Source: Clostridia bacterium (lineage in GTDB: Bacteria > Bacillota > Clostridia > UBA1212 > UBA1255). Taken from it: a stretch of 52,084 nt of DNA. The notes beneath the pieces were generated by a model. That model made no database searches. It saw only the letters and a program-made list of their open reading frames with translations, and had not been told where the DNA came from. Made by a program: the position numbers and the translations under genes. Location: the NCBI GenBank assembly GCA_016287565.1, contig JAEFAM010000008.1, positions 1 to 52,084 on the forward strand. The letters run 5' to 3'. This document shows, one piece after another, positions 1 to 52,084 of the stretch; positions within the stretch are counted from its first letter, which is position 1; every line of letters begins with the position of its first letter.

Positions 1-741
1 CCGTACTATTATTCCTATGTTCTGCATGCTCCCTATTTTATCCGTGCACTGAAAAATACGTTTCTGATCGTGATCGTGACGGTTCCGTTATCTACGGGGC
101 TGGCGCTTTTGATCTCGCTGGGGCTGAACCGGATCAAAGCGCTCAAGGATCTGTTCCAGACGGTCTTTTTCCTGCCGTATGTGACCAATACACTGGCGGT
201 GGGGCTGGTATTTATGATCCTGTTTAAGAAAACGGCCTATACGGACGGTATGATCAACGTGCTTTTGCATGTCTTCGGTTCGCCGGGCGTGGATTTTATC
301 GACGGGCCGTACTGGGCCAAGATGTTCGTGCTGTGCTTCTACACCATCTGGGTGGTAATGCCGTTTAAGATCCTGATCCTCACCAGCGCGCTTGCCTCGG
401 TGAATCCCAACTTCTACAAGGCGGCGAAAGTGGACGGCGCTTCCGGGGCCAAGATCTTCCTGAAGATCACGCTTCCCATGATATCTCCCACGATCTTCTA
501 CCTGGTGATCACGGGCTTCATCGGCGCCTTCAAGGCGTACAGCGACAGCGTTGCCCTGTTCGGCGTCAATCTTAACGAGGCAGGCATGAACACCATCGTG
601 GGTTACGTGTACGACCAGCTGTACGGCGGCAGCGGAGGGTATCCTTCGTTTGCCAGCGCCGCGGCTCTGATATTGTTCGCCATCGTGCTTACCATAACGG
701 TGATCAATCTCATCATCAGCCGCAAAAAAGTGGTTTATTAA
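1..741 (+). CDS. Carbohydrate ABC transporter permease, MalF/UgpA type (5' truncated by window edge)
   Basis: Inner-membrane permease of a CUT1-type sugar importer. The frame is open from base 1 with no stop, so the gene starts upstream; 246 residues are visible. Several hydrophobic membrane segments are seen. The conserved EAA loop that contacts the ATPase is clear around codons 135-160 (FYKAAKVDGASGAKIF followed by LP). The gene ends 14 bp before the second permease, which has its own GGGGGG-type ribosome site, so the two are one operon. The solute is not deducible. No ATPase gene lies in the window, as is usual where a shared MsmX-like ATPase serves several importers (inference). Confidence 0.93.
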   Translation, partial: PYYYSYVLHAPYFIRALKNTFLIVIVTVPLSTGLALLISLGLNRIKALKDLFQTVFFLPYVTNTLAVGLVFMILFKKTAYTDGMINVLLHVFGSPGVDFIDGPYWAKMFVLCFYTIWVVMPFKILILTSALASVNPNFYKAAKVDGASGAKIFLKITLPMISPTIFYLVITGFIGAFKAYSDSVALFGVNLNEAGMNTIVGYVYDQLYGGSGGYPSFASAAALILFAIVLTITVINLIISRKKVVY

Positions 742-755
742 AGGGGGGTGACGCA

Positions 756-1676
756 ATGGACAACGAAAAAAAGACCGTTGATACGGAGCTGAATACCGCG
801 GAAGAGCTGGTGCGCGAGAACCAGGCGGAAGCTAAGAAAGCCGCCAGGAAGAGCGCCGCCGGCAACGTGGTCAAATACGCGCTCCTGACGCTCTGGGCCG
901 TGATGGTGCTGTTCCCGTTCTACTGGATGATATTGACCTCCGTCAAGACCACCAACGCCTACAACTCGGAGCTGACGCCTCAGTTCATAACCACGTCCCC
1001 GACGCTGCAGAACTACGTCGACGCGTTCAATAAAGTGCCTCTGGCCAGGTATTTCCTCAACACGTTCATATTCTCCGTCGTCACCACGGCGCTGATGCTG
1101 TTCGTGTCGATACTGGCCGCATACGCGTTCTCCCGACTGGAATTCCGGGGCAAGAATCTTGTGTTTACCGCCTTCCTGTCCCTTATGATGATACCCAACG
1201 AACTGGTCATAATCACCAATTTCGTCACGGTCACCAACCTGGGGCTCAGGAACTCGTTCCCCGGACTGATATTGCCCTCGGTGGCTTCGGTGTTCTACAT
1301 CTACCTTCTTAAGGAGAACTTCGAGACCATACCGGACGAGCTGTACAAGGCGGCGAAAGTCGACGGCACATCGGACCTGAAATACCTTCTGAGAGTGGTC
1401 ATACCCATCGCCAAACCCACCATCGTCACCGTGACGATCCTCAAGGTCATAGAGTGCTGGAACTCCTACGTATGGCCCAGGCTAATCACGGACAAGCAGG
1501 AGTACTACCTGCTTTCCAACGGCATCCAGGAGATCAGGGAGACAGGCTTCGGCCGCGACAATTACCCTGCCATGATGGCTGCCGTGGTGGTGGTCTCCGT
1601 GCCACTGGTGATACTGTTCCTGGTGTTCAGGAAGAAGATCATGACCGGCGTTTCGAGAGGAGGGCTTAAAGGATGA
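756..1676 (+). CDS. Carbohydrate ABC transporter permease, MalG type
   Basis: Second permease (306 aa) of the sugar importer; it pairs with the truncated upstream permease. A charged cytoplasmic N-terminus of about 40 residues is rich in Glu, Lys and Ala. It is followed by six predicted membrane segments and the EAA loop (ELYKAAKVDGTSDLKYLL, then P). This matches the MalG/binding-protein-dependent permease family in length and motif. The stop codon overlaps the start of the downstream binding protein (ATGA at 1673-1676), implying translational coupling. The extended polar N-terminus is longer than in many MalG homologues but has no recognisable domain. Confidence 0.95.
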   Translation: MDNEKKTVDTELNTAEELVRENQAEAKKAARKSAAGNVVKYALLTLWAVMVLFPFYWMILTSVKTTNAYNSELTPQFITTSPTLQNYVDAFNKVPLARYFLNTFIFSVVTTALMLFVSILAAYAFSRLEFRGKNLVFTAFLSLMMIPNELVIITNFVTVTNLGLRNSFPGLILPSVASVFYIYLLKENFETIPDELYKAAKVDGTSDLKYLLRVVIPIAKPTIVTVTILKVIECWNSYVWPRLITDKQEYYLLSNGIQEIRETGFGRDNYPAMMAAVVVVSVPLVILFLVFRKKIMTGVSRGGLKG

Positions 1677-3331
1677 AAAACCTGTACAGGACGGTTGCCC
1701 TCATACTTTTCGCATGCGCGCTGGCATTGACCTTCTCAGCCTGCCACGGCCACAGGAAGATAGAGCGGCTCGACGTTCCCGGAGCCACTTATGACGAGAA
1801 CGGAGAGCTTCTATACGATCCGGATTACGAAATAAAAGGCGAATACGAGATCACTTTCTGGGCCAAGAACGACACGAACCTGGTGCAGCGCGACATCTAC
1901 CTGAAAGCCGCGGAAGCGTTCCACGAACTGTACCCCAACATCACCGTGCACGTTAAGATGTACACGGATTACGGGATGATATTCAGGGACGTAAAGACCA
2001 ACATAATCACCAACACCACGCCAAACCTGTGCATATCCTACCCGGACCACATCGCCACCTACCTTACAGGCGAGAATATAGTGGTGCCTCTGGACGACCT
2101 GATGAACAATCCATATTACGGGCTGGGAGGCAGCAAACTCAAATTTGACGGGCCTTCCTTCGAAGAACTGGTGCCTCAATATATCAGCGAATGCGTTGTC
2201 AACGGCGCGTATTACGCATTGCCGTTTATGCGCTCCACCGAGGCGCTGTACGTCAACAAGACCTACGTGGAGAGGCTGGGCTACACGCTGCCGGATATGG
2301 TGACCTGGGACTTCGTATGGGAGGTATCCGAGGCCGCGCTGGCCAAGAACGACGACGGCACCTACAAGGTCTCCGGCAAGAACGTGCTGATGCCTTTCAT
2401 CTACAAATCTTCGGACAATATGATGATCCAGATGCTGAAGCAGCTGGGCGCGGATTATTCCACCGATAAAGGCGAAGTGCTGATCTTCAACGACACCACC
2501 AGGAAACTGATGCTTGACATATCGCCTCACGCCAAAAACAAGGCATTCTCCATATTCACCGTCACCAGCTATCCCGGCAACTGGTTCAACGCGGGCGAGT
2601 GCATATTCGCCATCGACTCCACGGCGGGCGCCACCTGGATGGGCAGCAATTCTCCTCTGAAAGAGATCCCCGAGGAGCAGGTGGTGGAATTCGAGACTGT
2701 GACGCTGCCCATACCTCAGTTCGACGTGAACGACCCCAAGATGATATCCCAGGGTCCGTCCATGTGCATATTCAACAAGGACGATCCCGACGAAGTGCTA
2801 GCCACCTGGCTGTTCGCCCAGTTCCTGCTTACCAACGAGGTGCAGAACGCCTATTCCAGGACCGAGGGCTACGTGCCGGTGACTTTTAAGGCCCAGCAGT
2901 CGGAGGAATATCAGAATTATCTGTCCAGGTCCGGGGAGGACAACGACGATTATTACTACGTGAAGATTGATGCGGCCAAGATGCTGCTGGCGAACCAGCA
3001 ATACACGTTTATCACTCCCGTATTCGACGGTTCCGCCTCATTGCGCGAGGCCGCCGGTCAGATGATAGACGAAGTGGTGCTGGCCAACAACCGAAAGCAG
3101 ACGGTGGACGACGAATTCGTCACGTCGACCTTCGAAAGAGTGTCGACGCTTAAAAAACTTGACCAGATCAAGGTGTCGGGCGGCAAGGAAGGGAAGCAGG
3201 AGCTGGGCAAGCTGCCCGCGGCTTCCGTGGCGCTGCTGATCGTGCTGCCCGTGGTATGGGTGATACTGGGCGCTTTCTACTTAAAAGAACGCCTGGCCGA
3301 AAAGAAAAAACAGAAGGAACAGAATAAGTAA
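1673..3331 (+). CDS. Extracellular solute-binding lipoprotein of the sugar ABC importer, with C-terminal membrane segment
   Basis: Family 1 type solute-binding protein, 552 aa. The N-terminus has a lipoprotein signal with a lipobox (LTFSAC, Cys at about residue 24). The body shows typical features: YEITFWAKND near the start of the mature domain, then a long alpha/beta region. Unusually there is also a hydrophobic segment near residues 514-537, followed by a Lys/Glu/Gln-rich tail. The protein would therefore be anchored at both ends. It starts inside the stop of the malG-type permease and closes the importer. Most binding proteins of this class are encoded before the permeases and lack a C-terminal anchor. 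The sugar is unknown. Confidence 0.9.
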   Translation: MKNLYRTVALILFACALALTFSACHGHRKIERLDVPGATYDENGELLYDPDYEIKGEYEITFWAKNDTNLVQRDIYLKAAEAFHELYPNITVHVKMYTDYGMIFRDVKTNIITNTTPNLCISYPDHIATYLTGENIVVPLDDLMNNPYYGLGGSKLKFDGPSFEELVPQYISECVVNGAYYALPFMRSTEALYVNKTYVERLGYTLPDMVTWDFVWEVSEAALAKNDDGTYKVSGKNVLMPFIYKSSDNMMIQMLKQLGADYSTDKGEVLIFNDTTRKLMLDISPHAKNKAFSIFTVTSYPGNWFNAGECIFAIDSTAGATWMGSNSPLKEIPEEQVVEFETVTLPIPQFDVNDPKMISQGPSMCIFNKDDPDEVLATWLFAQFLLTNEVQNAYSRTEGYVPVTFKAQQSEEYQNYLSRSGEDNDDYYYVKIDAAKMLLANQQYTFITPVFDGSASLREAAGQMIDEVVLANNRKQTVDDEFVTSTFERVSTLKKLDQIKVSGGKEGKQELGKLPAASVALLIVLPVVWVILGAFYLKERLAEKKKQKEQNK

Positions 3332-3381
3332 GAGCCGTGACACTGCGGCCGCTATTAACCAGGAAACGGACGGTGTATTGT

Positions 3382-4689
3382 ATGAAACTTCTTAAAAAAC
3401 TGACGTGCCTCATCCTCATCGCGGCAATGCTGACCGCCACTGCGGTCCTGAGCGCTGCCGAAGCGCCGGCCGACGAAGCCCCTCCCGTAATGACCGTGGA
3501 AAACGGAGCAGTGACCCACGGCTCCATCACGGCGGGCAACAACGTTATGACGCTCATCTCCGGCGACGTTGTCAAGTTCGGCTTCAAGGGCACCGCGGAC
3601 CCCATGATCAACATCAAACCCGACTTCGCCGTTGACACCGCCGTGTATCCCATACTGGCCATAAAGGCCCGGCGGGACGGCCAGGAGAAAGACGGCCAGG
3701 TATTCTACAACGAGCCGGGCTCCGGTGCCGTTGGCGGTAAGGAGGTCAATTTCAGCTGGACCGAAAGCACTGACTGGCAATGGCTGCTGATAGACCTTTC
3801 GGGCTGCGGCATCGTGGGATATATGCGGTTCGATATGTTCAACAGCGCCAATATCGATACCACGGGCATGATCGCTGCGGTGACGTTTTTCAAGACCGTA
3901 GAGGACGCCCAGGCTTTTGCCGCTACCGAAGAGTGGGCCGCCCTGGGCTCCAATCCCGGAGAGGGGACCATCGCCGAGGAGATCGAAAAAGATAAGAACG
4001 CATATTATCCGCTCTTCGACGAAAAAGAAGCGATCAACACGGGCTGGTGGTTCCATCCGTATGTCGCGGATCTCAGCATCGCCTTCGAATTCGAATCCCC
4101 CGTTTGGTTCGACAAGATCTGGTATTTCTGCTATGCTGCGCCATATCCCACTCCCATCGTGGTCACGTTGTCAGACGAGAACGGCAATGAACTGTTCACC
4201 ACCCAGATGGAAGTTACCGGCAACACGGAATACACAGTGTCTCTGGGCGCCAGAATACATCCCGGCACTTATACGGTGACCTTCGAAACGGTGGAAGAAT
4301 TCGACGAGACCGTGTCCCATTTCGTGCTGGGCTCCGGAGACGCCCTGGATGACGTGACCGTGGATCTCGTGGATATGAACGGGGCCAAGACCAACGGAGA
4401 TACTAAAGAGTGCCCGGCGGTAAAGCTCGTAAAGTGCGAGGCAGATCCGGACTACACGGAGAAGCCGAAACCCACCCAGAAACCCACCGAAGAGCCAAAG
4501 CTTCCCACTCCCGTTCCCACACAGGCGCCTACGGAAGCGCCCACGCCCACTTTAGAGCCCACCGCCGAGCCCAAGGCGGAAAGCGGTTCCGGACCTAACG
4601 TAGGCCTGATCCTGGGGATCATTGCCGGAGTGGTCGGCGTCGCCGTAGCGGTTGCCGCGGTGGTCATGGCAAAAAAGAAGAAAAAATAA
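3382..4689 (+). CDS. Secreted surface protein with Pro/Thr stalk and C-terminal membrane anchor
   Basis: 435 aa, function not recognised. The start at 3382 is chosen because it gives a clean signal peptide (MKLLKKLTCLILIAAMLTA) with cleavage near AEA; an upstream GTG at 3337 would place basic residues ahead of it. Two beta-rich regions follow, about residues 30-175 and 220-355. A stalk of repeated Pro-Thr-Glu units spans about 368-410. The end is a Gly/Val/Ala membrane helix and a KKKKK stop-transfer tail. It lies 50 bp after the sugar-binding protein, so it may be the last gene of that operon and bind carbohydrate at the cell surface (inference). Architecture resembles the gene at 15786. Confidence 0.8.
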   Translation: MKLLKKLTCLILIAAMLTATAVLSAAEAPADEAPPVMTVENGAVTHGSITAGNNVMTLISGDVVKFGFKGTADPMINIKPDFAVDTAVYPILAIKARRDGQEKDGQVFYNEPGSGAVGGKEVNFSWTESTDWQWLLIDLSGCGIVGYMRFDMFNSANIDTTGMIAAVTFFKTVEDAQAFAATEEWAALGSNPGEGTIAEEIEKDKNAYYPLFDEKEAINTGWWFHPYVADLSIAFEFESPVWFDKIWYFCYAAPYPTPIVVTLSDENGNELFTTQMEVTGNTEYTVSLGARIHPGTYTVTFETVEEFDETVSHFVLGSGDALDDVTVDLVDMNGAKTNGDTKECPAVKLVKCEADPDYTEKPKPTQKPTEEPKLPTPVPTQAPTEAPTPTLEPTAEPKAESGSGPNVGLILGIIAGVVGVAVAVAAVVMAKKKKK

Positions 4690-4709
4690 GAAAAGCGGAA
4701 AAATAAGTG

Positions 4710-4738
4710 TTGACAACCCCGAAACGGGTGAGTATAAT
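4710..4738 (+). promoter_or_regulatory. Sigma-A type promoter of the tRNA-Leu gene
   Basis: Consensus TTGACA at 4710-4715 and TATAAT at 4733-4738, separated by exactly 17 bp. The tRNA begins 47 bp after the -10 box. Both hexamers are perfect, fitting a strong stable-RNA promoter. Confidence 0.9.
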
Positions 4739-4784
4739 CTCTGTCGCTGACCGCGTCAGGCTAGGCCGGCGCTCTCAGTGACAT

Positions 4785-4864
4785 GCGAGTATGGTGGAAT
4801 TGGCAGACACGTGCGTTTAAGGGGCGCATGGGAGACCGTATCGGTTCAAGTCCGATTACTCGCA
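4785..4864 (+). tRNA. tRNA-Leu, anticodon AAG
   Basis: Acceptor arms GCGAGTA (4785-4791) and TACTCGC (4857-4863) pair perfectly; the discriminator is A, and CCA is not encoded. The D stem is GTG/CAC. The anticodon stem is TGCGT/GCGCA with loop TTAAGGG, giving U33, A34-A35-G36 and G37. G37 is usual for Leu tRNAs that read CUN codons. The T stem is ATCGG/CCGAT with loop TTCAAGT. The longer variable region supports a class II tRNA. Shifting one base would give UAA, but then the anticodon stem does not pair. Confidence 0.93.
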
Positions 4865-4869
4865 CTTCC

Positions 4870-4909
4870 AGCCCGGATTTTTTCGGAATGAAAAAGTTCG
4901 GGCTTTTTT
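4870..4909 (+). terminator. Rho-independent terminator of tRNA-Leu
   Basis: An 8-bp stem (AGCCCGGA with TTCGGGCT, one G-U) is followed by a run of T at 4904-4909. It lies five bases after the tRNA discriminator. Confidence 0.88.
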
Positions 4910-4933
4910 CGTAGAATCCTCCGGAGGTGTTTT

Positions 4934-5551
4934 ATGACCGAGCGCGAGATAAAATTCATGATCGACGGCAGCGGGTACCTGAGGGCTAAAGAGGCCCTGG
5001 ATGCCGCTTGTTCGAACGGCAGGGCGTTCTTTAAAGGCGAGCGGGTGCAGGTCAATTATTATTACGACACTTCCGACAGGGCGCTCCACCGGGAAGGGAT
5101 CACGCTCAGGATAAGGCAGAGCGGCGGCAGGCTCCAGGGCCAGATAAAAATGCACGACAAGGGCCGCACCGGCAACAGCGAGGAATATTATTTCTCGGTG
5201 GACACGCTGCCTGAAAAGCTGGTTTTCCGCGGCAGGAAGGTCAAATTGAGAGGCTCCCTGGTGACGCTCAGGGCCGAATACCGGGTGGAAGGCAGGGACG
5301 CCGGGACGAAACTCACGGTGGACCTGGACCACGACTTTTACCTGGGCAATGAAGATCACGAACTGGAGATAGAATATCCCGAAGGCGCCGAGGCCGAAGC
5401 CAGGGCTTTCGCGACCTCTTTGGGAGTGGGTTTTTTGAGCGTAAAGGGCGGCAAGTATTCCCGTTTTTTAAAGGCGCTGAAGCGTTCTTCCGGAGCTTCT
5501 GCAGAACTGGCAGAGCCGGAGGCCGGGCGCGGGGAAGAAAAAGAGATCTGA
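4934..5551 (+). CDS. CYTH domain protein (triphosphate tunnel metalloenzyme family)
   Basis: 205 aa. The N-terminus TEREIKF carries the ExExK signature of CYTH enzymes. It is followed by alternating charged beta strands (YYYDTSDRALHREG, then LRIRQ) that line the tunnel in this family. Family members hydrolyse or cyclise triphosphates (thiamine triphosphate, inorganic triphosphate, ATP); the substrate cannot be told here. The final 30 residues are a Glu/Ala-rich tail. The ribosome site GGAGG lies 8 bases upstream of the ATG. The gene follows the tRNA terminator and converges with the biotin ligase gene, only 4 bp apart, so it is probably monocistronic. Confidence 0.85.
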   Translation: MTEREIKFMIDGSGYLRAKEALDAACSNGRAFFKGERVQVNYYYDTSDRALHREGITLRIRQSGGRLQGQIKMHDKGRTGNSEEYYFSVDTLPEKLVFRGRKVKLRGSLVTLRAEYRVEGRDAGTKLTVDLDHDFYLGNEDHELEIEYPEGAEAEARAFATSLGVGFLSVKGGKYSRFLKALKRSSGASAELAEPEAGRGEEKEI

Positions 5552-5555
5552 CCGT

Positions 5556-6389
5556 TTACAGCAGCCTGACAGAGATGTTTCCGGAGCGCAGCGTGACGCG
5601 CTCGAAGCTGCCGTTGTCCGGCCGCACGTTGAGCCCAAGGTCTTCCGACAGACCTTCTGTCACGGCGTGATATTCGTTGCCGCTTGCGTTGTCCACAACG
5701 GCGATCCGGCGCCCGCAGGTCCAGGCGATCAGTTCCGAATAATCCGCTCTAAGCGTGTCCGCGGCAGTTTCCGGACCGTTTTCAAAAGATAATATGCGAT
5801 CTCTCATGCCGGATATCAGATATCCGGCTGTTTTTTCCAATAAATGATCATTATCGCGGTCTTTGACGCGGCCCGTCAGCGATCCGGCTATACCTTCCAG
5901 TTCTTTCGGAAACCCGCCGGTCGGATCGAACAGATCCACGCCGATGCCGATAACGGCACAGAGGAGCCTTCCTTCGCTGAACCGGCTCTCGGTCAATATC
6001 CCGCCGATCTTTTTGCCGCGGAGCATTATGTCGTTGACCCATTTAAGAGAAACGCCGATGCCGGAGGCCTTTTTTATGGCTTTCGCGCATTCCACGCCGG
6101 CTACCGCGGTGAGCAGCCCCGGCATTTCAGCCAGCGCGCCGGAAAGCGCCTTGCCTGGCCTTACGACTATGCTCATGTAAAGCCCCGATCCTTCGGGAGA
6201 ATAGAAACTTCTGCCCAGCCTGCCGCGCCCTTCAGACTGAGATCCGGCCAGCACTGCTGTCATATGCCCGGCGCCTGCGTCGGCAAGCCTCGCCGCCTCC
6301 GTGTTCGTGGAACCGGCGTTCTCGAATATCACAAGTTCTTCATCCCCGAGCCCCGATAAAGTCTTCAGGATCTCCCTGTCAATGGCCAT
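5556..6389 (-). CDS. birA: Biotin--[acetyl-CoA-carboxylase] ligase, catalytic domain only
   Basis: 277 aa, cytoplasmic. It attaches biotin to the carboxyl-carrier protein through biotinyl-AMP. Visible motifs are STNTEA near the N-terminus, the biotin/ATP loop GRGRLGRSF, and KWVNDIM (KWPND in most homologues). The protein starts directly with the catalytic domain, so it lacks the helix-turn-helix of bifunctional BirA and should not repress transcription. The start at 6389 follows GGAAGGGA; an open extension upstream encodes a basic, Cys-rich stretch unlike the family. BioY at 36.6 kb would supply its substrate. It is transcribed divergently from the gene at 6557. Confidence 0.93.
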   Translation of the reverse strand: MAIDREILKTLSGLGDEELVIFENAGSTNTEAARLADAGAGHMTAVLAGSQSEGRGRLGRSFYSPEGSGLYMSIVVRPGKALSGALAEMPGLLTAVAGVECAKAIKKASGIGVSLKWVNDIMLRGKKIGGILTESRFSEGRLLCAVIGIGVDLFDPTGGFPKELEGIAGSLTGRVKDRDNDHLLEKTAGYLISGMRDRILSFENGPETAADTLRADYSELIAWTCGRRIAVVDNASGNEYHAVTEGLSEDLGLNVRPDNGSFERVTLRSGNISVRLL

Positions 6390-6480
6390 TAGTCGTCCCT
6401 TCCGGCGCCGCGCCGCGAAAGCCCTGCGGCGCCAAAGTGTATTACGTACGCGCACAAGTATATTACATACAGATCGTTTC

Positions 6481-6509
6481 TTGCAACAGCTCCGTTTTTT
6501 TGGTATTAT
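6481..6509 (+). promoter_or_regulatory. Probable sigma-A promoter for the 1053-aa repeat protein
   Basis: TTGCAA at 6481-6486 and TATTAT at 6504-6509, 17 bp apart, in an AT-rich patch of otherwise GC-rich DNA. The start codon is 48 bp downstream of the -10 box. Confidence 0.6.
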
Positions 6510-6556
6510 ATTGAGAGACGGAATACCGCACCCACATTTTACCGGAGGGAATTCTG

Positions 6557-9500
6557 ATGATACTGTATGATAAAACGGCCTTGACGGAAAAGTACGGCCG
6601 GAAAGTTGCATCCTATATCGAAACGCTTTTAACGCCGGAGTCCGGGGAAAGGGAAATCAGAAACGCCCTGGAACGCCTTATGAACGTGGACACCGGCAAA
6701 TATATCAAAAAATTCGGCGACGAGCCGCCGGAGATATGCATTGCCGCATCGGTAGGCTTTTTAAGGCTGGAGGGCGGAGACGACTCCCAGGCCGGCGCCG
6801 TTGCCATCGACAATTTCAACGAGGCCATCAGGCTTTGCCCCGAACTGGGCAACGATACTCTCTTCAGAAACGATTTCATATACGAGCTTATCAAGGCGGG
6901 TGCCGAGCAGGACGACAAGGCGCTTATGGCGCTGCTTTGCGATATGTACGTGGGAGACGTCACCGCGCCGGGTCCCAAGGCTCATTTCGAAAGCGACGGC
7001 ATGACTTTAGAGGAACTGGAAGACGCCATAGAAGCCGTTTCCGGCGCCGCCGCCATGAATGAAGAAGACGGGGAAGCCGTGGCTGTGACAGGCATTTCTC
7101 CCGACCAGCTGAAAGAAGAACTCTGGTGGCTTCCTTACGAAGAGAACGGATACGCGCTCTCCCGCAGATACGCCGTGGAGGGCAAGATGGCCCTGGAAGC
7201 CGGCGATAAAGAGGCCGCTGCCGAAAGTTTTTTCAAGAGCGCCCTTATGGGCAGCTACGAGGCCGCCGCGGAATACGTTTTCCTTACCTCCGAAGTGTAC
7301 AGTCAGTCCGCGAAGGACAGAGCGCTCCAGCTAAAAGAGCGCAAAATGCTTCGCAAAATAAACAAAAAAGCCGAAAGGGCGAGGTATTCCGGCATCCCCG
7401 CGGAAGAGATCGCCGCCATGTACGATATACCGGAACTGACCGACTGCCCCGCGGCCATCTATGAAAGAAGCAGGCTCTTAAAAGACGTGCTGAAAGAAGA
7501 GTCGTTGAGGCTGCTGGAGCTCGCCGCGGACAAGGGCGACCACGACGCGGAGCAGGATGCGGCGTTCTATTACGGCGCTCCCGGGAATTTCGATTTCGAC
7601 AAGATGATGCGGTACCTGTTCCAGGGGCTGGTCAATCCGGGCAGCTTTGCGAAAGGGCCCAAAGCCGTGCCCTTCGGCGAATTCATTGCCCCCGAAAACG
7701 CGTACACATACCGGTCGATGACGGTATTGCTGGGCGATCTGTGCGCCGGGCGCGATATTATAGACGACCTGGAAGAATTGTCCGAACCGAAAGAGACGTT
7801 CGTGCCTGAATTGACGCCGGAGCAGAAGCGGTCCGTGTTTATGTGGTTCCTGTGCGACCCGGGCAGCGACGAGCGGAGAGAAGTGCTGGCGCGGCTGTAC
7901 GACGAAGGATTCGGCACCGCCGTGGACCACGACAAGGCCCTTTCCATCAGGAAGGAACTTTGCCTGAAATACGCGCCCGAAGGTATTTTCGAAGGTGCAG
8001 CCGGCACCGCTTCCGGCCAGGGGCAAGGGACGGGCGAAAACGAATATGAAGATGAAGACGAAGAGCCCTTTATTCCTTACGAGAGCTTCTACACGTACGC
8101 CCTTAAGCTGATCACCTCGGAAGGCAAGGCCAGGGACAAGGAGACGGGCAAGAAGCTGCTGGCCCTGATCCCCGAAGATTCCTCCATGCACCAGAAGGCC
8201 GCCAAGCTGCTGGCCCTCACGGATACCGAAACCTCCGAGCTCCTCAGGCTGGGCAACATGTTCCGCAAAGAAGGCAACGACGACGCCATGATCCGGATAT
8301 ACGAAGCGGCCGAAAAGCTGGGCGATCCCGTGGCCGCCAGAGTCCTGGGCAGGTATTATATGCTTCCCGAAAACGGCGCCGACGGCGAGAAGGCGCTGGA
8401 TCATTTGAGGATCGGAGCTTCCAGGGGAGATGTGCAGAGCATGTACTTCGCAGGGACCGCGCTCCAGGAAAGGGGAGACGCGCCGGAGGCAGCCGAATAT
8501 TACGAACAGTGCGCCGAGACGGGAGAGGGATCCGAAGACCAGGATGACAAGGCCGTTGCCGCAAGGGCAATGAAGGACCTGTCCGAGCTCTGCATCAGCG
8601 GCGCCCTCACCGACGAAAAAGACGTTCCCAAATACCTGTACTGGCTTGACCGCGCCGTCAACGCAGGCTACAAGCTCAGCGACGTTTCCGTCGATAAAAG
8701 GCGTTCCGCCGAGAACTATTTCAAGCCTGCCCAGTGGCAGGAGACTTTCGCCTCCGCCATGGAGCAGTCAGACGGCAGGTACCAGGAATGGGCCGTAAAA
8801 GTATGCGCCGAGAGGAAGATCCCGGCGGCAATGGAAGAACTGGGCGTCCGGCTCTACAGAGACGAATGGAAGACTCCCTTGAAAGACGCGTCGGGAAGAC
8901 CCGTCAGCGCACTTTCCGTGCTGAGGACTCCCGCGCTGTCATCGCCCAGGGCCCAGTATTACGTCGCCTGCGCCCTGTATCAGGGTAAAGACTGCGAAAA
9001 GGATCTGGAACAGGCCGCGTCGATACTTCCCCCGGAAGACGAGTTCGGAGATCCGGAAAAACTTCGCCATGAGATAGCCGGAATGGCCGCGTATATCAAA
9101 GCGGGCGAGCTGGGAGAGCATCATTCCGACGAAGCCGAAAAACTGCTTAAAAACGCCGAAAAAGACCTGGCCGCGGCGCTGAACGACTGCGGCAACGAGA
9201 CGGTCCTGTACGAGCTTTCCGACATTTTGATGAGGGCATACGACGTGCCGGACAAATACGATGCGGCCCAGGTCAACGAGATCTGGAAGAACGGCTACCG
9301 CTACCTCCTCAGGGGCTACGGCCGTGAAAACCGCTGCACTTCCAGGATCGACGCTTTCTCACCGGGAAGGATGTGCGAGATCGCAGGCATGTTCGAAGGA
9401 GACGAGGCTTTGTCCTGGTACCTGATCGCCGCCAACCGGGATCCTGCCGCACAATACGGAGCCGGCAGCATTTATCTTGACCGGGGCAGGGACGCCGAAA

Positions 9501-9718
9501 GCGGCAAGGTAGTCGACCGGGATGCACTGGGCAAGGCGAGGGAACTGATCGCCCGTTCCGCCAGCCTGGAATATGCCGACGCCGAACTGGCAATGTACAA
9601 GGAGCGCAAATATCTTGACGTTGACCAGGAGACCGCCAGGCTGTTCCTGAAGCGCTCGGCGGTGCACGGCAGCGAAGAGGCGAAAGCGCTCTGCAAAGAG
9701 GCGGAGATCTTATATTGA
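6557..9718 (+). CDS. Large Sel1/TPR-like alpha-helical repeat protein
   Basis: 1053 aa, acidic, no signal peptide or membrane segment, so probably cytoplasmic. Much of the length consists of degenerate helical pairs of Sel1/TPR type. Examples are AARVLGRYYM with LDHLRIGASRGD near residues 595-625, MYFAGTALQERGD with AAEYYEQCAETG after it, and AELAMYKE near the C-terminus. An acidic linker (EYEDEDEE) lies around residue 496-503. Such repeats normally act as protein-binding scaffolds; partner and role are unknown. The ribosome site GGAGGGA precedes the ATG. A radical SAM gene follows after 33 bp in the same direction. Confidence 0.75.
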   Translation: MILYDKTALTEKYGRKVASYIETLLTPESGEREIRNALERLMNVDTGKYIKKFGDEPPEICIAASVGFLRLEGGDDSQAGAVAIDNFNEAIRLCPELGNDTLFRNDFIYELIKAGAEQDDKALMALLCDMYVGDVTAPGPKAHFESDGMTLEELEDAIEAVSGAAAMNEEDGEAVAVTGISPDQLKEELWWLPYEENGYALSRRYAVEGKMALEAGDKEAAAESFFKSALMGSYEAAAEYVFLTSEVYSQSAKDRALQLKERKMLRKINKKAERARYSGIPAEEIAAMYDIPELTDCPAAIYERSRLLKDVLKEESLRLLELAADKGDHDAEQDAAFYYGAPGNFDFDKMMRYLFQGLVNPGSFAKGPKAVPFGEFIAPENAYTYRSMTVLLGDLCAGRDIIDDLEELSEPKETFVPELTPEQKRSVFMWFLCDPGSDERREVLARLYDEGFGTAVDHDKALSIRKELCLKYAPEGIFEGAAGTASGQGQGTGENEYEDEDEEPFIPYESFYTYALKLITSEGKARDKETGKKLLALIPEDSSMHQKAAKLLALTDTETSELLRLGNMFRKEGNDDAMIRIYEAAEKLGDPVAARVLGRYYMLPENGADGEKALDHLRIGASRGDVQSMYFAGTALQERGDAPEAAEYYEQCAETGEGSEDQDDKAVAARAMKDLSELCISGALTDEKDVPKYLYWLDRAVNAGYKLSDVSVDKRRSAENYFKPAQWQETFASAMEQSDGRYQEWAVKVCAERKIPAAMEELGVRLYRDEWKTPLKDASGRPVSALSVLRTPALSSPRAQYYVACALYQGKDCEKDLEQAASILPPEDEFGDPEKLRHEIAGMAAYIKAGELGEHHSDEAEKLLKNAEKDLAAALNDCGNETVLYELSDILMRAYDVPDKYDAAQVNEIWKNGYRYLLRGYGRENRCTSRIDAFSPGRMCEIAGMFEGDEALSWYLIAANRDPAAQYGAGSIYLDRGRDAESGKVVDRDALGKARELIARSASLEYADAELAMYKERKYLDVDQETARLFLKRSAVHGSEEAKALCKEAEILY

Positions 9719-9751
9719 CGGAGCCCCGCCGCTGAAACACTTTTCCGCGCT

Positions 9752-10696
9752 ATGAACGACGATATATACAGCTTATATGAAAAATGCGAGCTTTGCCCCC
9801 GCAGGTGCGGGATCGACCGTACGGCGGGGGAGCGCGGCTATTGCGGAGCCGGGACCGATGCCCGGGCAGCTCTCACGATGATCCACAGATGGGAAGAACC
9901 GTGCGTGTCCGGCAGCGACGCCGTAAAAGGCTCGGGTGCCGTTTTTTTTGCCCATTGCACGCTGGGCTGCGTGTATTGCCAGAATTACGCCATCAGCAGG
10001 CGGAACGCCGGGGAGAACGGATCGCTGAAGGGCCTCCGGGAGATGGACGCCCAGAGCCTGGCGGAAGAGATGCTGTCGCTGGCCGGAAAAGGCGCGTACA
10101 ATATCAACCTGGTAACACCCACCCATTATATGCCTGTGATCGTGAAAGCGGTGGAAACTGCCAGAAATAAAGGCCTGGCCATACCGGTAGTGTACAACAC
10201 CGGAGGCTTCGAGCGGCCTGAGATGATAAGCCTGCTGGAGGACACCGTGGACGTGTTCCTCACGGATATGAAATATCTTTCTGACGTCACGGCAATGAAA
10301 TATTCCCGCACTTCCGTTTACGTGAAAAGCGCTTGGGAGGCGCTGAACGAGATGGTCAGGATCACCGGGGAAGGGCCCGAATTCGACGAAGAGGGAATGA
10401 TCCGCCGCGGCGTAATCGTCCGTCATCTCGTGCTGCCCGGCAGAGCCAGAGCGGCTCAGGAAATATTGAAAAAACTGTACGCCCGGTATTCCGACCGCAT
10501 AATATACAGCCTTATGAACCAATATACGCCGCTGCCTGAAGGAAATCCGGAGCTTTGCAATTACCCCGAGTTGCTTCGGCCCGTCAGCGACGGAGAATAC
10601 CGCCGGGCGGTGCGCACTTTAAAAGAGCTGTCCCCGGAATACGCCTACATACAGGAAGGCGGCACCATCAGCGAAAGTTTCATACCCAAATGGTGA
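9752..10696 (+). CDS. PflX-type radical SAM protein (COG1313)
   Basis: 314 aa. The N-terminal cysteine cluster (CELCPRRCGID, then YCGAG) precedes a radical SAM motif CTLGCVYC, which has CxxxCxxC spacing. Next come NLVTPTHY and a TIM-barrel-like body (VVYNTGGFE, DVFLTDMKYL). This pattern is that of the uncharacterised PflX group, related to pyruvate formate-lyase activating enzymes. It should bind a [4Fe-4S] cluster and cleave S-adenosylmethionine; the target protein is unknown. No glycyl-radical enzyme lies nearby. The gene converges with the isomerase gene; a short direct repeat (CCGTTCAG twice) fills the gap. Confidence 0.85.
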   Translation: MNDDIYSLYEKCELCPRRCGIDRTAGERGYCGAGTDARAALTMIHRWEEPCVSGSDAVKGSGAVFFAHCTLGCVYCQNYAISRRNAGENGSLKGLREMDAQSLAEEMLSLAGKGAYNINLVTPTHYMPVIVKAVETARNKGLAIPVVYNTGGFERPEMISLLEDTVDVFLTDMKYLSDVTAMKYSRTSVYVKSAWEALNEMVRITGEGPEFDEEGMIRRGVIVRHLVLPGRARAAQEILKKLYARYSDRIIYSLMNQYTPLPEGNPELCNYPELLRPVSDGEYRRAVRTLKELSPEYAYIQEGGTISESFIPKW

Positions 10697-10712
10697 TCAG
10701 CCGTTCAGCCGT

Positions 10713-11570
10713 TCAGCCGTTGGCCAGCCTCCGGGCCAGTTCCGCCAGCTTGCGCTTTTTGTCTGCCAGTTCCTCCGCCGTTAGACCCGCCGGTTTAACG
10801 TTCGTCTCCAGCGAAAACACGCCATCGTAACCTATATCGTGAAGCGCTTTCGAGAAGCTCTGCCAGTCGATGACGCCTGTCTCCGGCAGCCAGTGAAAAT
10901 CGCCGCGGCCGTCGTTGTCGTGAACGTGGAGCACTCTGAGATACCGCCTGCCCGTTTCTCTTACCGCTTCCGCCGGGTCAACGCCGCATACGGCGCAGTG
11001 TCCGGTGTCGATGCACACCCGGAAGTATGGAGAATCGATCTGCTTCACGAAATCCAGTATCTGCCGGGGCGTGGCCAGGGTCAATACGGGCATGGGCATA
11101 TTTTCAAAATCGATCACAACGCCGTACTCTTTTGCCCTTTCTGTGAGCCTCCTGAAAAAGTCCAGATTCATATCCATGAACCGTTCCGGATCCGGATTCT
11201 GGTGGTCGCCGAAAGGCATGATGGGGTGGATGACCATGTCCGCCGAGCCCAGCATTGCCGTGCCTTCGAGCGAACGCACCATCTTTTCAAACCGCTCCCG
11301 CCTGTTCTCCTCGGTGCCGTCCTGAGGAGGCCAGCGCCAGGGCCCGTGGGTCTGGGAAACGGTTACGCCCGCGTGCTCCGCCGCATTCCGCACCACGCGC
11401 AGCAGCTTCTGCATATCTTTGGAGTTTCCCTGAAAAAATATATTTTCGGTGTGGCAAAAAGATTGAAAGTCAACGCAGTCGTACCCCAGCGCCTTGATCT
11501 CCGTCAACACTTTTTCCGCGTCGTCTACTGTGGCCTCGGGGCACCATTCGATTCCGGTCCTCATTGTCAT
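10713..11570 (-). CDS. Sugar phosphate isomerase/epimerase family TIM-barrel protein
   Basis: 285 aa of the xylose isomerase-like TIM-barrel superfamily (AP endonuclease 2 family). Recognisable metal-site segments are VIDFENM, CIDTGHC, VLHVHDNDG and FSLETNVKP, which supply the Glu, Asp, His and Glu ligands typical of the family. It is probably cytoplasmic and acts on a sugar, inositol or related polyol; the exact substrate cannot be assigned. The start has RBS AAGGAGAAATG. The upstream side of the gene is the AGCTAAATT hairpin array, which begins about 12 bp before the start codon and therefore lies in its promoter/leader region. Confidence 0.85.
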   Translation of the reverse strand: MTMRTGIEWCPEATVDDAEKVLTEIKALGYDCVDFQSFCHTENIFFQGNSKDMQKLLRVVRNAAEHAGVTVSQTHGPWRWPPQDGTEENRRERFEKMVRSLEGTAMLGSADMVIHPIMPFGDHQNPDPERFMDMNLDFFRRLTERAKEYGVVIDFENMPMPVLTLATPRQILDFVKQIDSPYFRVCIDTGHCAVCGVDPAEAVRETGRRYLRVLHVHDNDGRGDFHWLPETGVIDWQSFSKALHDIGYDGVFSLETNVKPAGLTAEELADKKRKLAELARRLANG

Positions 11571-11582
11571 TTCTCCTTATCA

Positions 11583-11800
11583 AGCTAAATTCGTCCTGCG
11601 GACGAGCTAAATTGACCTTCGGTCAGCTAAATTCGCGCTGGCACGCGAGCTAAATTGCCGCTTTTCGCGGCAGCTAAATTCGTCCTTCGGACGAGCTAAA
11701 TTGACCTTCGGTCAGCTAAATTCGCGCTGGCGTGCGAGCTAAATTGCCGCTTACAGCGGCAGCTAAATTCGTCCTGCGGACGAGCTAAATTGACCTTTGA
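11583..11800. repeat. Hairpin array with AGCTAAATT spacers
   Basis: Ten copies of AGCTAAATT separate short perfect or near-perfect inverted repeats. Four stem types recur in fixed order: CGTCC/GGACG, GACC/GGTC, CGCGC/GCGCG-like, GCCGC/GCGGC. The set runs twice in full and starts a third time. Higher-order period is about 89-98 bp. Loops differ between copies (CTGCG versus CTTCG, CTTTTCG versus CTTACAG) while stems stay paired, including one compensated pair (GCACGCG versus GCGTGCG). The array fills the gap between the isomerase start and the rpmB terminator. It is not a CRISPR: the spacers are constant and the repeats are the hairpins. Confidence 0.9.
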
Positions 11801-11825
11801 GATCAATGCGTTTTTTCTTATAAAC

Positions 11826-11855
11826 GAAAAATACGATCCTTTTCTTGAGGATCGC
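11826..11855 (-). terminator. Probable rho-independent terminator of rpmB
   Basis: On the minus strand, CGATCC and GGATCG (6 bp, 9-nt loop) are followed by TATTTTTC. It lies about 35 bp downstream of the rpmB stop and just before the hairpin array. Confidence 0.65.
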
Positions 11856-11888
11856 ATTAATCTTCTTTACGATATAGACGCCTGCTCA

Positions 11889-12110
11889 TTATTCGGCAAT
11901 CTTCTGCTCTTTAACAGCTCTGTTCACCTTACCGGATCTGAGGCATGCTGTGCAGACATAAGCGTAACGGGGTGTCTGTCCGTCCATGATCTTTACGCGG
12001 CGCACGTTGGGTTTCCAGTTTCTCTTAGCGCGTCTGCTGACCTGGGAACGGGTGATGCTGATATGGCGGCCGTAAAGCATTCCTTTTGTACAAAACTCGC
12101 ACTTTGCCAT
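11889..12110 (-). CDS. rpmB: 50S ribosomal protein L28
   Basis: 73 aa, cytoplasmic, component of the large ribosomal subunit. The N-terminus MAKCEFCTKG and a later CTAC supply two CxxC pairs, marking the zinc-binding (C+) form of L28. The core KRNWKPNVRRVK is typical. The start is preceded by AAGGAGGTG. It is monocistronic with its own promoter and terminator, and divergent from rsmD. Confidence 0.97.
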   Translation of the reverse strand: MAKCEFCTKGMLYGRHISITRSQVSRRAKRNWKPNVRRVKIMDGQTPRYAYVCTACLRSGKVNRAVKEQKIAE

Positions 12111-12146
12111 TTAAAACACCTCCTTAAATCTTAAACAGCGGACGCT

Positions 12147-12175
12147 ATTCTACCACGGACAAAAAACAAATGCAA
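12147..12175 (-). promoter_or_regulatory. Sigma-A promoter of rpmB
   Basis: Read on the minus strand: TTGCAT (complement of 12170-12175), a 17-bp spacer, TAGAAT (complement of 12147-12152). The rpmB start codon is about 37 bp downstream. Confidence 0.7.
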
Positions 12176-12183
12176 CAACTTTT

Positions 12184-12213
12184 TTGCTAAATATTATAAA
12201 AATGTGATATAAT
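12184..12213 (+). promoter_or_regulatory. Sigma-A promoter of rsmD-coaD
   Basis: TTGCTA at 12184-12189 and TATAAT at 12208-12213 with an 18-bp spacer. It is back to back with the rpmB promoter. Confidence 0.7.
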
Positions 12214-12231
12214 CTTTCCGGGAGGCGGGAA

Positions 12232-12816
12232 ATGGTACGCGTCGTGGCCGGTATTGCCGGAGGACTGAAACTGAATACGCCGGATTCCGAGGATACGAAG
12301 CCTACGTTGGACAGGGTGAAAGAACCGATGTTCAGTATGTTGTCGCCGTTCATTCCGGGAAGGACCGTGCTGGATCTGTTTGCCGGGTCCGGAGCGCTGG
12401 GCATCGAGGCGCTCAGCAGGGGAGCGGAATTTTGCTGTTTCAACGACGTTGACCGGCGCTGCCGGGAGATCATCAGGCAGAATCTGGAGCACACGCATCT
12501 TCTGGAGAAGGCGGAAGTGCTGTCCGCGCCGTACCGCCAGGCGTTGTCCCTGTTAAAAAAACGGGGCGTGAAGCTGGGGCTGGTGCTGCTGGATCCGCCG
12601 TACAAAATGAATTGTTACGAAGAGGTCATTTTGACCGGTATAAAGTATAGATTATTTGATGAAGAATGTGTTATAATGTGTGAGCACGGAAGGGACGTTG
12701 TCCTTCCCGAAGAGATCGGCGGTTTTCGTATGATAAAGGACCGGTCTTACGGCACGGTGGGAGTGTCCATCTTCTCCGGAAAAACAGGCGGAGAAGAGGC
12801 GGACGCCCTGGTCTGA
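12232..12816 (+). CDS. rsmD: 16S rRNA (guanine(966)-N(2))-methyltransferase RsmD
   Basis: 194 aa cytoplasmic Rossmann-fold methyltransferase that modifies G966 of 16S rRNA using S-adenosylmethionine. The N-terminal VRVVAGIAGG and TLDRVKEPMF are family hallmarks. Motif I is LDLFAGSGALGIEALSRG, and the catalytic motif IV is LLDPPYK (DPPY form). The start follows GGGAGGCGG. The stop is 12 bp before coaD; the rsmD-coaD pairing is common in Gram-positive genomes, and the short gap means one transcript. Confidence 0.95.
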   Translation: MVRVVAGIAGGLKLNTPDSEDTKPTLDRVKEPMFSMLSPFIPGRTVLDLFAGSGALGIEALSRGAEFCCFNDVDRRCREIIRQNLEHTHLLEKAEVLSAPYRQALSLLKKRGVKLGLVLLDPPYKMNCYEEVILTGIKYRLFDEECVIMCEHGRDVVLPEEIGGFRMIKDRSYGTVGVSIFSGKTGGEEADALV

Positions 12817-13368
<552 letters not shown>

Positions 13369-13406
13369 AATATACAAAAGATCAAAAGAAGTGAGGAGTG
13401 CGCGTT

Positions 13407-13952
13407 ATGGAACAGGATGTTCAGAGCCTTGACCTGCTTGACATGCTTGAGAGCATGATCGGAGGAGCAAAAAAGTCGATGTTCAATAATAAGGTGGCCG
13501 TCGACCGGGATGAAGCGTTGGGGATCATCGATGAGTTGAGGAATTCTCTTCCCGAGGAAGTCACCAGGGCAAGTGAGTTTTATAAAAAGAGCCGCGAAGT
13601 CTGGTCCAGGGCCAACGACAGCGCCGACGACGTTATAAATAAAGCCAAGGCGGACGCGGAAGATATAAGGGCCCAGGCCGAGAACGAGGCCAACAGCATC
13701 ATCAGCGAGGCCCATAACCAGGCCGAGCTCATAATCCAGGATGCGGAGACCCGCAGGCAGCAGATGGTGGCGGAGCATGAGATCACCGCCGCGGCGCAGG
13801 CCGAGAGCGAGCACATCATAGCCGAGGCCGGACAGAAGGCGAAAGACATCCGCCGCGGCACCAGGGAATACGTGGACAACACGCTCCTGGGCCTCAGCGA
13901 ATTCCTGGCCAAGACGTACAACGAAGTAGAGTCGAACCGCAAGAACATCTGA
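13407..13952 (+). CDS. Coiled-coil protein downstream of coaD
   Basis: 181 aa. A long Ala/Glu/Lys-rich coiled coil (about residues 70-150) shows the A-E-D-I, A-E-N-E-A heptad style of DivIVA-like or ATP-synthase b-like proteins. No membrane segment or signal is seen. An ATG at 13407 preceded by GTGAGGAG is preferred over an in-frame GTG at 13398. The position after coaD suggests the uncharacterised ATPase/DivIVA-like gene often found there in Clostridia (family knowledge, not tested). It might take part in cell-envelope or division scaffolding, but that is inference. Confidence 0.78.
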   Translation: MEQDVQSLDLLDMLESMIGGAKKSMFNNKVAVDRDEALGIIDELRNSLPEEVTRASEFYKKSREVWSRANDSADDVINKAKADAEDIRAQAENEANSIISEAHNQAELIIQDAETRRQQMVAEHEITAAAQAESEHIIAEAGQKAKDIRRGTREYVDNTLLGLSEFLAKTYNEVESNRKNI

Positions 13953-13991
13953 TCCGTCCGCCTCTTCGCTGTAAACTGCCGGTGCCGCTGC

Positions 13992-15380
13992 TCAATCCGC
14001 CGCGTCAACGTATATGACGTCGCCGTCGGTGTACAGCGGCCTGCAGTCGATTATTTCTCCTTTTTTAAACGAAGATCTGTGACACGTTTTATTCGCGGAA
14101 CCGGAGCCCAGGCTCCCTTCCGCGACTTTTATTTCTATGAATTCTTCCGAGTGGCCCGTCTTGTTGGCCTCGAACAGCACGCGAAGCTTTCTTCCGCTCC
14201 GCACGATCTCTTCCAGTATACCGCGCTTGATCTCCCGCTGGATCGCGTCCAGCCTTGCCGCACGATCGCGCTTCACGTCCTCGGGCACCTGATCGGTCAT
14301 TGACGCCGCCACGGTCCCGGCCCTTTTGGAGTAGGGGAATATGTGAAGGTGGAGGAAACCCACTTCACGGACGAAATCGACCGTCTCCCGGAAATCTTCT
14401 TCGGTCTCTCCCGGAAAGCCCGTTATGACGTCCGCGAACAGGCAGGCGCCGGGGAAAGTCTCTTTAAGAAATTTTATCCTTTCCAGGGCGGTCCCGGCGT
14501 TGTATTTGCGCTTCATTTTCGCCAGGATCCGGGAGCTGCCGCTTTGAAGCGATATGTGGAAATGGGGCATCAATTTATCCGCCGCCCGGAGCCTCGATAT
14601 CCTTTCTTTGGTGATATATGCCGGGTCAAGGGAGCCCAGCCTTATCCGCTCGATCCCCTTTACGGCGCTCACTTTTTCCAGCAATCCCGGAAGGTCGTAG
14701 GCGTAGGAGGACAATTCGATCCCGGTCAACACCACTTCTTTGTATCCTGCTCCGGCAAGCCCTTCCACTTCCTTCAGCACGTCCGCTTCCGGCCTTGACC
14801 GGGCGGGACCTCTGGCGGTGTGGATGACGCAATATGCGCAGGCGCTGTCGCAGCCGTCCTCGATCTTGACCACGGCCCTGGTGTGGCCGAAACTTTCAAG
14901 GGACAACGGTTCGTACGGCTGTCCGGGGGAGAATGGGTCAACTTTAACGGAGGGGAGAGGCGCCTCTACCGGGGCAATGACCGGATCCACCGTGCGTTCT
15001 TCTCCGGTGGTTTCGCCGGCGTCAATACCGCGGGGCGGGAACCGCCTGATTATCTCGTCCACCACGTCTTTTTTGGAAGTATTGCCGCCCACAAAACCTA
15101 TCCCGGGGATCGCGGCAAGTTTTTCGGGCGAGATCTGGGCCATGCAGCCTATGACGCACACGAACGCGGAGGGGTTCAGCCGGATGGCCCTGCGGCACAT
15201 CTGCATCACTTTCCGGTCGCTTTCGGCGGTGACGGTGCAGGAATTGACGATGTAAATGTCGCAAACGGCGGAAAAGGGCAATGCCTCGAAACCTTTTGCT
15301 TCGAGGAGACCTTTTATGCATTCGCTCTCGTATTGATTGACCTTGCAGCCCAGCGTGCAGATCGCGAACGTGTATGGCAT
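13992..15380 (-). CDS. mtaB: tRNA (N(6)-L-threonylcarbamoyladenosine(37)-C(2))-methylthiotransferase MtaB
   Basis: 462 aa radical SAM methylthiotransferase that converts t6A37 to ms2t6A in ANN-decoding tRNAs. The N-terminal cluster-binding cysteines are in CTLGCKVNQYESE, VNSCTVT and VIGCMAQ. The radical SAM cluster motif is CDSACAYC. A TRAM-like RNA-binding domain forms the C-terminus (about 395-462). CTLGCKVNQYES distinguishes MtaB from MiaB and RimO. The linker between the two iron-sulfur domains (about residues 110-155) is longer than usual and Pro-rich. It is convergent with the coiled-coil gene; its promoter side is a hairpin array. Confidence 0.94.
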   Translation of the reverse strand: MPYTFAICTLGCKVNQYESECIKGLLEAKGFEALPFSAVCDIYIVNSCTVTAESDRKVMQMCRRAIRLNPSAFVCVIGCMAQISPEKLAAIPGIGFVGGNTSKKDVVDEIIRRFPPRGIDAGETTGEERTVDPVIAPVEAPLPSVKVDPFSPGQPYEPLSLESFGHTRAVVKIEDGCDSACAYCVIHTARGPARSRPEADVLKEVEGLAGAGYKEVVLTGIELSSYAYDLPGLLEKVSAVKGIERIRLGSLDPAYITKERISRLRAADKLMPHFHISLQSGSSRILAKMKRKYNAGTALERIKFLKETFPGACLFADVITGFPGETEEDFRETVDFVREVGFLHLHIFPYSKRAGTVAASMTDQVPEDVKRDRAARLDAIQREIKRGILEEIVRSGRKLRVLFEANKTGHSEEFIEIKVAEGSLGSGSANKTCHRSSFKKGEIIDCRPLYTDGDVIYVDAAD

Positions 15381-15464
15381 TCCGCTGTACCTCCGTCACG
15401 GTTAGATCGCCGGAACAGGATCGCGCTCCGGCGGCGTAATATTAGCACAAAAACGGCGACTCGG

Positions 15465-15715
15465 CAATGTTGACGCTACGCTAACGATGTCACTTCGCTG
15501 ATGATGACGTCCCTGCGGGACTAATGTTGCCTTCGGCAAATGATGCGTGCTGCGCACATGATGCGTACCCTTCGGGCACATGATGCGCGCTTTGCGCATG
15601 ATGCCGTTCGCTTTGCTCACTAATGAAGGAAAATTATTTCTTCCTTAATTAGCCCCGAAGGGGCGACATCATTAGTCTCGCAGAGACGACATCATTAGCG
15701 CAGCGTCATCATTTG
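15465..15715. repeat. Hairpin array with ATGATG/CATCATT spacers and inverted ends
   Basis: About ten short inverted repeats are separated by ATGATG in the left part and CATCATT in the right part. Stems include GTCCC/GGGAC, TTGCC/GGCAA, GTGC/GCAC and GCCCC/GGGGC. The outermost about 50 nt are imperfect inverted copies: GACGCTACGCT...CTGCGGGAC on the left matches the complement of the right end (GACGCTGCGCT...CTGCGAGAC). The array fills the gap between the divergent genes mtaB and the surface-protein gene. Confidence 0.85.
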
Positions 15716-15739
15716 ATCTATGCATTTTTCCGCCGCATA

Positions 15740-15748
15740 TGCTATAAT
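15740..15748 (+). promoter_or_regulatory. Extended -10 promoter for the 297-aa surface protein
   Basis: TGCTATAAT at 15740-15748 gives an extended -10 element just after the hairpin array. The best -35 candidate, TGCATT, is weak. The start codon is 38 bp downstream. Confidence 0.55.
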
Positions 15749-15785
15749 TGCCCCGATGCACAGCCTATAAAGGAGGTCCTGAATA

Positions 15786-16679
15786 ATGAAAAGAGCTATC
15801 GCAGTATTAATGTGCCTGATACTTATCCTGTTGCCCGTGGCGGGATCCGCCGAAAAGGCAGCGTTCGATACGAACCTGGGATGGAACGTGTTCGCTTACG
15901 ACGGCAATTCCTTCCGAATCAGAGAAGACGGCCTGTACACGCCTCAGTCCACCAACACGGTATTCGTAAGGTCCGACAAATACGTTGACGGGACCACGTC
16001 TTTCACTATGGAGTACGAAGTCGACATATTGTCGATGGTCGACAACGATTACGTCTGGAACGAGGGCTGGCTGTATTACACGTTCAGCTTCGGCATGCCT
16101 TCGGAAGAGGAGACGCCCTACGACGAGCTCATAAAGAACAGGCTCTTCACCCACGGCGGCCTGACGATGCTGCCCAAGACCAGCGAAGGCGTATATCTCG
16201 AAGCCGGCACGGCTGAACAGATGCCAGAGGCGCTCTGCGGAGACGTAAAACACCTGACGGTCAAGATAGAATATGCCAAAAGCACGGAAGTGTTCACTTT
16301 CACCGTCAACGGCTTAGAACTTTACTCCGATTATTTCGAGCCTGAATATCACGAAGGCTACATCGGCATCGAGACCGCCTGGACCGAGATGCTGGTGACG
16401 AAGGCAATATATACCGAATATCCCGAAGGGCTGCCCTCCGAGAAAAAGGCTACCGCCGAGCCGCAGCCTACCGACGCTCCGGAGGTGACCGAGGCCCCGC
16501 AGGAGCCCACCGATCCGCCGGCAGCCACCGAAATCATCTCCGACAACGCCACGGACGCTCCCGCCAAGAACGATAAAAAAGGAGATATAAGCCCCATTGT
16601 TTGGATCGTGGCCGCTCTTGCCTGCGCCGCGGTCATAGGCGTCGTGACCACGCTGATCGCCAGGAAAAACAAGAAATAA
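15786..16679 (+). CDS. Secreted surface protein with Pro/Glu/Thr stalk and C-terminal anchor
   Basis: 297 aa, function not recognised. A signal peptide (MKRAIAVLMCLILILLPVAG) precedes a beta-rich domain of about 190 residues with the look of a concanavalin-like jelly roll (FTFTVNGLELYSDYF, then GYIGIETAW). A stalk rich in Pro, Thr, Glu and Ala spans about 218-262, followed by a membrane helix (IVWIVAALACAAVIGVVTT) and a basic KNKK tail. The RBS AAAGGAGG lies 13 bp upstream. Same architecture as the protein at 3382, and a terminator follows, so it is probably monocistronic. A carbohydrate-binding or sensing role at the cell surface is plausible but unproven. Confidence 0.8.
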   Translation: MKRAIAVLMCLILILLPVAGSAEKAAFDTNLGWNVFAYDGNSFRIREDGLYTPQSTNTVFVRSDKYVDGTTSFTMEYEVDILSMVDNDYVWNEGWLYYTFSFGMPSEEETPYDELIKNRLFTHGGLTMLPKTSEGVYLEAGTAEQMPEALCGDVKHLTVKIEYAKSTEVFTFTVNGLELYSDYFEPEYHEGYIGIETAWTEMLVTKAIYTEYPEGLPSEKKATAEPQPTDAPEVTEAPQEPTDPPAATEIISDNATDAPAKNDKKGDISPIVWIVAALACAAVIGVVTTLIARKNKK

Positions 16680-16727
16680 GCGGACGCCGTAAAAGCTGCC
16701 GCTGACGCGCGTTCTGCGTACGTTTTC

Positions 16728-16759
16728 AAAGCCGCTCCGGGCTGTTTCGGGGCGGCTTT
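16728..16759 (+). terminator. Probable rho-independent terminator
   Basis: A 12-bp stem (AAAGCCGCTCCG with CGGGGCGGCTTT, one G-U) has an 8-nt loop. The U tract is short (CTTTCGTTTG). It separates the surface-protein gene from the DUF881 promoter. Confidence 0.7.
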
Positions 16760-16762
16760 CGT

Positions 16763-16791
16763 TTGACACTTTTCCGTATTTCGGGTATAAT
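16763..16791 (+). promoter_or_regulatory. Sigma-A promoter of the DUF881-to-yggS cluster
   Basis: Perfect TTGACA (16763-16768), a 17-bp spacer, and perfect TATAAT (16786-16791), 38 bp before the first start codon. Confidence 0.88.
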
Positions 16792-16828
16792 GAAACTGTA
16801 TGATTATTTTTAAGCGGAGGTGACGAAA

Positions 16829-17569
16829 TTGAGCGGTAAAAACGGCGGAACGGAAGCCCGGAAGACGGGATCCGGAAAGAAGATATACTATGCCGCGCTG
16901 TTCGTCATTTTCGTTGTCCTCGGCGCGCTGGTGGCAGGAAAGACGGTGCATTCACGCCGGGTCGCCAAAGCGAGAGAAGAGGAGAATCAGGCCCTCATCG
17001 AACAATACACGCTGGAGATGGAAGAATTGTCCGAGTCCGTCAGTTCGCTGCGTGGAGAACTGGCCCAGACCGAAGACCGGTACACCGAAGTGCTGGCCCG
17101 GCTGAAGGAAACGGACAAGGATTTCTACAACGTTCTTAATATGTACAGCCGCGACATCGAAGCCGGGCGCCTTCTGGCGGGACTGACTTCGGTCTCGGGC
17201 AGCGGCGTCATCATAAAACTCGACGATTCCGGAATGGGCGGCGCGCTGGTCCACGATACGTATCTCAACGAGATCCTGAACGTGCTGAAAGAAGCGGGCG
17301 CCCAGGCCATTTCCATAAACGGGGAGCGGATAGTTACGGGCAGCGAAGTCATCTGCCTCGGTCCCAGCATCCGCGTCAACGGAGTGCGGCTTTTCGCGCC
17401 TTACCGCATCAGCGCCGTGGGAGATCCCGACGCGCTTTTAAAGGCGTACCAGGAGAGCAGGATATACAAGACCATCGTGTCACAGAATCTGCTTTACGAC
17501 GCCCAGAGATCCGACAACATTCTCATCGGCCCCTACACGGGGAAGGTGGAGCGGGTCTCCGAACAGTGA
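16829..17569 (+). CDS. DUF881 family protein (YlxW/YlxX-like), first copy
   Basis: 246 aa bitopic membrane protein. A basic N-terminus is followed by a membrane helix (IYYAALFVIFVVLGALVAG), a coiled coil (about residues 45-105), and an extracellular DUF881 domain with GSGVIIKLDDS, LNEILNVLKEAGAQAISING and YRISAVGD. A TTG at 16829 placed 8 bases after GGAGG is preferred to a GTG at 16820 that overlaps the ribosome site. DUF881 genes sit by division genes in many Gram-positives; here a paralogue follows after 24 bp. Role unknown, likely cell-envelope or division related. Confidence 0.88.
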   Translation: MSGKNGGTEARKTGSGKKIYYAALFVIFVVLGALVAGKTVHSRRVAKAREEENQALIEQYTLEMEELSESVSSLRGELAQTEDRYTEVLARLKETDKDFYNVLNMYSRDIEAGRLLAGLTSVSGSGVIIKLDDSGMGGALVHDTYLNEILNVLKEAGAQAISINGERIVTGSEVICLGPSIRVNGVRLFAPYRISAVGDPDALLKAYQESRIYKTIVSQNLLYDAQRSDNILIGPYTGKVERVSEQ

Positions 17570-17593
17570 TCCCGCAGGAAAGGAGGAGCGCAG

Positions 17594-18646
17594 GTGACAG
17601 ATCTGGACGACAAAGATTTCGATAAGATCGCGGATTCCGCCGCGGAGACCGGCAGAGAAGTTCAGGCTTCCGGCGAGAGCGCAGGAGACGCGCTCAAGGC
17701 CATCCTGGGATCGGGCAGCGAGACCGGCAATGAAAGAACTGCCGCCCCTGTTTCCGCGCCTGAAAACGTTGACGCTGCCGGAACCGAAGCGAAAGACGTT
17801 GACGCCGCCGGTACCGATGCGGACAACGGCCCTTCTCCTTCCGAGAGCATCGTTGCCGCCTGGAAGCGCAGGATATTCCAGAGCCGCGACGGCTCCTACG
17901 GCAATACGGAAGGTTACGCCCCTGCATCCTCCAGGTCCCGCACTTCCGGCGCAGTCGTAAGAAACGTGCTGCTCACGGTGCTGTGCATCGTGATAGGCAT
18001 CGTCGCCGCCCTCCAGTACAAGACCATTGCCTCCCGCAAATCCGCAGAGCCGGATTCGGAAGCCAGGATAAACGAACTCCTCAGCACCATCAACAACCTC
18101 CATTCCGAGCTGAACTCCCTGGAGGCAGAGCGAAACGAGCTGAAGAGCCGCCTGGAGATACTTGAAAGTTCCACCCAGGACGAACAGCTGGCAGCCTTAA
18201 GAGAAGAGCTAAACAGCATCAGGACCTTCGCGGGCCTGACCACCGTAAAAGGCCACGGCGTACACGTGAGAGTGGATTTCAGCGAACGCACCAACGTTAA
18301 TCTCGTCCAGACCAGGCTCCTTTTGCTGATCAACGAACTCAGAGCCAGCGGCGCCCAGGCCATCAGCATCAACGGCGTCCGCATACTGGCGATGACCGAG
18401 GTCCGGGTGGTCAACGAACAATATATTTCCGTAAGCGCCCGGCAGCTGGCGCCCCCTTACGACATATATGCCATAGGCGACGCCACGGACCTGTACAACG
18501 GCCTTAAAATGGGCGGATACGGCATCGTGGATCAGATCAACGAACTTGCCGGAGCCTCCTGCGAACTATACGTTCAGGAAGAGATAACGATCAGCGCCGC
18601 GGAAGATTCGGACATCAGGACGGACCTGCTGAAGCCTGCACAGTGA
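17594..18646 (+). CDS. DUF881 family protein, second copy with long cytoplasmic N-terminus
   Basis: 350 aa. It differs from the first copy by an acidic, Ala/Asp/Ser-rich cytoplasmic region of about 115 residues that includes a short internal repeat (DVDAAGT twice). Then come a membrane helix (VLLTVLCIVIGIVAAL), a coiled coil (about 148-205) and a DUF881 domain (GHGVHVRVD, LINELRASGAQAISING, APPYDIYAIGD). It starts at a GTG preceded by AAAGGAGGAG. The stop is one base before the start of the PLP-enzyme gene, so the genes are co-transcribed. It could form hetero-oligomers with the first copy (inference). Confidence 0.88.
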   Translation: MTDLDDKDFDKIADSAAETGREVQASGESAGDALKAILGSGSETGNERTAAPVSAPENVDAAGTEAKDVDAAGTDADNGPSPSESIVAAWKRRIFQSRDGSYGNTEGYAPASSRSRTSGAVVRNVLLTVLCIVIGIVAALQYKTIASRKSAEPDSEARINELLSTINNLHSELNSLEAERNELKSRLEILESSTQDEQLAALREELNSIRTFAGLTTVKGHGVHVRVDFSERTNVNLVQTRLLLLINELRASGAQAISINGVRILAMTEVRVVNEQYISVSARQLAPPYDIYAIGDATDLYNGLKMGGYGIVDQINELAGASCELYVQEEITISAAEDSDIRTDLLKPAQ

Positions 18647-18647
18647 T

Positions 18648-19925
18648 ATGGATAACGACATTTACGAACTTATAAAAATGACATACGGAGTTTCGGACGA
18701 GGCGCTCAGGCTCGCGGAAGAATGCGAGCGGGACGTGAGGCCGGTCTTCGACGAGATCGACCGGGTCAGGGACTTCAATCAGCTTAAAGTGCTGCTGGCC
18801 ATGCAGAAAAACGGTCTCCAGGAGAGGCATTTCAACTTTGCCACCGGCTACGGATATTCCGATATAGGCAGAGACGTGCTTGACCGGATCTATGCCGATG
18901 CGTTCGGGTGCGAAGACGCGCTGGTTAGGAGCCAGTTCATATCCGGGACCCATACGTTGTCCGTGACGCTGTTCGGATTGTTGAGGCCCGGGGACACGGT
19001 GGTTTCCGTTACGGGGAAGCCCTACGACACGCTGGAAGAAGTGCTGGGGATCAGAGGCGAAGCGGGCGACGGTTCCCTCAGGGATTTCGGCATCAGGTAC
19101 GCCCAGGTGGATCTTCTGGAAGATGGCAGCCCGGACTACGAAGGCATCGCCGCCGCTGTAAAGGGAGCGAAACTTGCGATCATGCAGCGGTCAAGAGGCT
19201 ACAGCTCCAGAGACGCCATCAGCGTGGAGACTCTCGGCAGGATCGCCGCCGTCGTCAGGGAGTCCAGCCCCGATACGGTTACGATGTGCGACAACTGCTA
19301 CGGCGAATTCGTTGACACGGTCGAGCCCGTCAACGCAGGCGTGGACATTATGGCCGGGTCCCTCATAAAGAATCCCGGAGGCGGCCTTGCCCTCACCGGA
19401 GGGTACATCGCCGGCAGGGCGGAACTGGTGAGGAAATGCGCCAACCGCCTGACCGCTCCCGGACTGGGGAAGCACGTGGGCTCTTCGCTGGGCACTCCCA
19501 GAAATATGATACAGGGGTTCTATATGGCGCCCCATATCGTGGCGGAAAGCCTGAAAGGCGCCGTGTTCACGGCCAGGCTGCTTGACCGGATGGGATTCGA
19601 CACGTCTCCCGCATACGACGCGAAACGGTCCGACATCGTGCAGACGGTGACCTTCGGAGATCCGGAGAAATTGTCCGCGTTCTGCCGCATGATCCAGAAA
19701 GCCGCTCCCGTTGACTCGGACGCGGTGCCCGTGGCGGACGACATGCCGGGATACGAGGCGAAAGTGATAATGGCTGCGGGCAATTTCGTGCAGGGCGCTT
19801 CCATCGAACTCAGCGCCGACGGGCCCATGATCCCGCCTTACCGGGCTTTCATGCAGGGAGGACTCACGTATTTTAATATAAAATTGGGGGCAATACTTGC
19901 GTCGGACGCCCTAGCCAAACTATAA
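18648..19925 (+). CDS. Methionine gamma-lyase family PLP enzyme (COG4100, 'aluminium resistance protein')
   Basis: 425 aa, cytoplasmic, fold-type I aminotransferase-like. HFNFATGYGYSDIGRD near residue 62 and SQFISGTHTLSVTLFGLLRPGD near 102 are signatures of this group. The probable PLP lysine is in AGSLIKNPGGGLALTGGY. The true substrate of this family is uncertain; the names come from weak homology to Cys/Met metabolism enzymes and from an aluminium-tolerance screen. It begins one base after the second DUF881 gene and lacks a strong separate ribosome site, so coupling is likely. Confidence 0.88.
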   Translation: MDNDIYELIKMTYGVSDEALRLAEECERDVRPVFDEIDRVRDFNQLKVLLAMQKNGLQERHFNFATGYGYSDIGRDVLDRIYADAFGCEDALVRSQFISGTHTLSVTLFGLLRPGDTVVSVTGKPYDTLEEVLGIRGEAGDGSLRDFGIRYAQVDLLEDGSPDYEGIAAAVKGAKLAIMQRSRGYSSRDAISVETLGRIAAVVRESSPDTVTMCDNCYGEFVDTVEPVNAGVDIMAGSLIKNPGGGLALTGGYIAGRAELVRKCANRLTAPGLGKHVGSSLGTPRNMIQGFYMAPHIVAESLKGAVFTARLLDRMGFDTSPAYDAKRSDIVQTVTFGDPEKLSAFCRMIQKAAPVDSDAVPVADDMPGYEAKVIMAAGNFVQGASIELSADGPMIPPYRAFMQGGLTYFNIKLGAILASDALAKL

Positions 19926-19984
19926 TATAGACGCAGACCGTTCTCGCGGCGCGCAGCTGCCGACATTTTACAAAAGAGGAAACC

Positions 19985-22066
19985 ATGGAGAAGCACGACG
20001 ATCAGAAAAAGAAAGGCGAAGTAAGGCTCGTTAAGGTCAATTCCGCAGGGGAGGATAGCAGGCGTTTCGACGCGTACGGATACGAGATACCGCCTGAAAA
20101 AAGAGAACGCCCCGCGGCTTCGGCTTCTGCCGGGAACGCCGGGACTGTTGAAGATCATATTTCCGACGGCAGCGATGCCGGTTTCGAAGAAAGACCCTCC
20201 AGAAAATATACGTACAACGCCGATATAAGAGCCGCCATTGAGAGCGGCGCGCACCGCAGAAAGGCGGACGAATTCGACGAAAGAACTTCCGGCAGCACTG
20301 CCGTAAGAGATAACGGCGCGTCCGAAAGGCGTCAATATTCCGGCGAGCGTTCCGGCACCGGCGCTTCAGGCAGCGGCGCCGGCGGCACCAACGGCAGCGG
20401 CAGCAGCGGCTCCGAGAGGAGAAAAACTCCCTCCCGTACGAGCCACGTGGCTTCCGTAAGATCCGAAAACGGCGAGAAGTCCGGCGAAGGCAGGAAGAGC
20501 GCCTCCGGGGCTTCCGGCTCCGGCACGAGATCAGGCTCCGGGTCTTCCGGAAAGGCCGTCCGCAAGAATACGGACAACGCAGCGGCTAAAAAGAAGACCG
20601 CTTCCAAAAAAGCCGAAAGCGAAAGGGCCAGAAAGAAGCGGGAGAAAGAAGCCAAAAAGGAAGCTGAAAGGCAGGAGGCGGAGCGCCTCAGAGAAGAAGA
20701 GGAAAACAGGGAACTCACTCCTACCGAAAAGCGCAAACTGATCGTCAGGCAAAAACGCAGGGATACCGTAGCCGGCATATTCAAGGTGCTGGCGGTGATC
20801 CTGATAATCGGACTCATAATCGCCCTCATCGCCGTAAGCTCCAAAAAAGGCGACGATATCAACACACAGTATCTCTCTTCAGGCTATATCGAAGACGCCG
20901 CATCCGGAAAGCTGTCCTTCATACGGACGGAAACGCCGGTGTATTCGTCCTTTTCCGGCGTGTTCGTGCCGGACGTCAATGAAGGCGACCGGGTCTCTAA
21001 GAACGCCGTCATCGGCCACGTGGTAAAAGCCGAATATTCCGACACTCTTAAAGAGCTCAAAGACGTGGAGAGCAGGATCTCCGCCGCCCTGAAAGCGTCC
21101 TCTTATATTGACGCCTCCAAGAGCGGAGAGATGCTGTCGCTGGAAAACGCCATCGAAAACAGGATCGACGACCTTGCCGCTCTGGCCATGTCCGGGGGAT
21201 TGACCGGTTACGACAATATTTTCTCTGAGCTGAGCGACCTGTTTTCGCGGAAGAACGAGCTGGAGATGAGCGCCGAAAGTTCCGACACCTACATCACCGG
21301 CCTTCAGAGGGAGCGCAATTCCATCCTCAACAGAATATCTTCATATATGTACGAGATCCACGCCTCCGAGTCCGGCATCGTATCGTTCCGCACCGACGGC
21401 ATGGAAGGGCGCGTCAGCGAGATCAAAAAGGCGCTGGCTTCCAGGATCGAGGCCACCAATTTCACCTCCGTGCAGTCCAGCACCCTGAGCTCCGCCGAAT
21501 ACGAATCTTTTGCCCTTCCCGCATCCGAAATAACCAATTCCTCCGGCCAGTCCGTGAGCAACGGCTCCATCGTTGCCCGCATCGCCACGGAGAACAGCTA
21601 TTACGTCACTATGGAAGTTGAAGATCCCGAATCGCACAGGATATTCCAGGGCAACAAGGCCGAGATATACGTGAACGGCGACAATCTGCTTTTCGAGGCG
21701 GACACGGAGGGCGTTTTCTACTACGGCAATAAGGCGGTGGCCGTGTTCAGAGTCTCCAGGTCCCTTGACAGCACCGTGTCCCTGCGCTCCGAGGAAGGCA
21801 GGATCATATTCAGCCACGTGGAAGGATTCAAGGTGCCGCTCCGGGCGCTTACGGACTGGGACAGCGCGGGAGTGACCGCGAGGATCACGCTGATACGCTC
21901 CGGTTACGTGCGCTACGCCTACGTCAACGTGCTGGGCGCCGACAGCGACTATGCCATCGTCAACAGCCGTTCCACGCTCGACGACGGTTCCGGATATTAC
22001 GTGAGGGAAAACGACGAATACGTTGTCAACTTCGACAAGGTCTACGAGGGACAGGCGGTGGGATGA
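19985..22066 (+). CDS. HlyD-like membrane protein with long low-complexity cytoplasmic region
   Basis: 693 aa. The first about 255 residues are polar and low-complexity: Ser/Gly-rich around 120-200, then a Lys/Glu/Ala helix around 200-250. One membrane helix (FKVLAVILIIGLIIALIAV) follows. The extracellular part resembles an HlyD/membrane-fusion adaptor: a lipoyl-like strand set (YSSFSGVFVPDVNEGDRVS), a coiled coil of about 100 residues (SDTLKELKDVESRISAALKA onward), and a second lipoyl half. HlyD-like genes next to yggS-sepF recur in Clostridia (family knowledge). No transporter partner is nearby, so a structural envelope or division role is as likely as efflux. The stop overlaps the yggS start. 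Confidence 0.8.
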   Translation: MEKHDDQKKKGEVRLVKVNSAGEDSRRFDAYGYEIPPEKRERPAASASAGNAGTVEDHISDGSDAGFEERPSRKYTYNADIRAAIESGAHRRKADEFDERTSGSTAVRDNGASERRQYSGERSGTGASGSGAGGTNGSGSSGSERRKTPSRTSHVASVRSENGEKSGEGRKSASGASGSGTRSGSGSSGKAVRKNTDNAAAKKKTASKKAESERARKKREKEAKKEAERQEAERLREEEENRELTPTEKRKLIVRQKRRDTVAGIFKVLAVILIIGLIIALIAVSSKKGDDINTQYLSSGYIEDAASGKLSFIRTETPVYSSFSGVFVPDVNEGDRVSKNAVIGHVVKAEYSDTLKELKDVESRISAALKASSYIDASKSGEMLSLENAIENRIDDLAALAMSGGLTGYDNIFSELSDLFSRKNELEMSAESSDTYITGLQRERNSILNRISSYMYEIHASESGIVSFRTDGMEGRVSEIKKALASRIEATNFTSVQSSTLSSAEYESFALPASEITNSSGQSVSNGSIVARIATENSYYVTMEVEDPESHRIFQGNKAEIYVNGDNLLFEADTEGVFYYGNKAVAVFRVSRSLDSTVSLRSEEGRIIFSHVEGFKVPLRALTDWDSAGVTARITLIRSGYVRYAYVNVLGADSDYAIVNSRSTLDDGSGYYVRENDEYVVNFDKVYEGQAVG

Positions 22067-22767
22067 TGAGCATTGCCGGAAACCTGAAAGAAGTAAACGA
22101 AGAGATCCGCAGAGCCCTGGATGAATCCGGAAGGACCGGCGAAGTGACGCTGGTAGCCGTGACGAAATATTCCGGCCCGGAAGAAGTGCTGGAAGCGGCC
22201 GCGGCGGGGCAGACGGAATTTGCCGAGAACCGCGTACAGATGCTCGTGGAAAAGTGGAAGGCCTTCGACGAGATGCGGGAGCAGGGGAGAGCGCTTCCGG
22301 AAATGAACTGGCACCTTATAGGGCACCTCCAGACCAATAAAGTGAAATATATAATCGGCAAGGTAAAGCTGATCCACTCGGTGGACAGTTTGAAGCTGGC
22401 CTCGGAGATATCGAAGCAGAGCGTAAAAGCCGGCGTCGTCACCCATATATTGATCGAGGTCAACGTTTCGGGAGAGGAGAGCAAGTCCGGCGTCGCCCCG
22501 TCGGAGGCGGAAGATATTGCCCGTCAATGCGCCGCGCTTCCCGGCATTTCGGTGGACGGCCTGATGACGATGGCCCCGAAAGACGCCCCTGAACAGGAGC
22601 TCACGGAAATTTTTTCACAACTTTACAAATTATTTGTTGACATAAAAAATAAAAACATATATAATTGCTCTAACCCTACCCTTTCGATGGGTATGAGCGC
22701 GGATTTTTCTGCCGCGGTGAAGTGCGGTTCGAATATGGTTCGCGTAGGTCACCGGATTTTCTCTTAA
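22063..22767 (+). CDS. yggS: YggS family pyridoxal phosphate homeostasis protein
   Basis: 234 aa, cytoplasmic, single TIM-barrel PLP-binding protein. The PLP lysine is in LVAVTKYSG; FAENRVQ, NWHLIGHLQTNK and LSMGMSADF are family signatures. It helps keep free PLP and amino-acid pools balanced and is regularly beside sepF in Gram-positives. Starts at 22063 (ATGA overlap with the HlyD-like gene) or 22066. The stretch 22610-22675 is far more AT-rich than its surroundings and carries a perfect promoter for sepF while still coding for normal YggS sequence. Confidence 0.95.
   Translation: MMSIAGNLKEVNEEIRRALDESGRTGEVTLVAVTKYSGPEEVLEAAAAGQTEFAENRVQMLVEKWKAFDEMREQGRALPEMNWHLIGHLQTNKVKYIIGKVKLIHSVDSLKLASEISKQSVKAGVVTHILIEVNVSGEESKSGVAPSEAEDIARQCAALPGISVDGLMTMAPKDAPEQELTEIFSQLYKLFVDIKNKNIYNCSNPTLSMGMSADFSAAVKCGSNMVRVGHRIFS
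22637..22665 (+). promoter_or_regulatory. Internal sigma-A promoter within yggS, for sepF
   Basis: TTGACA (22637-22642) and TATAAT (22660-22665) with a 17-bp spacer, both perfect, inside the 3' part of yggS. The next start codon is sepF at 22832, giving a leader of about 160 nt. Confidence 0.75.
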
Positions 22768-22831
22768 AAGGAAAAACGGGTGGCCCTTACAAAAGACTTT
22801 TGATTTACGGAAGATAAAGGAGGCTATTTTA

Positions 22832-23416
22832 ATGGCAGAAGTTTTCTCACGCTTCAAGAATTTCCTTGGTTTCGGTAGCGGAAATACCGCTCAGGACGTC
22901 GAAGAGTACTACGATGAAGATGCAGAACAGGCAGCCAGCTTTGCGGATTCCGAAGACGAGTATACCGTCATCACGAAGGACCGTTACAACAAGGTGAATG
23001 CCGTTTCCAATTCCGCTTCAGGCGCTCCCCGTCAGAGCACCCGCGAGGCCGCGGCCGAAAAGCATACCGAGCGCACCGAAAGATCCACCCAGTCCGGCGA
23101 AAAGTCGGCCAAGGTCATCAGCATGGGCGTTAATTCCAACCTTCGTGTAGTGCTGTCCAAGCCCTCTGCTTTCGAGAACTGCGAAGCCATCTGCTCCCAC
23201 CTTCGCGGACAGATGACCGTCGTGCTCAACCTCGAGTTCGTTCCCGAGGCAGGCGACCGCCGCAGGATCTTCGACTTCGTTTCCGGCTGCTGCTACGCCC
23301 TCGACTGCAGCATCCAGCGTGTCTCCGAGCTGATCTACGTTATCGCTCCTTCCAACGTGGACGTGCTGGCAGAAGTTACCGAGGACGAAGAAGAGCCCGC
23401 ATACTCCGCGTTCTGA
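22832..23416 (+). CDS. sepF: Cell division protein SepF
   Basis: 194 aa. SepF binds FtsZ polymers, shapes the division septum and tethers FtsZ to the membrane. The N-terminal amphipathic membrane-targeting helix (AEVFSRFKNFLGFG) is visible. An acidic then Ser/Lys/Glu-rich linker (about 20-95) follows, and the C-terminal core (LRVVLSKPSAFENCEAICSH, RRIFDFVSGCCYAL, VIAPSNVDV) matches the polymerising domain. The RBS AAAGGAGG precedes the ATG. It can be made from the cluster transcript and from the promoter inside yggS. Confidence 0.96.
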   Translation: MAEVFSRFKNFLGFGSGNTAQDVEEYYDEDAEQAASFADSEDEYTVITKDRYNKVNAVSNSASGAPRQSTREAAAEKHTERTERSTQSGEKSAKVISMGVNSNLRVVLSKPSAFENCEAICSHLRGQMTVVLNLEFVPEAGDRRRIFDFVSGCCYALDCSIQRVSELIYVIAPSNVDVLAEVTEDEEEPAYSAF

Positions 23417-23457
23417 TCATAATCCTGAAGGTTTGCGCACTTTTTCAGACTATCTCC

Positions 23458-23482
23458 GGCATCCGCCGTTTCCGCGGATGCC
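23458..23482. other. Perfect 9-bp hairpin downstream of sepF
   Basis: GGCATCCGC and GCGGATGCC pair fully around a 7-nt loop. It is followed by TGTCTGTCTGTATA, not a U tract, so it may be a processing or partial-termination element between sepF and the next membrane-protein gene. Confidence 0.5.
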
Positions 23483-23508
23483 TGTCTGTCTGTATATCGT
23501 GAGGGTCA

Positions 23509-23865
23509 ATGGGACATATGAAAAAGAATGATATCGTCAAACTGATCGTCGCGGCCGCAATATTCTTTGCCGTCGGTTTCGCGGGACTCGGGATCGCCAG
23601 ACTGATCGCCGGGCCCGAGATCTACAAAGAGATATTCAGACTTGTCGTCCTCACCGTATGCGCCTTCGTTTCCGGATTCCTTTCGCTTATGGCGGTAAAA
23701 AAAGCCGGGCCGTGTCTTATAGCGGCGCTGGTGTGCGACGCCGCAGTGTACCTCATCGCGGTGGAGCTGTCGGCGAAAGTGCTTCTCTGGAATCTGCTCT
23801 ACGTGTTCAGCAGCCTCATAGGGCTCATGATCGCCTACATCGTCCTGACGCACAAGAAAGCGTAG
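23509..23865 (+). CDS. Small four-helix membrane protein
   Basis: 118 aa, no family recognised with confidence. Four hydrophobic segments occupy most of the protein (about residues 10-32, 45-66, 70-90, 93-113), with a short basic start (HMKKND) and a basic end (HKKA). A start at 23509 follows GAGGG very closely; ATG 23518 is an alternative. Downstream of sepF and separated from it by a hairpin; a bidirectional terminator follows. Length and topology resemble small TIGR04086-like membrane proteins, but I could not confirm this. Confidence 0.65.
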   Translation: MGHMKKNDIVKLIVAAAIFFAVGFAGLGIARLIAGPEIYKEIFRLVVLTVCAFVSGFLSLMAVKKAGPCLIAALVCDAAVYLIAVELSAKVLLWNLLYVFSSLIGLMIAYIVLTHKKA

Positions 23866-23913
23866 CAGGGACAGTTCAAACAGTCTTACCGTTCTCCCGA
23901 ATGAATGAATGAT

Positions 23914-23954
23914 AAAAAATGGCGGCTCCGTCTCGGCGGGGTCGTCATTTTTTT
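23914..23954. terminator. Bidirectional rho-independent terminator
   Basis: A run of six A, then TGGCGGCTCCG, pairs with CGGGGTCGTCA and a run of seven T (two G-U pairs) around a 6-nt loop. A and T tracts on both sides let it serve both the sepF-side transcript and the convergent oxidoreductase gene. Confidence 0.85.
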
Positions 23955-24016
23955 ACTGAATGTCTCAGCCTGCCGCCGCTTACGATCAGCGACCGGCCTT
24001 CAGCCTTGCCGTGCTC

Positions 24017-25072
24017 TCAGATCCTGCATTTGATGCTTCGGTGTTCTTCCGCAGACCTGAACATGAGGTCGACCACCTGCATCAGCCTGATCTCTTCTTC
24101 GGGAGTAACTATGAGCGTCGCTTCGCCGCGGATGGAGGCGGCAACGTTCTTATAGAAGTCGCACCAGTCGGTGTGCACTTCGGGGAGGGGAAGCTCTCTG
24201 GTGGTCTCTCTGGGGCGCGGAGCCATCGTCCTGGTGGGTCCGGCCTCGGTATACACGATCTCGGCGGTCCAGCCCAGATCCTTGTCGTCCGCCAGTTCCA
24301 CCATTTTTCCGCTGCAGGCCCAGTCGTACACTACGGCGGTGCCGTCGGTGAGGCTCATGTGCCAGCGGGGCTGGGGCACGAAGCAGTTGGTGGAGACTTC
24401 GATCATTGCCCAGAGGCCGTCTTCGAATTTAATGTACAGCTTGCAGTTGTCGTCGACGCCCTCGGAATAGACTTCGAACAGTTCCGCCTTGACCTCCACC
24501 ACCGGATTTTTGTCCATCCACATCAACTGGTCGAGGAGATGGATGCCCCAGTCCAGCAGCATGCCGCCGCCGTTTTCCCTGCGGCCTCTCCAGCCGGAGA
24601 GCACCCGCTTGGAGCCCTGTACGCGGCTCTCGACGAAGTAGGGCGTGCCCAGCCGCTTCGTATCGTATATGTTCTTGATAATTACGTAATCTCTGTCCCA
24701 GCGCCTGTTCTGATGCACGGTGAACAGTTTGCCCGTGCGGCGGGACACTTCCAACACTTCCATCAGCTCGGCGGTGTTCAGCATAACCGGCTTTTCGCAG
24801 ACTACGTGTTTTCCGGCTTCCAGCGCGGCAATGGATATGGGCTTGTGGAAATTGTTGGGCGTTGCCACCAGCACCAGCTGTATCTCTTCGTCCGCCAGCA
24901 GCGCCTCCCTGGTGGGGTACACGGTCAATCCGTTTTCCCTTGCCACCTGGCAGCGTTCCGGCAGCAGATCGTAAATGCCTTTAACTTCAATGCAGTCGAT
25001 ACGGTCCCGGATGTTCTGGTAATGGTAGTGGCCCATGCCTCCGAAACCTATGATACCCATTTTAATGCTCAT
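24017..25072 (-). CDS. Gfo/Idh/MocA family NAD(P)-dependent oxidoreductase
   Basis: 351 aa, cytoplasmic. The N-terminal Rossmann fold starts at once (KMGIIGFGGMGHYHYQN); the EKP motif (HVVCEKPVMLN) near residue 95 carries the catalytic lysine region; WDRDYVIIKN and DWGIHLLDQLMW are typical of the C-terminal domain, with the DxxxH element present. It probably oxidises or epimerises a sugar or inositol. The start at 25072 lies 6 bases after AGGAGG; two upstream in-frame ATG codons lack proper spacing. No sugar genes are adjacent, though a binding-protein importer (1-3.3 kb) and a TIM-barrel isomerase (10.7 kb) lie in the window. Confidence 0.92.
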   Translation of the reverse strand: MSIKMGIIGFGGMGHYHYQNIRDRIDCIEVKGIYDLLPERCQVARENGLTVYPTREALLADEEIQLVLVATPNNFHKPISIAALEAGKHVVCEKPVMLNTAELMEVLEVSRRTGKLFTVHQNRRWDRDYVIIKNIYDTKRLGTPYFVESRVQGSKRVLSGWRGRRENGGGMLLDWGIHLLDQLMWMDKNPVVEVKAELFEVYSEGVDDNCKLYIKFEDGLWAMIEVSTNCFVPQPRWHMSLTDGTAVVYDWACSGKMVELADDKDLGWTAEIVYTEAGPTRTMAPRPRETTRELPLPEVHTDWCDFYKNVAASIRGEATLIVTPEEEIRLMQVVDLMFRSAEEHRSIKCRI

Positions 25073-25209
25073 ACGCATCCTCCTGTGACGCACGCAATAT
25101 ATAGCGGCGGGCGTCGTTTAAGACGGAAATAGAATACAACATATTGACCCGATTTGCAAGCCGTTTTTGACCGGCGGCGAACAATATTTTTTGCTCCCGG
25201 CGAACTCTG

Positions 25210-28155
25210 TTATAGCGCTTCCGAAGCGCTCACGCCGTCGAAAAGCTTTCCTATGTCTTCCTTGTCGATGGTCTTGCTGGCGATCAGCGCGCCTGCCAGC
25301 GCGTCAACGGCCTTTTCATGTTCTTTCAGTATCGATTTCGCTCTTTCGAACTGACCGCTGATGATGGCGTCAACGGCTTCGAACACCCTGCCGGGCTCCT
25401 TTTCTCCGTCCTTCAGGCAGCGGGCGGCGAATCCCAGCGGCGACATGCCGTTCTCTTCCACCATCTTCCTGGCCAGGTCGATGGCGGAATTGAGGTCCGA
25501 GGAGCCCCCGTCTGAATACGCTCCCAGGAAGACTTCTTCTGAAGCCAGGCCTCCCAGCAGCACGCAGATGGATTTTTCGTAATCCTCCCGGACTTTCAGG
25601 TATTTCACCCTGGGCTTCTGCTGCACGTACCCCAGCACGCCGCCAGCAGACGTCTCCACCGTGATCCGCTGTATCTCGTCTCCCGCGTTCAGCAGCCTCC
25701 CCAGGAAGGCGTGACCGGCCTCGTGGAAAGCCACGCGCCTGGTCTCGGAATCCTTGACGGCGCCGGGCAGTATCATAAGCTCGTTGTTGGGCAGGTATTC
25801 TATTATCTCGTCGATCTCGGGGATGGAGCGCTCGTCGATGTTGTAGATGTCGGGGTCGTTGACGGCGGAACGCTTCTGGAGAGTCAGCTGGTAGAGCTTG
25901 TCCACGAAACGGCCGTTGCCCAGATTCTCCACATTGTGGAAATACTGCACGATGCTCTTGATCTTAGGCCTGACTGACTCCTTCACGTTCAGCTTGCTCT
26001 GGCGCATCTTCAGGAAGAACATGTCCGCCAGCTCGTCCTCGGAATAATCTTCGAAATGGAAGGTGTAGCCGATCCTGGAGGCGATGCCCGGATTGGAAGC
26101 GATGAACCGGGCCATCTCGTTCTTGTAGCCGGCAAAGATGATGACGAGGTTGTCCCGCTTGTCCTCCATGGCCTTCACCAGCGTGGCAATGGCCTCTTCG
26201 TTGTACGAATCGTTCCTGCCCGAAGACGCCAGGGAATATGCCTCGTCAATGAACAGCACGCCTCCCAGCGCTTTCTCTATCACCGCGTAGGTCTTGGGCG
26301 CCGTCTGGCCCAGATACTCGCCGATCAGGTCCTTTTTTTCGCACTCCACCAGCTTGTTCTCCTTGAGGATGCCGATGTCGTAGAGGGCCCTGGCCAGCAG
26401 GCGGGCAACGGTGGTCTTGCCGGTGCCGGGATTGCCAGTGAACACCATATGCATATTGGAAGCCTTGAGTTGGATGCCGTTGTCCCTGGCGGCCTGGCGG
26501 AACCGGGCGAAATCGTAGAAATTCTTCACCGCGGTCTTTATGTTCTTAAGGCCGATCAGCTGGTCCAGTTCCTCCATGAAATTCTTGCGCTTGACTCCGG
26601 AAAGGTCCTGTGGGAACTCGAAGGCGTGCTTCTGGATCATATAGTTCGCCATATATTCCGCCAGCGACCTGTTCTTGAAGGGGAAGGCGCCGATGTTGAA
26701 AGTGAAATATTCCTTGAACTGTTCCGCCGCGTCCTCCGGCAAAGGTCCTCCCAGCTTTCCGTCAACGAGCGGCTTGAATATTTCGTATATCTCGTCAATG
26801 GTCTTGTCCCGTATTATCTCCTTATTGTTGTTGAAGAAGATCTGGAGCGACGGCGACAGGGACAGGAATTCGTCAATATCGTTTTCCGTGCCTGCCAGCA
26901 GTATGAACCGCCCCAGCTTGAATTCAGATATCTCTCCTATGAAGTGTTCCGCCTGGCGCCTGGCCGGATCGCCGTAGTCGGAGGAGGCGGAACGGTACGC
27001 CCTGGTGAACTCGCTGAGCCCCGTGATCAGGTAGACCGTGTTGTCCTGGATGTGGGTGTAGGTCATGGGCATATAGCGGGGCTGGTCGTTGACCGTGGCC
27101 AGATTCTGCATCAGGTCCATGGCGGTGAATTTGCTGTAGGTATTGCTGATGCCGAACTTCAGCTGGATGTTCTCGGCGATGGTCTTGACCCGCTCCGCCA
27201 CCTCGTTCCTGTCGTTGCCGGCCACGTAGCCGTAGTAGCAGCCTCCCGTGAGTTCCGGGCCGTCCTGCTCGGTGGACGCGATGCGCTGCACGTATTCCTT
27301 GTACCTGGCGGGATTTTCCAGCAGTTTCAGTATCATCAGGTAGTTCATCTTCTCCGTGTCCGCGGGAGAGTACTTCTGGGCAACGGAGTTCTCCAGGCTG
27401 GCTTTCAGGAACGCGTTGAGGGACTGGTTTTTCCAGTTTTCCACACGCTCAGAGGTGGTCTTGGTATTTGTATAGTCGGATATGGACAGGGGGAAGTTGG
27501 GCTCCTCGGACCTGGAAATGTCGTAGGCGTATTCGTCTATCTTCCTGCGGATGGCTTCCACCGCCTGCATAGGCATCAGCGGCAGTTCGGAAGGGGAATA
27601 GGCAAGTTCGGGCAGAAGGTATTTGTAATTCAGATATCCGTCGATCTCGTCTTTGTTCTCGAAATATTGCTGCCTCTGGCGGATGAATTCCTCCGGGTGG
27701 TACGTCTGCAGGAATTTGTAGTAGCCCGCAAGCGCCGGGCGGCAGGGGAGGCCTCTGTTGCAGAGCTTGCAGTTCCAGTCGCCTCTGACCGACACGTCGG
27801 TGTCTTTTTTGACCATGGTGCAGGGGAGGAAGAAGGAGTAGGGCTTGCCGGGGCGGATCCACATGCCGCAGTTCTTGGACTCCAGGTCGAATGGATTGCC
27901 TTCCTGGTGGGCAAGGTCCGGGAACCTGTCGGAGTCGCACATCAGCCGGTTGAACCACATCACGATGTCGCCGTCTTCGTCGGGCTTGTCTTCCAGTATC
28001 ATGGCGTCGGCGCATTCCCTGACCCAGTTCATCATCTGGGCGGGTATCTGGCTGAAATCTTCCTTGAGGGGCCAGACTACGTCTTTAATGGATCCGGAAG
28101 CGTTGGCGGGCTGCTGTTTGTCGCCGCTGTTTTTGTTGTTTTTCTCTTCGCTCAT
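25210..28155 (-). CDS. CbxX/SpoVK-type AAA+ ATPase joined to an FtsH-like M41 metallopeptidase
   Basis: 981 aa, no membrane segment. Region 1 (about 1-520) is not recognised; it has a Cys cluster near residues 110-150 (CGMW, CTMV, CKLCNRGLPC). Region 2 (about 530-770) is an AAA+ module with Walker A GNPGTGKTT near 571, Walker B GGVLFIDEAYSL, EYLGQTAPKT and sensor NPGIASRIGYTF; these are CbxX/CfqX/SpoVK style rather than FtsH style. Region 3 (about 800-980) has HEAGH near 810 and the third zinc-ligand motif SSDLNSAIDLARKMV plus GMSPLG, matching FtsH peptidase M41. It is predicted to be a soluble ATP-dependent protease. AGAGGTAAG precedes the start. Confidence 0.85.
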   Translation of the reverse strand: MSEEKNNKNSGDKQQPANASGSIKDVVWPLKEDFSQIPAQMMNWVRECADAMILEDKPDEDGDIVMWFNRLMCDSDRFPDLAHQEGNPFDLESKNCGMWIRPGKPYSFFLPCTMVKKDTDVSVRGDWNCKLCNRGLPCRPALAGYYKFLQTYHPEEFIRQRQQYFENKDEIDGYLNYKYLLPELAYSPSELPLMPMQAVEAIRRKIDEYAYDISRSEEPNFPLSISDYTNTKTTSERVENWKNQSLNAFLKASLENSVAQKYSPADTEKMNYLMILKLLENPARYKEYVQRIASTEQDGPELTGGCYYGYVAGNDRNEVAERVKTIAENIQLKFGISNTYSKFTAMDLMQNLATVNDQPRYMPMTYTHIQDNTVYLITGLSEFTRAYRSASSDYGDPARRQAEHFIGEISEFKLGRFILLAGTENDIDEFLSLSPSLQIFFNNNKEIIRDKTIDEIYEIFKPLVDGKLGGPLPEDAAEQFKEYFTFNIGAFPFKNRSLAEYMANYMIQKHAFEFPQDLSGVKRKNFMEELDQLIGLKNIKTAVKNFYDFARFRQAARDNGIQLKASNMHMVFTGNPGTGKTTVARLLARALYDIGILKENKLVECEKKDLIGEYLGQTAPKTYAVIEKALGGVLFIDEAYSLASSGRNDSYNEEAIATLVKAMEDKRDNLVIIFAGYKNEMARFIASNPGIASRIGYTFHFEDYSEDELADMFFLKMRQSKLNVKESVRPKIKSIVQYFHNVENLGNGRFVDKLYQLTLQKRSAVNDPDIYNIDERSIPEIDEIIEYLPNNELMILPGAVKDSETRRVAFHEAGHAFLGRLLNAGDEIQRITVETSAGGVLGYVQQKPRVKYLKVREDYEKSICVLLGGLASEEVFLGAYSDGGSSDLNSAIDLARKMVEENGMSPLGFAARCLKDGEKEPGRVFEAVDAIISGQFERAKSILKEHEKAVDALAGALIASKTIDKEDIGKLFDGVSASEAL

Positions 28156-28222
28156 GGTCTTACCTCTGTGTGTTATTTTCGCGTGTGGTCAACTGTTATG
28201 TTACCGCCGGTTTTTGCGTCTG

Positions 28223-30850
28223 TCAATCGCTGCCGGGGCCCGGCGTGGGAGACGGTTCGGGGAGCGCGGTCGGCGTCGTCAACGGCGTGGCGGCGGGAGT
28301 TGCCGCGGGAGTGGCCTCCGGCGTTGCCCCGGGAGTGGCCTCCGGAGTATCTGAAGGCGTTGCCGCAGGCGTTCCCGTGGGGAATTGCGCGGGAGTGGCT
28401 TCAGGTCCGGGCGTAGGAGTAGATTCGGGCGGCGTTGTGGGCGTAGTTTCCGGCCCCGGCGTAGGAGTCGCTTCCGGCGGCAGCGTAGGCTCCTCCGTGG
28501 GAGGCACGGGCTCCGACAGATCGTATCCCAGCGATCCGAAATACTCGTCCATCTGGGCGTCGGACAATCCGAAATACGCCTTGATATCCCTCAAAACGGT
28601 GATATTCCTTCTGCCGTCCCTTATTATATCCTTCATCTTCTCCAGCCATTCGTACCAGCGCTCCACCGTCATGCCGTACCTGGCCTGGTTCATAGCGATC
28701 TCAGGCTCCATTATAGACACGAACCAGTCTATCTTCGCCATTATGGCAGTTTCGTTCAGCACGGTCCCCATGAGCTGGGCGTAGCGTTTCAGGAACATGT
28801 CCCGGAACAGGGGATTGGTGATCAGCCGCTTCATGAGAGAGCTGTTGGGGCCGTTGACGATGACGTTGTTGATGGAGTCGGTGCGGTCGGTCCAGAAGGC
28901 CCAGTCGAGGTCGAAATAGCACCAGCGCCACTTGCCGTCGGCCTCGTCGGACTGGAAGAAACGGGCGTTGGCCAGGTCGTTGTCACCCATATAGGAGCGG
29001 CAGACGTACCAGTCGATCAGGCTGTAAATGTCCACCTGCCCGGTCACGTAGGCCAGATTGTCTATTTTGGTCATATCGTGGGTGCGGCAATAGTTCAGCA
29101 ATTCCGAATATTTCGCCTTGTCCCCGTCCTCCACCTTGCCGTAGGCCCTCAGCACGTTCACGGACTCTTCCGAAACGCCTCCCAGCCTGCGGGCGAAATG
29201 GTCCCGGTCGTACCGCTCCCGAAGGAAGTATATGCCGTGGTACTGACCGTTCAGGTACAGTATCACCGGGCGGCAGGCCAGCACGTCCAGGTTGGTATAC
29301 CCGTCGATCAGCGTGGTGCACAGCTCGTCCCGGAAGCCGCAATAAATGTAATCTTCGCTGCCTCCCTTAAGAAGGAGCGAATTGAATATATCCACTTCTC
29401 TGTTGTCGAACAGCTTGCAGTGCAGCTTGGAAAGGCCGTAATCCGAGCGGAACCTCAGCTGGAAATTCTGCTTCTCGCCCAGTTTGCTGTCGTTGCCGTG
29501 GAGTTTAAACCCGCAGGGCGCCGAAAACACCTCTTTCCCGTCCTCCATCAGCGTAACGTAGGAAACGTGCTCGTACTCCGGCTCCACGTGGTTGAGGACT
29601 CCCTCCGGGCCCGTGAGATACTCCTGTCGGATGGCAACGTTCACCACCGGCAGCGTGTGGTCTATCCCCACCATATAGAAGAAGGACGTCTCCCGGCTGC
29701 GCTTCATTCCGTCGATGCACACCGCCCGTATGGATACGATGCCGTCAACGTTTATTGGCCCCGTATACTTCTTAGACGAAACGTCAGGTTCCGTGCCGTC
29801 GGTGGTATAATACACGGTCCCCTGCCCGGTCAATTCGACAGTGAATGGGCTGTCGTATGCGCCTGTGGCAACGTCGGCTTTCGGCATCGAGAGCGTGTAC
29901 GTGTAGCCCGGCGCGTTCGACCGTCCCGGAGTGGCTACGGCCATATATACGAAGCCCTCGGGGCCCCGCCCGTAGCTCTCGTTCTTCTTAAGGTCCCCGG
30001 GCACTTCCACCGTGTCGATGATGCCGCCCGGGCCGCTTAAATAGATCTTTTCGCCCGAGGCGCTGATCTTGAAGGGCGCTCCGGTATCCGCGGTCTCTCC
30101 CGTACAGTAGATGACTATGAACTGTCCCGCGTCAAGCTTCATGTCCGGCAGCCTGTATTTCTGCAATTTAGACTTTTTATCCGAAAGATAATATTTCGAA
30201 AGGTCCACGGGGGAGGAAGTATTGTTGTATATCTCCACGAGATCGTAGCAGTTGCCGTCGGGAGCCGGGAACCTGTCGTTGGAGGCCATCACTTCCGTGA
30301 TCACCAGGTCGGGAAGGCCGGGGAATATATTCATTACAGGCGCTCCGGTCGGCGTGGGGGCGACGGTGGGAGTGGGACTTTCCGTGGGAGAAGTCTGGGG
30401 AAGGCCTGTCCCGCGTGGCGCCGTGGGAGTTGCGGGCCGCTTCGTGGCCGTGGGAGCCGGTATTTTAGTGGGCGACGGAGAGGGAGTATGCGTCGGAGAA
30501 GGCGTCCGCGAGGGGGCGGGAGAGGAGGTCTGAGAGGAAAGCGGTGAGGCCGCAGCGGTATCGACCGGAGAATAAGATGCGTCTGTGGGCGCGGGACCGG
30601 TCTCCCCGGTAACTATTGCCGTCGCTAACGCCGTTGACGCCGCCGTCGTTTCGGGGCCGTCAGATACGGGAGCGAAAGTGGGAAGAGACGAGGAAGGCGC
30701 GCCGGTGGGGACGTTGACCACGGGAGCCTCGGTAGGCTCGCTGCCCGGCAAATAATCGCACGCCGAAAAGACCGCGGCTGACAATACCAGCGCGGCGGCG
30801 ACGGACGATATGGCGGTTAGAGACGGTTTCCTGTTTTTAGCGTTTTTCAT
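28223..30850 (-). CDS. CotH-kinase lipoprotein with lamin-tail domain and Pro/Thr-rich stalks
   Basis: 875 aa. Lipoprotein signal with lipobox FSAC near residue 30. Pro/Thr/Ser-rich stretch about 38-175. A lamin-tail domain (LVITEVMASNDRF, DLVEIYNNTSSPVDLSKYYL) spans about 180-300, then a chitobiase-C-like segment (VYYTTDGTEPDVSSKKYTG) about 330-390. A CotH kinase domain covers about 395-760 (KLHGNDSKLGEKQNFQLRF, YHGIYFLRERYDRDHF, WRWCYFDLDWAFW). The C-terminus is a Pro-Glu-Ala-Thr repeat. CotH proteins phosphorylate secreted proteins (known for spore coat CotH); here a lipid-anchored surface form is predicted. Only 67 bp separate it from the AAA-M41 gene upstream of it. Confidence 0.88.
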   Translation of the reverse strand: MKNAKNRKPSLTAISSVAAALVLSAAVFSACDYLPGSEPTEAPVVNVPTGAPSSSLPTFAPVSDGPETTAASTALATAIVTGETGPAPTDASYSPVDTAAASPLSSQTSSPAPSRTPSPTHTPSPSPTKIPAPTATKRPATPTAPRGTGLPQTSPTESPTPTVAPTPTGAPVMNIFPGLPDLVITEVMASNDRFPAPDGNCYDLVEIYNNTSSPVDLSKYYLSDKKSKLQKYRLPDMKLDAGQFIVIYCTGETADTGAPFKISASGEKIYLSGPGGIIDTVEVPGDLKKNESYGRGPEGFVYMAVATPGRSNAPGYTYTLSMPKADVATGAYDSPFTVELTGQGTVYYTTDGTEPDVSSKKYTGPINVDGIVSIRAVCIDGMKRSRETSFFYMVGIDHTLPVVNVAIRQEYLTGPEGVLNHVEPEYEHVSYVTLMEDGKEVFSAPCGFKLHGNDSKLGEKQNFQLRFRSDYGLSKLHCKLFDNREVDIFNSLLLKGGSEDYIYCGFRDELCTTLIDGYTNLDVLACRPVILYLNGQYHGIYFLRERYDRDHFARRLGGVSEESVNVLRAYGKVEDGDKAKYSELLNYCRTHDMTKIDNLAYVTGQVDIYSLIDWYVCRSYMGDNDLANARFFQSDEADGKWRWCYFDLDWAFWTDRTDSINNVIVNGPNSSLMKRLITNPLFRDMFLKRYAQLMGTVLNETAIMAKIDWFVSIMEPEIAMNQARYGMTVERWYEWLEKMKDIIRDGRRNITVLRDIKAYFGLSDAQMDEYFGSLGYDLSEPVPPTEEPTLPPEATPTPGPETTPTTPPESTPTPGPEATPAQFPTGTPAATPSDTPEATPGATPEATPAATPAATPLTTPTALPEPSPTPGPGSD

Positions 30851-30958
30851 AGAAGGTCAACGTTCCGGACGGCAGCCCGCGAAAGGCGGTCCGTATCTTC
30901 TCCGTTCCGTTAGTATAATATTTTTTTTGCCAAAAGTACAGTTTTTTCAAAACAGGGG

Positions 30959-30987
30959 TTGACAAGTTAGCGCAAGGTAACTATAAT
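30959..30987 (+). promoter_or_regulatory. Sigma-A promoter of the feo operon
   Basis: TTGACA (30959-30964) and TATAAT (30982-30987), 17 bp apart, both perfect. The spacer is occupied by the first GTTAGC-type palindrome. Confidence 0.9.
30966..30981. promoter_or_regulatory. Operator 1 of the feo operon (metalloregulator-like palindrome)
   Basis: GTTAGC-GCAA-GGTAAC, a 16-bp palindrome with one mismatched position, lies exactly between the -35 and -10 boxes, where a bound repressor would block RNA polymerase. The form resembles DtxR/IdeR/MntR-type sites (inference). Confidence 0.65.
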
Positions 30988-30998
30988 TCCCGGTGATG

Positions 30999-31014
30999 GT
31001 TAGCAAAAGCTAAC
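30999..31014. promoter_or_regulatory. Operator 2 of the feo operon
   Basis: GTTAGC-AAAA-GCTAAC, a perfect 16-bp palindrome just downstream of the expected transcription start. Same arms as the copies at 30966 and 31638. Confidence 0.72.
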
Positions 31015-31039
31015 TGTCATGATGAAAGGGAGTGACAGC

Positions 31040-31252
31040 ATGATGCCTCTGAGCTATGCAAAAACCGGAGAAGAGAATACGGTTTTAAGAGTGGGAGGAA
31101 CGCCCGAAGTGCGGCAGCATCTGGAAAATCTCGGTTTCTGCGCCGGGGCCGCCGTCACCGTCATCACTTCTCTTGGCGGAAACCTGATAGTAAAGATCAA
31201 GGAATCCAGGATCGCCATCAACGAAGAGATGGCGCGCAAAATAATGATCTGA
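31040..31252 (+). CDS. feoA: FeoA domain protein, first copy
   Basis: 70 aa SH3-like FeoA protein, a cytoplasmic accessory of the ferrous iron transporter FeoB. The core VRQHLENLGFCAGAAVTVITS, then NLIVKIKESRIAINEEMARKI, is typical. The ATG at 31040 lies 7-8 bases after AGGGAG; an upstream ATG at 31019 is less well placed. First gene of the operon behind the iron-type operators; the second feoA follows after 87 bp. Confidence 0.93.
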   Translation: MMPLSYAKTGEENTVLRVGGTPEVRQHLENLGFCAGAAVTVITSLGGNLIVKIKESRIAINEEMARKIMI

Positions 31253-31339
31253 AAAACCGACCGAAGCAGGCCGCGGACGCGCGGCAGACGGACGAGGGCA
31301 GACGCGCAAGGGCGCGGAAGGGAAGGAGGAAACGGATAA

Positions 31340-31561
31340 ATGAAGACTTTAAGAGAGGTCAACATCGGAGAGACCGTGAAGGTCGTGAAGCTCCACGGAG
31401 AAGGGGCCGTAAGGCGCAGGATCATGGATATGGGCATCACCCGCGGCGTGGAGGTGTTCGTGAGAAAGGTGGCTCCCCTGGGAGATCCCATCGAAGTGAA
31501 CGTGCGGAACTACGAGCTGTCCATCCGCAAGGCGGACGCGGAAATGATCGAAGTGGAGTGA
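31340..31561 (+). CDS. feoA: FeoA domain protein, second copy
   Basis: 73 aa FeoA protein with the standard VKLHGEGAVRRRIMDMGITRG, then VRKVAPLGDPIEVNVRNYEL, closer to the classical FeoA pattern than the first copy. RBS AAGGAGGAAACG. Two feoA genes before feoB are common in Clostridia. The region between this gene and feoB holds a third palindromic operator. Confidence 0.95.
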   Translation: MKTLREVNIGETVKVVKLHGEGAVRRRIMDMGITRGVEVFVRKVAPLGDPIEVNVRNYELSIRKADAEMIEVE

Positions 31562-31637
31562 CGCGTTGCCCCGGCAGAACGCCGGAGGGGACGAAGTACG
31601 TAAACGCGGAGAGATCTGCGTATTTTTTGAAGAGAGG

Positions 31638-31653
31638 GTTAGCCAACGCTAAC
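31638..31653. promoter_or_regulatory. Operator 3, before feoB
   Basis: GTTAGC-CAAC-GCTAAC has the same perfect arms and 4-bp spacing as operator 2. It lies 29 bp before the feoB start. No clear -35/-10 pair is seen beside it, so it may act as a roadblock or mark a weak internal promoter. Confidence 0.65.
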
Positions 31654-31681
31654 GCAAAAATCGGGAAAGGAAGTATTTTTT

Positions 31682-34189
31682 ATGGACATACGCATTGCCC
31701 TGGCAGGCAACCCGAACAGCGGCAAGACCACGCTGTTCAATGCGCTCACCGGTTCCAACCAGTTCGTGGGCAACTGGCCCGGCGTGACCGTGGAAAAGAA
31801 AGAGGGAAAACTGAAGAAGAACGAGGGAGTCATCATCACCGACCTGCCCGGCATATATTCGTTGTCCCCCTACACGCTGGAAGAAGTGGTGGCCAGAAAT
31901 TATCTCATCGAAGAGAGGCCTGACGCCATACTGAACATAGTTGACGGAACCAACCTGGAGAGGAACCTCTACCTCACCACCCAGCTTACGGAACTGGGCA
32001 TACCCGTGGTGATGGCCATCAATATGATGGACGTTGTCAAGAAGAGCGGCGACAAGATCAACATCGAGGAACTGTCCCGCCAGATGGGCTGCAAAATAGT
32101 GTGCATCTCGGCGCTGAAAGGCGACGGAGTCCAGGAAGCCGCGGACGCGGCGGTGGAAGCGGCCAAGTCCACCAAGACCATTCCTCAGCATTCGTTCTCC
32201 GGCCCCGTGGAGCACGCGCTGGCGCACATAGAAGAAGCGGTGGTCCACAATATGCCCGAAGAGCAGCAGCGCTGGTACGCCGTTAAAGTGTTCGAGCGCG
32301 ACGAAAAGGTGATGGAGAAACTGAACCTCGATCAGGCCACGAAGGACCACATCGAAGCGGACATCCAGGCTGCGGAAAAGGAACTGGATGATGACGCCGA
32401 ATCCATCATCACCAACGAGCGGTACATCTACATCGGCAACGTCATAAAGGCTTCCTACGAAAAGAAGGACAAAAGCAACCTGACCGTGTCGGACAAGATC
32501 GACAAAGTGGTCACCAACCGCTGGCTGGGACTTCCCATTTTCGCCGTCATAATGTTCCTTGTATACTTGATCGCCATGATGGGACCCGGCAAGTGGGCAA
32601 CCGACTGGGCCAACGACGGCCTCTTCGGAGACGGCTGGCACCTGTTCGGCATCGGCTCCAAGGCTTACGAAGAGAAATCCGGAGCATATGGAGACGCGCT
32701 GAATGCCGTCAACGCATTCCTGGGCGACGACGCGCTCGACCCTGAGGACGAGGAATTCGACGCCGACGCCGCGCTGGCCGCCATCAAGTCCTTCGCTCCC
32801 TCCGGAACCTCCGCCGAGATCGACGTGGAAGACGATGAGACGCTGGAGGTAAGCACCATGACGGCATACTACGATGCCGTCCCCGGCGACGCGGACGAAG
32901 ACGCCACCATAGGCACCACCTTTAAGGAAGCCGTTGCCTTCTTCGAAGAGAAGGGCTTCGACGCTCCGGACCCGGCCGACGACGGCGTGTGGGTCCCCGG
33001 AATACCTACCCTTATTGGCAACCTGCTGGACAAGGCCAACGCCCCCGAATGGCTCAGGGGACTGATCCTCGACGGTATCGTTGCCGGCGTGGGAGCCGTT
33101 ATCGGATTCGTGCCTCAGATGCTGGTGCTGTTCCTGCTGCTCGCATTCCTGGAAGCCTGCGGATACATGGCCAGGATAGCGTTCGTGCTTGACCGTATAT
33201 TCCGCCGCTTCGGATTGTCCGGAAAATCCTTCATACCCATGCTGGTAGGCGTAGGCTGCGGCGTTCCCGGAGTCATGGCTTCGAGGACCATCGAAAACGA
33301 GCGCGACCGCCGCATGACCATAATGACCACCACTTTCATCCCCTGCGGCGCCAAAGTGCCCTTCATCGCCATGATCGCAGGCGCCATCTTTGGAGGCAGC
33401 CCCTGGATCGCCACTTCCGCGTACTTCATCGGTATGGCGGCAATAATCATCTCCGGCATCATGCTGAAGAAAACTAAAATGTTCGCCGGCGAACCTGCTC
33501 CCTTCGTAATGGAGCTGCCCGCGTACCACTGGCCCACACTGGGCAACGTGCTCCGGTCGATGTGGGAGCGCGGCTGGTCCTTCATCAAGAAAGCCTTCAC
33601 CATCATACTGCTTTCCACCATCGTGGTCTGGTTCACCACCTTCTTCGGCTGGGTCGACGGCAAGTTCATGATGCTCTCCGACGACCAGATCCAGTATTCC
33701 ATCCTGGCCGCCATCGGCAAGCCTCTCTCCTGGCTCTTCAAGCCTCTGGGCTGGGGCACCTGGCAGGCTACCGTGGCCTCCATCACCGGACTCGTGGCTA
33801 AAGAAAACATCGTAGGCACCATGGGCATCATCTACGGCGGGGGAGAGCTTTCCGCCCAGGCCGCCATCCACGCAGCCTTCACGAAACTGGCCGGCTTCTC
33901 CTTCCTGGTGTTCAACCTTCTCTGCGCTCCCTGCTTCGCCGCCATCGGCGCTATCAGGCGCGAGATGAACAACGCCAAATGGACCTGGTTCGCCATCGGT
34001 TACCAGACGCTCTTCGCCTACAGCGTCAGCCTGATCATCTACCAGATCGGCGGCATCTTCACCGGCAATCTCAACGTGATCGGCCTGATCTTCGCCCTCG
34101 TACTGCTGGGCGGCATGGTCTACATGCTGTTCTTCAGGAAGTATAAGGAGGCCACCAAGCTGACCGCGAAGGTCAACGTGAGCAAGTAA
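31682..34189 (+). CDS. feoB: Ferrous iron transport protein B
   Basis: 835 aa membrane GTPase that imports Fe2+. The N-terminal G domain has G1 GNPNSGKTT, the NWPGVTVEKKEG switch, DLPGIY (G3) and NMMD (G4); a helical domain follows to about 275. Membrane part: first helix about 281-300, then Gate motifs (GVGCGVPGVMASR, FIPCGAKVPF) and a C-terminal core including WGTWQATVASITGLVAKE. About 115 residues of acidic sequence (about 323-436, rich in Asp, Glu, Ala) replace the shorter external loop after the first helix. RBS GGAAAGGAAG. Confidence 0.97.
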   Translation: MDIRIALAGNPNSGKTTLFNALTGSNQFVGNWPGVTVEKKEGKLKKNEGVIITDLPGIYSLSPYTLEEVVARNYLIEERPDAILNIVDGTNLERNLYLTTQLTELGIPVVMAINMMDVVKKSGDKINIEELSRQMGCKIVCISALKGDGVQEAADAAVEAAKSTKTIPQHSFSGPVEHALAHIEEAVVHNMPEEQQRWYAVKVFERDEKVMEKLNLDQATKDHIEADIQAAEKELDDDAESIITNERYIYIGNVIKASYEKKDKSNLTVSDKIDKVVTNRWLGLPIFAVIMFLVYLIAMMGPGKWATDWANDGLFGDGWHLFGIGSKAYEEKSGAYGDALNAVNAFLGDDALDPEDEEFDADAALAAIKSFAPSGTSAEIDVEDDETLEVSTMTAYYDAVPGDADEDATIGTTFKEAVAFFEEKGFDAPDPADDGVWVPGIPTLIGNLLDKANAPEWLRGLILDGIVAGVGAVIGFVPQMLVLFLLLAFLEACGYMARIAFVLDRIFRRFGLSGKSFIPMLVGVGCGVPGVMASRTIENERDRRMTIMTTTFIPCGAKVPFIAMIAGAIFGGSPWIATSAYFIGMAAIIISGIMLKKTKMFAGEPAPFVMELPAYHWPTLGNVLRSMWERGWSFIKKAFTIILLSTIVVWFTTFFGWVDGKFMMLSDDQIQYSILAAIGKPLSWLFKPLGWGTWQATVASITGLVAKENIVGTMGIIYGGGELSAQAAIHAAFTKLAGFSFLVFNLLCAPCFAAIGAIRREMNNAKWTWFAIGYQTLFAYSVSLIIYQIGGIFTGNLNVIGLIFALVLLGGMVYMLFFRKYKEATKLTAKVNVSK

Positions 34190-34261
34190 TAAGGGCCCGG
34201 AACGTCCGGAGAAGAATGGCCGGATGTAAACCGCCTGAATGATTCGGCGAATGAGAAAAAT

Positions 34262-34282
34262 GCAGGGGCCGCGCGCCCCTGC
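34262..34282. other. Intercistronic hairpin between feoB and the Cys-rich gene
   Basis: GCAGGGGC and GCCCCTGC form an 8-bp GC-rich stem with a 5-nt loop, 25 bp before the next start codon. No U tract follows, so mRNA processing or stabilisation is more likely than termination. Confidence 0.5.
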
Positions 34283-34306
34283 GTCAATGGAAAAGGAGGG
34301 ACAATT

Positions 34307-34522
34307 ATGCTGGGCTGGCTTCAGGAGAATATAGGCACGATAATAGTGCTGGCGGTACTGGCGGCGATCATTGCCGGAGCCGTGATCGTGGTGGTCCGCG
34401 ACAAAAAGCGGGGCAAGGCGATCTGCGGCGGCAGCTGCTGCTCCGGCGGCTGCGGCAATTGCCCCATGCACGGGAAGTGCCATCCGATCTCCGAGGAGAT
34501 CAATTCCTCATCGCAAAGCTAA
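34307..34522 (+). CDS. FeoB-associated Cys-rich membrane protein
   Basis: 71 aa. A single membrane helix (TIIVLAVLAAIIAGAVIVVVV-like, about residues 11-30) is followed by a basic stretch and a cysteine-rich tail CGGSCCSGGCGNCPMHGKC (six Cys, one His). This matches the small FeoB-associated Cys-rich proteins found after feoB in Clostridia, thought to handle iron or hold the transporter complex. RBS AAAGGAGGG. Its TAA stop is formed by the first AGCTAAATT spacer of the following hairpin array. Confidence 0.9.
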   Translation: MLGWLQENIGTIIVLAVLAAIIAGAVIVVVRDKKRGKAICGGSCCSGGCGNCPMHGKCHPISEEINSSSQS

Positions 34523-34740
34523 ATTCGGCCTGACGGCCGAGCTAAATTGAAAACCGCAGGCTTTCAGTGACAATGGAGCCTGCGGTTTTCAGCGAAATTG
34601 ACCCCTGACAGTTTATATGAAATTGTCAGGGGTCAGCTAAATTCGCACTGGTGTGCGAGCGAAATTGCCGCTTTGCGGCAGCTAAATTGAAAGCCGACGG
34701 CTTTCAGCTTAATACATCCTGCGGACGAGCTAAGTCGGGT
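34517..34740. repeat. Hairpin array, AGCTAAATT type, after the feo operon
   Basis: AGCTAAATT (with variants AGCGAAATT, AGCTTAATA) separates inverted repeats: CGGCC/GGCCG, a 14-bp stem at 34549-34590 (GAAAACCGCAGGCT), an 11-bp stem at 34600-34634 (GACCCCTGACA), CGCAC/GTGCG, GCCGC/GCGGC, GAAAGCC/GGCTTTC and a degraded CGTCC/GGACG. Several stems equal those of the array at 11.6 kb. The two long stems could also terminate the feo transcript, though no U tract follows. Confidence 0.87.
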
Positions 34741-35110
34741 TCACTTTCTCGCTCATTTTGAGCCTTCGGGCAGAGCGTCCTTCTTTCAAACGCCAAGAAT
34801 CAAGGGGGTAAGTGGTAAATTCTGGGCGTTTCTTGCTCATTTTTTGTTGTCGGGCGGTGCAGCTTCATTCCAAACGCCAAGAAATCCGAGTTAAGGGGCA
34901 AATTCTGGGTGTTTCTCGCTCGTTTGCGGCTTCAGAGGCAGCTCCGCTTCTTCCAAAACGCCCAGAAAATTGAGACAAACGGCAAAAAATGGGTGTTTCT
35001 CGCTCTTCGCAGTTTCAGAGACAGCGCCGCCTCTCCCAAAACGCCCAAAAAATCGAGACAGACGGCAAAATATGGGCGTTTCTCGCTCGGCTCGCCTTTC
35101 GAGACAGAGC
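34741..35110. repeat. Tandem array of 82-84-nt hairpin-plus-linker units (locus 1)
   Basis: Four hairpins of about 44 nt begin at 34788, 34872, 34956 and 35038 with AAACGCC and close with GGCGTTT or GGTGTTT. Each is followed by CTCGCTC or TTGCTCAT and a linker of about 40 nt rich in GCTTC, CAGAG and CTCC. An extra linker copy precedes the first hairpin. Period is 84, 84 and 82 nt. The region has no convincing coding potential; open frames across it change with repeat phase. Confidence 0.85.
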
Positions 35111-35142
35111 AGGGGTCCTGGTATGAGCAAAGGAAGTGTTTC

Positions 35143-35394
35143 GCTGCCGCATCGCGGCAATTTAGCTGAATCCTGACAGCTCGAATGTATCGGACCGTCA
35201 GGGTTCAACATCACTCGCCGCAGGCGAATCTCACTCGTGCGTCAGCACGAACATCACTCCGCGAAGCGGAATATCACTGCGCTCCAGCGCAATCTCACTC
35301 GCCGCAGGCGAATCTCACTCGTGCGTCAGCACGAATCTCACTCGCCGCAGACGAATATCACTGCGCTCCGGCGCGAATCTCACTCCCGTAACGA
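35143..35394. repeat. Hairpin array, AATTTAGCT then ATATCAC/ATCTCAC spacers
   Basis: It begins with TGCCGCATCGCGGCA plus ATTTAGCT (the complement orientation of the 34.5-kb spacer) and a long imperfect stem at 35170-35206. Eight hairpins follow, separated by AATATCAC, AATCTCAC or AACATCAC. Stem order is CGCCG, CGTGCG, CCGCG, GCGCTC, CGCCG, CGTGCG, CGCCG, GCGCTC. All hairpins start with T and end with A or G. The array stops at the LD-carboxypeptidase stop codon. Confidence 0.87.
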
Positions 35395-36609
35395 CTACCT
35401 CAGCACGTGCTCCACGATCAGTTGACCGGGCCCCGCCTTTACGTTGGCGAAGGCACCTGAAATAAGGGGCATAGAAGGCGCTGTATGGCCTATGTCCGCG
35501 TCAAGCACTATGGGTACGCCCAACCCCTCCAGAGGGGCTAAAACGGCCTCCTGGAGGCCTTCAGGGTCATTTCCCAGGGCCAGCATGAGCGGGCGGCCGA
35601 AAATGAAGCCGGATGCGCCATTGAACCAGCCCGCTTCCCGCAATTGCCACAGCGCCCGGCGGATGCCCATTGTCCCCAGGTCGCAGGCTTCTAGGAACCA
35701 GACCAGCCCGTCGCCTTTGTATCTTTCGTAGAAATCCTTGACCTTGTCGAACCTGGTGCCGCAGAGGACCGACAGGCAGTCGAGGCAGCCGCCGATGAGC
35801 CTGCCCGAGAAGGAGGCGGTCGACGCGAATCTCACGCCTGACGCGCCGGACCCGATAGCAACGCCGTTCAGACAACCGTCACCGATCACGCAATTGCCGT
35901 TCGCGCAACCATCACCGGCTGCGTTGCCCGGGACAGCCACCCGCGTCAGCGAAGGTTCGGTCAGGTTCAGGGGCGCGAATGGATCGTCCTCGGATCTCAG
36001 ACTCTCTTTTTCCCATGCCGGAAAGCCCTCGAAGGTCAGTTTGCGGCCGGTCAGCAGCGCGAATGCGTCGTCGATGGAGGCGTGCCAGTCTTTCATTCCG
36101 AAAGTCGGGGCGTTGGGGCCGTACACCGCAGCGGTATCGCAAAGGACGGGCAATGTAAACGTGAGATTGGTGTTGTCCGAATATCCCATGAACCACCGGG
36201 GGCGGGATGCGGCAATTGCCTCGAAATCCACGTAGGGCAGGTCTTCGCACATCGTCTCGCCGCCGCCGCAGGATATGACCGCGTCAACGCCGCCGCGACC
36301 GTCCGGTCCGCCTGCGCTGAAGTTGACCGCGCCGCCGACACCGCAATTGCCCGGCACGCCCGTGCCGCCTTTTGCGGCATTGTCCGTGAAAAACATATCG
36401 ATCTCCCGGCCGCACTCTTCGGGGGAGTTGCTCTTTCCCACGCCTTTGGCCAGGTAGCAGTTTGGGCCCGTCAACGTCCCGTAGCCCATCGTCCGGAACC
36501 GCTCCAGTGCCGCGGCGAAACAGGTCACGTACGGCTCGGTGGCGCAGCCGTAAGAAGGGGCGATGAAGCCTATGGTGCCTCCGGGCTTTAAGAATTCGGG
36601 ATATCTCAT
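35395..36609 (-). CDS. LD-carboxypeptidase family protein (S66, LdcA/MccF)
   Basis: 404 aa, longer than usual. The start PGGTIGFIAPSYG, the nucleophile region AVISCGGGETM and the GYSDNTNLTF segment mark family S66, serine peptidases that cleave L,D bonds in muropeptides or process microcin C-like compounds. Two Gly/Asn/Cys-rich inserts, about residues 102-120 and 225-262, are unusual; at DNA level they contain small inverted repeats and a GCGAATCTCACGC stretch like the spacer of the adjoining array. GGAGG precedes the ATG at 36609. The start overlaps the bioY stop (ATGA), so the two are coupled. Confidence 0.88.
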   Translation of the reverse strand: MRYPEFLKPGGTIGFIAPSYGCATEPYVTCFAAALERFRTMGYGTLTGPNCYLAKGVGKSNSPEECGREIDMFFTDNAAKGGTGVPGNCGVGGAVNFSAGGPDGRGGVDAVISCGGGETMCEDLPYVDFEAIAASRPRWFMGYSDNTNLTFTLPVLCDTAAVYGPNAPTFGMKDWHASIDDAFALLTGRKLTFEGFPAWEKESLRSEDDPFAPLNLTEPSLTRVAVPGNAAGDGCANGNCVIGDGCLNGVAIGSGASGVRFASTASFSGRLIGGCLDCLSVLCGTRFDKVKDFYERYKGDGLVWFLEACDLGTMGIRRALWQLREAGWFNGASGFIFGRPLMLALGNDPEGLQEAVLAPLEGLGVPIVLDADIGHTAPSMPLISGAFANVKAGPGQLIVEHVLR

Positions 36610-37166
36610 GGGAGCCTCCTTCCGACGGACCTTGTAAGGACCGCGCAGCTGAATATTTTCAAAACGTCTCCCGGCAGAAAGGGGAGCACGCATACGGACA
36701 ACGCCCCGGCGGCGCCCGTGCCGGTGACGGCGCAGAACCAGGCGGTGCCGCAGACGTATAAAAGGGCCGTTCCCAGCGTCCCCAGGGCGGCGCAGGCGGC
36801 GATCGCGGCACCGTCGCTCTTAAGTTTTCTTTCTATGAGCGCGTACAGGCCGCACACTGCGGCAAGCATCAGGTAGCCGATGAGGTACCCGCCCGTTGGC
36901 CCGGCAAACGCTCCCACGCCCGAGTTGAATCCCGCGAACACCGGCAGCCCGGCGGCTCCAGCCAGCAGGTAGATGCCTGTGGCGGCAGCGCCCTTGCCCG
37001 GCCCCAGCATAGTCCCTGCAAACATCACCGCCAGCGTGGCCAGCGACAACGGAACGGCGCCTATATTGACCGACAGGGGCGCGGCAACGCATACGAGCGC
37101 CGCGTGGACGCCCACCATTGCCGCCCGTCCCGATACGGTCTTGGTCAATTCAGAAATTCGAACCAT
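36606..37166 (-). CDS. bioY: Biotin transporter BioY (S component of an ECF transporter)
   Basis: 186 aa, six predicted membrane helices. Core motifs are LSVNIGAVPLSLATLAVMFAG near the N-terminus and FNSGVGAFAGPTGGYLIGYL in the middle, both diagnostic for BioY; FLPGDVLKIF is near the C-terminus. It captures biotin and works with a shared energy-coupling module encoded elsewhere. The start at 37166 overlaps the end of the upstream tautomerase gene by 17 bp; a downstream Met at residue 17 is an alternative. It feeds biotin to the ligase at 5.6 kb. No biotin riboswitch or BirA box is visible. Confidence 0.94.
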   Translation of the reverse strand: MVRISELTKTVSGRAAMVGVHAALVCVAAPLSVNIGAVPLSLATLAVMFAGTMLGPGKGAAATGIYLLAGAAGLPVFAGFNSGVGAFAGPTGGYLIGYLMLAAVCGLYALIERKLKSDGAAIAACAALGTLGTALLYVCGTAWFCAVTGTGAAGALSVCVLPFLPGDVLKIFSCAVLTRSVGRRLP

Positions 37167-37491
37167 TCCAGCCCCAGTCCGCCGTGTGCCGGTACTCCAC
37201 GTAAACGTTTTTGCCCGGTATGCCCAGCTTTTCCTCAAGCACGTTGCACACCGCCTTGGTGAACTTTTCGGAACCTGCGGGATTGCCGCTGCCCAAAACA
37301 TCCACCGCCACGTAAGCGCCTTCGTCAAGTTTATTGCCGCCGAAATACAGCGTGTACCCGTCCTGGATCCCGATCATGGTGTACGACTCGGGCTTCCCGA
37401 TCAAAGCCATGCTGCCTCCGATGGCGGCCTTCAGTTCGTCTTTTTCGCTGTCGCTGAGCTTTTTGGTGATCTTCGCGTCAATATAAGGCAT
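37150..37491 (-). CDS. MIF / 4-oxalocrotonate tautomerase-like protein
   Basis: 113 aa. Pro follows the initiator Met (MPYIDAKITKKLSDSEKDEL), giving the catalytic N-terminal proline of the tautomerase superfamily. Length, KPESYTMIGIQDG and the later VYVEYRHTADWGWNG fit the MIF-related phenylpyruvate tautomerases. The natural substrate is unknown. The start at 37491 is preferred because the Pro1 is required and GGAAGGAG lies upstream. First gene of a three-gene minus-strand unit with bioY and the LD-carboxypeptidase. Confidence 0.88.
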   Translation of the reverse strand: MPYIDAKITKKLSDSEKDELKAAIGGSMALIGKPESYTMIGIQDGYTLYFGGNKLDEGAYVAVDVLGSGNPAGSEKFTKAVCNVLEEKLGIPGKNVYVEYRHTADWGWNGSNF

Positions 37492-37668
37492 TTCGTCCGC
37501 GCTCCTTCCGGTATCGATCTCGGTCAAATTATAGCTTATTCGCCGCGGCCGTTTCAAGCGGTGGCGCGATGGCGGTCAAAGAGTCCGGGCTGTGGCGGCC
37601 CATGCGTTCGCCTGCCGTGGATCCGGGCGGCCGTGCGCTGCCTTGAAGCTTAAAATCGGCGCGAAATA

Positions 37669-37826
37669 AATCACTGCGCGCCAGCGCAATATCACTCCGC
37701 GCAGCGGAATATCACTCGTGCGCCGGCACGAATTTAGCTGCCGCAACGTGGCAATTTCGCTCGGCGCAGCCGAATTTAGCTGAACACTGACAATCTTGCT
37801 TAATAGTCAGTGTTCAATTTAGCTGC
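37669..37826. repeat. Composite hairpin array joining ATATCAC and ATTTAGC spacers
   Basis: Six hairpins in order: TGCGC/GCGCA, TCCGC/GCGGA, TCGTGC/GCACGA, TGCCGC/GTGGCA, TCGGC/GCCGA and a long TGAACACTGAC stem at 37781-37817. Spacers switch from ATATCAC to ATTTAGC (once ATTTCGC). The first three stems match those of the 35.2-kb array. The flanking DNA (37558-37668) shows nothing recognisable. Confidence 0.87.
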
Positions 37827-37844
37827 TCGCCTCGCCCCCAAATA

Positions 37845-37853
37845 TGCTATAAT
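37845..37853 (+). promoter_or_regulatory. Extended -10 promoter for the GNAT gene
   Basis: TATGCTATAAT ends at 37853, an extended -10 element immediately after the hairpin array, like the one at 15740. No good -35 is seen. A GC-rich leader of about 130 nt with short palindromes precedes the start codon. Confidence 0.55.
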
Positions 37854-37986
37854 TATTGCCGCACGAAACGACCGCCGCACGTAATGATCGACGGCCGGAA
37901 CGTTCGTTGGACGGAACGACCGCCTGGCGGAAGGACGGAGGCCGTAGGGACGCATTGCCGCGCCCGGGCCCGGGGAGGATGTCACG

Positions 37987-38973
37987 ATGGAGATCAGACT
38001 TGTAAAGCCGGAAGAATTCGACGAATTGATGGACGTGATGAACGAGTCCTTCGGGTTCACAGAAGAAAAAGACAGATTCCAGCATATATTGCCCAAATAT
38101 TATTATCCCGAAAACAGGACGATGGTGCACGTTGCCGCCTTCGAAGGGGGCAAAATGGTGAGCTCCGTGGGGATCTACCCGGAGACGTTCATAAACGGGG
38201 ACAAAACGATTGACGCCGCATGCATCGGGGCCGTGTCGACGCTGCCTGCCCACAGGGGGAAAGGATATTTCACGGCGGTGTTGACCCGGGCGATCGAGGA
38301 GGCACGCGGTATGGGCGTGAAGCTCATGTTCCTGGGGGGCGACCGGCTTCGGTACGGCAGATTCGGCTTCGAATGCGGAGGCAGGGCGTTGACCGCAGTC
38401 ATTTCCCGGCGCACGCGCGCGCTCCTGGATCCGCGGCCTGTGGAAGTTTTTGAGATCACCGGCGGCGAAGACCCTGAAGCACTCGAAAAGATACTCAAGG
38501 AGATCCTGGATATTTACGACAGGAGGCCCATGCGTTTCCGGCGCCGTCCGGAGGACGTCCTTAAGATCTTAAGGTCCTGGAACAGCCGGGTGTTTTATTT
38601 CAGATCGGAAGGGAAGACCGCCGGATATTTCGCCATCCACGGAAAAGACGTGGCGGAGACAGGATACGTGTGCGACATTGACACCGCATTCGAGGCGGTG
38701 CTCCGGGTGAGCGACGAAGCGGTGCTGCGCCTGCCGGCGGACGCGTATTGTCCGGAACTGCTGGACCGGGTAAATCATTACGGCGTCGGTGCGGATCACA
38801 TGTATAACATCCTTGACGAAGAAGCGGTGCTGGAGTTCCTGGGAGGAGACGCAAAAACGCTCTCCGGGCTTCCTTCCGAAAAACGGGCCAGGACAAGGCT
38901 CATTCTCGGGGACGCGCTGACGGAGAGCGTTACAGGTACGAATATTTTTATTTCAGGTTCCGATTCGGGCTGA
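37987..38973 (+). CDS. GNAT family N-acetyltransferase (Eis-like, two-domain)
   Basis: 328 aa, cytoplasmic. The acetyl-CoA binding motif is VSTLPAHRGKGYFTAVLTRAIEEAR (given as VSTLPAHRGKGYF onward) near residues 80-105. The upstream AAFEGGKMVSSVGIYPE strands complete the GNAT core. The second half (about 150-328) resembles the C-terminal region of Eis/SCP2-type enzymes. Acceptor unknown. GGGGAGG precedes the ATG. Converges with the 304-aa gene. Confidence 0.87.
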   Translation: MEIRLVKPEEFDELMDVMNESFGFTEEKDRFQHILPKYYYPENRTMVHVAAFEGGKMVSSVGIYPETFINGDKTIDAACIGAVSTLPAHRGKGYFTAVLTRAIEEARGMGVKLMFLGGDRLRYGRFGFECGGRALTAVISRRTRALLDPRPVEVFEITGGEDPEALEKILKEILDIYDRRPMRFRRRPEDVLKILRSWNSRVFYFRSEGKTAGYFAIHGKDVAETGYVCDIDTAFEAVLRVSDEAVLRLPADAYCPELLDRVNHYGVGADHMYNILDEEAVLEFLGGDAKTLSGLPSEKRARTRLILGDALTESVTGTNIFISGSDSG

Positions 38974-39007
38974 AGAAAGGGCCTTTACGGCAAGCCGGAC
39001 GAACGCA

Positions 39008-39922
39008 TCAAATCTTCTTGATCTTCATCATCCCGCCGCTCATCGGGATCGCGCCGTTCTCGTCCGGGACAAGTTCGTCCCAGGAAGACTGCACTTCGCC
39101 GAAAACTTCCCGGTGCTCCCCGGTGTCGTAATAATATTTGCCGTCAACGGCTTTCCATTCTTTCCCGCCTGACGAGAACATGCCGTCTTTTACGCCGGCG
39201 ATCTCTCCGGCTTCCAGGGCTTTCTGGATCATTTCCTCCGAAACTCCCGCAGGAAGCGGCCTCCACCACAGCACCTTGTGATCTTCCGTAAACTCTATCA
39301 TCATGGAGAAGGAACTTAAGCATTCCGCAGCGGTCTCTTCGTCCATGTCTCCGGCGGCCACGCGCTTTTTAACGTCCGCTTCCACCTGTTCTTTAGTGAA
39401 CGTGCCGAACTTGCCGTCCACCATCGACATCGCCTCGCATACCGCATAGGTGCCCACGATATCGTTCATTGCCAGATCGGCTTCCGAAGGCTCCGCGTCT
39501 CCCACGTCCGTCTTTTTCTCTTCCGTAACGACGCCTTCCGCCGTTTTCTTCATTGCGATCACCAGGAATCCGATGGCGAAAGCCAGATGGCCGTTCTCGA
39601 TCGACAGTTCTTCCGCCGCGTCCTTAAAAGGCCCCTCGGGGATGCCGTCGAACTTATCCAGATGATATCTGTATGTCAACAGGTCCTTCTGCTCCCAGGT
39701 GCCGGTCTCGTCCACCTTTTTCGAAGTGTCCGTCAATCTCACGGTGTGGTCTTCGAAGAACTCGAAAGAAAGAGACTCGAAGGTCGCCCCGTCGCCGTCC
39801 TTGAATTCCGAAGCCGGAATGTGTTCCAGGTTATTGGAAAACAGACTTACTATGAAGTCCGGCCTCCAGGTACCAACGATAAATTTCAAACCGTTTCTGA
39901 GATCTCTTTCGTCAAGCGTCAT
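39008..39922 (-). CDS. Conserved-looking hypothetical protein, acidic, possible lipocalin-like strands
   Basis: 304 aa, not recognised. No signal or membrane segment. The N-terminal about 125 residues (LKFIVGTWRPDFIVSLFSNN, DHTVRLTDTSKKVDETGTWE, YRYHLDKFDG) look like antiparallel strands of a lipocalin-type or DUF fold; the second half repeats the theme (IVGTYAVCEAMSMVDG, FTEDHKVLWWRPLP, EWKAVDGKYYYDTGE), suggesting an internal duplication. An acidic linker (about 140-155) separates the halves. It has its own promoter, back to back with ruvA. Confidence 0.7.
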   Translation of the reverse strand: MTLDERDLRNGLKFIVGTWRPDFIVSLFSNNLEHIPASEFKDGDGATFESLSFEFFEDHTVRLTDTSKKVDETGTWEQKDLLTYRYHLDKFDGIPEGPFKDAAEELSIENGHLAFAIGFLVIAMKKTAEGVVTEEKKTDVGDAEPSEADLAMNDIVGTYAVCEAMSMVDGKFGTFTKEQVEADVKKRVAAGDMDEETAAECLSSFSMMIEFTEDHKVLWWRPLPAGVSEEMIQKALEAGEIAGVKDGMFSSGGKEWKAVDGKYYYDTGEHREVFGEVQSSWDELVPDENGAIPMSGGMMKIKKI

Positions 39923-40007
39923 AGTGATTCCTGCCTTCCTTGCTTTAATGATTCAGCGCTTCTGTTTTTCCGCACCGGAGCCTCTTTTCGGAGCCTCTTC
40001 CGGGGCA

Positions 40008-40036
40008 ATTATATCCGAATCTTTTTGCCTTTGCAA
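40008..40036 (-). promoter_or_regulatory. Sigma-A promoter of the 304-aa gene
   Basis: On the minus strand: TTGCAA (40031-40036), a 17-bp spacer, TATAAT (complement of 40008-40013). The start codon is about 85 bp downstream. Confidence 0.72.
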
Positions 40037-40048
40037 CGCCGCCGCTTC

Positions 40049-40078
40049 TTGAAAAAGCCGGGGTCGATGTGGTACAAT
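40049..40078 (+). promoter_or_regulatory. Sigma-A promoter of ruvABC
   Basis: TTGAAA (40049-40054) and TACAAT (40073-40078) with an 18-bp spacer, 32 bp before the ruvA TTG start. Confidence 0.68.
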
Positions 40079-40110
40079 ATTACAGCGCGATCCAGGGGAG
40101 GCGGGTAGTT

Positions 40111-40707
40111 TTGTTTGAATATATCAGCGGAATATTGCAATATACCGGGCTCGATTTCGTCGTCGTCGACGTTTCGGGCATCGGGTTTAAGCTGAACACG
40201 TCTCCGCGTGTGGCTTCCTCCGTCGGACCCAAGGGGTCGGAAGTGAAGCTGTTCACGTATCTGAACGTGAAAGAAGACGAATTGTCCCTGTTCGGTTTCG
40301 GGTCCAAGGAAGAATTGTCCGCCTTCGAAATGCTGATCACCGTAAGCGGCGTAGGACCGAAAGTTGCCCAGGCGGTGCTGGACGCGTTGACGCCCTCGGA
40401 ATTCTGCCTGGCCGTGGCCACTGGAGATTTCAAGGCCATCAGCAGGAGCAAAGGCGTGGGGCCCAAGCTTGCCCAGCGCATCGTGCTGGAACTTAAGGAC
40501 AAGGTCGCCAAGGATTACAGGAGCGTCGACAGGGCGGAGGACGTGATCCCCGTGAACGTTCCCGCGGGCTACGTGCTGAACGACGCAGCTTCGGCTCTTA
40601 TGGTGCTGGGCTACAGCCCCAAAGAGGCCTCGGAGGCCGTTAAGAAGGTTTACAAAGAAGGACTTACGCTGGAGGAAACGGTCAGGCTGGCGCTCAGGCA
40701 GATCTGA
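40111..40707 (+). CDS. ruvA: Holliday junction branch migration complex subunit RuvA
   Basis: 198 aa. RuvA binds four-way DNA junctions and loads RuvB. The start is a TTG giving FEYISGILQYTG, the canonical RuvA N-terminus, 9 bases after GGGGAGG; upstream in-frame codons encode unrelated sequence. Helix-hairpin-helix motifs are GVGPKVAQAVLDAL and GVGPKLAQRIVLELKDK. The C-terminal domain III (MVLGYSPKEASEAVKKV) that contacts RuvB is present. It is followed after 21 bp by ruvB. Confidence 0.96.
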   Translation: MFEYISGILQYTGLDFVVVDVSGIGFKLNTSPRVASSVGPKGSEVKLFTYLNVKEDELSLFGFGSKEELSAFEMLITVSGVGPKVAQAVLDALTPSEFCLAVATGDFKAISRSKGVGPKLAQRIVLELKDKVAKDYRSVDRAEDVIPVNVPAGYVLNDAASALMVLGYSPKEASEAVKKVYKEGLTLEETVRLALRQI

Positions 40708-40728
40708 CCGGGAGGATAAAATACGGGC

Positions 40729-41856
40729 ATGGACGACGACAGGATCATTTCGGCATCGGTAAGGCAGTTCGAGGAAGCGGAGGAGGCGACGCTTCGCCCC
40801 AGGCGCTTCGACGAATACATAGGTCAGGAGAAAGTGCGCTCCAATCTGTCCGTCTTCATACAGGCCGCCAGAGAGAGGAAGGAGCCCCTGGACCACGTGC
40901 TGCTCTACGGGCCTCCCGGACTGGGCAAGACGACTCTGGCAGGCATCATCGCCTCCGAAATGGGTGTAAATCTCCGCATCACCACCGGCCCGGCCATAGA
41001 AAAAGCGGGAGATCTGGCGGGACTGCTCACCAACTTAAACGAATTCGACGTGCTTTTCATAGACGAGATACACAGGCTTAACAGGGCGGTGGAGGAGATT
41101 CTTTATCCCGCCATGGAAGATTTCGCCTTCGATATCGTCATCGGAAAAGGCCCTGCGGCCAGGTCGCTGCGCATGGACCTTCCAAAGTTCACTCTCGTGG
41201 GCGCCACCACCCGGGTGGGACTGCTTTCCGCGCCTTTGAGAGACAGATTCGGAGTGGTGAACCGCCTGGAAATGTATTCCGTGGAAGAACTTTCCCGCAT
41301 CGTAAAACGTAGCGCCGGAATACTTAAAGTGCCCATCGAAGAGGGAGGCGCGATCGAGATCGCAATGCGCTCCAGAGGCACTCCGAGAATAGCCAACAGG
41401 CTGCTCAGGCGTGTGAGAGATTTCGCCCAGATCAGGGCCGAAGGCGTTGTCACCGAAAAAGTTGCCAGAGAATCGCTGGACCTGCTGGACGTGGACAAGC
41501 TGGGGCTGGACAACGTTGACCGCAACGTGCTGCTCACCATGATCGGCAAATTCGGAGGCGGTCCCGTGGGACTCGACACTCTGGCTGCGGCAACTGGCGA
41601 GGACGCCACTACCATAGAGGACGTTTACGAGCCCTACCTCCTGCAGCTGGGATTCATCAACAAGACCCCCAGGGGACGCGTGGTGCTGCCCGGAGCGTAC
41701 AAACATCTCGGCATACCTTTCGACGGCAATGCCTGGGGCGCCCTCGGGTCCGAGAACGTTAAAAACGGAAGCTCCGACTGCAGGGACGACAAGTCCGGTT
41801 CCGGGCGCATATCCCTGTTCGACTTTCCCCAGAGCAGCCGGGAGGATCTGAAATGA
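40729..41856 (+). CDS. ruvB: Holliday junction branch migration ATPase RuvB
   Basis: 375 aa AAA+ motor. Walker [10 protein letters not shown], Walker B FIDEIHR, sensor 1 GATTR, arginine-finger region APLRDRFG, and the winged-helix C-terminal domain ([11 protein letters not shown]). About 40 residues beyond the usual end form a Ser/Gly/Asp-rich tail ending [15 protein letters not shown]; the function is unknown, but the LFDF element looks like a short docking peptide (inference). The stop overlaps the ruvC start (ATGA). Confidence 0.96.
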
Positions 41857-42338
41857 TCATACTCGGCCTGGATCCCGGATTCGCCATAACGGGCTACGGA
41901 CTGGTGGAGAGCGTGTCCAACCACCTTTCCATCATAAAATACGGCGCCATAACCACTCCTGCCGGTATGCCTTTTACACAGCGCCTCATGGCCATAAGGA
42001 ACGGCCTTGCGGACATCATATCCGAATACCGGCCTCAATGCGCCGCGGTAGAAGAGCTGTTCTTCAACAGCAACACCACTACCGCCATTAAAGTCGCCCA
42101 GGGCAGAGGCGTGGCGGTGGAGACGCTGGCGGAGAACGGGATACCCGTGTTCGAGTACACGCCGCTGCAGGTCAAGATGACGGTGGCGGGTTACGGCCGG
42201 GCGGACAAGAACCAGATCCAGCAGATGGTGAAAGTTATGCTGAAACTGGACTCCGTTCCCAAGCCCGACGACGCGGCGGACGCGCTGGCGATAGCCATCT
42301 GCCACAGCTTCTCGCAGCTGACGGCGAAACCGGTGTGA
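41853..42338 (+). CDS. ruvC: Crossover junction endodeoxyribonuclease RuvC
   Basis: 161 aa Holliday junction resolvase, RNase H fold. The acidic residues that bind the two metal ions are in [21 protein letters not shown], and [13 protein letters not shown]. Translation is coupled to ruvB by a 4-bp overlap. The order ruvA-ruvB-ruvC differs from the more common ruvC-ruvA-ruvB. The stop is followed by a 63-bp gap before queH. Confidence 0.95.
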
Positions 42339-42401
42339 CCGGCAATCGGTGCGGGCGGCCGGTACCTGTGCTAAAAAGGTGACAGACAGGGTGACTGATA
42401 T

Positions 42402-43016
42402 ATGAGCATTATTACGCCGGGAGACGGCGCGGACTATAAAAGAAAAACGCTGATGCACATCTGCTGCGGTCCCTGCAGCTTATTTTGCATCGACGAATTC
42501 AGGCGCCTATGCCCGGAAGCTCTGCTCCGGGGGCTGTACGCCAACCCCAACATCCACCCCTATGACGAGTTCCTGAGAAGGGCCGAGAGCACCGCAATTG
42601 CCGCGGACTACAAGGGGCTGGAAGTGGACTTCCTGCCTTACTATAACAGAGGCAGGTGGGAGTGCTTCGCCCGGTCGGACGATCGTCCCCAGCCGCAGGG
42701 GGAGCCGGACAGGGAACGCTGCGAAATGTGCTACAGGGCGCGGATGGAATTGACGGCGGATCACGCCGCCGGACTGGGTTTCGACGCCATCACCACCACG
42801 CTTTTCGTGAGCCCCTACCAGGACCACGAGCTGCTTAAGAAGGTGTGCGAAGAGGCTGCGGAGGCAAGGAGCCTCGATTTCGTATATATCGATTTTCGCG
42901 TGGGGTTCAGGAAGGGCCAGGCGGAAGCCAGGGAGATCGGACTCTACAGGCAGAAATATTGCGGCTGCATACGTTCCTTAAGGGGACCGGCGGCCTCAGA
43001 GGAGTTAAGGAAATGA
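42402..43016 (+). CDS. queH: Epoxyqueuosine reductase QueH
   Basis: 204 aa, cytoplasmic. It performs the last step of queuosine synthesis in tRNA, reducing epoxyqueuosine. Conserved cysteine motifs are HICCGPCS, CEMCYRARM and YCGCIRS; NPNIHPYDEFLRR is also typical. It is the non-cobalamin replacement for QueG. The ribosome site is weak (AGGGTGAC). Its stop overlaps the lepB start (ATGA). No other queuosine genes are nearby. Confidence 0.94.
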   Translation: MSIITPGDGADYKRKTLMHICCGPCSLFCIDEFRRLCPEALLRGLYANPNIHPYDEFLRRAESTAIAADYKGLEVDFLPYYNRGRWECFARSDDRPQPQGEPDRERCEMCYRARMELTADHAAGLGFDAITTTLFVSPYQDHELLKKVCEEAAEARSLDFVYIDFRVGFRKGQAEAREIGLYRQKYCGCIRSLRGPAASEELRK

Positions 43017-43924
43017 ACGACGAAAAGTTGAACGAAAGCGGCCGGGCCATTTCGGAAGAGGTTTTGGAAGACGTTGACGGGATCGAGATCGAAAGGGTCG
43101 CGCCGGTGAACGCGGAAGAATATTTCGTTGACGCAGAAGCTGCGGAAACTGCGGCGGAAGCGACGTTGCCCGATGCGGATGCGAACCGTGAGGCCAGGTC
43201 TTTTTCGGAAGGCGCCGTGACCATCGCAGACGATATGGTGGACTCTTCCCGCTATTTCAGGGCCAGGGCAAACGCCGGCCTCGAGGAAGCGGAGGACGTG
43301 TACTCCGACGGCGATCCGGAAGTCGTCCGGGACGGCGGCGGTAAGAAAAAGAAGGGCAAAAAAAGCGTGGGGAGAGAGATATTGAGCTGGGTGCTTACGT
43401 TCGTTATAGCGTTTTTAGTGGCGATCCTGATCAACGCGTACGTGTTCAGGATCAGCACCGTGTCCGGCAATTCCATGCTGCAGTCCTACACCGACGGCCA
43501 GACCGTGTTCATCTCCCGGCTGCCCTACATATTCTCGGAACCCAAGTACGGAGACGTGGTGGTGTTCGACCACGACCAGGTCCACAGGAACTTCTTCGTA
43601 GAGATAAAAGAGTCCATACAGTACAACATAATAACCATAAAGCTCACCAAGAAGAATCTCGACCACAAATACTGGATCAAGCGCGTTATCGGAGTGGCGG
43701 GCGACACTATAGAGATCAAGGAAGACGGCGTCTACAGGAACGGCGAGAAGCTCCAGGAGGACTACGTGAATCCGAACGAGGCGCCGCGCTATACCCTGGG
43801 CAAATGGGTAGTGGGAGAAGGGGAGGTCTTCGTTATGGGGGACAACCGCAACCACAGCTCCGACAGCCGCGTCATCGGTACTATAAAGATCAATTCGATC
43901 CTGGGCAAGGTAATCAAGTCATGA
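43013..43924 (+). CDS. lepB: Signal peptidase I with long acidic N-terminal extension
   Basis: 303 aa. The Ser-Lys dyad is visible: SGNSMLQS (Ser near residue 153) and YWIKRVIGV (Lys near 222); the later GDNRNHSSDSR box is intact. One membrane helix (ILSWVLTFVIAFLVAILI) lies near 124-144. About 115 cytoplasmic residues precede it, acidic and Ala/Glu-rich, with a KKKKGKKS stretch just before the membrane. It starts at an ATG overlapping the queH stop, preceded by AGAGGAG. It removes signal peptides from exported proteins such as those at 3.4 and 15.8 kb. Confidence 0.95.
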   Translation: MNDEKLNESGRAISEEVLEDVDGIEIERVAPVNAEEYFVDAEAAETAAEATLPDADANREARSFSEGAVTIADDMVDSSRYFRARANAGLEEAEDVYSDGDPEVVRDGGGKKKKGKKSVGREILSWVLTFVIAFLVAILINAYVFRISTVSGNSMLQSYTDGQTVFISRLPYIFSEPKYGDVVVFDHDQVHRNFFVEIKESIQYNIITIKLTKKNLDHKYWIKRVIGVAGDTIEIKEDGVYRNGEKLQEDYVNPNEAPRYTLGKWVVGEGEVFVMGDNRNHSSDSRVIGTIKINSILGKVIKS

Positions 43925-44664
43925 CGCCCGCATCTTTTCCGCTTCCCGACAGGGACAAACTGCTCATCGTCGTCGCCACGGGCAACGACCACAAGGTCTC
44001 GGAGTTCAGGGCCATAATCGGTTCCGTTCTGCCGGAGGACCGTATCTGCGTCATTACCCAGAAGCAGGCCGCGTCGATATGCGGCAGGCGCTACGTTTCT
44101 CCCGAGGAGACGGGAAGCACCTTCGCCGAAAACGCCCGCATCAAATCGACGGCCTTGAGAGACTTCATAAGGGCGTCGGAGGAATTGACCGCCTACGCCG
44201 CCGGGTTCGGAGCCGCAGCCGATATAGCCGACGATTCGGGCCTGTGCGTTGACGCGCTGGGAGGAAGGCCGGGCATATACAGCGCCAGGTACGCCGCCGC
44301 GCCCGGGTCCTTCGACGACGCGGACGACGTTGACAACGTAAACAAACTTTTGAAAGATATGGAAGGGGTGCCTGACGGACGCCGCGGCGCCGGATTCAGC
44401 TGCCACATATCCGCCTTTTTGCTGTTCGGTTCAGGGCTCCGGTCGAGCATTGACGTGGAGACCAGAGGAGAACTCAGGGGCGTGGTGGCGCGAGAAGTCA
44501 TGGGAGAGGGAGGCTTCGGGTACGACCCGGTGCTGTTCATCCCGCGGCTGGGCAAAACCACCGCCATGCTGACGCCCGAAGAGAAAAATTCCATTAGCCA
44601 CAGGGGCAGGGCACTGAGAGCCGCCGCAGGAGAGATATATGGTCATTTTACAAAATTGCGATAA
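43921..44664 (+). CDS. rdgB: XTP/dITP diphosphatase (RdgB/HAM1 family)
   Basis: 247 aa. It removes non-canonical purine triphosphates. Motifs: VATGNDHKVSEF at the N-terminus, TFAENARIKS, ADDSGLCVDALGGRPGIYSARY, and GFGYDPVLFIPRLGKT. About 45 residues longer than usual, with inserts near 40-55 (ICVITQKQAASICGRRY) and 75-95. The start overlaps the lepB stop (ATGA). The end overlaps the next gene by 26 bp. Confidence 0.95.
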   Translation: MTPASFPLPDRDKLLIVVATGNDHKVSEFRAIIGSVLPEDRICVITQKQAASICGRRYVSPEETGSTFAENARIKSTALRDFIRASEELTAYAAGFGAAADIADDSGLCVDALGGRPGIYSARYAAAPGSFDDADDVDNVNKLLKDMEGVPDGRRGAGFSCHISAFLLFGSGLRSSIDVETRGELRGVVAREVMGEGGFGYDPVLFIPRLGKTTAMLTPEEKNSISHRGRALRAAAGEIYGHFTKLR

Positions 44665-45787
44665 TTACGAATATTCCGAAGTATACCGGAACGTTAAAGA
44701 GATATTCGACGCGTGCGGCGGTATCGAAACCATCGTCAGCCCCGGTATGAAGGTGGCGCTGAAGCCCAACCTTATTGGCAGGAAAAAGCCGGAAGAAGCG
44801 GCGACCACCCATCCTTCCATAGTCAGGGCCGTGGCGGAGCTTTGCAAAGAAGCGGGCGGCAGCGTCATGATCTGCGAAAGCCCCGGAGGCGTTTACGATA
44901 AAGGCGCCCTCAGGAGCATCTACAAGGCCACCGGTATCGAAGAAGCGGCGGAACTCTCCGGCGCGGAACTCAATTACGACACCTCGGTGACCAAGGTGGA
45001 AAATCCGGACGGCATGTACTTAAAGACGCTGGAGATACTTACGCCGCTGGCCGGGGCTGATATCGTCATAAATCTGGCCAAGCTCAAGACCCACGGCATG
45101 ATGGTGTACACGGGAGCCATGAAGAACCTGTTCGGAGCCATTGCCGGAGTGGGGAAGGCGGAATACCATTTCAAAATGCCGGATTACGATTCTTTCGCCA
45201 ACACGGTGATCGACATATATTTGTCCGTAAAGCCCTGCTTCAACATTATCGACGCTGTGGAGGGCATGCACCGGGACGGACCCACGGCGGGAGATCCGTA
45301 CCACGCGGGGATACTTATGGGAGCAGCCGACGCCTTCGAGCTCGACCGGGTGGCCCTGGACATGATCGGCGCGGAGCTCGGCCGGGTGCCTATGGGTAGG
45401 ATGGCCGTGGCCCGAGGACTGATGGCGGAAAACGTTCAGGATATCGACGTCAGAGGCGACGTCTCCCTTAAAAAGGCGGAAGAGCGCTGCCGGGATTTCG
45501 TGGTGAAATATAACGACGGCAACACCCGCCTCCACTTCAGCGACGGCGTGCTGGGCAGGGCAATGGAAAAGATGATGAAGCCCAAGCCGGTGTTCACTAA
45601 AGATTGCCGCAGCTGCGGAGAGTGCATGCGCAACTGCCCAGTAAAAGCCATCACCGTGGAAAAGGGAAAGCGGGCAACGGCGGATCTGGACAAGTGCATC
45701 AGATGCTACTGCTGCCAGGAGCTCTGCCCGTTCAAGGCGGTCAAGATCAAAAAGCCCCTCGTGGGCAGGATCGCCGGGAAGCTGTGA
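44639..45787 (+). CDS. DUF362 domain protein with 2x[4Fe-4S] ferredoxin domain
   Basis: 382 aa. The N-terminal DUF362 domain (about 1-310: VALKPNLIGRKKPEEAATTH, KTHGMMVYTGAMKNLFGAI) is followed by a C-terminal bacterial-type ferredoxin with two CxxCxxCxxxCP clusters (CRSCGECMRNCP and CIRCYCCQELCP). Probably a cytoplasmic redox or cofactor-related enzyme; no defined reaction is known for the family. It begins within rdgB (26-bp overlap). The AATGGCA repeat block begins right after its TGA stop. Confidence 0.92.
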   Translation: MVILQNCDNYEYSEVYRNVKEIFDACGGIETIVSPGMKVALKPNLIGRKKPEEAATTHPSIVRAVAELCKEAGGSVMICESPGGVYDKGALRSIYKATGIEEAAELSGAELNYDTSVTKVENPDGMYLKTLEILTPLAGADIVINLAKLKTHGMMVYTGAMKNLFGAIAGVGKAEYHFKMPDYDSFANTVIDIYLSVKPCFNIIDAVEGMHRDGPTAGDPYHAGILMGAADAFELDRVALDMIGAELGRVPMGRMAVARGLMAENVQDIDVRGDVSLKKAEERCRDFVVKYNDGNTRLHFSDGVLGRAMEKMMKPKPVFTKDCRSCGECMRNCPVKAITVEKGKRATADLDKCIRCYCCQELCPFKAVKIKKPLVGRIAGKL

Positions 45788-45944
45788 GAAATGGCAAATG
45801 GCAAATTGAAAATGGCAAATGGCAAATGGCAAATTGAAAATGGCAAATGGCAAATGGCAAATGGCAAATTGAAAATGGCAAATGGCAAATGGCAAATTGA
45901 AAATGGCAAATGGCAAATTGCAAGTTGAAAGCGATAAATTGGAT
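45788..45944 (+). repeat. Left block of AATGGCA heptamer repeats beside the four-helix-bundle gene
   Basis: AATGGCA heptamers occur in runs of two to four, each run closed by AATTGAA. The pattern decays into AATTGCAAGTTGAAAGCG toward the gene. It begins directly after the DUF362 stop codon. The right block (46440-46530) carries the complementary sequence in opposite orientation. Confidence 0.88.
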
Positions 45945-46373
45945 GTGATAAATAGCAAGTGATTAAGGGCGAAGGGAAATTGGTTTTTCGGGATATGGAT
46001 AATCTGATCGAGAACAAAAGTTTTGATTTTGCTGTCAGGATCGTAAAACTGAGCCAGTTCCTTAATGAGCAGAAGAAAGAATTTGTCATATCGAAACAGA
46101 TTCTTCGTTCCGGCACAAGCATAGGCGCCAACGTTGCCGAAGCGCAGCAGGGACAAAGCCACGCGGATTTCATTTCGAAGATGAACATTGCGCTAAAAGA
46201 GGCAGCGGAGACAAAGTACTGGATCCGCCTTTTAGAAGCGACAGGATATTTGACGGAGACCGAGACGGAGGCCCTCCTTGCGGAGTGTGTCAAAATCGAA
46301 AAAATACTCTATTCGATCGTCCGCACATCGAAAATAAAGAAATGATTTGCAACCTCCGATTTTTATTTATCAC
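45945..46373. mobile_element. Candidate IVS-like element: four-helix-bundle gene inside a 10-bp inverted repeat
   Basis: GTGATAAATA at 45945-45954 and its exact complement TATTTATCAC at 46364-46373 bracket the four-helix-bundle gene. Outside them lie oppositely oriented repeat blocks. The internal GC content is visibly lower than that of neighbouring genes. No transposase or target duplication is seen, so mobility is inferred from structure only. Confidence 0.5.
45995..46345 (+). CDS. Four-helix-bundle protein (TIGR02436 / 23S IVS-encoded family)
   Basis: 116 aa, small, helical, no membrane segment. NLIENKSFDFAVRIVKLSQFL, SKQILRSGTSIGANVAEAQ (as two segments), KMNIALKEAAETKYWIRLL are clear signatures of the family first seen in 23S rRNA intervening sequences and related to Avd of diversity-generating retroelements. 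Those proteins form pentameric, nucleic-acid-binding bundles (family knowledge). The ATG at 45995 gives the usual MDN-type N-terminus; the frame is open from a GTG at 45959. It lies between oppositely oriented repeat blocks, with no rRNA or reverse transcriptase nearby. Confidence 0.9.
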   Translation: MDNLIENKSFDFAVRIVKLSQFLNEQKKEFVISKQILRSGTSIGANVAEAQQGQSHADFISKMNIALKEAAETKYWIRLLEATGYLTETETEALLAECVKIEKILYSIVRTSKIKK

Positions 46374-46375
46374 TT

Positions 46376-46530
46376 AAAAATTGCAAATTGCAAATTGAAA
46401 ATTGAAAGATAAGAATTGCAAATTGAGAATGAGAAAAGGAAATCATCATTTCCCATTTACCATTTCCAATTTGCCATTTCCCATTTGCCACTTGCCATTT
46501 GCCATTTCCCATTTGCAATTTGCCATTTAT
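46376..46530 (-). repeat. Right block of repeats, inverted relative to the left block
   Basis: AATTGCA/AATTGAA units (46376-46426) are followed from 46450 by TGCCATT heptamers and TCCCATT variants, the complement of the left-hand AATGGCA units. It stops 20 bp before the trmL start. Repeated TTGCCA hexamers near TATAAA (46527-46532) could supply a trmL promoter (weak inference). Confidence 0.83.
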
Positions 46531-46550
46531 AAACGTTTCGGAGTGATTGT

Positions 46551-47054
46551 ATGTTTCGTGGGTTAAACATTGTGCTTGTGGAGCCGGAGATACCTCAGAA
46601 TACGGGAAACATTGCCAGGACCTGCGCCTGCACCGGTTCCCACCTTCATCTGGTGAGGCCTTTGGGCTTCGAGATAGACGACAGGAAATTGAAGCGCGCC
46701 GGACTGGACTACTGGGACCGGCTGGATATAACTTATTACGACTGCTTCGAAGACGTGCTTGAAAAAGCGGGTGAGGGAAGCAGGTTCTTCCTTTTTACCA
46801 CCAAGGCCAAACGGAGATATTCGGACCAGGCGTTCAGGGACGGCGACTATCTGGTGTTCGGCAAGGAGACTCACGGGCTTCCGGAGCCGCTGCTCAGGGC
46901 GAATTATGAAAAATGCCTCCGCATTCCCATGGGAGGCGAACTGAGATCTTTAAACCTCAGCAATTCGGTGGCGATCGCTGTGTACGAGGCGCTGCGCCAG
47001 CTGGATTTTGAAGGGCTGGAGTCGGAGGGCCATCTCACCGGAAGACCGGATTGA
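46551..47054 (+). CDS. trmL: tRNA (cytidine(34)-2'-O)-methyltransferase TrmL
   Basis: 167 aa SPOUT methyltransferase that 2'-O-methylates the wobble base of tRNA-Leu species. Motifs: LVEPEIPQNTGNIARTC, LVFGKETHGLPE and IPMGGELRSLNLSNSVAIAVYE, the last forming the trefoil knot. RBS CGGAGTG. It stands alone between the four-helix-bundle element and a long repeat region. Its C-terminus extends about 10 residues past the usual end. Confidence 0.95.
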   Translation: MFRGLNIVLVEPEIPQNTGNIARTCACTGSHLHLVRPLGFEIDDRKLKRAGLDYWDRLDITYYDCFEDVLEKAGEGSRFFLFTTKAKRRYSDQAFRDGDYLVFGKETHGLPEPLLRANYEKCLRIPMGGELRSLNLSNSVAIAVYEALRQLDFEGLESEGHLTGRPD

Positions 47055-47189
47055 CGTTGATTGTCGTATTTATTCAATGTCCATATTAGGCTCTTTTCAT
47101 GATACCGTCAGAAATGGTCCTGGACGATCACGGATAATGCGAAAGTTTTTTATAATAGGGTTCCTTTCAACATAATCAATGGGACGAAA

Positions 47190-47660
47190 GAATTGAAATT
47201 CGAGGGGAATGAAGGAATTCGGTCAAAATTCTCGAAGCCTATGCTCATTTCTTTCAAAGTGATGGAGCTAAGAAATTTGAATTCGAGGGAAACAAAGGAT
47301 ATCGTTAAAAATCCCTGAAGCTTGTGTTCATTTCAAGCAGATCAAAGGAACTCAAGACATTGAATTTCGAGGGAATTCACAAAAGCATCGATAATCCTTG
47401 CTTTTTTTGCTCGTTCCAATTACTAGTGCGGCTTCTGCTTCAAGAAATGAGCCTGACAGACGGCGCACGCTTCATTTTTTTCGAGGGAAAAACGCAGAAC
47501 CTTTAGAAATCCTCGAAGTTTGAGCATCCCGCAAAAAACAGGCAGCGCACGCTCCGTTAAGTTTCGAGGGAATTGTAAACATCTGTAAAAATCCTTGAAA
47601 TTAAAGCTCATTCGACCTCCGCGAGCAGAACAAAACGCCGCTCCTCAGAGCCAAATGAAA
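47190..47660. repeat. Tandem array of hairpin-plus-linker units (locus 2)
   Basis: Five hairpins begin with TTCGAGGG at 47199, 47282, 47366, 47480 and 47562 and close with CTCGAA, CCTGAA or CCTTGAA about 38 nt later. After each comes GCTCATTTC, GTTCATTTC, GCTCGTTCC or similar and a linker. Period is 83, 84, 114 and 82 nt; the third unit carries about 30 extra nt. Period and GCTCATTT linker match the array at 34.7 kb although the stem sequences differ. No gene is seen between 47055 and 47747. Confidence 0.85.
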
Positions 47661-47677
47661 AAACGAGCGATAAACAC

Positions 47678-47710
47678 ACAAATGCGAAAACATGGCGTCT
47701 TCGCATTTGT
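47678..47710. terminator. Strong 11-bp hairpin after gtrA, possible terminator
   Basis: ACAAATGCGAA and TTCGCATTTGT pair perfectly around an 11-nt loop. It lies 38 bp downstream of the gtrA stop (minus strand) and at the end of the repeat array. No clear U tract follows on either strand, so function is uncertain. Confidence 0.45.
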
Positions 47711-47747
47711 AATTATCGGTATCAGTTAAAGAACTCTTTATTATAGT

Positions 47748-48311
47748 TTACTCGTTATTTCCGCTTTCGGCGTTATCGGTCTCGGCGACGGCGTCCGGAG
47801 CGGTTTCTGAATTGACCGGCAGAGCTTCATCGGAAGCGGCCGGTTTTTTCTTGCTGTACAGCAATATCTTGCGCATTCCGAAATTCCACACGAACACGAT
47901 CACGGTAGCCACGCATTTGCCCAGGATGTAATATTTGTCCTCCGGGAACCAACTCCCCAGCGCCTGCTTCGGGCCCAGCACGGAATCGAAAAAGTAGATG
48001 ATCAGATTGTTCAATCCCAGCCCGATCACGCTGATTATTGTAAATACGGTAAATTCCGCCACTCTGGTCTTGGTGTTGAGCCCCCTGAAGGCCCAGAACG
48101 TGGACAGCAGGTAGTTGGTGACAAGGCCCAGTATGAACGCGATGGTGGCGGCAATGACGGTGTGCTCTTTAAGCCCCAGGAACTCCTTCAGGACTATGAG
48201 CGCGACCATATCAGCCACCGTTGCAGCGGCGCCCACGAACAGAGAACGGAAGAACTGCACCTTTCCGTCCTCCGGCGGGTCAACGAACAGTTTTTTCAAT
48301 AACGCTTTCAC
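47748..48311 (-). CDS. GtrA family membrane protein
   Basis: 187 aa with four predicted membrane helices: FFRSLFVGAAATVADMVALIV, VIAATIAFILGLVTNYLL, FTVFTIISVIGLGLNNLII and the segment near 118-140. This is the GtrA fold, linked to translocation of lipid-linked sugars or to wall glycosylation. A Lys-Pro then Glu/Ala-rich tail is cytoplasmic. It starts at a GTG 7 bases after GAGGAG, 16 bp after the M32 gene end, so it is co-transcribed with it. Confidence 0.92.
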   Translation of the reverse strand: MKALLKKLFVDPPEDGKVQFFRSLFVGAAATVADMVALIVLKEFLGLKEHTVIAATIAFILGLVTNYLLSTFWAFRGLNTKTRVAEFTVFTIISVIGLGLNNLIIYFFDSVLGPKQALGSWFPEDKYYILGKCVATVIVFVWNFGMRKILLYSKKKPAASDEALPVNSETAPDAVAETDNAESGNNE

Positions 48312-48326
48312 TCTGCCGCTCCTCGA

Positions 48327-49826
48327 TCACAGTCTGTATATCTCTCCGAACTTTTTGTTCAGATATTCCACGTAAACTTCCGGTCTGAATGCGCCGCACA
48401 CTCTCTTGAACAGATCCGAAGGATCGTACATGCTTCCGTGCTTCCAGATGTGCTCCCTAAGCCAGCCGGACACTTTGGAAAGGTCTCCCGCGGCAACGCT
48501 CCCGAACACGTCGAAGCTCTTGTTCATCTCTTCCAGGTACTGGGCTCCGTAGGCGGAACCGATTGCGTAGGAAGGGAAGTATCCTATGGCGCCGAAGGAC
48601 CAGTGGGAGTCCTGCAATACGCCCTGGCGGTCGCTGGGCACGTCGATGCCCAGGTATTCTTTATAGAGCCGTTTCCACTCACCGGGAAGGTCTCTGGCAT
48701 TGACGGCGCCGGAGAACATCATGCGCTCCAGCTCGTATCTCACCATAATGTGGAGGCAGTAGGTAAGCTCGTCCGCCTCGGTGCGGATGAGAGAAGGGCG
48801 GGAGGCGTTGACCGCCCGATAGAGCCGTTCCCGGGTGAGGCCGGAGAGCTGGTCTTTGAAATGCTCAGTGAGCCAGGGCAGTATGACGCCGCAGAATTCT
48901 CTGCTGCGCCCTATAATGTTCTCGAAGAACCGGGACTGGGATTCGTGTATGCCCATGGACACTCCGGAACCAAGTATGGACATGGCCAGTTCGTCGCCGG
49001 TGTTCAGTTCGTACAGCGCGTGGCCTCCCTCGTGAATGACGGAATACATTGAAGAAAGGGGATCGTCCTCGTGGTAGTGGGTGGTGATCCTTACGTCGTA
49101 TTTGGAAAAATCTGTTGTGAACGGGTGCTCCGTCTCCCCGATGACGGACCGCTCCGGGTCAAGCCCCATGACGCCCATTATGAAGGTTGAAAATTCGCGC
49201 TGCACCGGGATCGGGAACGTGTTTTTGAACAGCGGCTCGTCGACCTGATAAGGGGAGGCAATGACTTTCTGCAGCAGCGGCACGATGCCCGCCTTCAGCG
49301 TGGCGAAAAACTTGTCGCAGGTGTCGGTGGTGAGACCCCGTTCGAACATGTCCAGCTGAGTGTTGTACGGGTCCTTTCCGGGCTCGACGCAGAGCGCGAT
49401 CTTCTTAGACGTGTCGAATATCTTCTGAAGGTATGGTTCGAAGGACGCGAAATCGTCTTTCAGTTTCGCCTCGTGCCACACCGCGTCGGATTCCACGCAC
49501 AGCATCTGATACTCCACGAAAAGGTCTTTGGGGATCCTGCGGGTGCGGTCGAAATCCCTGTAAAGCTCGTCGGCTTTCCTGGCGGTCACCGGGTCCAGCT
49601 CGTTCTTGTATTCTTTTAAGGCAAGTATCATCTCTTCCGTTTCCGGCGCCGTTGTCAGTTCATAGCTCATCCGGCTCAGTTCTCCCTGAGTCACCGCCCG
49701 GACTTTTGCGGACTGCTTCGGGGCCACCGTGTTTCCGTCGTAGGAAAGTACTCCGGAGGCGTGGCCGAGCGCGAAGGAGACCCGCTCGTATTCTTCAAGT
49801 TTCTTTAAAGCCTGTTCTTTTGTCAT
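48327..49826 (-). CDS. Carboxypeptidase M32 (Taq type)
   Basis: 499 aa metallocarboxypeptidase, cytoplasmic. The zinc motif HEGGH lies near residue 265 within VIHEGGHALYELNTGDE; HESQSR (GIHESQSRFFENIIGRS) about 30 residues later supplies the family-specific Glu. Also seen are ITTHYHEDDP and ALGHASGVLSYD near the N-terminus. Length matches the family. RBS AGGTGG. It probably trims peptides in the cytoplasm. Upstream maf ends 19 bp away, so maf-M32-gtrA form one unit. Confidence 0.95.
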   Translation of the reverse strand: MTKEQALKKLEEYERVSFALGHASGVLSYDGNTVAPKQSAKVRAVTQGELSRMSYELTTAPETEEMILALKEYKNELDPVTARKADELYRDFDRTRRIPKDLFVEYQMLCVESDAVWHEAKLKDDFASFEPYLQKIFDTSKKIALCVEPGKDPYNTQLDMFERGLTTDTCDKFFATLKAGIVPLLQKVIASPYQVDEPLFKNTFPIPVQREFSTFIMGVMGLDPERSVIGETEHPFTTDFSKYDVRITTHYHEDDPLSSMYSVIHEGGHALYELNTGDELAMSILGSGVSMGIHESQSRFFENIIGRSREFCGVILPWLTEHFKDQLSGLTRERLYRAVNASRPSLIRTEADELTYCLHIMVRYELERMMFSGAVNARDLPGEWKRLYKEYLGIDVPSDRQGVLQDSHWSFGAIGYFPSYAIGSAYGAQYLEEMNKSFDVFGSVAAGDLSKVSGWLREHIWKHGSMYDPSDLFKRVCGAFRPEVYVEYLNKKFGEIYRL

Positions 49827-49845
49827 TTTTCCACCTGTGCCTTCG

Positions 49846-50499
49846 TTATTCGGTCAATATTTCTTCGTCTGCCTTTTTTAGCGCGTCGTATATCGCGGAA
49901 ACCGGAAGCCCCACCACGTTGTTGTAGTCTCCGTCAATGCCGCTGACGTGCACGCCGAAAGCGCCCTGTATCCCGTACGCCCCGGCCTTGTCCATGGGGT
50001 CCCCGGAAGCTATATAAACGTCTATCTCCTCTTCGCTGAGCTCGGACACGCGCACCGCGGTCCTCACGCAAGCCCCCCTGATCCTGAGGGTCGGAGTCTC
50101 GTATCCTTCTGCATGCGCCCCGGAACGCTGCCTCAGGGGATATGCAAGCCTGAAAGCCGTATACACGTTGTGGGTCCTTCCCGAGAGGCGCCGCAGCATA
50201 TCCCGGGCGTCGCTCTCATCTTTCGGTTTGCCCAGCATCTCACCGTCCAGCCACACGGAGGTGTCGGCGGTCAATATGACTTCCCCCGGCCCGGGAGTTT
50301 TGACATCCAGCGCCGCGGCAGCTTTATTGTCCGCCACCTTCATCACCGTTTCCGCAGGGTCCGTCACGGGCACGTGCTCGTCCGCGTCAACGCTGAAAGC
50401 GTAAACGGGAAGGCCGAACTTTTCTACCAGTTCCCTGCGCCTGGGAGACGCGGAGGCCAGGCATATAAGGCGTATGTTTTTCAGTACAGTATCTGCCAT
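49846..50499 (-). CDS. maf: Maf family nucleotide pyrophosphatase
   Basis: 217 aa. It hydrolyses non-canonical or excess nucleoside triphosphates (dTTP/UTP or m7GTP classes). Motifs: LASASPRRRELVEKFG, ADTSVWLDGEMLGKPKDESD (split here as ADTSVWLDGEM and LGKPKDESDA), RLSGRTHNVYTAF and DKAGAYGIQGAFGVHVSGI. The start at 50499 is the family-like one; an open extension upstream is Ser-rich and runs through the gap to the TerB-like gene. A short insert (QRSGAHAEGYETPTLRIRG) precedes the VRVSEL segment. Confidence 0.94.
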   Translation of the reverse strand: MADTVLKNIRLICLASASPRRRELVEKFGLPVYAFSVDADEHVPVTDPAETVMKVADNKAAAALDVKTPGPGEVILTADTSVWLDGEMLGKPKDESDARDMLRRLSGRTHNVYTAFRLAYPLRQRSGAHAEGYETPTLRIRGACVRTAVRVSELSEEEIDVYIASGDPMDKAGAYGIQGAFGVHVSGIDGDYNNVVGLPVSAIYDALKKADEEILTE

Positions 50500-50521
50500 A
50501 CGGTCGTTCCGCGCCTGCCTG

Positions 50522-50977
50522 TCATTCGTTGATGAGCTGCTTGATCCAGCGCTTTTCCCTGAGAGATACTTTTCCGTCAACGGCACAGACCATCAGGCAT
50601 ACTGTGACGATGTCGTTCTTGAGATCTTCGGACAGCAGCCCCAGCACGTCAACCATCTGATCCACTTCGTTCTTCAGGTCTTTTCCGGCGGTCTTGTTCT
50701 CTTTGATGAGCGCCTTGCAGTATTCGAAATCCACGTCGTTTCCGAAGAATCTAAGAAGCATGGGTTCCATAAAAAGATATTCTTCTTCGGACAGCTTTCC
50801 GTCGGAAACCACTGCGCCCAGCAGGAACCGGGCGAAGGTGATCTCGCCGGTGATGCCGTCTTTAGTGATCACCTGGAGCGCGGGAATGATGCGTGAGGCC
50901 AGTTCGTCCAGCACCAGATTATAACTCATGGCGTCCATCTCTTCGAATTCTTTGCAGAGTTTGTTAAATTCTTTCAT
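50522..50977 (-). CDS. TerB-like protein
   Basis: 151 aa, helical and acidic, no signal. Two DGKLSEEE/DGKVSLRE type segments (VSDGKLSEEEYLFM near residue 57 and VDGKVSLREKRWI near 134) are the metal-binding loops of TerB-like domains. The role is unknown; TerB domains occur in tellurite-resistance and phage-related modules, but no ter genes are present. AAGGAG lies 9 bases before the ATG; another ATG between them is out of frame and followed by a stop. It has its own promoter and precedes maf by 22 bp. Confidence 0.75.
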   Translation of the reverse strand: MKEFNKLCKEFEEMDAMSYNLVLDELASRIIPALQVITKDGITGEITFARFLLGAVVSDGKLSEEEYLFMEPMLLRFFGNDVDFEYCKALIKENKTAGKDLKNEVDQMVDVLGLLSEDLKNDIVTVCLMVCAVDGKVSLREKRWIKQLINE

Positions 50978-51009
50978 ATCATGCTTCTCCTTTTGCGTTT
51001 GTGCCCTGT

Positions 51010-51039
51010 ATTATATACCGCGGCGGCTGCGGGGGTCAA
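51010..51039 (-). promoter_or_regulatory. Sigma-A promoter of the TerB-like gene
   Basis: On the minus strand: TTGACC (complement of 51034-51039), an 18-bp spacer, TATAAT (complement of 51010-51015), 32 bp before the start codon. Confidence 0.72.
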
Positions 51040-51071
51040 ATGAGTTATTTTTTCTTTTTTGTAAAATTTCC

Positions 51072-51100
51072 GTGACATTCCGCCGGGAAAAGGTTACTAT
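51072..51100 (+). promoter_or_regulatory. Probable promoter of the vWA lipoprotein gene
   Basis: GTGACA (51072-51077) and TACTAT (51095-51100), 17 bp apart, with a T-rich upstream tract. The start codon follows 77 bp later. Confidence 0.5.
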
Positions 51101-51177
51101 AGTGGCGAAAGGCTTCCGGAGAAGCGCCCAGCGCCGGACCGGAGCGAAACAGAAAAGATACTTCAGGAGGTATCGCT

Positions 51178-52084
51178 ATGAGATCAGGAAAATTGTTTAC
51201 TATATTGACCGCGCTGATGCTCTCGGCAGTGCTGCTTTTGTCCGCGGGATGTTCCGCGAAAAAGCTGGGGCAGTCCGGCGGGGTCACCGTTATCGACAAC
51301 GGCGGCACAAAACCGGTCAACGTGCTTGAAGGCGACGGCGTCATCGGCGAGCGCAAACCTTCCGAAGGCGGATACGAGCCGGAGCTGGCATATGCCGGAG
51401 ACAGAAAGACGTCCTACGACGGCGGAATTGCCGTTCCCGAGTCGGACTATTACGAAGTCGCCCCCGGATATCCTTCCGAGATCTATTCGGGAATAGGCGA
51501 GTACAACGGCCAGATCACCGCGGGAACGCTTACCGCCGGAGCCATCAGAGACCTGGAAGATCTCCAGAACTGGCTCTCCGTCTGGAACGAGGAGAACTGG
51601 GACAATATCAGAAAGACCCGGGGCCTGTTCGCGGACAACGTGATCTACGTGAAGACCGCGCCCCTTACCAAAGTTGCCCTCTCCTCCGGCGAGACCCCGG
51701 TGTATTCGGCCGTGTCCGACATTTACGGTAAAGCCGCCCTCGTGTTCAAGGACGAATACAAGGGAGAAGAATTGACGCTGGCCACCGCCACCGCCTCCAC
51801 CTCCGTGATCTGCCAGCCCGGTACCAGCGTGACGCTCGGCGACGCGGGAAATGCGGTCAGCGCTACGAAGCTTGACCTGATGCTGATGATCGACCCCACC
51901 GGCAGCATGGGAGACGAGCTGGAATACATCAAGGTAGAGCTGAAAGATATGATACAGCGCGTGAAGGCGGAGCAGAACATCGACATCCGGATCAGCGTGA
52001 ACTTCTACAGGGACGACGGCGACGAATATATCGTTAAATATTACGACTTCCGTTCCGACATCGACGAATGCGTAAAGATCCTGG
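51178..52084 (+). CDS. von Willebrand factor A lipoprotein (3' truncated by window edge)
   Basis: 302 residues are visible; the frame is open to the window end. Lipoprotein signal with lipobox SAGC near residue 24. A YDGG/YSGIGEYNG-rich segment precedes ITAGTLTAGAIRDLEDLQNW, a region that resembles the linker domain seen in bacterial YfbK-type vWA proteins. The vWA domain starts near 235 with LDLMLMIDPTGSMGDELEYI; the MIDAS motif is DxTxS, a variant of DxSxS. AGGAGG lies 7 bases before the ATG. It is predicted to be surface-anchored and metal-dependent in ligand binding; the ligand is unknown. Confidence 0.88.
   Translation, partial: MRSGKLFTILTALMLSAVLLLSAGCSAKKLGQSGGVTVIDNGGTKPVNVLEGDGVIGERKPSEGGYEPELAYAGDRKTSYDGGIAVPESDYYEVAPGYPSEIYSGIGEYNGQITAGTLTAGAIRDLEDLQNWLSVWNEENWDNIRKTRGLFADNVIYVKTAPLTKVALSSGETPVYSAVSDIYGKAALVFKDEYKGEELTLATATASTSVICQPGTSVTLGDAGNAVSATKLDLMLMIDPTGSMGDELEYIKVELKDMIQRVKAEQNIDIRISVNFYRDDGDEYIVKYYDFRSDIDECVKIL

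Follow-up and report, generated by a model that had tools for sequence, protein, structure and literature searches.

Introduction

The closest parallel to the element described in this work is the rRNA intervening sequence (IVS) of Coxiella, which contains an S23 open reading frame, inverted repeats at its ends and, upstream of S23, repeated heptamers (PMC4990558). The S23 protein of Xanthomonas is a pentamer of four-helix bundles, according to work cited in the same article (PMC4990558). More generally, IVSs occupy helix 25 or 45 of 23S rRNA, have stem-forming inverted ends and a PF05635 (S23/IVP) protein, and have been described as selfish elements. Another hairpin family, Gut-1 (Rfam RF01706), was described in 2010 as a likely noncoding RNA, in human gut sequence only (PMC2864571); it consists of three hairpins with a constant GUGAAAU-type spacer between them. 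REP/BIME repeats with RAYT genes (REPINs), in turn, are dispersed intergenic palindromes with a cognate protein gene, a Y1 transposase, and non-autonomous copies. The S23/IVP proteins are small and of solved fold; to our knowledge they have neither a known function nor a known catalytic activity, and the Rfam family Gut-1 has no known role. The Avd proteins of diversity-generating retroelements form a four-helix-bundle pentamer family that we take to be structurally related to S23; as a difference, an unsystematic look near S23 genes noticed no reverse transcriptase or template/variable repeats.

Here we analyse a hairpin array in a window of 52,084 nucleotides (the whole stretch of DNA examined) from a Clostridia bacterium, whose assembly we call the home genome. 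We demonstrate the architecture, copy number and lineage-specific insertion of this repeat, its association with S23 genes, and the tracking of S23 subfamily by spacer type. Like the 23S rRNA IVSs, the elements involve a PF05635 protein and inverted ends that form stems, but they are intergenic, in high copy number and built as hairpin combs with clade-specific spacers, and they lie outside rRNA genes: the window array is located between rpmB and an isomerase gene, not in helix 25 or 45 of 23S rRNA. They share with REPINs the dispersed intergenic palindromes, the cognate protein gene and the non-autonomous copies, whereas the protein is S23 instead of a Y1 transposase and the spacer is the constant part. 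The array is probably an orphaned, expanded arm of what we call an S23-comb mobile element.

Architecture of the window array

The array and its parts, all on the forward strand, are the following:

11583..11797, + strand: hairpin array of ten AGCTAAATT spacers and nine hairpins (read directly; repeat analysis; folding)
11583..11671, + strand: first 89-bp block, with hairpins CGTCC, GACC, CGCGC and GCCGC
11672..11760, + strand: second 89-bp block, 93% identical to the first
11792..11804, + strand: decayed terminal (tenth) hairpin, GACCTTTGAGATC (read directly)

As the original prediction stated, ten exact copies of the 9-nt spacer AGCTAAATT are present (11583-11791), with hairpins between them, and the order CGTCC, GACC, CGCGC, GCCGC runs more than twice, the 89-bp block being present 2.4 times. 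The predicted row of hairpins holds for nine intact members, the tenth having decayed. Outside each stem the feet are AATT and AGCT. The array folds with an energy of -89.5 kcal/mol, against -66.3 kcal/mol for dinucleotide shuffles (z = -5.05). It had also been claimed that one stem carries a compensated change, and for this we found no case within the array: the two copies of the CGCGC hairpin are distinguished by two substitutions in the 3' arm (A to G, C to T), with the result that one pair is regained and another is weakened to G.T, and the remaining stems do not change between blocks, loops alone being different. Compensatory changes are present only between loci and between genomes.

The fixed order of four stem classes is real in this array, although it reflects the tandem duplication of a block and not a general rule. 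A second locus of the home genome (C68:3156-3252) has the CGTCC-GACC start in common with the window array and then continues with diverged members; the orders at further loci differ, and some of those orders are likewise duplicated. Because the order arises by block duplication, the template-ordered amplification that had been proposed is unsupported. A CRISPR identity was correctly dismissed: CRISPR has constant repeats and variable unpaired spacers, and in the window array the variable part is the hairpin and the constant part is the 9-nt spacer, which had been rightly recognised as such.

Insertion site

The array lies in the following context:

10713..11570, - strand: sugar-phosphate isomerase-like gene, its start codon toward the array; one flank of the empty site
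11826..11859, - strand: intrinsic terminator of rpmB, beside the insertion; kept in four congeners that have no array
11889..12110, - strand: rpmB (ribosomal protein L28; gene identity from sequence), the other flank of the empty site

The order rpmB, terminator, isomerase gene is the same in four congeners, where the array is absent and the gap between rpmB and the isomerase gene measures 75 to about 126 bp, in comparison with about 315 bp in the home genome. The array is therefore a lineage-specific insertion, its junctions being approximate and the flank near the isomerase start codon short and divergent. At the mnmA locus the gap is 46 bp in one congener (G004) and 477 bp in the home genome, and three others (G001, G002, G005) are without an array there as well. 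Absence from close relatives had been named in advance as an observation against the proposal, and it applies in a trivial sense only: the locus is empty in the congeners, yet the AGCTAAATT repeat is abundant genome-wide and is present in many other Clostridia.

Dispersal of the repeat in the home genome

A genome-wide count of the spacer, suggested with the original prediction, found 159 copies of AGCTAAATT in the home genome against 2 of its reversed control, and 68 spaced pairs against none. In a sample of 672 kb, taken as stretches of the home genome, no 9-mer is as over-represented as AGCTAAATT (74 seen, 1.0 expected), and GGGGGACAG-type words, which belong to another repeat, come next, together with AGTGATATT. 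Of the 195 units in the 34 arrays of the same sample, 128 are distinct, and there are several spacer variants whose consensus is AGYKAWATT; mosaic arrays combine AGCTAAATT with the related spacers AGCGAAATT and AGTGATATT. Within one hairpin, 84% of arm positions pair, in comparison with 55% when the arms come from different hairpins. The arrays are intergenic, and frequently they form convergent pairs flanking a core. An example lies in the window (34517-35384), close to a sister array:

34517..34688, + strand: composite element, left arm, made of AGCTAAATT/AGCGAAATT hairpins
34700..35110, no strand assigned: composite element, core, made of ~83-bp units that carry the inverted repeats AAACGCCCA..TGGGCGTTT
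35159..35384, - strand: right arm of the composite element, inverted; Gut-1 match at 35287-35363 (56.3 bits)
37661..37824, - strand: sister array with AGTGATATT, AGCGAAATT and AGCTAAATT spacers; Gut-1 match at 37663-37740 (64.5 bits)

Cores of ~83-bp units are also found elsewhere in the same assembly (G000 C71:21438-21789 and C138:42022-42469), with a conserved edge GAAGGTGGATTT..TTTCGCTCATTTT and no gene within. Between more widely spaced convergent arrays we looked for gene cargo and encountered ordinary genes alone (uvrC, a lipoprotein gene and others), so that these arrays were read as separate insertions. A role as a 3' UTR or terminator element with fixed gene orientation was rejected, since the arrays of the home genome have no orientation bias relative to adjacent genes.

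A dispersed, intergenic and palindromic repeat could be REP-like, with a Y1 (TnpA-REP) transposase moving it in the form of single-stranded DNA, and the home genome does have three Y1_Tnp genes. The loops point in the same direction: among distinct short hairpins, 55 of 86 have a loop that begins with T and ends with C (G...A on the other strand), usually with C-G closure, so that most loops read C-GNA-G or C-GNNA-G on one strand, and such loops are unusually stable in DNA. Against this, AGCTAAATT hairpins border none of the three Y1 genes (one adjoins GGGGACAGACCCC repeats, which form a different family), neither GTAG nor CGTC stands at the foot of the hairpins, and it is the S23 subfamily that predicts which genomes have the repeat (see below). 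We consequently regard this explanation as highly unlikely, and rejected the RAYT/Y1 transposase as the mover because its genes are unassociated with the repeat. The AGCTAAATT repeat is REP-like in working as dispersed palindromes, yet it is no REP family.

Some hairpin arrays (G000 C107, C96 and C131) are placed between inverted GGGGACAG-type REP repeats, as if REPIN-borne. One RAYT gene (C22) adjoins repeats of this GGGGACAG type.

The complete comb and its relation to Gut-1

Spacer pairs of AGCTAAATT occur across public genomes; the matches listed include many gut and rumen Clostridia, and also scattered matches in other phyla that are possibly due to chance. The complete unit in these Clostridia is ~175 bp long and comprises four AGCTAAATT, a centre, four AATTTAGCT and seven variable hairpins. 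In its commonest form, the centre contains one hairpin and is flanked by three more on either side. This 3+3 architecture is complete in 19 of the 39 elements located through the conserved centre, the remainder being mostly truncated, extended or over-read. Two-armed forms are thus represented by these canonical combs and by the composite element at 34517-35384 of the window.

In an alignment of 22 combs, both partners have changed in 20 base pairs, every one of them within hairpins. The RNAalifold consensus of this alignment pairs left spacers with right spacers and places three of the four spacer helices; a single comb folded as RNA forms all four, with -61.1 kcal/mol in comparison with -37.3 kcal/mol for shuffles (z = -6.45). 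Left-right covariation of spacers within the AGCTAAATT family was sought and rejected: the spacers are nearly constant and AGCGAAATT variants have no matching change in the opposite arm, so that spacer pairing rests on complementarity and energy, not covariation. Regarding whether the paired form is RNA or DNA, the hairpins of the alignment have about 6 G.U and 2 A.C mismatches, which are few counts.

Complete combs also give a different reading of Gut-1, whose covariance model has a gathering score of 50 bits. The two sister arrays in the window exceed it (64.5 and 56.3 bits), and the window array, with 37.3 and 35.7 bits, falls under it and at this threshold is not a Gut-1 member. Matches above threshold sit on combs upstream of S23 genes at three loci (L311, L320, L317). 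Gut-1 corresponds to one half of a complete comb: what is annotated as a separate noncoding RNA is half of a larger, two-armed, many-copy element linked to S23, and the public RNA family needs re-reading in this light.

It could be argued instead that the array yields a free-standing, trans-acting hairpin RNA, as Gut-1 is annotated. The sister arrays do match the model above threshold, structure and covariation are strong, and the 2010 description ranks Gut-1 a likely noncoding RNA (PMC2864571). We find this quite unlikely, given that the 79 matches in the home genome, variable and fragmentary, against 0-3 in congeners, are repeat-like and not gene-like, and that the model spans just half of a complete element which precedes S23 genes.

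A neutral origin, in which quasi-palindrome correction and replication slippage would make and multiply the hairpins without any protein, fits the evident block duplications and decayed units and the recurrence of several orders between loci. It leaves unexplained why many genera share the same 9-nt spacer, why the 4+4 layout is fixed and its centre conserved, and why combs are placed upstream of S23 genes; among all the explanations weighed here we judge it the most improbable.

Two features of the combs are noted in passing. One outer hairpin class (L026, L028, L083, L117 and others) has a TC/TC internal loop, with tandem G.A on the other strand; this hairpin, for example GCTCGCTTACGCTCGC, is kept across genomes. 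A conserved flank, AAAGTGTCATAGTGGGTTATTTTCTTTCAGC, lies beside combs in several genomes (L003, L014, L028, L057, L065, L108 and L117) and has a short possible reading frame starting with MTLS.

Association of combs with S23 genes

At L047, L054 and others, a comb and the start codon of a PF05635 (S23) gene are separated by 10 to 43 bp. S23 proteins of the MAESIM type and their relatives are present in 47 of 391 genomes of the class surveyed, and all 16 sampled MAESIM genes having upstream sequence carry a AGCTAAATT comb there. The home genome has such a gene:

C140:10851-11153: MAESIM-type S23 gene of the home genome, between two convergent AGCTAAATT arms

Its product is 69% identical to the L054 protein, and the S23 of the home genome matches the solved chain 2rld (E = 2e-26). 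Other S23 subfamilies have no AGCTAAATT combs, but combs of the same design with spacers of their own: AGTGRTATT, equivalent to the AGTGATATT type of the home genome, for MADSVLR; CATGAATTG for MKENKL; an ATGAAG-type spacer for MREDKL; and a GTGAAATA-type spacer for several MAESKLR genes.

We scored combs by one fixed rule, requiring at least three copies on each side (score of at least 3). This was reached upstream of 53 of 84 S23 genes, in 8 of 82 regions downstream of S23, in none of 84 shuffles, and upstream of 4 of 149 control genes, the latter taken from one genome with a base composition unlike that of the S23 set. The more alike two S23 proteins are, the more alike are their spacers (Mantel r = 0.80; 0 of 5000 permutations), a correlation expected under recognition and equally under co-inheritance of gene and leader. 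At the level of genomes, in counts that include the combs fronting the S23 genes themselves, AGCTAAATT pairs are present in 12 of 13 genomes with a MAESIM S23 and in 19 of 378 others (p = 8e-14), and AGTGRTATT pairs in 8 of 9 genomes with a MADSVLR S23 and in 31 of 382 others (p = 4e-8), while the cross combinations give p values of about 0.08 and 0.09 when genomes with both types are set aside. Copy numbers reach 56-68 in S23-bearing genomes, so most copies in such genomes are away from S23 genes. In 19 genomes, AGCTAAATT pairs are present and no MAESIM S23 was detected; S23 may therefore have been lost later, or be dispensable.

About nine S23-linked combs are directly preceded by a -10-like box and a hairpin, with a ribosome-binding site after the comb, and this arrangement suggests that the S23 mRNA has the comb as its leader. 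Combs could accordingly have a local effect, on the expression of S23 or on the ends of transcripts, the orphan copies having been co-opted by neighbouring genes as leaders, terminators or insulators; several orphan combs do abut terminators. This explanation appears unlikely, since arrays of the home genome show no orientation bias to neighbouring genes and have no T-tracts of their own, and the neighbour genes in congeners manage without an array. The two roles originally suggested for the array, transcribed RNA hairpins and a protein-binding array, are both compatible with the complete element as a structured S23 leader.

Several combs begin directly after terminators, and a terminator is repeated on both sides of a few S23 elements (L283, L298, L324, L322), which suggests a terminator-linked insertion target. 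Flanking direct repeats are found in a minority of cases: 10 of 70 S23 elements against 5 of 276 controls, and 8 of 31 orphan combs against 8 of 119. Such direct repeats, ~40-110 bp long and several of them with an intrinsic terminator, were seen on either side of S23 elements at L283, L298, L324 and L287. In a separate observation, in each S23 subfamily examined (L267, L275, L282, L286) the 5' start of the comb recurs as its reverse complement in a segment of the centre; the complementary pairs AAATTCGC/GCGAATTT, TTTTATTCGCC/GGCGAATAAAA and TGAATTGCC/GGCAATTCA could permit an alternative pairing.

Among the matches listed in open-access searches we found no literature linking S23 to upstream repeats, with the exception of the Coxiella IVS heptamers, and a search with comb spacer sequences turned up nothing relevant in the 15 matches listed out of 715. 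The connection between S23 and combs appears to be new, the open-access absence being weak evidence of this.

A model for the S23-comb element

The window array has a cognate spacer between its hairpins (ten exact AGCTAAATT), is an insertion relative to four empty congeners, and shares its genome with an S23 of the matching subfamily (C140:10851-11153). It is a single arm, lacking the two convergent arms with complementary spacers and a centre. Since it has one arm only, we class it as a derivative, probably a one-armed, expanded and partly decayed form of the S23-comb element.

In the model that we propose, the left spacers of a single-stranded comb would pair with the right ones, the hairpins protruding at four-way junctions. 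S23, as a pentameric four-helix bundle, would bind its cognate comb, probably as RNA within the mRNA leader. Comb-bearing sequence would be copied or moved in trans by another enzyme, its destination being intergenic sites, frequently beside terminators. Orphan arms could then grow by block duplication and decay, and the window array would be such a spent arm that has remained; it may be without present function. Neither a recombinase nor a reverse transcriptase was found alongside the element. The best reading is a REP/RAYT-like organisation with a different protein. It is quite possible, if not yet probable, that S23/IVP proteins in general are trans-acting partners of widespread mobile elements with a clade-specific spacer code, recognised by a comb of four-way junctions that short complementary spacers and variable hairpins build up, that these elements, carrying no known recombinase, move probably in RNA-protein complexes with the help of an enzyme of the cell, and that rRNA IVSs and Gut-1 are fragments of the same system.

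Our results join S23/IVP with Gut-1 and give the protein a testable role, namely the recognition of clade-specific hairpin combs that spread in genomes. They point to a mobile element family that has gone largely undescribed, and make available many natural spacer/protein pairs for recognition studies. If the model is true, an unrelated protein underlies a REP/RAYT-like system, much of the repeat DNA between genes in gut and rumen Clostridia is accounted for, and rRNA intervening sequences become special cases of a wider mobile family.

A second S23 gene in the window

The second S23 gene of the home genome, from another subfamily, lies in the window:

45995..46345, + strand: S23/23S_rRNA_IVP (PF05635) gene

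It is flanked by inverted arrays of 7-mers, AAATGGC at 45789-45923 and CATTTGC at about 46377-46528, and these arms resemble the heptamers upstream of S23 in the Coxiella IVS. The whole region (45789-46528) looks like a hairpin-free version of the S23-comb design, and a similar layout is found in the congener G004 (L246). Elsewhere in the window, degenerate 12/24-bp tandem repeats (GGAGTTGCC...) are present at 28287-28489.

What the first reader, a model, noticed from the sequence alone, without database searches (positions are those of the whole stretch)
34741..35110. 82-84-nt hairpin-plus-linker unit, locus 1
Seen: four hairpins closed by AAACGCC and GGCGTTT start at 34788, 34872, 34956 and 35038, each followed by a CTCGCTC/TTGCTCAT linker. 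The unit length is nearly constant while internal bases vary. It is nested inside arrays of the AGCTAAATT class, with forward spacers on its left and complementary spacers (AATTTAGCT) on its right, so the whole 34.5-35.2 kb block has approximate mirror organisation. This suggests ordered assembly rather than random accretion.
Basis: partly seen in the sequence, partly recalled or inferred. Interest (0 to 1): 0.7.

Follow-up and report, generated by a model that had tools for sequence, protein, structure and literature searches.

The report
Tandem hairpin repeats in mirrored shells
The window holds one of about twenty arrays of an 83-base hairpin repeat that is scattered between genes of a rumen Clostridia bacterium, often boxed in by two facing arrays of tiny hairpins; it is best explained as a parasitic or passive repeat cassette rather than a new gene, but the strict facing arrangement is new and unexplained.

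Summary
Four 83-nt units (34765-35098) belong to a family of about 75 copies in about 20 intergenic arrays of this 2.65-Mb rumen Clostridia genome. Each array reads R-(hairpin-R)n, with a 28-nt linker R that can itself pair. Sister species carry the same layout with unrelated hairpins, the linker motif GCTCATTT and repeat lengths of 72-87 (mostly 82-85), so 83 is a family trait, not a universal constant. The 47.2-kb array is another subfamily. In sister species some arrays lie inside elements with GGCTCT inverted ends and 8-bp target duplications, matching the end of an ISL3-family transposase gene of the genus; these ends are absent here. Here the shells are Gut-1 (RF01706) hairpin arrays that face inward (forward left, reverse right) at every two-armed locus; coreless Gut-1 pairs in other Clostridia do the same. 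Most likely: tandemly amplified, non-autonomous repeat cassettes spread by mobile-element-like shells. A functional RNA is not excluded. Mirror order: real. 'RNA gene': unproven.

The parts
34517..34735 (+). left shell: Gut-1-type hairpin array, spacers AGCTAAATT / AGCGAAATT in forward orientation
   Evidence: spacers at 34517, 34540, 34591, 34635, 34658, 34680; weak Gut-1 matches 34516-34628 and 34634-34698 on +
34750..34777 (+). linker R copy 1 (CGCTCATTTTGAGCCTTCGGGCAGAGCG)
   Evidence: R-hairpin statistics
34788..34831 (+). hairpin 1, AAACGCC..GGCGTTT
34834..34861 (+). linker R copy 2
34872..34914 (+). hairpin 2, AAACGCC..GGTGTTT
34917..34944 (+). linker R copy 3
34956..34998 (+). hairpin 3, AAACGCC..GGTGTTT
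35001..35027 (+). linker R copy 4
35039..35081 (+). hairpin 4, AAACGCC..GGCGTTT
35084..35111 (+). linker R copy 5 (terminal, CGCTCGGCTCGCCTTTCGAGACAGAGCA); the array ends with R
35112..35158 (+). right junction, conserved between arrays (GGTATGAGCGAAGGAAG-like)
   Evidence: flanks of the own arrays
35159..35390 (-). right shell: Gut-1 array, spacers in reverse orientation (AATTTAGCT, AATATCACT)
   Evidence: Gut-1 matches 35287-35363 (56.3 bits, above gathering) and 35203-35279 (48 bits) on -
47199..47616 (+). second array of the same layout with a different hairpin (TTCGAGGG) and steps 83, 84, 114, 83
11583..11797 (+). solo Gut-1-type array, one polarity, no core
37661..37830 (-). solo Gut-1 array, one polarity, no core
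   Evidence: (64.5 bits)

Best explanation
The block is a non-autonomous, non-coding repeat cassette. Shown: a 28-nt linker R and a roughly 55-nt hairpin segment repeat head to tail as R-(hairpin-R)n; copies within an array are more alike than copies of different arrays; the same layout with swapped hairpins is found across the genus; in sister species some arrays sit inside elements with GGCTCT inverted ends, and two elements with such ends have clear 8-bp target duplications (one of the two carries the units). Inferred: arrays grow and shrink by unequal exchange between R copies, and spread when they become cargo of a mobile-element shell: ISL3-type MITEs in the sister species, and here a shell made of two inward-facing Gut-1 hairpin arrays that act as the two inverted ends, or as the two strands that close a large stem around the core.
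For: About 75 copies at about 20 places, all between genes; within-array p-distance 0.164 against 0.284 between arrays, 0 of 1000 permutations; arrays begin and end with R. GCTCRTTT pairs at short spacing in six of the seven genus genomes, none in the reversed control, one match in the three genomes of other genera. TIR pattern GGCTCTNNTYC..CGT absent here (0) and present 6 to 55 times in each of the six sister genomes. TSD ACTTGGAA on a 430-bp element that carries units (L089); perfect TSD CAAGCAGG on a 343-bp element with the same kind of ends but no detected unit motif (L174). The ISL3 transposase gene of G001 (PF01610, 5.7e-63) lies next to the end GGCTCTACTCCC. Gut-1 arms face inward at all eight two-armed loci with a core that were read cleanly and in coreless pairs. 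83 is not a multiple of 3, so the array is no protein repeat.
Against: No GGCTCT ends, no other inverted ends and no target duplication were found around the arrays of this genome itself. No ISL3 transposase in this genome. Arrays also occur here without Gut-1 shells. The two arms of one locus are no more alike than arms of different loci, so an inverted duplication did not make them. L163, another unit-carrying element, shows no TSD. No empty site was shown.
Confidence: 0.5

Rival explanations
1. The units are structured non-coding RNA domains, and the inward-facing Gut-1 arms pair to close the transcript into one large fold.
For: The whole block 34510-35395 folds far better than shuffles (z -9.7, 20 shuffles) with the innermost Gut-1 hairpins pairing across the core; a coreless Gut-1 pair of G015 gives z -9.4. 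Stems covary between alignable sister subfamilies: A-U to G-C in 6 of 14, A-U to U-A in 4 and G-C to C-G in 3 of 12. R keeps 85% of its pairs against 37-60% when slid, and one pair is mostly U-A here and C-G in G001. Gut-1 was listed as a certain RNA, probably non-coding (PMC2864571).
Against: No covariation among own units; single own AACGCC units do not fold significantly; G-U against A-C counts do not single out a strand for the hairpin (14 against 10). Self-complementary DNA can keep its arms matched by conversion without any RNA role. Copy number, scatter and lineage-specific hairpins fit repeats better.
Confidence: 0.2
2. The units or the Gut-1 shells are extragenic palindromes moved by a RAYT-type (Y1) transposase, i.e. 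a REP/REPIN-like system.
For: Three Y1_Tnp proteins with open frames of 264-443 aa in the genome, with relatives in sister genomes; dispersed hairpins with a short conserved foot and inverted arrangement.
Against: The Y1_Tnp genes are not flanked by Gut-1 clusters or unit arrays in any of the ten loci read; the units are head-to-tail over 83 nt.
Confidence: 0.12
3. The arrays are transcription terminators or insulators kept at gene ends.
For: All lie between genes; several hairpins of sister subfamilies are followed by T runs (e.g. TTGCTATGTTTTTTCG); one terminator-like site inside unit 1.
Against: Gene orientation is mixed: same/same 8, opposite/same 4, same/opposite 4, opposite/opposite 2, so arrays are not tied to 3' ends. 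Terminator-like sites are not clearly above shuffles (3 against 1.5).
Confidence: 0.1
4. Assembly artefact or chance periodicity.
For: Several arrays lie at contig ends in these draft genomes.
Against: Different flanking genes at each array, divergence of 16-28% between copies, same layout in independently assembled sister genomes.
Confidence: 0.02

Closest known systems
Gut-1 RNA (Rfam RF01706; Weinberg et al. 2010, PMC2864571)
   Same: The right-hand flanking shell matches the family above its gathering score; short hairpins with GUGAAAU-like spacers.
   Different: The Rfam model is a one-strand run of three hairpins and the 2010 paper lists it for human gut only; here it is in a rumen-related genome and many other Clostridia, and occurs as two arrays that face each other. 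The 83-nt core is not Gut-1.
MITEs of the ISL3 insertion-sequence family
   Same: GGCTCT inverted ends, 8-bp target duplication, short non-coding elements that carry units in sister species.
   Different: The ends are missing in this genome; the cargo is a tandem array of swappable hairpins.
REP / BIME / REPIN repeats
   Same: Dispersed, intergenic, hairpin-forming, high copy number, part of larger mosaics.
   Different: Longer head-to-tail unit; no RAYT gene next to the arrays.
Foldback elements (eukaryotic elements with inverted ends built of small tandem repeats)
   Same: Works like: two inverted ends, each a tandem array of small repeats, around a core.
   Different: Analogy only, from general knowledge; arms of one locus are not inverted copies of each other.

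Membership tests
Gut-1 RNA RF01706 (flanking shells) | Covariance-model score above gathering (50 bits) | tested here: met
   35287-35363 on - 56.3 bits, 37663-37740 on - 64.5 bits; the left arm only 26.3 and 24.1 bits, i.e. below gathering
Gut-1 RNA RF01706 (83-nt core) | Match of the core units to the model | tested here: not met
   No Rfam match to 34750-35111 even at E 5
ISL3-type MITE (sister-species arrays) | GGCTCT inverted ends shared with an ISL3 element of the genus | tested here: met
   only one end of the ISL3 element is on the contig
ISL3-type MITE (sister-species arrays) | 8-bp target duplication | tested here: inconclusive
   Clear at L089 (ACTTGGAA, one extra base before one end) and at L174 (CAAGCAGG, no unit motif inside); 7 of 8 at L093; none at L163 or L175
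ISL3-type MITE (this array) | Inverted ends around the array | tested here: not met
   0 GGCTCT ends in G000; no inverted flanks above shuffles except where the Gut-1 arms are
REP / RAYT system | RAYT gene flanked by the repeats | tested here: not met
Structured RNA family | Covariation among units of this genome | tested here: not met
Structured RNA family | Covariation between subfamilies | tested here: met
   small alignments whose stems were named by eye
Structured RNA family | Transcription of the array | not testable with these tools
   no RNA data
Integron attC array / CRISPR array | Integrase or cas genes beside the array | not tested

The most novel reading that the evidence does not exclude
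A modular hairpin-cassette system: a conserved linker R into which lineage-specific hairpins are exchanged while the repeat length stays near 83, enclosed by two Gut-1 arrays whose inward polarity is enforced because a protein or the transcript reads both as one closed structure. Gut-1 would then be one half of a two-sided element found across Clostridia.
Probability: 0.25. Interest if true: 0.7.

Novelty: new variant of a known kind. Interest (0 to 1): 0.5.

Why it matters
Gut-1 has stood as an RNA of unknown function since 2010. The finding that its arrays come as facing pairs, with or without cargo between them, changes what has to be explained: a two-sided element, not a one-strand motif. 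It also shows how hairpin repeats with swapped stems but a recurring linker can fill intergenic DNA of uncultured rumen Clostridia and mimic RNA families in covariation-based searches.

Tried and rejected
A universal 83-nt ruler (8 helical turns): rejected, since a search that allowed gaps of 60-90 nt gave 72-74, 82-85 and 87 depending on subfamily. Protein repeat: 83 is not a multiple of 3. Tie to gene 3' ends as the cause of the mirror: rejected by mixed gene orientation. Inverted duplication of one arm as the cause of the mirror: rejected. REP-RAYT: genes present but not flanked by the arrays. GGCTCT or other inverted ends around own arrays: none. Strand from wobble counts: inconclusive. 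Relatives in plasmids, phages and IMG/VR: none (the IMG/VR scan used one exact 19-mer). A named-genome scan with a linker pattern found nothing. RNAalifold on the mixed alignment A2 gave no structure, because stems of different length were out of register. Literature on similar arrays: nothing found.

Full report
What is there. The window lies in a 2.65-Mb genome of 143 contigs (G000, contig 49). The named relatives found with one conserved protein are Clostridia or Ruminococcus MAGs, three of them with rumen in the record title (yak, water buffalo), 74-79% identical; one has a contig of the same length as G006 contig 66 and is probably that genome. In what is called here the A orientation (+ strand of the window) the array reads R-hp-R-hp-R-hp-R-hp-R: five linkers R of about 28 nt, consensus CGCTCATTTYNGGCTTYGAGACAGCGCC, and four hairpin segments with a basal stem AAACGCC/GGYGTTT.

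A genome-wide family. A covariance model of 29 units finds 81 matches at E up to 1 in the genome, about 75 of them convincing units, in about 20 arrays of one to eight copies. Spacing is 83 in 36 of 40 neighbouring full-length pairs. Copies within an array differ by 16%, copies of different arrays by 28%. Arrays lie between genes in the tested cases, with mixed gene orientation; genes were called with a simple codon-usage score, so single cases may be wrong.

Subfamilies. The linker motif with other hairpins occurs elsewhere in the same genome (AATACATAA, TTCGAGGG) and in sister species (AACACCGCC, AATGGGACA, GACATACC, TCTAGCAAA, TCTAACAAAA, TTCAACGA). My first search fixed the spacing at 83 and so was biased; the second, with a free gap, showed 72-74, 82-85 and 87. 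The length near 83 is common but not universal.

Structure. Between alignable sister units the stem covaries: 96.8% and 93.2% of cells paired, with two-sided changes at two and three pairs, against 30-46% paired when slid. These alignments are small, from related sequences, and the stems were chosen by eye. R also pairs with itself (85-86% of cells against 37-60% slid) with one two-sided difference between this genome and G001. Pairing may be kept at the DNA level, so this does not prove an RNA role.

The mirror. Spacers of the Gut-1 type around the cores are forward on the left and reverse on the right at every two-armed locus in this genome; the only contrary signs are one R at the outer edge of L101 and one F near a core without shells (L112). 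The rule does not follow core orientation or gene orientation. It also holds without a core: opposite-strand Gut-1 matches within 600 nt are plus-then-minus in G000 C2 and C71, G001 C14, G013 C65, G015 C60 and G030 C50 and in G103 C153, G116 C18, G153 C56 and G179 C67. I saw none in the minus-then-plus order in those lists, which were read by eye and are cut at the best matches. Arms of the same locus are no more alike than arms of different loci, so the rule is about polarity, not copying. In the window the innermost hairpins of both arms can pair across the core (z -9.7), and the coreless pair of G015 forms one long stem.

Mobile shells in sister species. Some arrays of G001, G002 and G006 lie within or next to inverted ends GGCTCTACTCC or GGCTCTTTTCC. 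These ends occur 6 to 55 times in each sister genome and not once here. One unit-carrying element of G002 has the target duplication ACTTGGAA; one 343-bp element of G006 with the same ends but no unit motif has CAAGCAGG. G001 holds an ISL3-family transposase gene that stops close to GGCTCTACTCCC. That ISL3 elements make 8-bp duplications is from general knowledge.

How it works, with status. Tandem growth by exchange between R copies: inferred from R-(hp-R)n and from within-array similarity. Spread as cargo of ISL3-type MITEs in sister species: supported by ends and by one target duplication on a unit-carrying element. Spread in this genome: mechanism not shown; the Gut-1 shells are the best candidate ends. 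Functional RNA: possible, not shown.

Novelty. The core matches no Rfam family and nothing in plasmid or phage records, and no paper found in the held library describes it. The kind, non-autonomous intergenic repeats, is known; the combination of swappable hairpins, a recurring linker and facing Gut-1 shells is a new variant.

Noticed in passing
window 45789-45923 and 46377-46528: AAATGGC heptamer array on the left and its complement (CATTTGC/CATTTCC) on the right of a 128-aa gene for a 23S rRNA-intervening sequence protein (PF05635, 6e-30): another mirror arrangement around a core.
   Followed up: partly
G000 C131:127375-127710, C96:15767-16105, C22:13434-13769 (L184-L186): Three Y1 transposase-domain proteins of the RAYT-like kind, without flanking repeats of the families studied here.
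   Followed up: partly
many Clostridia genomes: Gut-1, listed as human gut only in 2010, matches in 49 of 291 sampled genomes of the class.
   Followed up: partly
G001 contig 119 (L087, L088): The ISL3 transposase gene lies next to a second transposase-like gene of another type (368-aa open frame, not typed by a family search).
   Followed up: no
L112 (G000 C131:85776-86024): An array set between copies of a further repeat containing GAACGGGGGACAG, not studied.
   Followed up: no
window 28287-28489: Short tandem repeats of period 12-24 inside a long open frame, probably low-complexity coding sequence.
   Followed up: no

What the first reader, a model, noticed from the sequence alone, without database searches (positions are those of the whole stretch)
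45788..46530. Four-helix-bundle gene packaged in nested inverted repeats: a possible IVS-like element without rRNA
Seen: a TIGR02436-type four-helix-bundle gene lies between an exact 10-bp inverted repeat (45945-45954 and 46364-46373). Outside that lie blocks of AATGGCA heptamers on the left and TGCCATT heptamers on the right. The left block starts directly after a stop codon and the right block ends 20 bp before trmL. Known: this family was described inside 23S rRNA intervening sequences, and relatives (Avd) serve diversity-generating retroelements. Inference: the transcript could fold with the gene in the loop of a long, slippage-prone stem, and the unit may move as a small non-autonomous or self-assisted element. 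The heptamer blocks could be built or bound by the encoded protein.
Basis: partly seen in the sequence, partly recalled or inferred. Interest (0 to 1): 0.8.

Follow-up and report, generated by a model that had tools for sequence, protein, structure and literature searches.

The report
Small mobile gene with heptamer arms
A tiny bacterial gene of unknown function turns out, here and in very different bacteria, to sit between two mirror-image blocks of a 7-letter DNA repeat and to come and go between genes as a unit, which links two old puzzles: the 'four-helix bundle' genes once found in ribosomal RNA and the unexplained 7-letter repeats of bacterial genomes.

Summary
In detail: a TIGR02436/PF05635 gene lies between inverted arrays of an AAATGGC-type heptamer (arms of about 82 nt, 84-89% complementary). 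It is also not peculiar to this locus. In 88 related genes from several phyla, 72% have inverted flanks within 200 bp, against 1.2% of 576 control ORFs, and 7 is the commonest repeat period. The two arms of one locus match (6.3 of 7 positions); arms of different loci do not (4.3 of 7). Similar proteins share heptamers even at unrelated sites. The unit moves: the DUF362-trmL site lacks the gene in all six congeners, and empty sites exist in Prevotella ara operons and in Nostoc plasmid cas1-cas2 and methyltransferase genes. The heptamers also occur without the gene. A gene-less heptamer palindrome sits behind pgi here and is absent from five of five congeners. Best reading: a widespread class of roughly 0.5-kb IVS-like mobile elements outside rRNA, with gene-less derivatives. 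How it moves is unresolved. No RNA-selection signature and no consistent reverse transcriptase were found, which favours a DNA-level route using host enzymes. I found no paper making this link; the held library is incomplete.

The parts
44639..45787 (+). DUF362/ferredoxin gene, left neighbour; its stop codon is one base before the left array
45789..45923 (+). left arm: tandem heptamers AAATGGC with AAATTGA variants, about 19 units
45929..45963 (+). inner left repeat AAGTGATAAATAGC (14 nt, 2.5 copies); holds the left half of the exact 10-bp inverted repeat (45945-45954)
45959..46345 (+). four-helix-bundle gene, TIGR02436/PF05635; GTG start listed, ATG at 45995 is where homologues begin
46364..46373 (+). 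TATTTATCAC, right half of the exact 10-bp inverted repeat
46377..46430 (+). AAATTGC/AAATTGA heptamers, left half of a gene-less palindrome lying inside the right flank
46431..46451 (+). core GAGAAAAGGAAATCATCATTT, shared with gene-less copies at C33 and C71 of the same genome
46447..46528 (-). right arm: inverted heptamers CATTTGC/CATTTCC, about 12 units, complementary to the left arm
46551..47054 (+). trmL, right neighbour, used to find empty sites in relatives

Best explanation
The locus is one copy of a widespread class of small (roughly 0.4-0.8 kb) mobile elements. The unit is a TIGR02436/PF05635 gene between two arms of short tandem repeats, usually heptamers with an AAT-type core, in opposite orientation. 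Shown: the architecture recurs across phyla, gene and arms are found together at unrelated sites, and occupied and empty versions of the same site exist. Gene-less arrays of the same heptamers are also present at sites that are empty in relatives and are probably non-autonomous derivatives (inferred). Inferred: the protein, a four-helix bundle whose crystallised Xanthomonas relative is a pentamer, binds the heptamer arms, most likely as a DNA hairpin or cruciform, and lets host replication or repair enzymes copy the unit to new sites. No nuclease or polymerase is encoded, so the element must borrow one. The long RNA stem with the gene in its loop probably limits harm to the host transcript, as in 23S rRNA IVSs.
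For: Family-wide signature: inverted flanks in 72% of 88 loci against 1.2% of 576 controls, lag 7 the best period; dereplicated 49/63 against 7/576, P = 1e-52; independent set 16/22. Arms of one locus match in inverted orientation 6.31/7 against 4.26 between loci. Protein identity predicts heptamer, Mantel r = 0.37, P < 0.0005, also at unrelated sites. Empty sites: DUF362-trmL 6/6 congeners; pgi 5/5 for a gene-less copy; Prevotella araD-araA; Nostoc plasmid methyltransferase and cas2-cas1. Gene-less copies share a 21-nt core. Against an RNA route: no wobble excess, no reverse-transcriptase hit in array-rich G001 and G004, antisense copies in cas operons.
Against: No transposition has been observed and no target-site duplication or exact ends could be defined; filled plasmid sites show loss of host sequence. 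About 28% of the sampled genes have no inverted flanks within 200 bp, and some Clostridia members carry both orientations upstream instead. Gene-less arrays far outnumber genes and occur in a genome with no detectable gene. Protein binding to the arms is inference.
Confidence: 0.62

Rival explanations
1. RNA-level element (IVS or retroelement proper): the folded transcript with the gene in its loop is the mobile form, bound by the Avd-like protein and copied by a reverse transcriptase supplied in trans.
For: Stable predicted stem with the gene in the loop; family first described in 23S rRNA IVSs (PMC4990558); fold match to Avd inside DGR ribonucleoproteins, Z 14.4; gene orientation agrees with both neighbours in 63 of 97 cases against 50% of controls.
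Against: Arm mismatches show no G-U excess; no RVT_1 hit in G001 and G004, which have the most arrays (both genomes incomplete); antisense copies between cas2 and cas1.
Confidence: 0.2
2. The heptamer arrays are an independent class of repeat (slippage-born or mobilised by something else) and the gene is a passenger that settles in or near them.
For: Arrays far outnumber genes and occur without them; Prevotella G058 has GTGAAGA arrays although none of its PF05635 genes was seen with such arms; three congeners have gene-less arrays of different units at the DUF362-trmL site.
Against: Arms are inverted, matched within a locus, tightly placed around the gene and co-vary with the protein; simple slippage does not make inverted pairs, nor the shared core of three copies.
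Confidence: 0.15
3. A host or defence gene in its own right, for example CRISPR-associated, with a structured leader and trailer.
For: Copies do lie in cas and restriction-modification loci, and such genes were listed among functions in cas loci (PMC3936711).
Against: Other neighbours are unrelated (ara, trp, lgt, trmL); a copy splits a methyltransferase gene; homologous cas2-cas1 loci lack it.
Confidence: 0.03

Closest known systems
Intervening sequences (IVS) of 23S/16S rRNA genes with an S23p/IVP ORF (Leptospira, Coxiella; rRNA insertions of CPR bacteria)
   Same: Same protein family; ORF in the loop of a stem made by terminal inverted repeats; sporadic distribution; ORF-less versions known
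   Different: Not in rRNA; arms here are tandem heptamer arrays; found between protein genes and inside one
Heptanucleotide repeats (cyanobacterial STRRs, Xanthomonas GGGAATC, Beggiatoaceae TAACTGA)
   Same: Dispersed intergenic tandem heptamers, unit specific to genome or group; inverted pairs reported in Xanthomonas (PMC4692102)
   Different: In the passages read they had no link to a gene family; here the gene sits between the arrays
Avd of diversity-generating retroelements
   Same: Same fold, Z 14.4 to the DGR ribonucleoprotein chain
   Different: No reverse transcriptase on this contig; about 18% identity; Avd not known to be flanked by heptamer arms (own knowledge)
MITEs, including the P. 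gingivalis BrickBuilt MITE with a 23-nt minisatellite
   Same: Short, intergenic, stem-forming, tandem repeats inside, patchy between relatives
   Different: Those have IS-type terminal repeats and no gene (PMC4596501); none such was seen here
REP/RAYT systems
   Same: Works-like comparison only: a gene between inverted palindromic repeats plus many gene-less copies
   Different: Protein is a four-helix bundle, not a Y1 transposase

Membership tests
rRNA IVS | ORF of the S23p/PF05635 family | tested here: met
   PF05635 6e-30, TIGR02436 9e-34
rRNA IVS | ORF enclosed by complementary ends forming a stem | tested here: met
   82-92 nt arms, fold z = -6.8
rRNA IVS | inserted in an rRNA gene | tested here: not met
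   lies between DUF362 and trmL; no rRNA in the Rfam scan of 44600-47100
rRNA IVS | excised from the transcript by RNase III | not testable with these tools
   needs RNA work
DGR (Avd) | Avd-like fold | tested here: met
   Z 14.4, rmsd 2.0 over 111 residues, 18% identity; unrelated bundles reach 12.9
DGR (Avd) | reverse transcriptase in the same locus | tested here: not met
   only RVT_1 hit of the genome is on contig C72, not on C49
DGR (Avd) | template/variable repeat pair | not tested
   no dedicated search made
IS / MITE | transposase gene, or terminal repeats of a known IS | tested here: inconclusive
   the gene matches only PF05635-type families; terminal repeats were not compared with an IS database
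IS / MITE | target-site duplication | tested here: inconclusive
   spacers too diverged at chromosomal sites; plasmid sites show loss of host sequence, no duplication seen
REP/RAYT | Y1 (TnpA_REP) transposase | tested here: not met
   only Pfam match of the gene is PF05635
Heptanucleotide STRR-type repeats | dispersed tandem heptamers with a genome- or genus-specific unit | tested here: met
   30-328 hits in 6 of 7 genomes of the genus, 0-2 in 51 others; Richelia unit 1050 hits, 0-1 in 12 other genomes

The most novel reading that the evidence does not exclude
TIGR02436/PF05635 genes define a bacteria-wide superfamily of heptamer-armed mobile elements, and many of the long-known heptanucleotide repeats (cyanobacterial STRRs, GGGAATC, TAACTGA, Clostridia and Bacteroidota heptamers) are its gene-less descendants, propagated through recognition of the arms by the four-helix-bundle protein.
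Probability: 0.42. Interest if true: 0.9.

Novelty: new variant of a known kind. Interest (0 to 1): 0.78.

Why it matters
PF05635 proteins have had no assigned function since they were described in rRNA intervening sequences, and bacterial heptanucleotide repeats have had no agreed origin. Finding the gene between inverted heptamer arms across phyla ties the two together and makes both testable. It also cautions against guilt by association: such genes in cas loci have been read as possible CRISPR-linked functions (PMC3936711), whereas the plasmid cas1-cas2 copies seen here have empty-site counterparts, as expected of an insertion.

Tried and rejected
Rfam scan of the locus: only weak eukaryotic miRNA/snoRNA matches far below gathering scores, treated as chance. 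G-U wobble test for RNA-level selection: negative. Reverse transcriptase in trans as a requirement: no hit in two array-rich genomes, though both are incomplete. Strict same-strand insertion: only 65% against 50%. Strand signal of the heptamer: the position matrix has 4.16 bits against 2.62 for letter-shuffled heptamers, but orientation-scrambled ones reach 4.21, so the AATT-like core gives no clear strand signal. C140 site: only one congener holds the upstream gene and other sequence follows it there, so little is learnt. 23S motif search in the fetched loci: none found, so no rRNA-borne copy could be compared. Exact ends of the Prevotella insertions: the spacers are too diverged. GTGAARA search: high counts also in Prevotella G058, so an array type need not match a gene with such arms in the same genome.

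Full report
What is there. The window is a whole contig (C49) of a draft 2.6-Mb genome. Between DUF362 and trmL lie, in order, a left heptamer array (45789-45923), an inner 14-nt repeat, a four-helix-bundle gene (45959-46345) and a right flank ending in an inverted heptamer array (46447-46528). The gene belongs to TIGR02436/PF05635. The arms are complementary over about 82 nt at up to 89%, and the RNA fold pairs them.

Not a one-off. The same genome holds a second PF05635 gene (C140). It too lies between inverted tandem arrays, but of a quite different unit of about 22 nt, AGCTAAATT plus a G+C hairpin. Congeners G004 and G002 hold relatives between inverted AAGTGGC heptamers and inverted 22-mers. 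I therefore fetched 80 loci from genomes of many phyla and 15 viral contigs. Among 88 with full flanks, 72% have an inverted repeat between the left and right 200 bp (score 30 or more) against 1.2% of 576 other ORFs on the same contigs. Lag 7 is the best period in 69 left and 56 right flanks. Dereplicated at 70% identity it is 49 of 63 against 7 of 576, P = 1e-52. A second set, taken by family HMM from 12 genomes and including a divergent 'VWQKA' branch, gives 16 of 22. Cases with both signs include Acidobacteriota, Planctomycetota, Cyanobacteriota, Campylobacterota, Elusimicrobiota and Fibrobacterota. The first set was selected for likeness to the query, hence the second.

The arms. The consensus heptamer is AAT-like with a variable remainder (AATTGAC, AATGGAT, AATTCAT, AATTACG, AAATGGC, AAGTGAT). 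Information is 4.16 bits against 2.62 for letter-shuffled heptamers. Arms of one locus agree in inverted orientation (6.31 of 7) far better than arms of different loci (4.26) or the same locus in direct orientation (4.09). Protein identity predicts the heptamer (Mantel r = 0.37, P < 0.0005). Most pairs of proteins over 80% identical at unrelated sites share it, for example L001 here and L076 in another Clostridia genome. Gene and arms therefore behave as one unit.

Mobility. (a) DUF362-trmL: six of six congeners lack the gene. Three have 13-51 bp there, G003 has a 90-bp AATGGCA array, G002 a short AAGTTTT array, G005 a longer-unit array. (b) pgi: this genome has a gene-less heptamer palindrome between the pgi stop and the next gene; five of five congeners have only a short spacer. 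(c) Prevotella araD-araA: five genomes carry the gene and arms in a gap of about 490 bp; many relatives have 30-56 bp, including some closer to carrier G058 in AraA (94-96%) than the other carriers are (81-92%). (d) Nostoc-type plasmids: a cytosine methyltransferase gene is whole in four plasmids and split in three by the element with inverted AATTCGC arms, with about 330 nt of the host gene missing; one copy has three units in both arms where the other two have four. (e) cas2-cas1: adjacent in two plasmids, separated in two others by an antisense copy.

Gene-less copies. The AAATGGC-type heptamers occur at four other places in this genome without the gene. Pattern hits (not loci) are 277 in G001 (no gene found), 328 in G004, 169 in G006, 80 here, 33 in G002, 30 in G003, 0 in G005, and 0-2 in 51 genomes outside the genus. 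Three places in this genome, one of them the right flank of our gene, share a 21-nt core between the half-arms, so they look like copies of one another rather than independent slippage. In Richelia the gene's own arm unit has 1050 hits; 11 of 12 other genomes have none and one has a single hit. In Prevotella G058, GTGAAGA arrays occur though none of its three PF05635 genes was seen to have such arms.

Mechanism. The protein model (pLDDT 91) matches 2RLD (Z 21.4), Xanthomonas XCC0516 2GSC (Z 16.6) and then Avd of DGR ribonucleoproteins (Z 14.4), with unrelated bundles at 12.9. The Xanthomonas relative is reported to be a homopentamer (PMC4990558). No catalytic domain was found, so the element must use enzymes supplied by the host. 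I favour a DNA-level route: arm mismatches show no G-U excess (123 against 130); two array-rich genomes show no reverse-transcriptase hit; the cas copies are antisense; and host sequence is missing at filled plasmid sites. None of these is decisive. Tandem arrays are hard to align, genomes are incomplete, and deletions may be later events. Binding of heptamers by the protein is inference.

Literature. Papers on IVSs (PMC4990558, PMC11270868), heptamer repeats (PMC4679880, PMC4692102), a minisatellite MITE (PMC4596501) and IVP genes in cas loci (PMC3936711) do not, in the passages read, connect the gene family with heptamer arms. The library lacks most subscription papers and bioRxiv, so priority is not established.

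Verdict. Observation confirmed; interpretation partly supported; a new variant of the IVS kind, with a family-wide architecture that seems undescribed.

Noticed in passing
window 11583-11797: Array of AGCTAAATT plus G+C hairpins (about 22 nt units), 85% identical to the left arm of the second four-helix-bundle gene of this genome (C140), so probably a gene-less copy of that element's arm.
   Followed up: partly
window 35211-35385 and 37661-37724: Arrays of about 20-nt units, ATCACT plus a short G+C hairpin; same style as the AGCTAAATT arrays but a different spacer.
   Followed up: no
window 34862-35089: 83-nt tandem repeat, 2.7 copies, 79% matches.
   Followed up: no
L210, L213 (Prevotella araD-araA junction): A different palindromic insertion of about 150 bp with ACGAATTACACGAATT-type repeats at the site where relatives carry the four-helix-bundle element.
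   Followed up: no
L235, L244, L247 (congeners G006, G001, G004): Heptamer arrays lie next to another dispersed repeat (CGAAATGCGGACCG...AAATTCGTGTCATCATCCGGTTCGC), hinting at composite intergenic repeats.
   Followed up: no
L196, L197, L176 (Prevotella): Some PF05635 genes have inverted arms with 8-nt (GTAAAAAG) or 11-nt (CCCTTTAACTT) units instead of heptamers.
   Followed up: no
L288 (Monoglobus pectinilyticus plasmid): An unannotated four-helix-bundle gene with AATTAGG-type arms sits between the S and R genes of a type I restriction-modification operon.
   Followed up: no

Follow-up and report, generated by a model that had tools for sequence, protein, structure and literature searches.

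Within the window, by which we mean the whole 52,084-nucleotide stretch of DNA analysed here, the hairpin array at 47.2 kb is most likely the interior of a 647-bp MITE with ISL3-like ends, as judged from its sequence. The fuller reading, which we hold with moderate confidence, is that of a non-autonomous ISL3-ended DNA transposon (MITE) of 647 bp with a modular interior, whose arms serve as type-specific recognition sites. The interior is a modular array in which a linker of fixed character recurs each 83-84 bp, with an inverted pair of arms between linkers; it would grow and shrink via tandem duplication of units, while an ISL3-family transposase would have moved such elements in trans. The role of the arms is our proposal: as type-specific DNA recognition sites, they would make each stem type the mark of a subfamily served by a separate partner factor, while exchange of the arm pair would create a new subfamily. 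The locus and the sister array of the window are composed as follows.

34749-35110, plus strand: sister array with stem A (AAACGCC..GGCGTTT), linker and period as at 47.2 kb
46551-47054, plus strand: SpoU-type methyltransferase gene, called TrmL
47081-47088, unstranded: left target-site duplication CCATATTA, 6/8 identical to 47736-47743
47089-47114, plus strand: left terminal inverted repeat GGCTCTTTTCATGATACCGTCAGAAA, ISL3-like
47199-47236, plus strand: unit 1, TTCGAGG arm, loop, TTCTCGAA arm
47243-47250, plus strand: linker motif GCTCATTT
47282-47319, plus strand: unit 2, TTCGAGG arm, loop, TCCCTGAA arm (imperfect partner)
47326-47333, plus strand: linker motif GTTCATTT
47366-47401, plus strand: unit 3, TTCGAGG arm, loop, TCCTTGC arm (degenerate)
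47409-47466, plus strand: long linker (114-nt step) with GCTCGTTC (47409) and GACAGACGGCGC (47455)
47480-47517, plus strand: unit 4, TTCGAGG arm, loop, TCCTCGAA arm
47539-47548, plus strand: linker motif CAGGCAGCGC
47563-47599, plus strand: unit 5, TTCGAGG arm, loop, TCCTTGAA arm
47606-47613, plus strand: linker motif GCTCATTC
47710-47735, minus strand: right terminal inverted repeat (reverse complement AGTTCTTTAACTGATACCGATAATTA)
47736-47743, unstranded: right target-site duplication CTTTATTA
47748-48311, minus strand: GtrA-like gene

The array sits between the 3' ends of the TrmL and GtrA-like genes. Its TTCGAGG 5' arms begin at 47199, 47282, 47366, 47480 and 47563, in steps of 83, 84, 114 and 83 nt, which bears out the five hairpins and the spacings of the original prediction, with a last step of 83 instead of 82; on the plus strand of the window this 7-mer occurs ten times, five of the copies being these arms. 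The stem had also been described as homogeneous within the locus, which holds for the 5' arm and fails for the 3' arms, these reading, from unit 1 to unit 5, TTCTCGAA, TCCCTGAA, TCCTTGC, TCCTCGAA and TCCTTGAA. The linker motifs are of the GCTCATTT or the GACAGCGC type. As the array at 34.7 kb has a period of 83-84 and the linkers GCTCATTT and GAGACAGCGC (the GCTCATTT and GACAGCGC motifs being both present), it is confirmed that the two arrays have period and linker in common while their stems are unrelated.

Regarding its extent, the locus had been placed at 47190-47660, which proved too small, since paired inverted repeats at its ends, together with an imperfect duplication of the target, carry it out to 47089-47735. 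The bounds of this copy (contig C49) are the inverted repeats GGCTCTTTTCATGATACCG and AGTTCTTTAACTGATACCG, the right one being placed at the end of the terminal-repeat match. ISL3 elements make 8-bp target duplications. Among the arrays with the same stem (type B) in the own genome, the 8-bp flanks match at 6/8 positions for the window copy (CCATATTA/CTTTATTA), 6/8 for C56 and 7/8 for C82, and a fourth complete element, L260 in genus-mate G004, has TTATGCAA/TTTTTCAA at 6/8; the duplications are hence imperfect in all four complete elements, the chance of six or more matches between random 8-mers being about 0.004 for each (binomial, calculated by hand). An exact pattern for ISL3-like ends, written after some of these ends had been seen, matched next to 12 of the 71 array rows (at least one end), distributed as 1/16 for stem type B, 0/17 for A, 4/16 for D, 1/6 for G, 5/7 for H and 1/9 for E, and had no match on either strand of the 52-kb window; paired ISL3-like ends occur at only 3 of the 16 B arrays. 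An ISL3 transposase (PF01610, E 5.7e-63) is encoded in G004, where GGCTCTACTCC adjoins its gene; the ends at H and E arrays begin likewise, and the ends of this G004 element and those of the arrays are similar, not identical. The search of the own genome, whose assembly is 95.85% complete, yielded no ISL3 transposase. Support for ISL3-like movement thus extends to the window copy and a number of others, but not to every array; indeed, with no ISL3-like ends at A-stem arrays, the spread of the A subfamily is not covered by an ISL3-type explanation.

The insertion site was compared between relatives. In G002 and G005, the TrmL and GtrA genes are convergent and nearly contiguous, and in L087 (JAGADO010000065.1, water buffalo rumen) GtrA nearly abuts TrmL too. 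Near TrmL, the six genus-mates have at most one or two isolated short matches to the array motifs, the comparison consisting of motif counts only for G006 and G003. With hardly any intergenic DNA there in these element-less relatives, the site does not amount to a clean pre-insertion site.

The own genome is that of a gut bacterium and comprises 2.65 Mb in 143 contigs. Used as a query there, the 47.2-kb array matches 20 places, including itself and two near full-length relatives, C56 (E 1.8e-61) and C82 (E 9.7e-50), the others being shorter, and the 34.7-kb array matches 30 places, itself included. With two near full-length relatives of the one and 29 further places for the other, these arrays repeat more than expected by chance. 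A third query, from a B array on C138, matches 39 places, many of them loci already found. The TTCGAGG-type stem (B) is present at 16 loci of this genome and the AAACGCC stem (A) at at least 17. Of 16 family genomes, four contain units that match a model of the A and C types, namely the own genome (about 77 units), G004 (25), G005 (10) and G001 (1), and a linker-only model has matches in 5 of 31 order genomes, with 58 matches in the own genome, 57 in G004, 26 in G005, 10 in G001 and 3, all weak (best E 0.001), in G003. The linker is therefore present in 5 of the 7 genus genomes (4 of 6 genus-mates, three of them clearly), accompanied by other stems in the genus-mates, and the same model has no match in the 24 genomes outside the genus. 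Viral contigs had no match in a scan with the exact linker pattern, nor did similarity searches of plasmids with the window element and of phages with the A array. A pattern demanding both linker motifs had no match in the own genome, which we read as an over-strict pattern. The family is accordingly dispersed, intergenic and gene-free, and restricted to the genus among the genomes searched.

That it is one repeat family with constant linker and period and several unrelated stems is supported by nine stem types across three genomes, which were read by eye from the loci and then used in scripts.

Type A, own genome: AAACGCCCA
Type B, own genome: TTTCGAGGGA
Type C, own genome: AAATACATAA
Type D, G004 and G001: AACACCGCCTGAA
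Type E, G005: GTCTAACAAAA
Type F, G005: AATAAACAAA
Type G, G004 and G001: AAATGGGACAAAA
Type H, G004 and G001: GAGACATACCAAA
Type I, G004: CTGGCACACAAA

In G003, GTCATAGCAA- and GTCTAGCAAAA-like arms stand beside weak linkers. The linker consensus is CGCTCATTTT-N-GAGAC(A/G)GCGCC, and the arms of a pair are separated by about 15-25 nt. Across the nine stem types and three genomes, the distance between neighbouring hairpins is 82-84 nt in 105 of 118 cases (108 of 121 when the 34.7-kb array, with its three distances, is entered twice), and the period stays at 83-84 though arm, loop and linker lengths vary by type and the number of units varies from array to array. Arithmetically, 84 bp correspond to about eight turns of B-DNA. 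Two side observations concern the stems: L052 (contig C121 of the own genome, about 1430-1490) carries a unit with a further stem, GAGAATAAA..TTTATTCTC, directly 5' of a TTCGAGGG unit and a GACAGCGC linker, and many 5' arms of stems E to I, as well as the GTCTAGCAAAA arms of G003 (L268, L269), have a CAAA(A) loop-side end with a differing outer part, which may be a shared apical motif.

The original prediction explained uniform stems by local homogenisation of a stem chosen per locus. It is at odds with this that the main stem types are each found at numerous unlinked loci of a genome and that, while neighbouring hairpins have a common stem type in 111 of 121 cases (34.7-kb array entered twice), single arrays do mix stem types, namely A+C at L024, L025 and L034, E+F at L217 and L219, D+I at L211 and L214 and, by eye, G+D at L257. 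Homogenisation would moreover leave loop and linker as uniform as the stem. As units picked by their arms would bias a test of arm conservation, we used 59 A-type units picked by their linker, from loci that originate from similarity to the A array and with two non-family and four C-stem rows excluded. Compared pairwise between loci, the two arms have a mean identity of 0.974 and 0.908 (97% and 91%), the linker core 0.741 (74%), the loop 0.647 (65%) and the remaining linker 0.510, making the arms the best-conserved part within the best-sampled stem type. Arms that are uniform across loci whose loops have diverged are not explained by homogenisation of whole units. As to the idea that the stem might track the neighbouring gene, no link between stem type and gene orientation was apparent. 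The stem may still serve in recognition, genome-wide and per type instead of per locus.

A further point comes from the 16 B arrays. Units 5' of a CTCATTT linker have the 3' arm CCCTGA in 14 cases and CTCGA in 3, whereas those 5' of a GACAGCGC linker have CTCGA in 11 cases and CCCTGA in none, 27 of the 60 units being unclassifiable by the script. As these 3' arms are specific to position, sequence rather than complementarity as such appears to be kept in the arms. This bears on the view of the arrays as transcribed structured RNAs (an sRNA, a sponge or a processed hairpin array) in which the hairpin is selected and not its sequence, since the 3' arms conserved in B-type units lack full complementarity to their partners. 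Arm pairing does persist while the sequence changes completely between types, and in C-type units four of the eight stem pairs have changed on both sides, as such an RNA would have it. Against it, the 47.2-kb and 34.7-kb arrays fold no better than shuffled sequences (z -0.15 for both), the five single hairpins reach z -0.49 to -1.98, and G-T is not preferred over A-C at arm mismatches (37 versus 54, on arm-picked units, a biased test). Neither array matches an Rfam family at E values up to 1, and terminators and promoters in both arrays are near chance level. Orientation relative to genes is mixed, the upstream gene lying on the array strand in 11/19 (A) and 8/15 (B) cases and the downstream gene in 10/17 (A) and 11/15 (B), counts in which C68 is wrongly oriented and C107 and C131x, anchored on a single arm match, are unreliable. 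We lean towards arms acting at the DNA level and judge a structured RNA doubtful.

The arrays might also be neutral, locally homogenised, satellite-like repeats carried on transposons, functionless and with stems drifting by compensatory change, which we consider unlikely: the variable number of units fits, and so do the GTCTAACAAAA (G005) and GTCTAGCAAAA (G003) arms, one change apart as drift expects, whereas arms kept between loci in units whose loops and linkers diverge, and a period of 83-84 held over differing arm and loop lengths, do not. REP/BIME-type palindromes mobilised by a RAYT (Y1) transposase seem highly improbable to us. Although the repeats are palindromic, intergenic and tandem and Y1_Tnp genes occur in 5 of the 7 genus genomes, with three in the own genome, G002 has three of these genes and no array match while G005, only 70% complete, has none and 26 linker matches; furthermore, arms about 15-25 nt apart are unlike the compact REP hairpin, which bears a GTAG or CGTC tag. 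In a last reading, the linker would duplicate the transposon end inside the element, and the arms would be a swappable specificity tag. The end would recur within the element at intervals of eight helical turns, with a type-specific pair of binding sites before each copy; for each type, a single lineage of transposases or a single host factor could act on any unit, and a swap of the tag would give new subfamilies. The likeness of linker to transposon end is strong against shuffles, yet against 4619 real GGC-anchored segments the H linker alone is exceptional, in two of 20 comparisons (p 0.0006 and 0.006), the other linkers giving p 0.03-0.8. With one strong comparison and several weak ones, we treat this likeness as a lead only and give the reading a low probability.

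A CRISPR-like array was also considered and rejected, the inserts being the same palindrome at many loci and not unique spacers.

Other repeats were noted as well. Short-hairpin arrays with a constant 9-nt linker (AATATCACT or AATTTAGCT), varying stems and a step of about 20 nt, parts of which match Rfam Gut-1 (RF01706), form a second family of fixed linker and varying stem in the own genome. Of the A-stem arrays, 13/18 lie in or beside such AATATCACT/AATTTAGCT-linker arrays, versus 3/16 of the B-stem arrays, and repeats nested in repeats are seen with A stems, e.g., at L027, L032 and L036. In the window, heptanucleotide arrays are also present, two of which face each other, CATTTGC being the reverse complement of a rotation of AAATGGC.

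11582-11749, plus strand: short-hairpin array
35203-35363, minus strand: short-hairpin array
37663-37740, minus strand: short-hairpin array
45789-45923: heptanucleotide tandem array, AAATGGC x19
46377-46430: heptanucleotide tandem array, AAAATTG x8
46447-46528: heptanucleotide tandem array, CATTTGC x12

In this family linker and step are fixed, while the whole palindromic arm pair is exchanged from one close species to the next and in places even from one unit to its neighbour. The arrays represent a natural experiment on the replacement of recognition sites of transposons or proteins, and their comparison across related species could show which part of the repeat is read by which factor and how the arms are renewed in step.

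Finally, literature searches returned no description of these arrays, and several known systems resemble them in part. ISL3-type MITEs have GGCTCT-type terminal inverted repeats, an 8-bp target duplication and no gene. The type of end, the 8-bp duplication, the lack of genes and the ISL3 transposase of a genus-mate are in keeping with such elements, while the stem-typed tandem interior, the majority of arrays without visible ends and the failure to detect a transposase in the own genome set the present family apart. The Gut-1 RNA (RF01706), matched by neighbouring short-hairpin arrays of the same genome, also combines a constant linker with varying stems, but has a step of about 20 nt and another linker, and the 83-nt arrays do not match its model. 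REP/BIME repeats, as far as the account in PMC3733652 goes, are likewise many-copy intergenic palindromes with several types per genome, whereas here the arms are far apart and the arrays have no tie to Y1 genes. Among insertion sequences, IS1272 is characterised in one account as inverted-repeat-replacing (PMC5678879). The closest known kind is that of BOX-like modular repeats. BOX elements, known from Streptococcus pneumoniae and S. suis, have end modules, a variable tandem inner module and several module sets per genus (PMC3049150). They are, like the present family, dispersed intergenic composite repeats with fixed ends and a variable count of self-folding tandem inner modules, and BOX-like ordered modules are present here in the B arrays, with their position-specific 3' arms and linkers and varying unit number. 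Compared with that description of BOX (PMC3049150), the arrays differ by a constant linker, interchangeable arms and a fixed 83-84-bp step, and by the ISL3-like ends and target duplications found at some copies.
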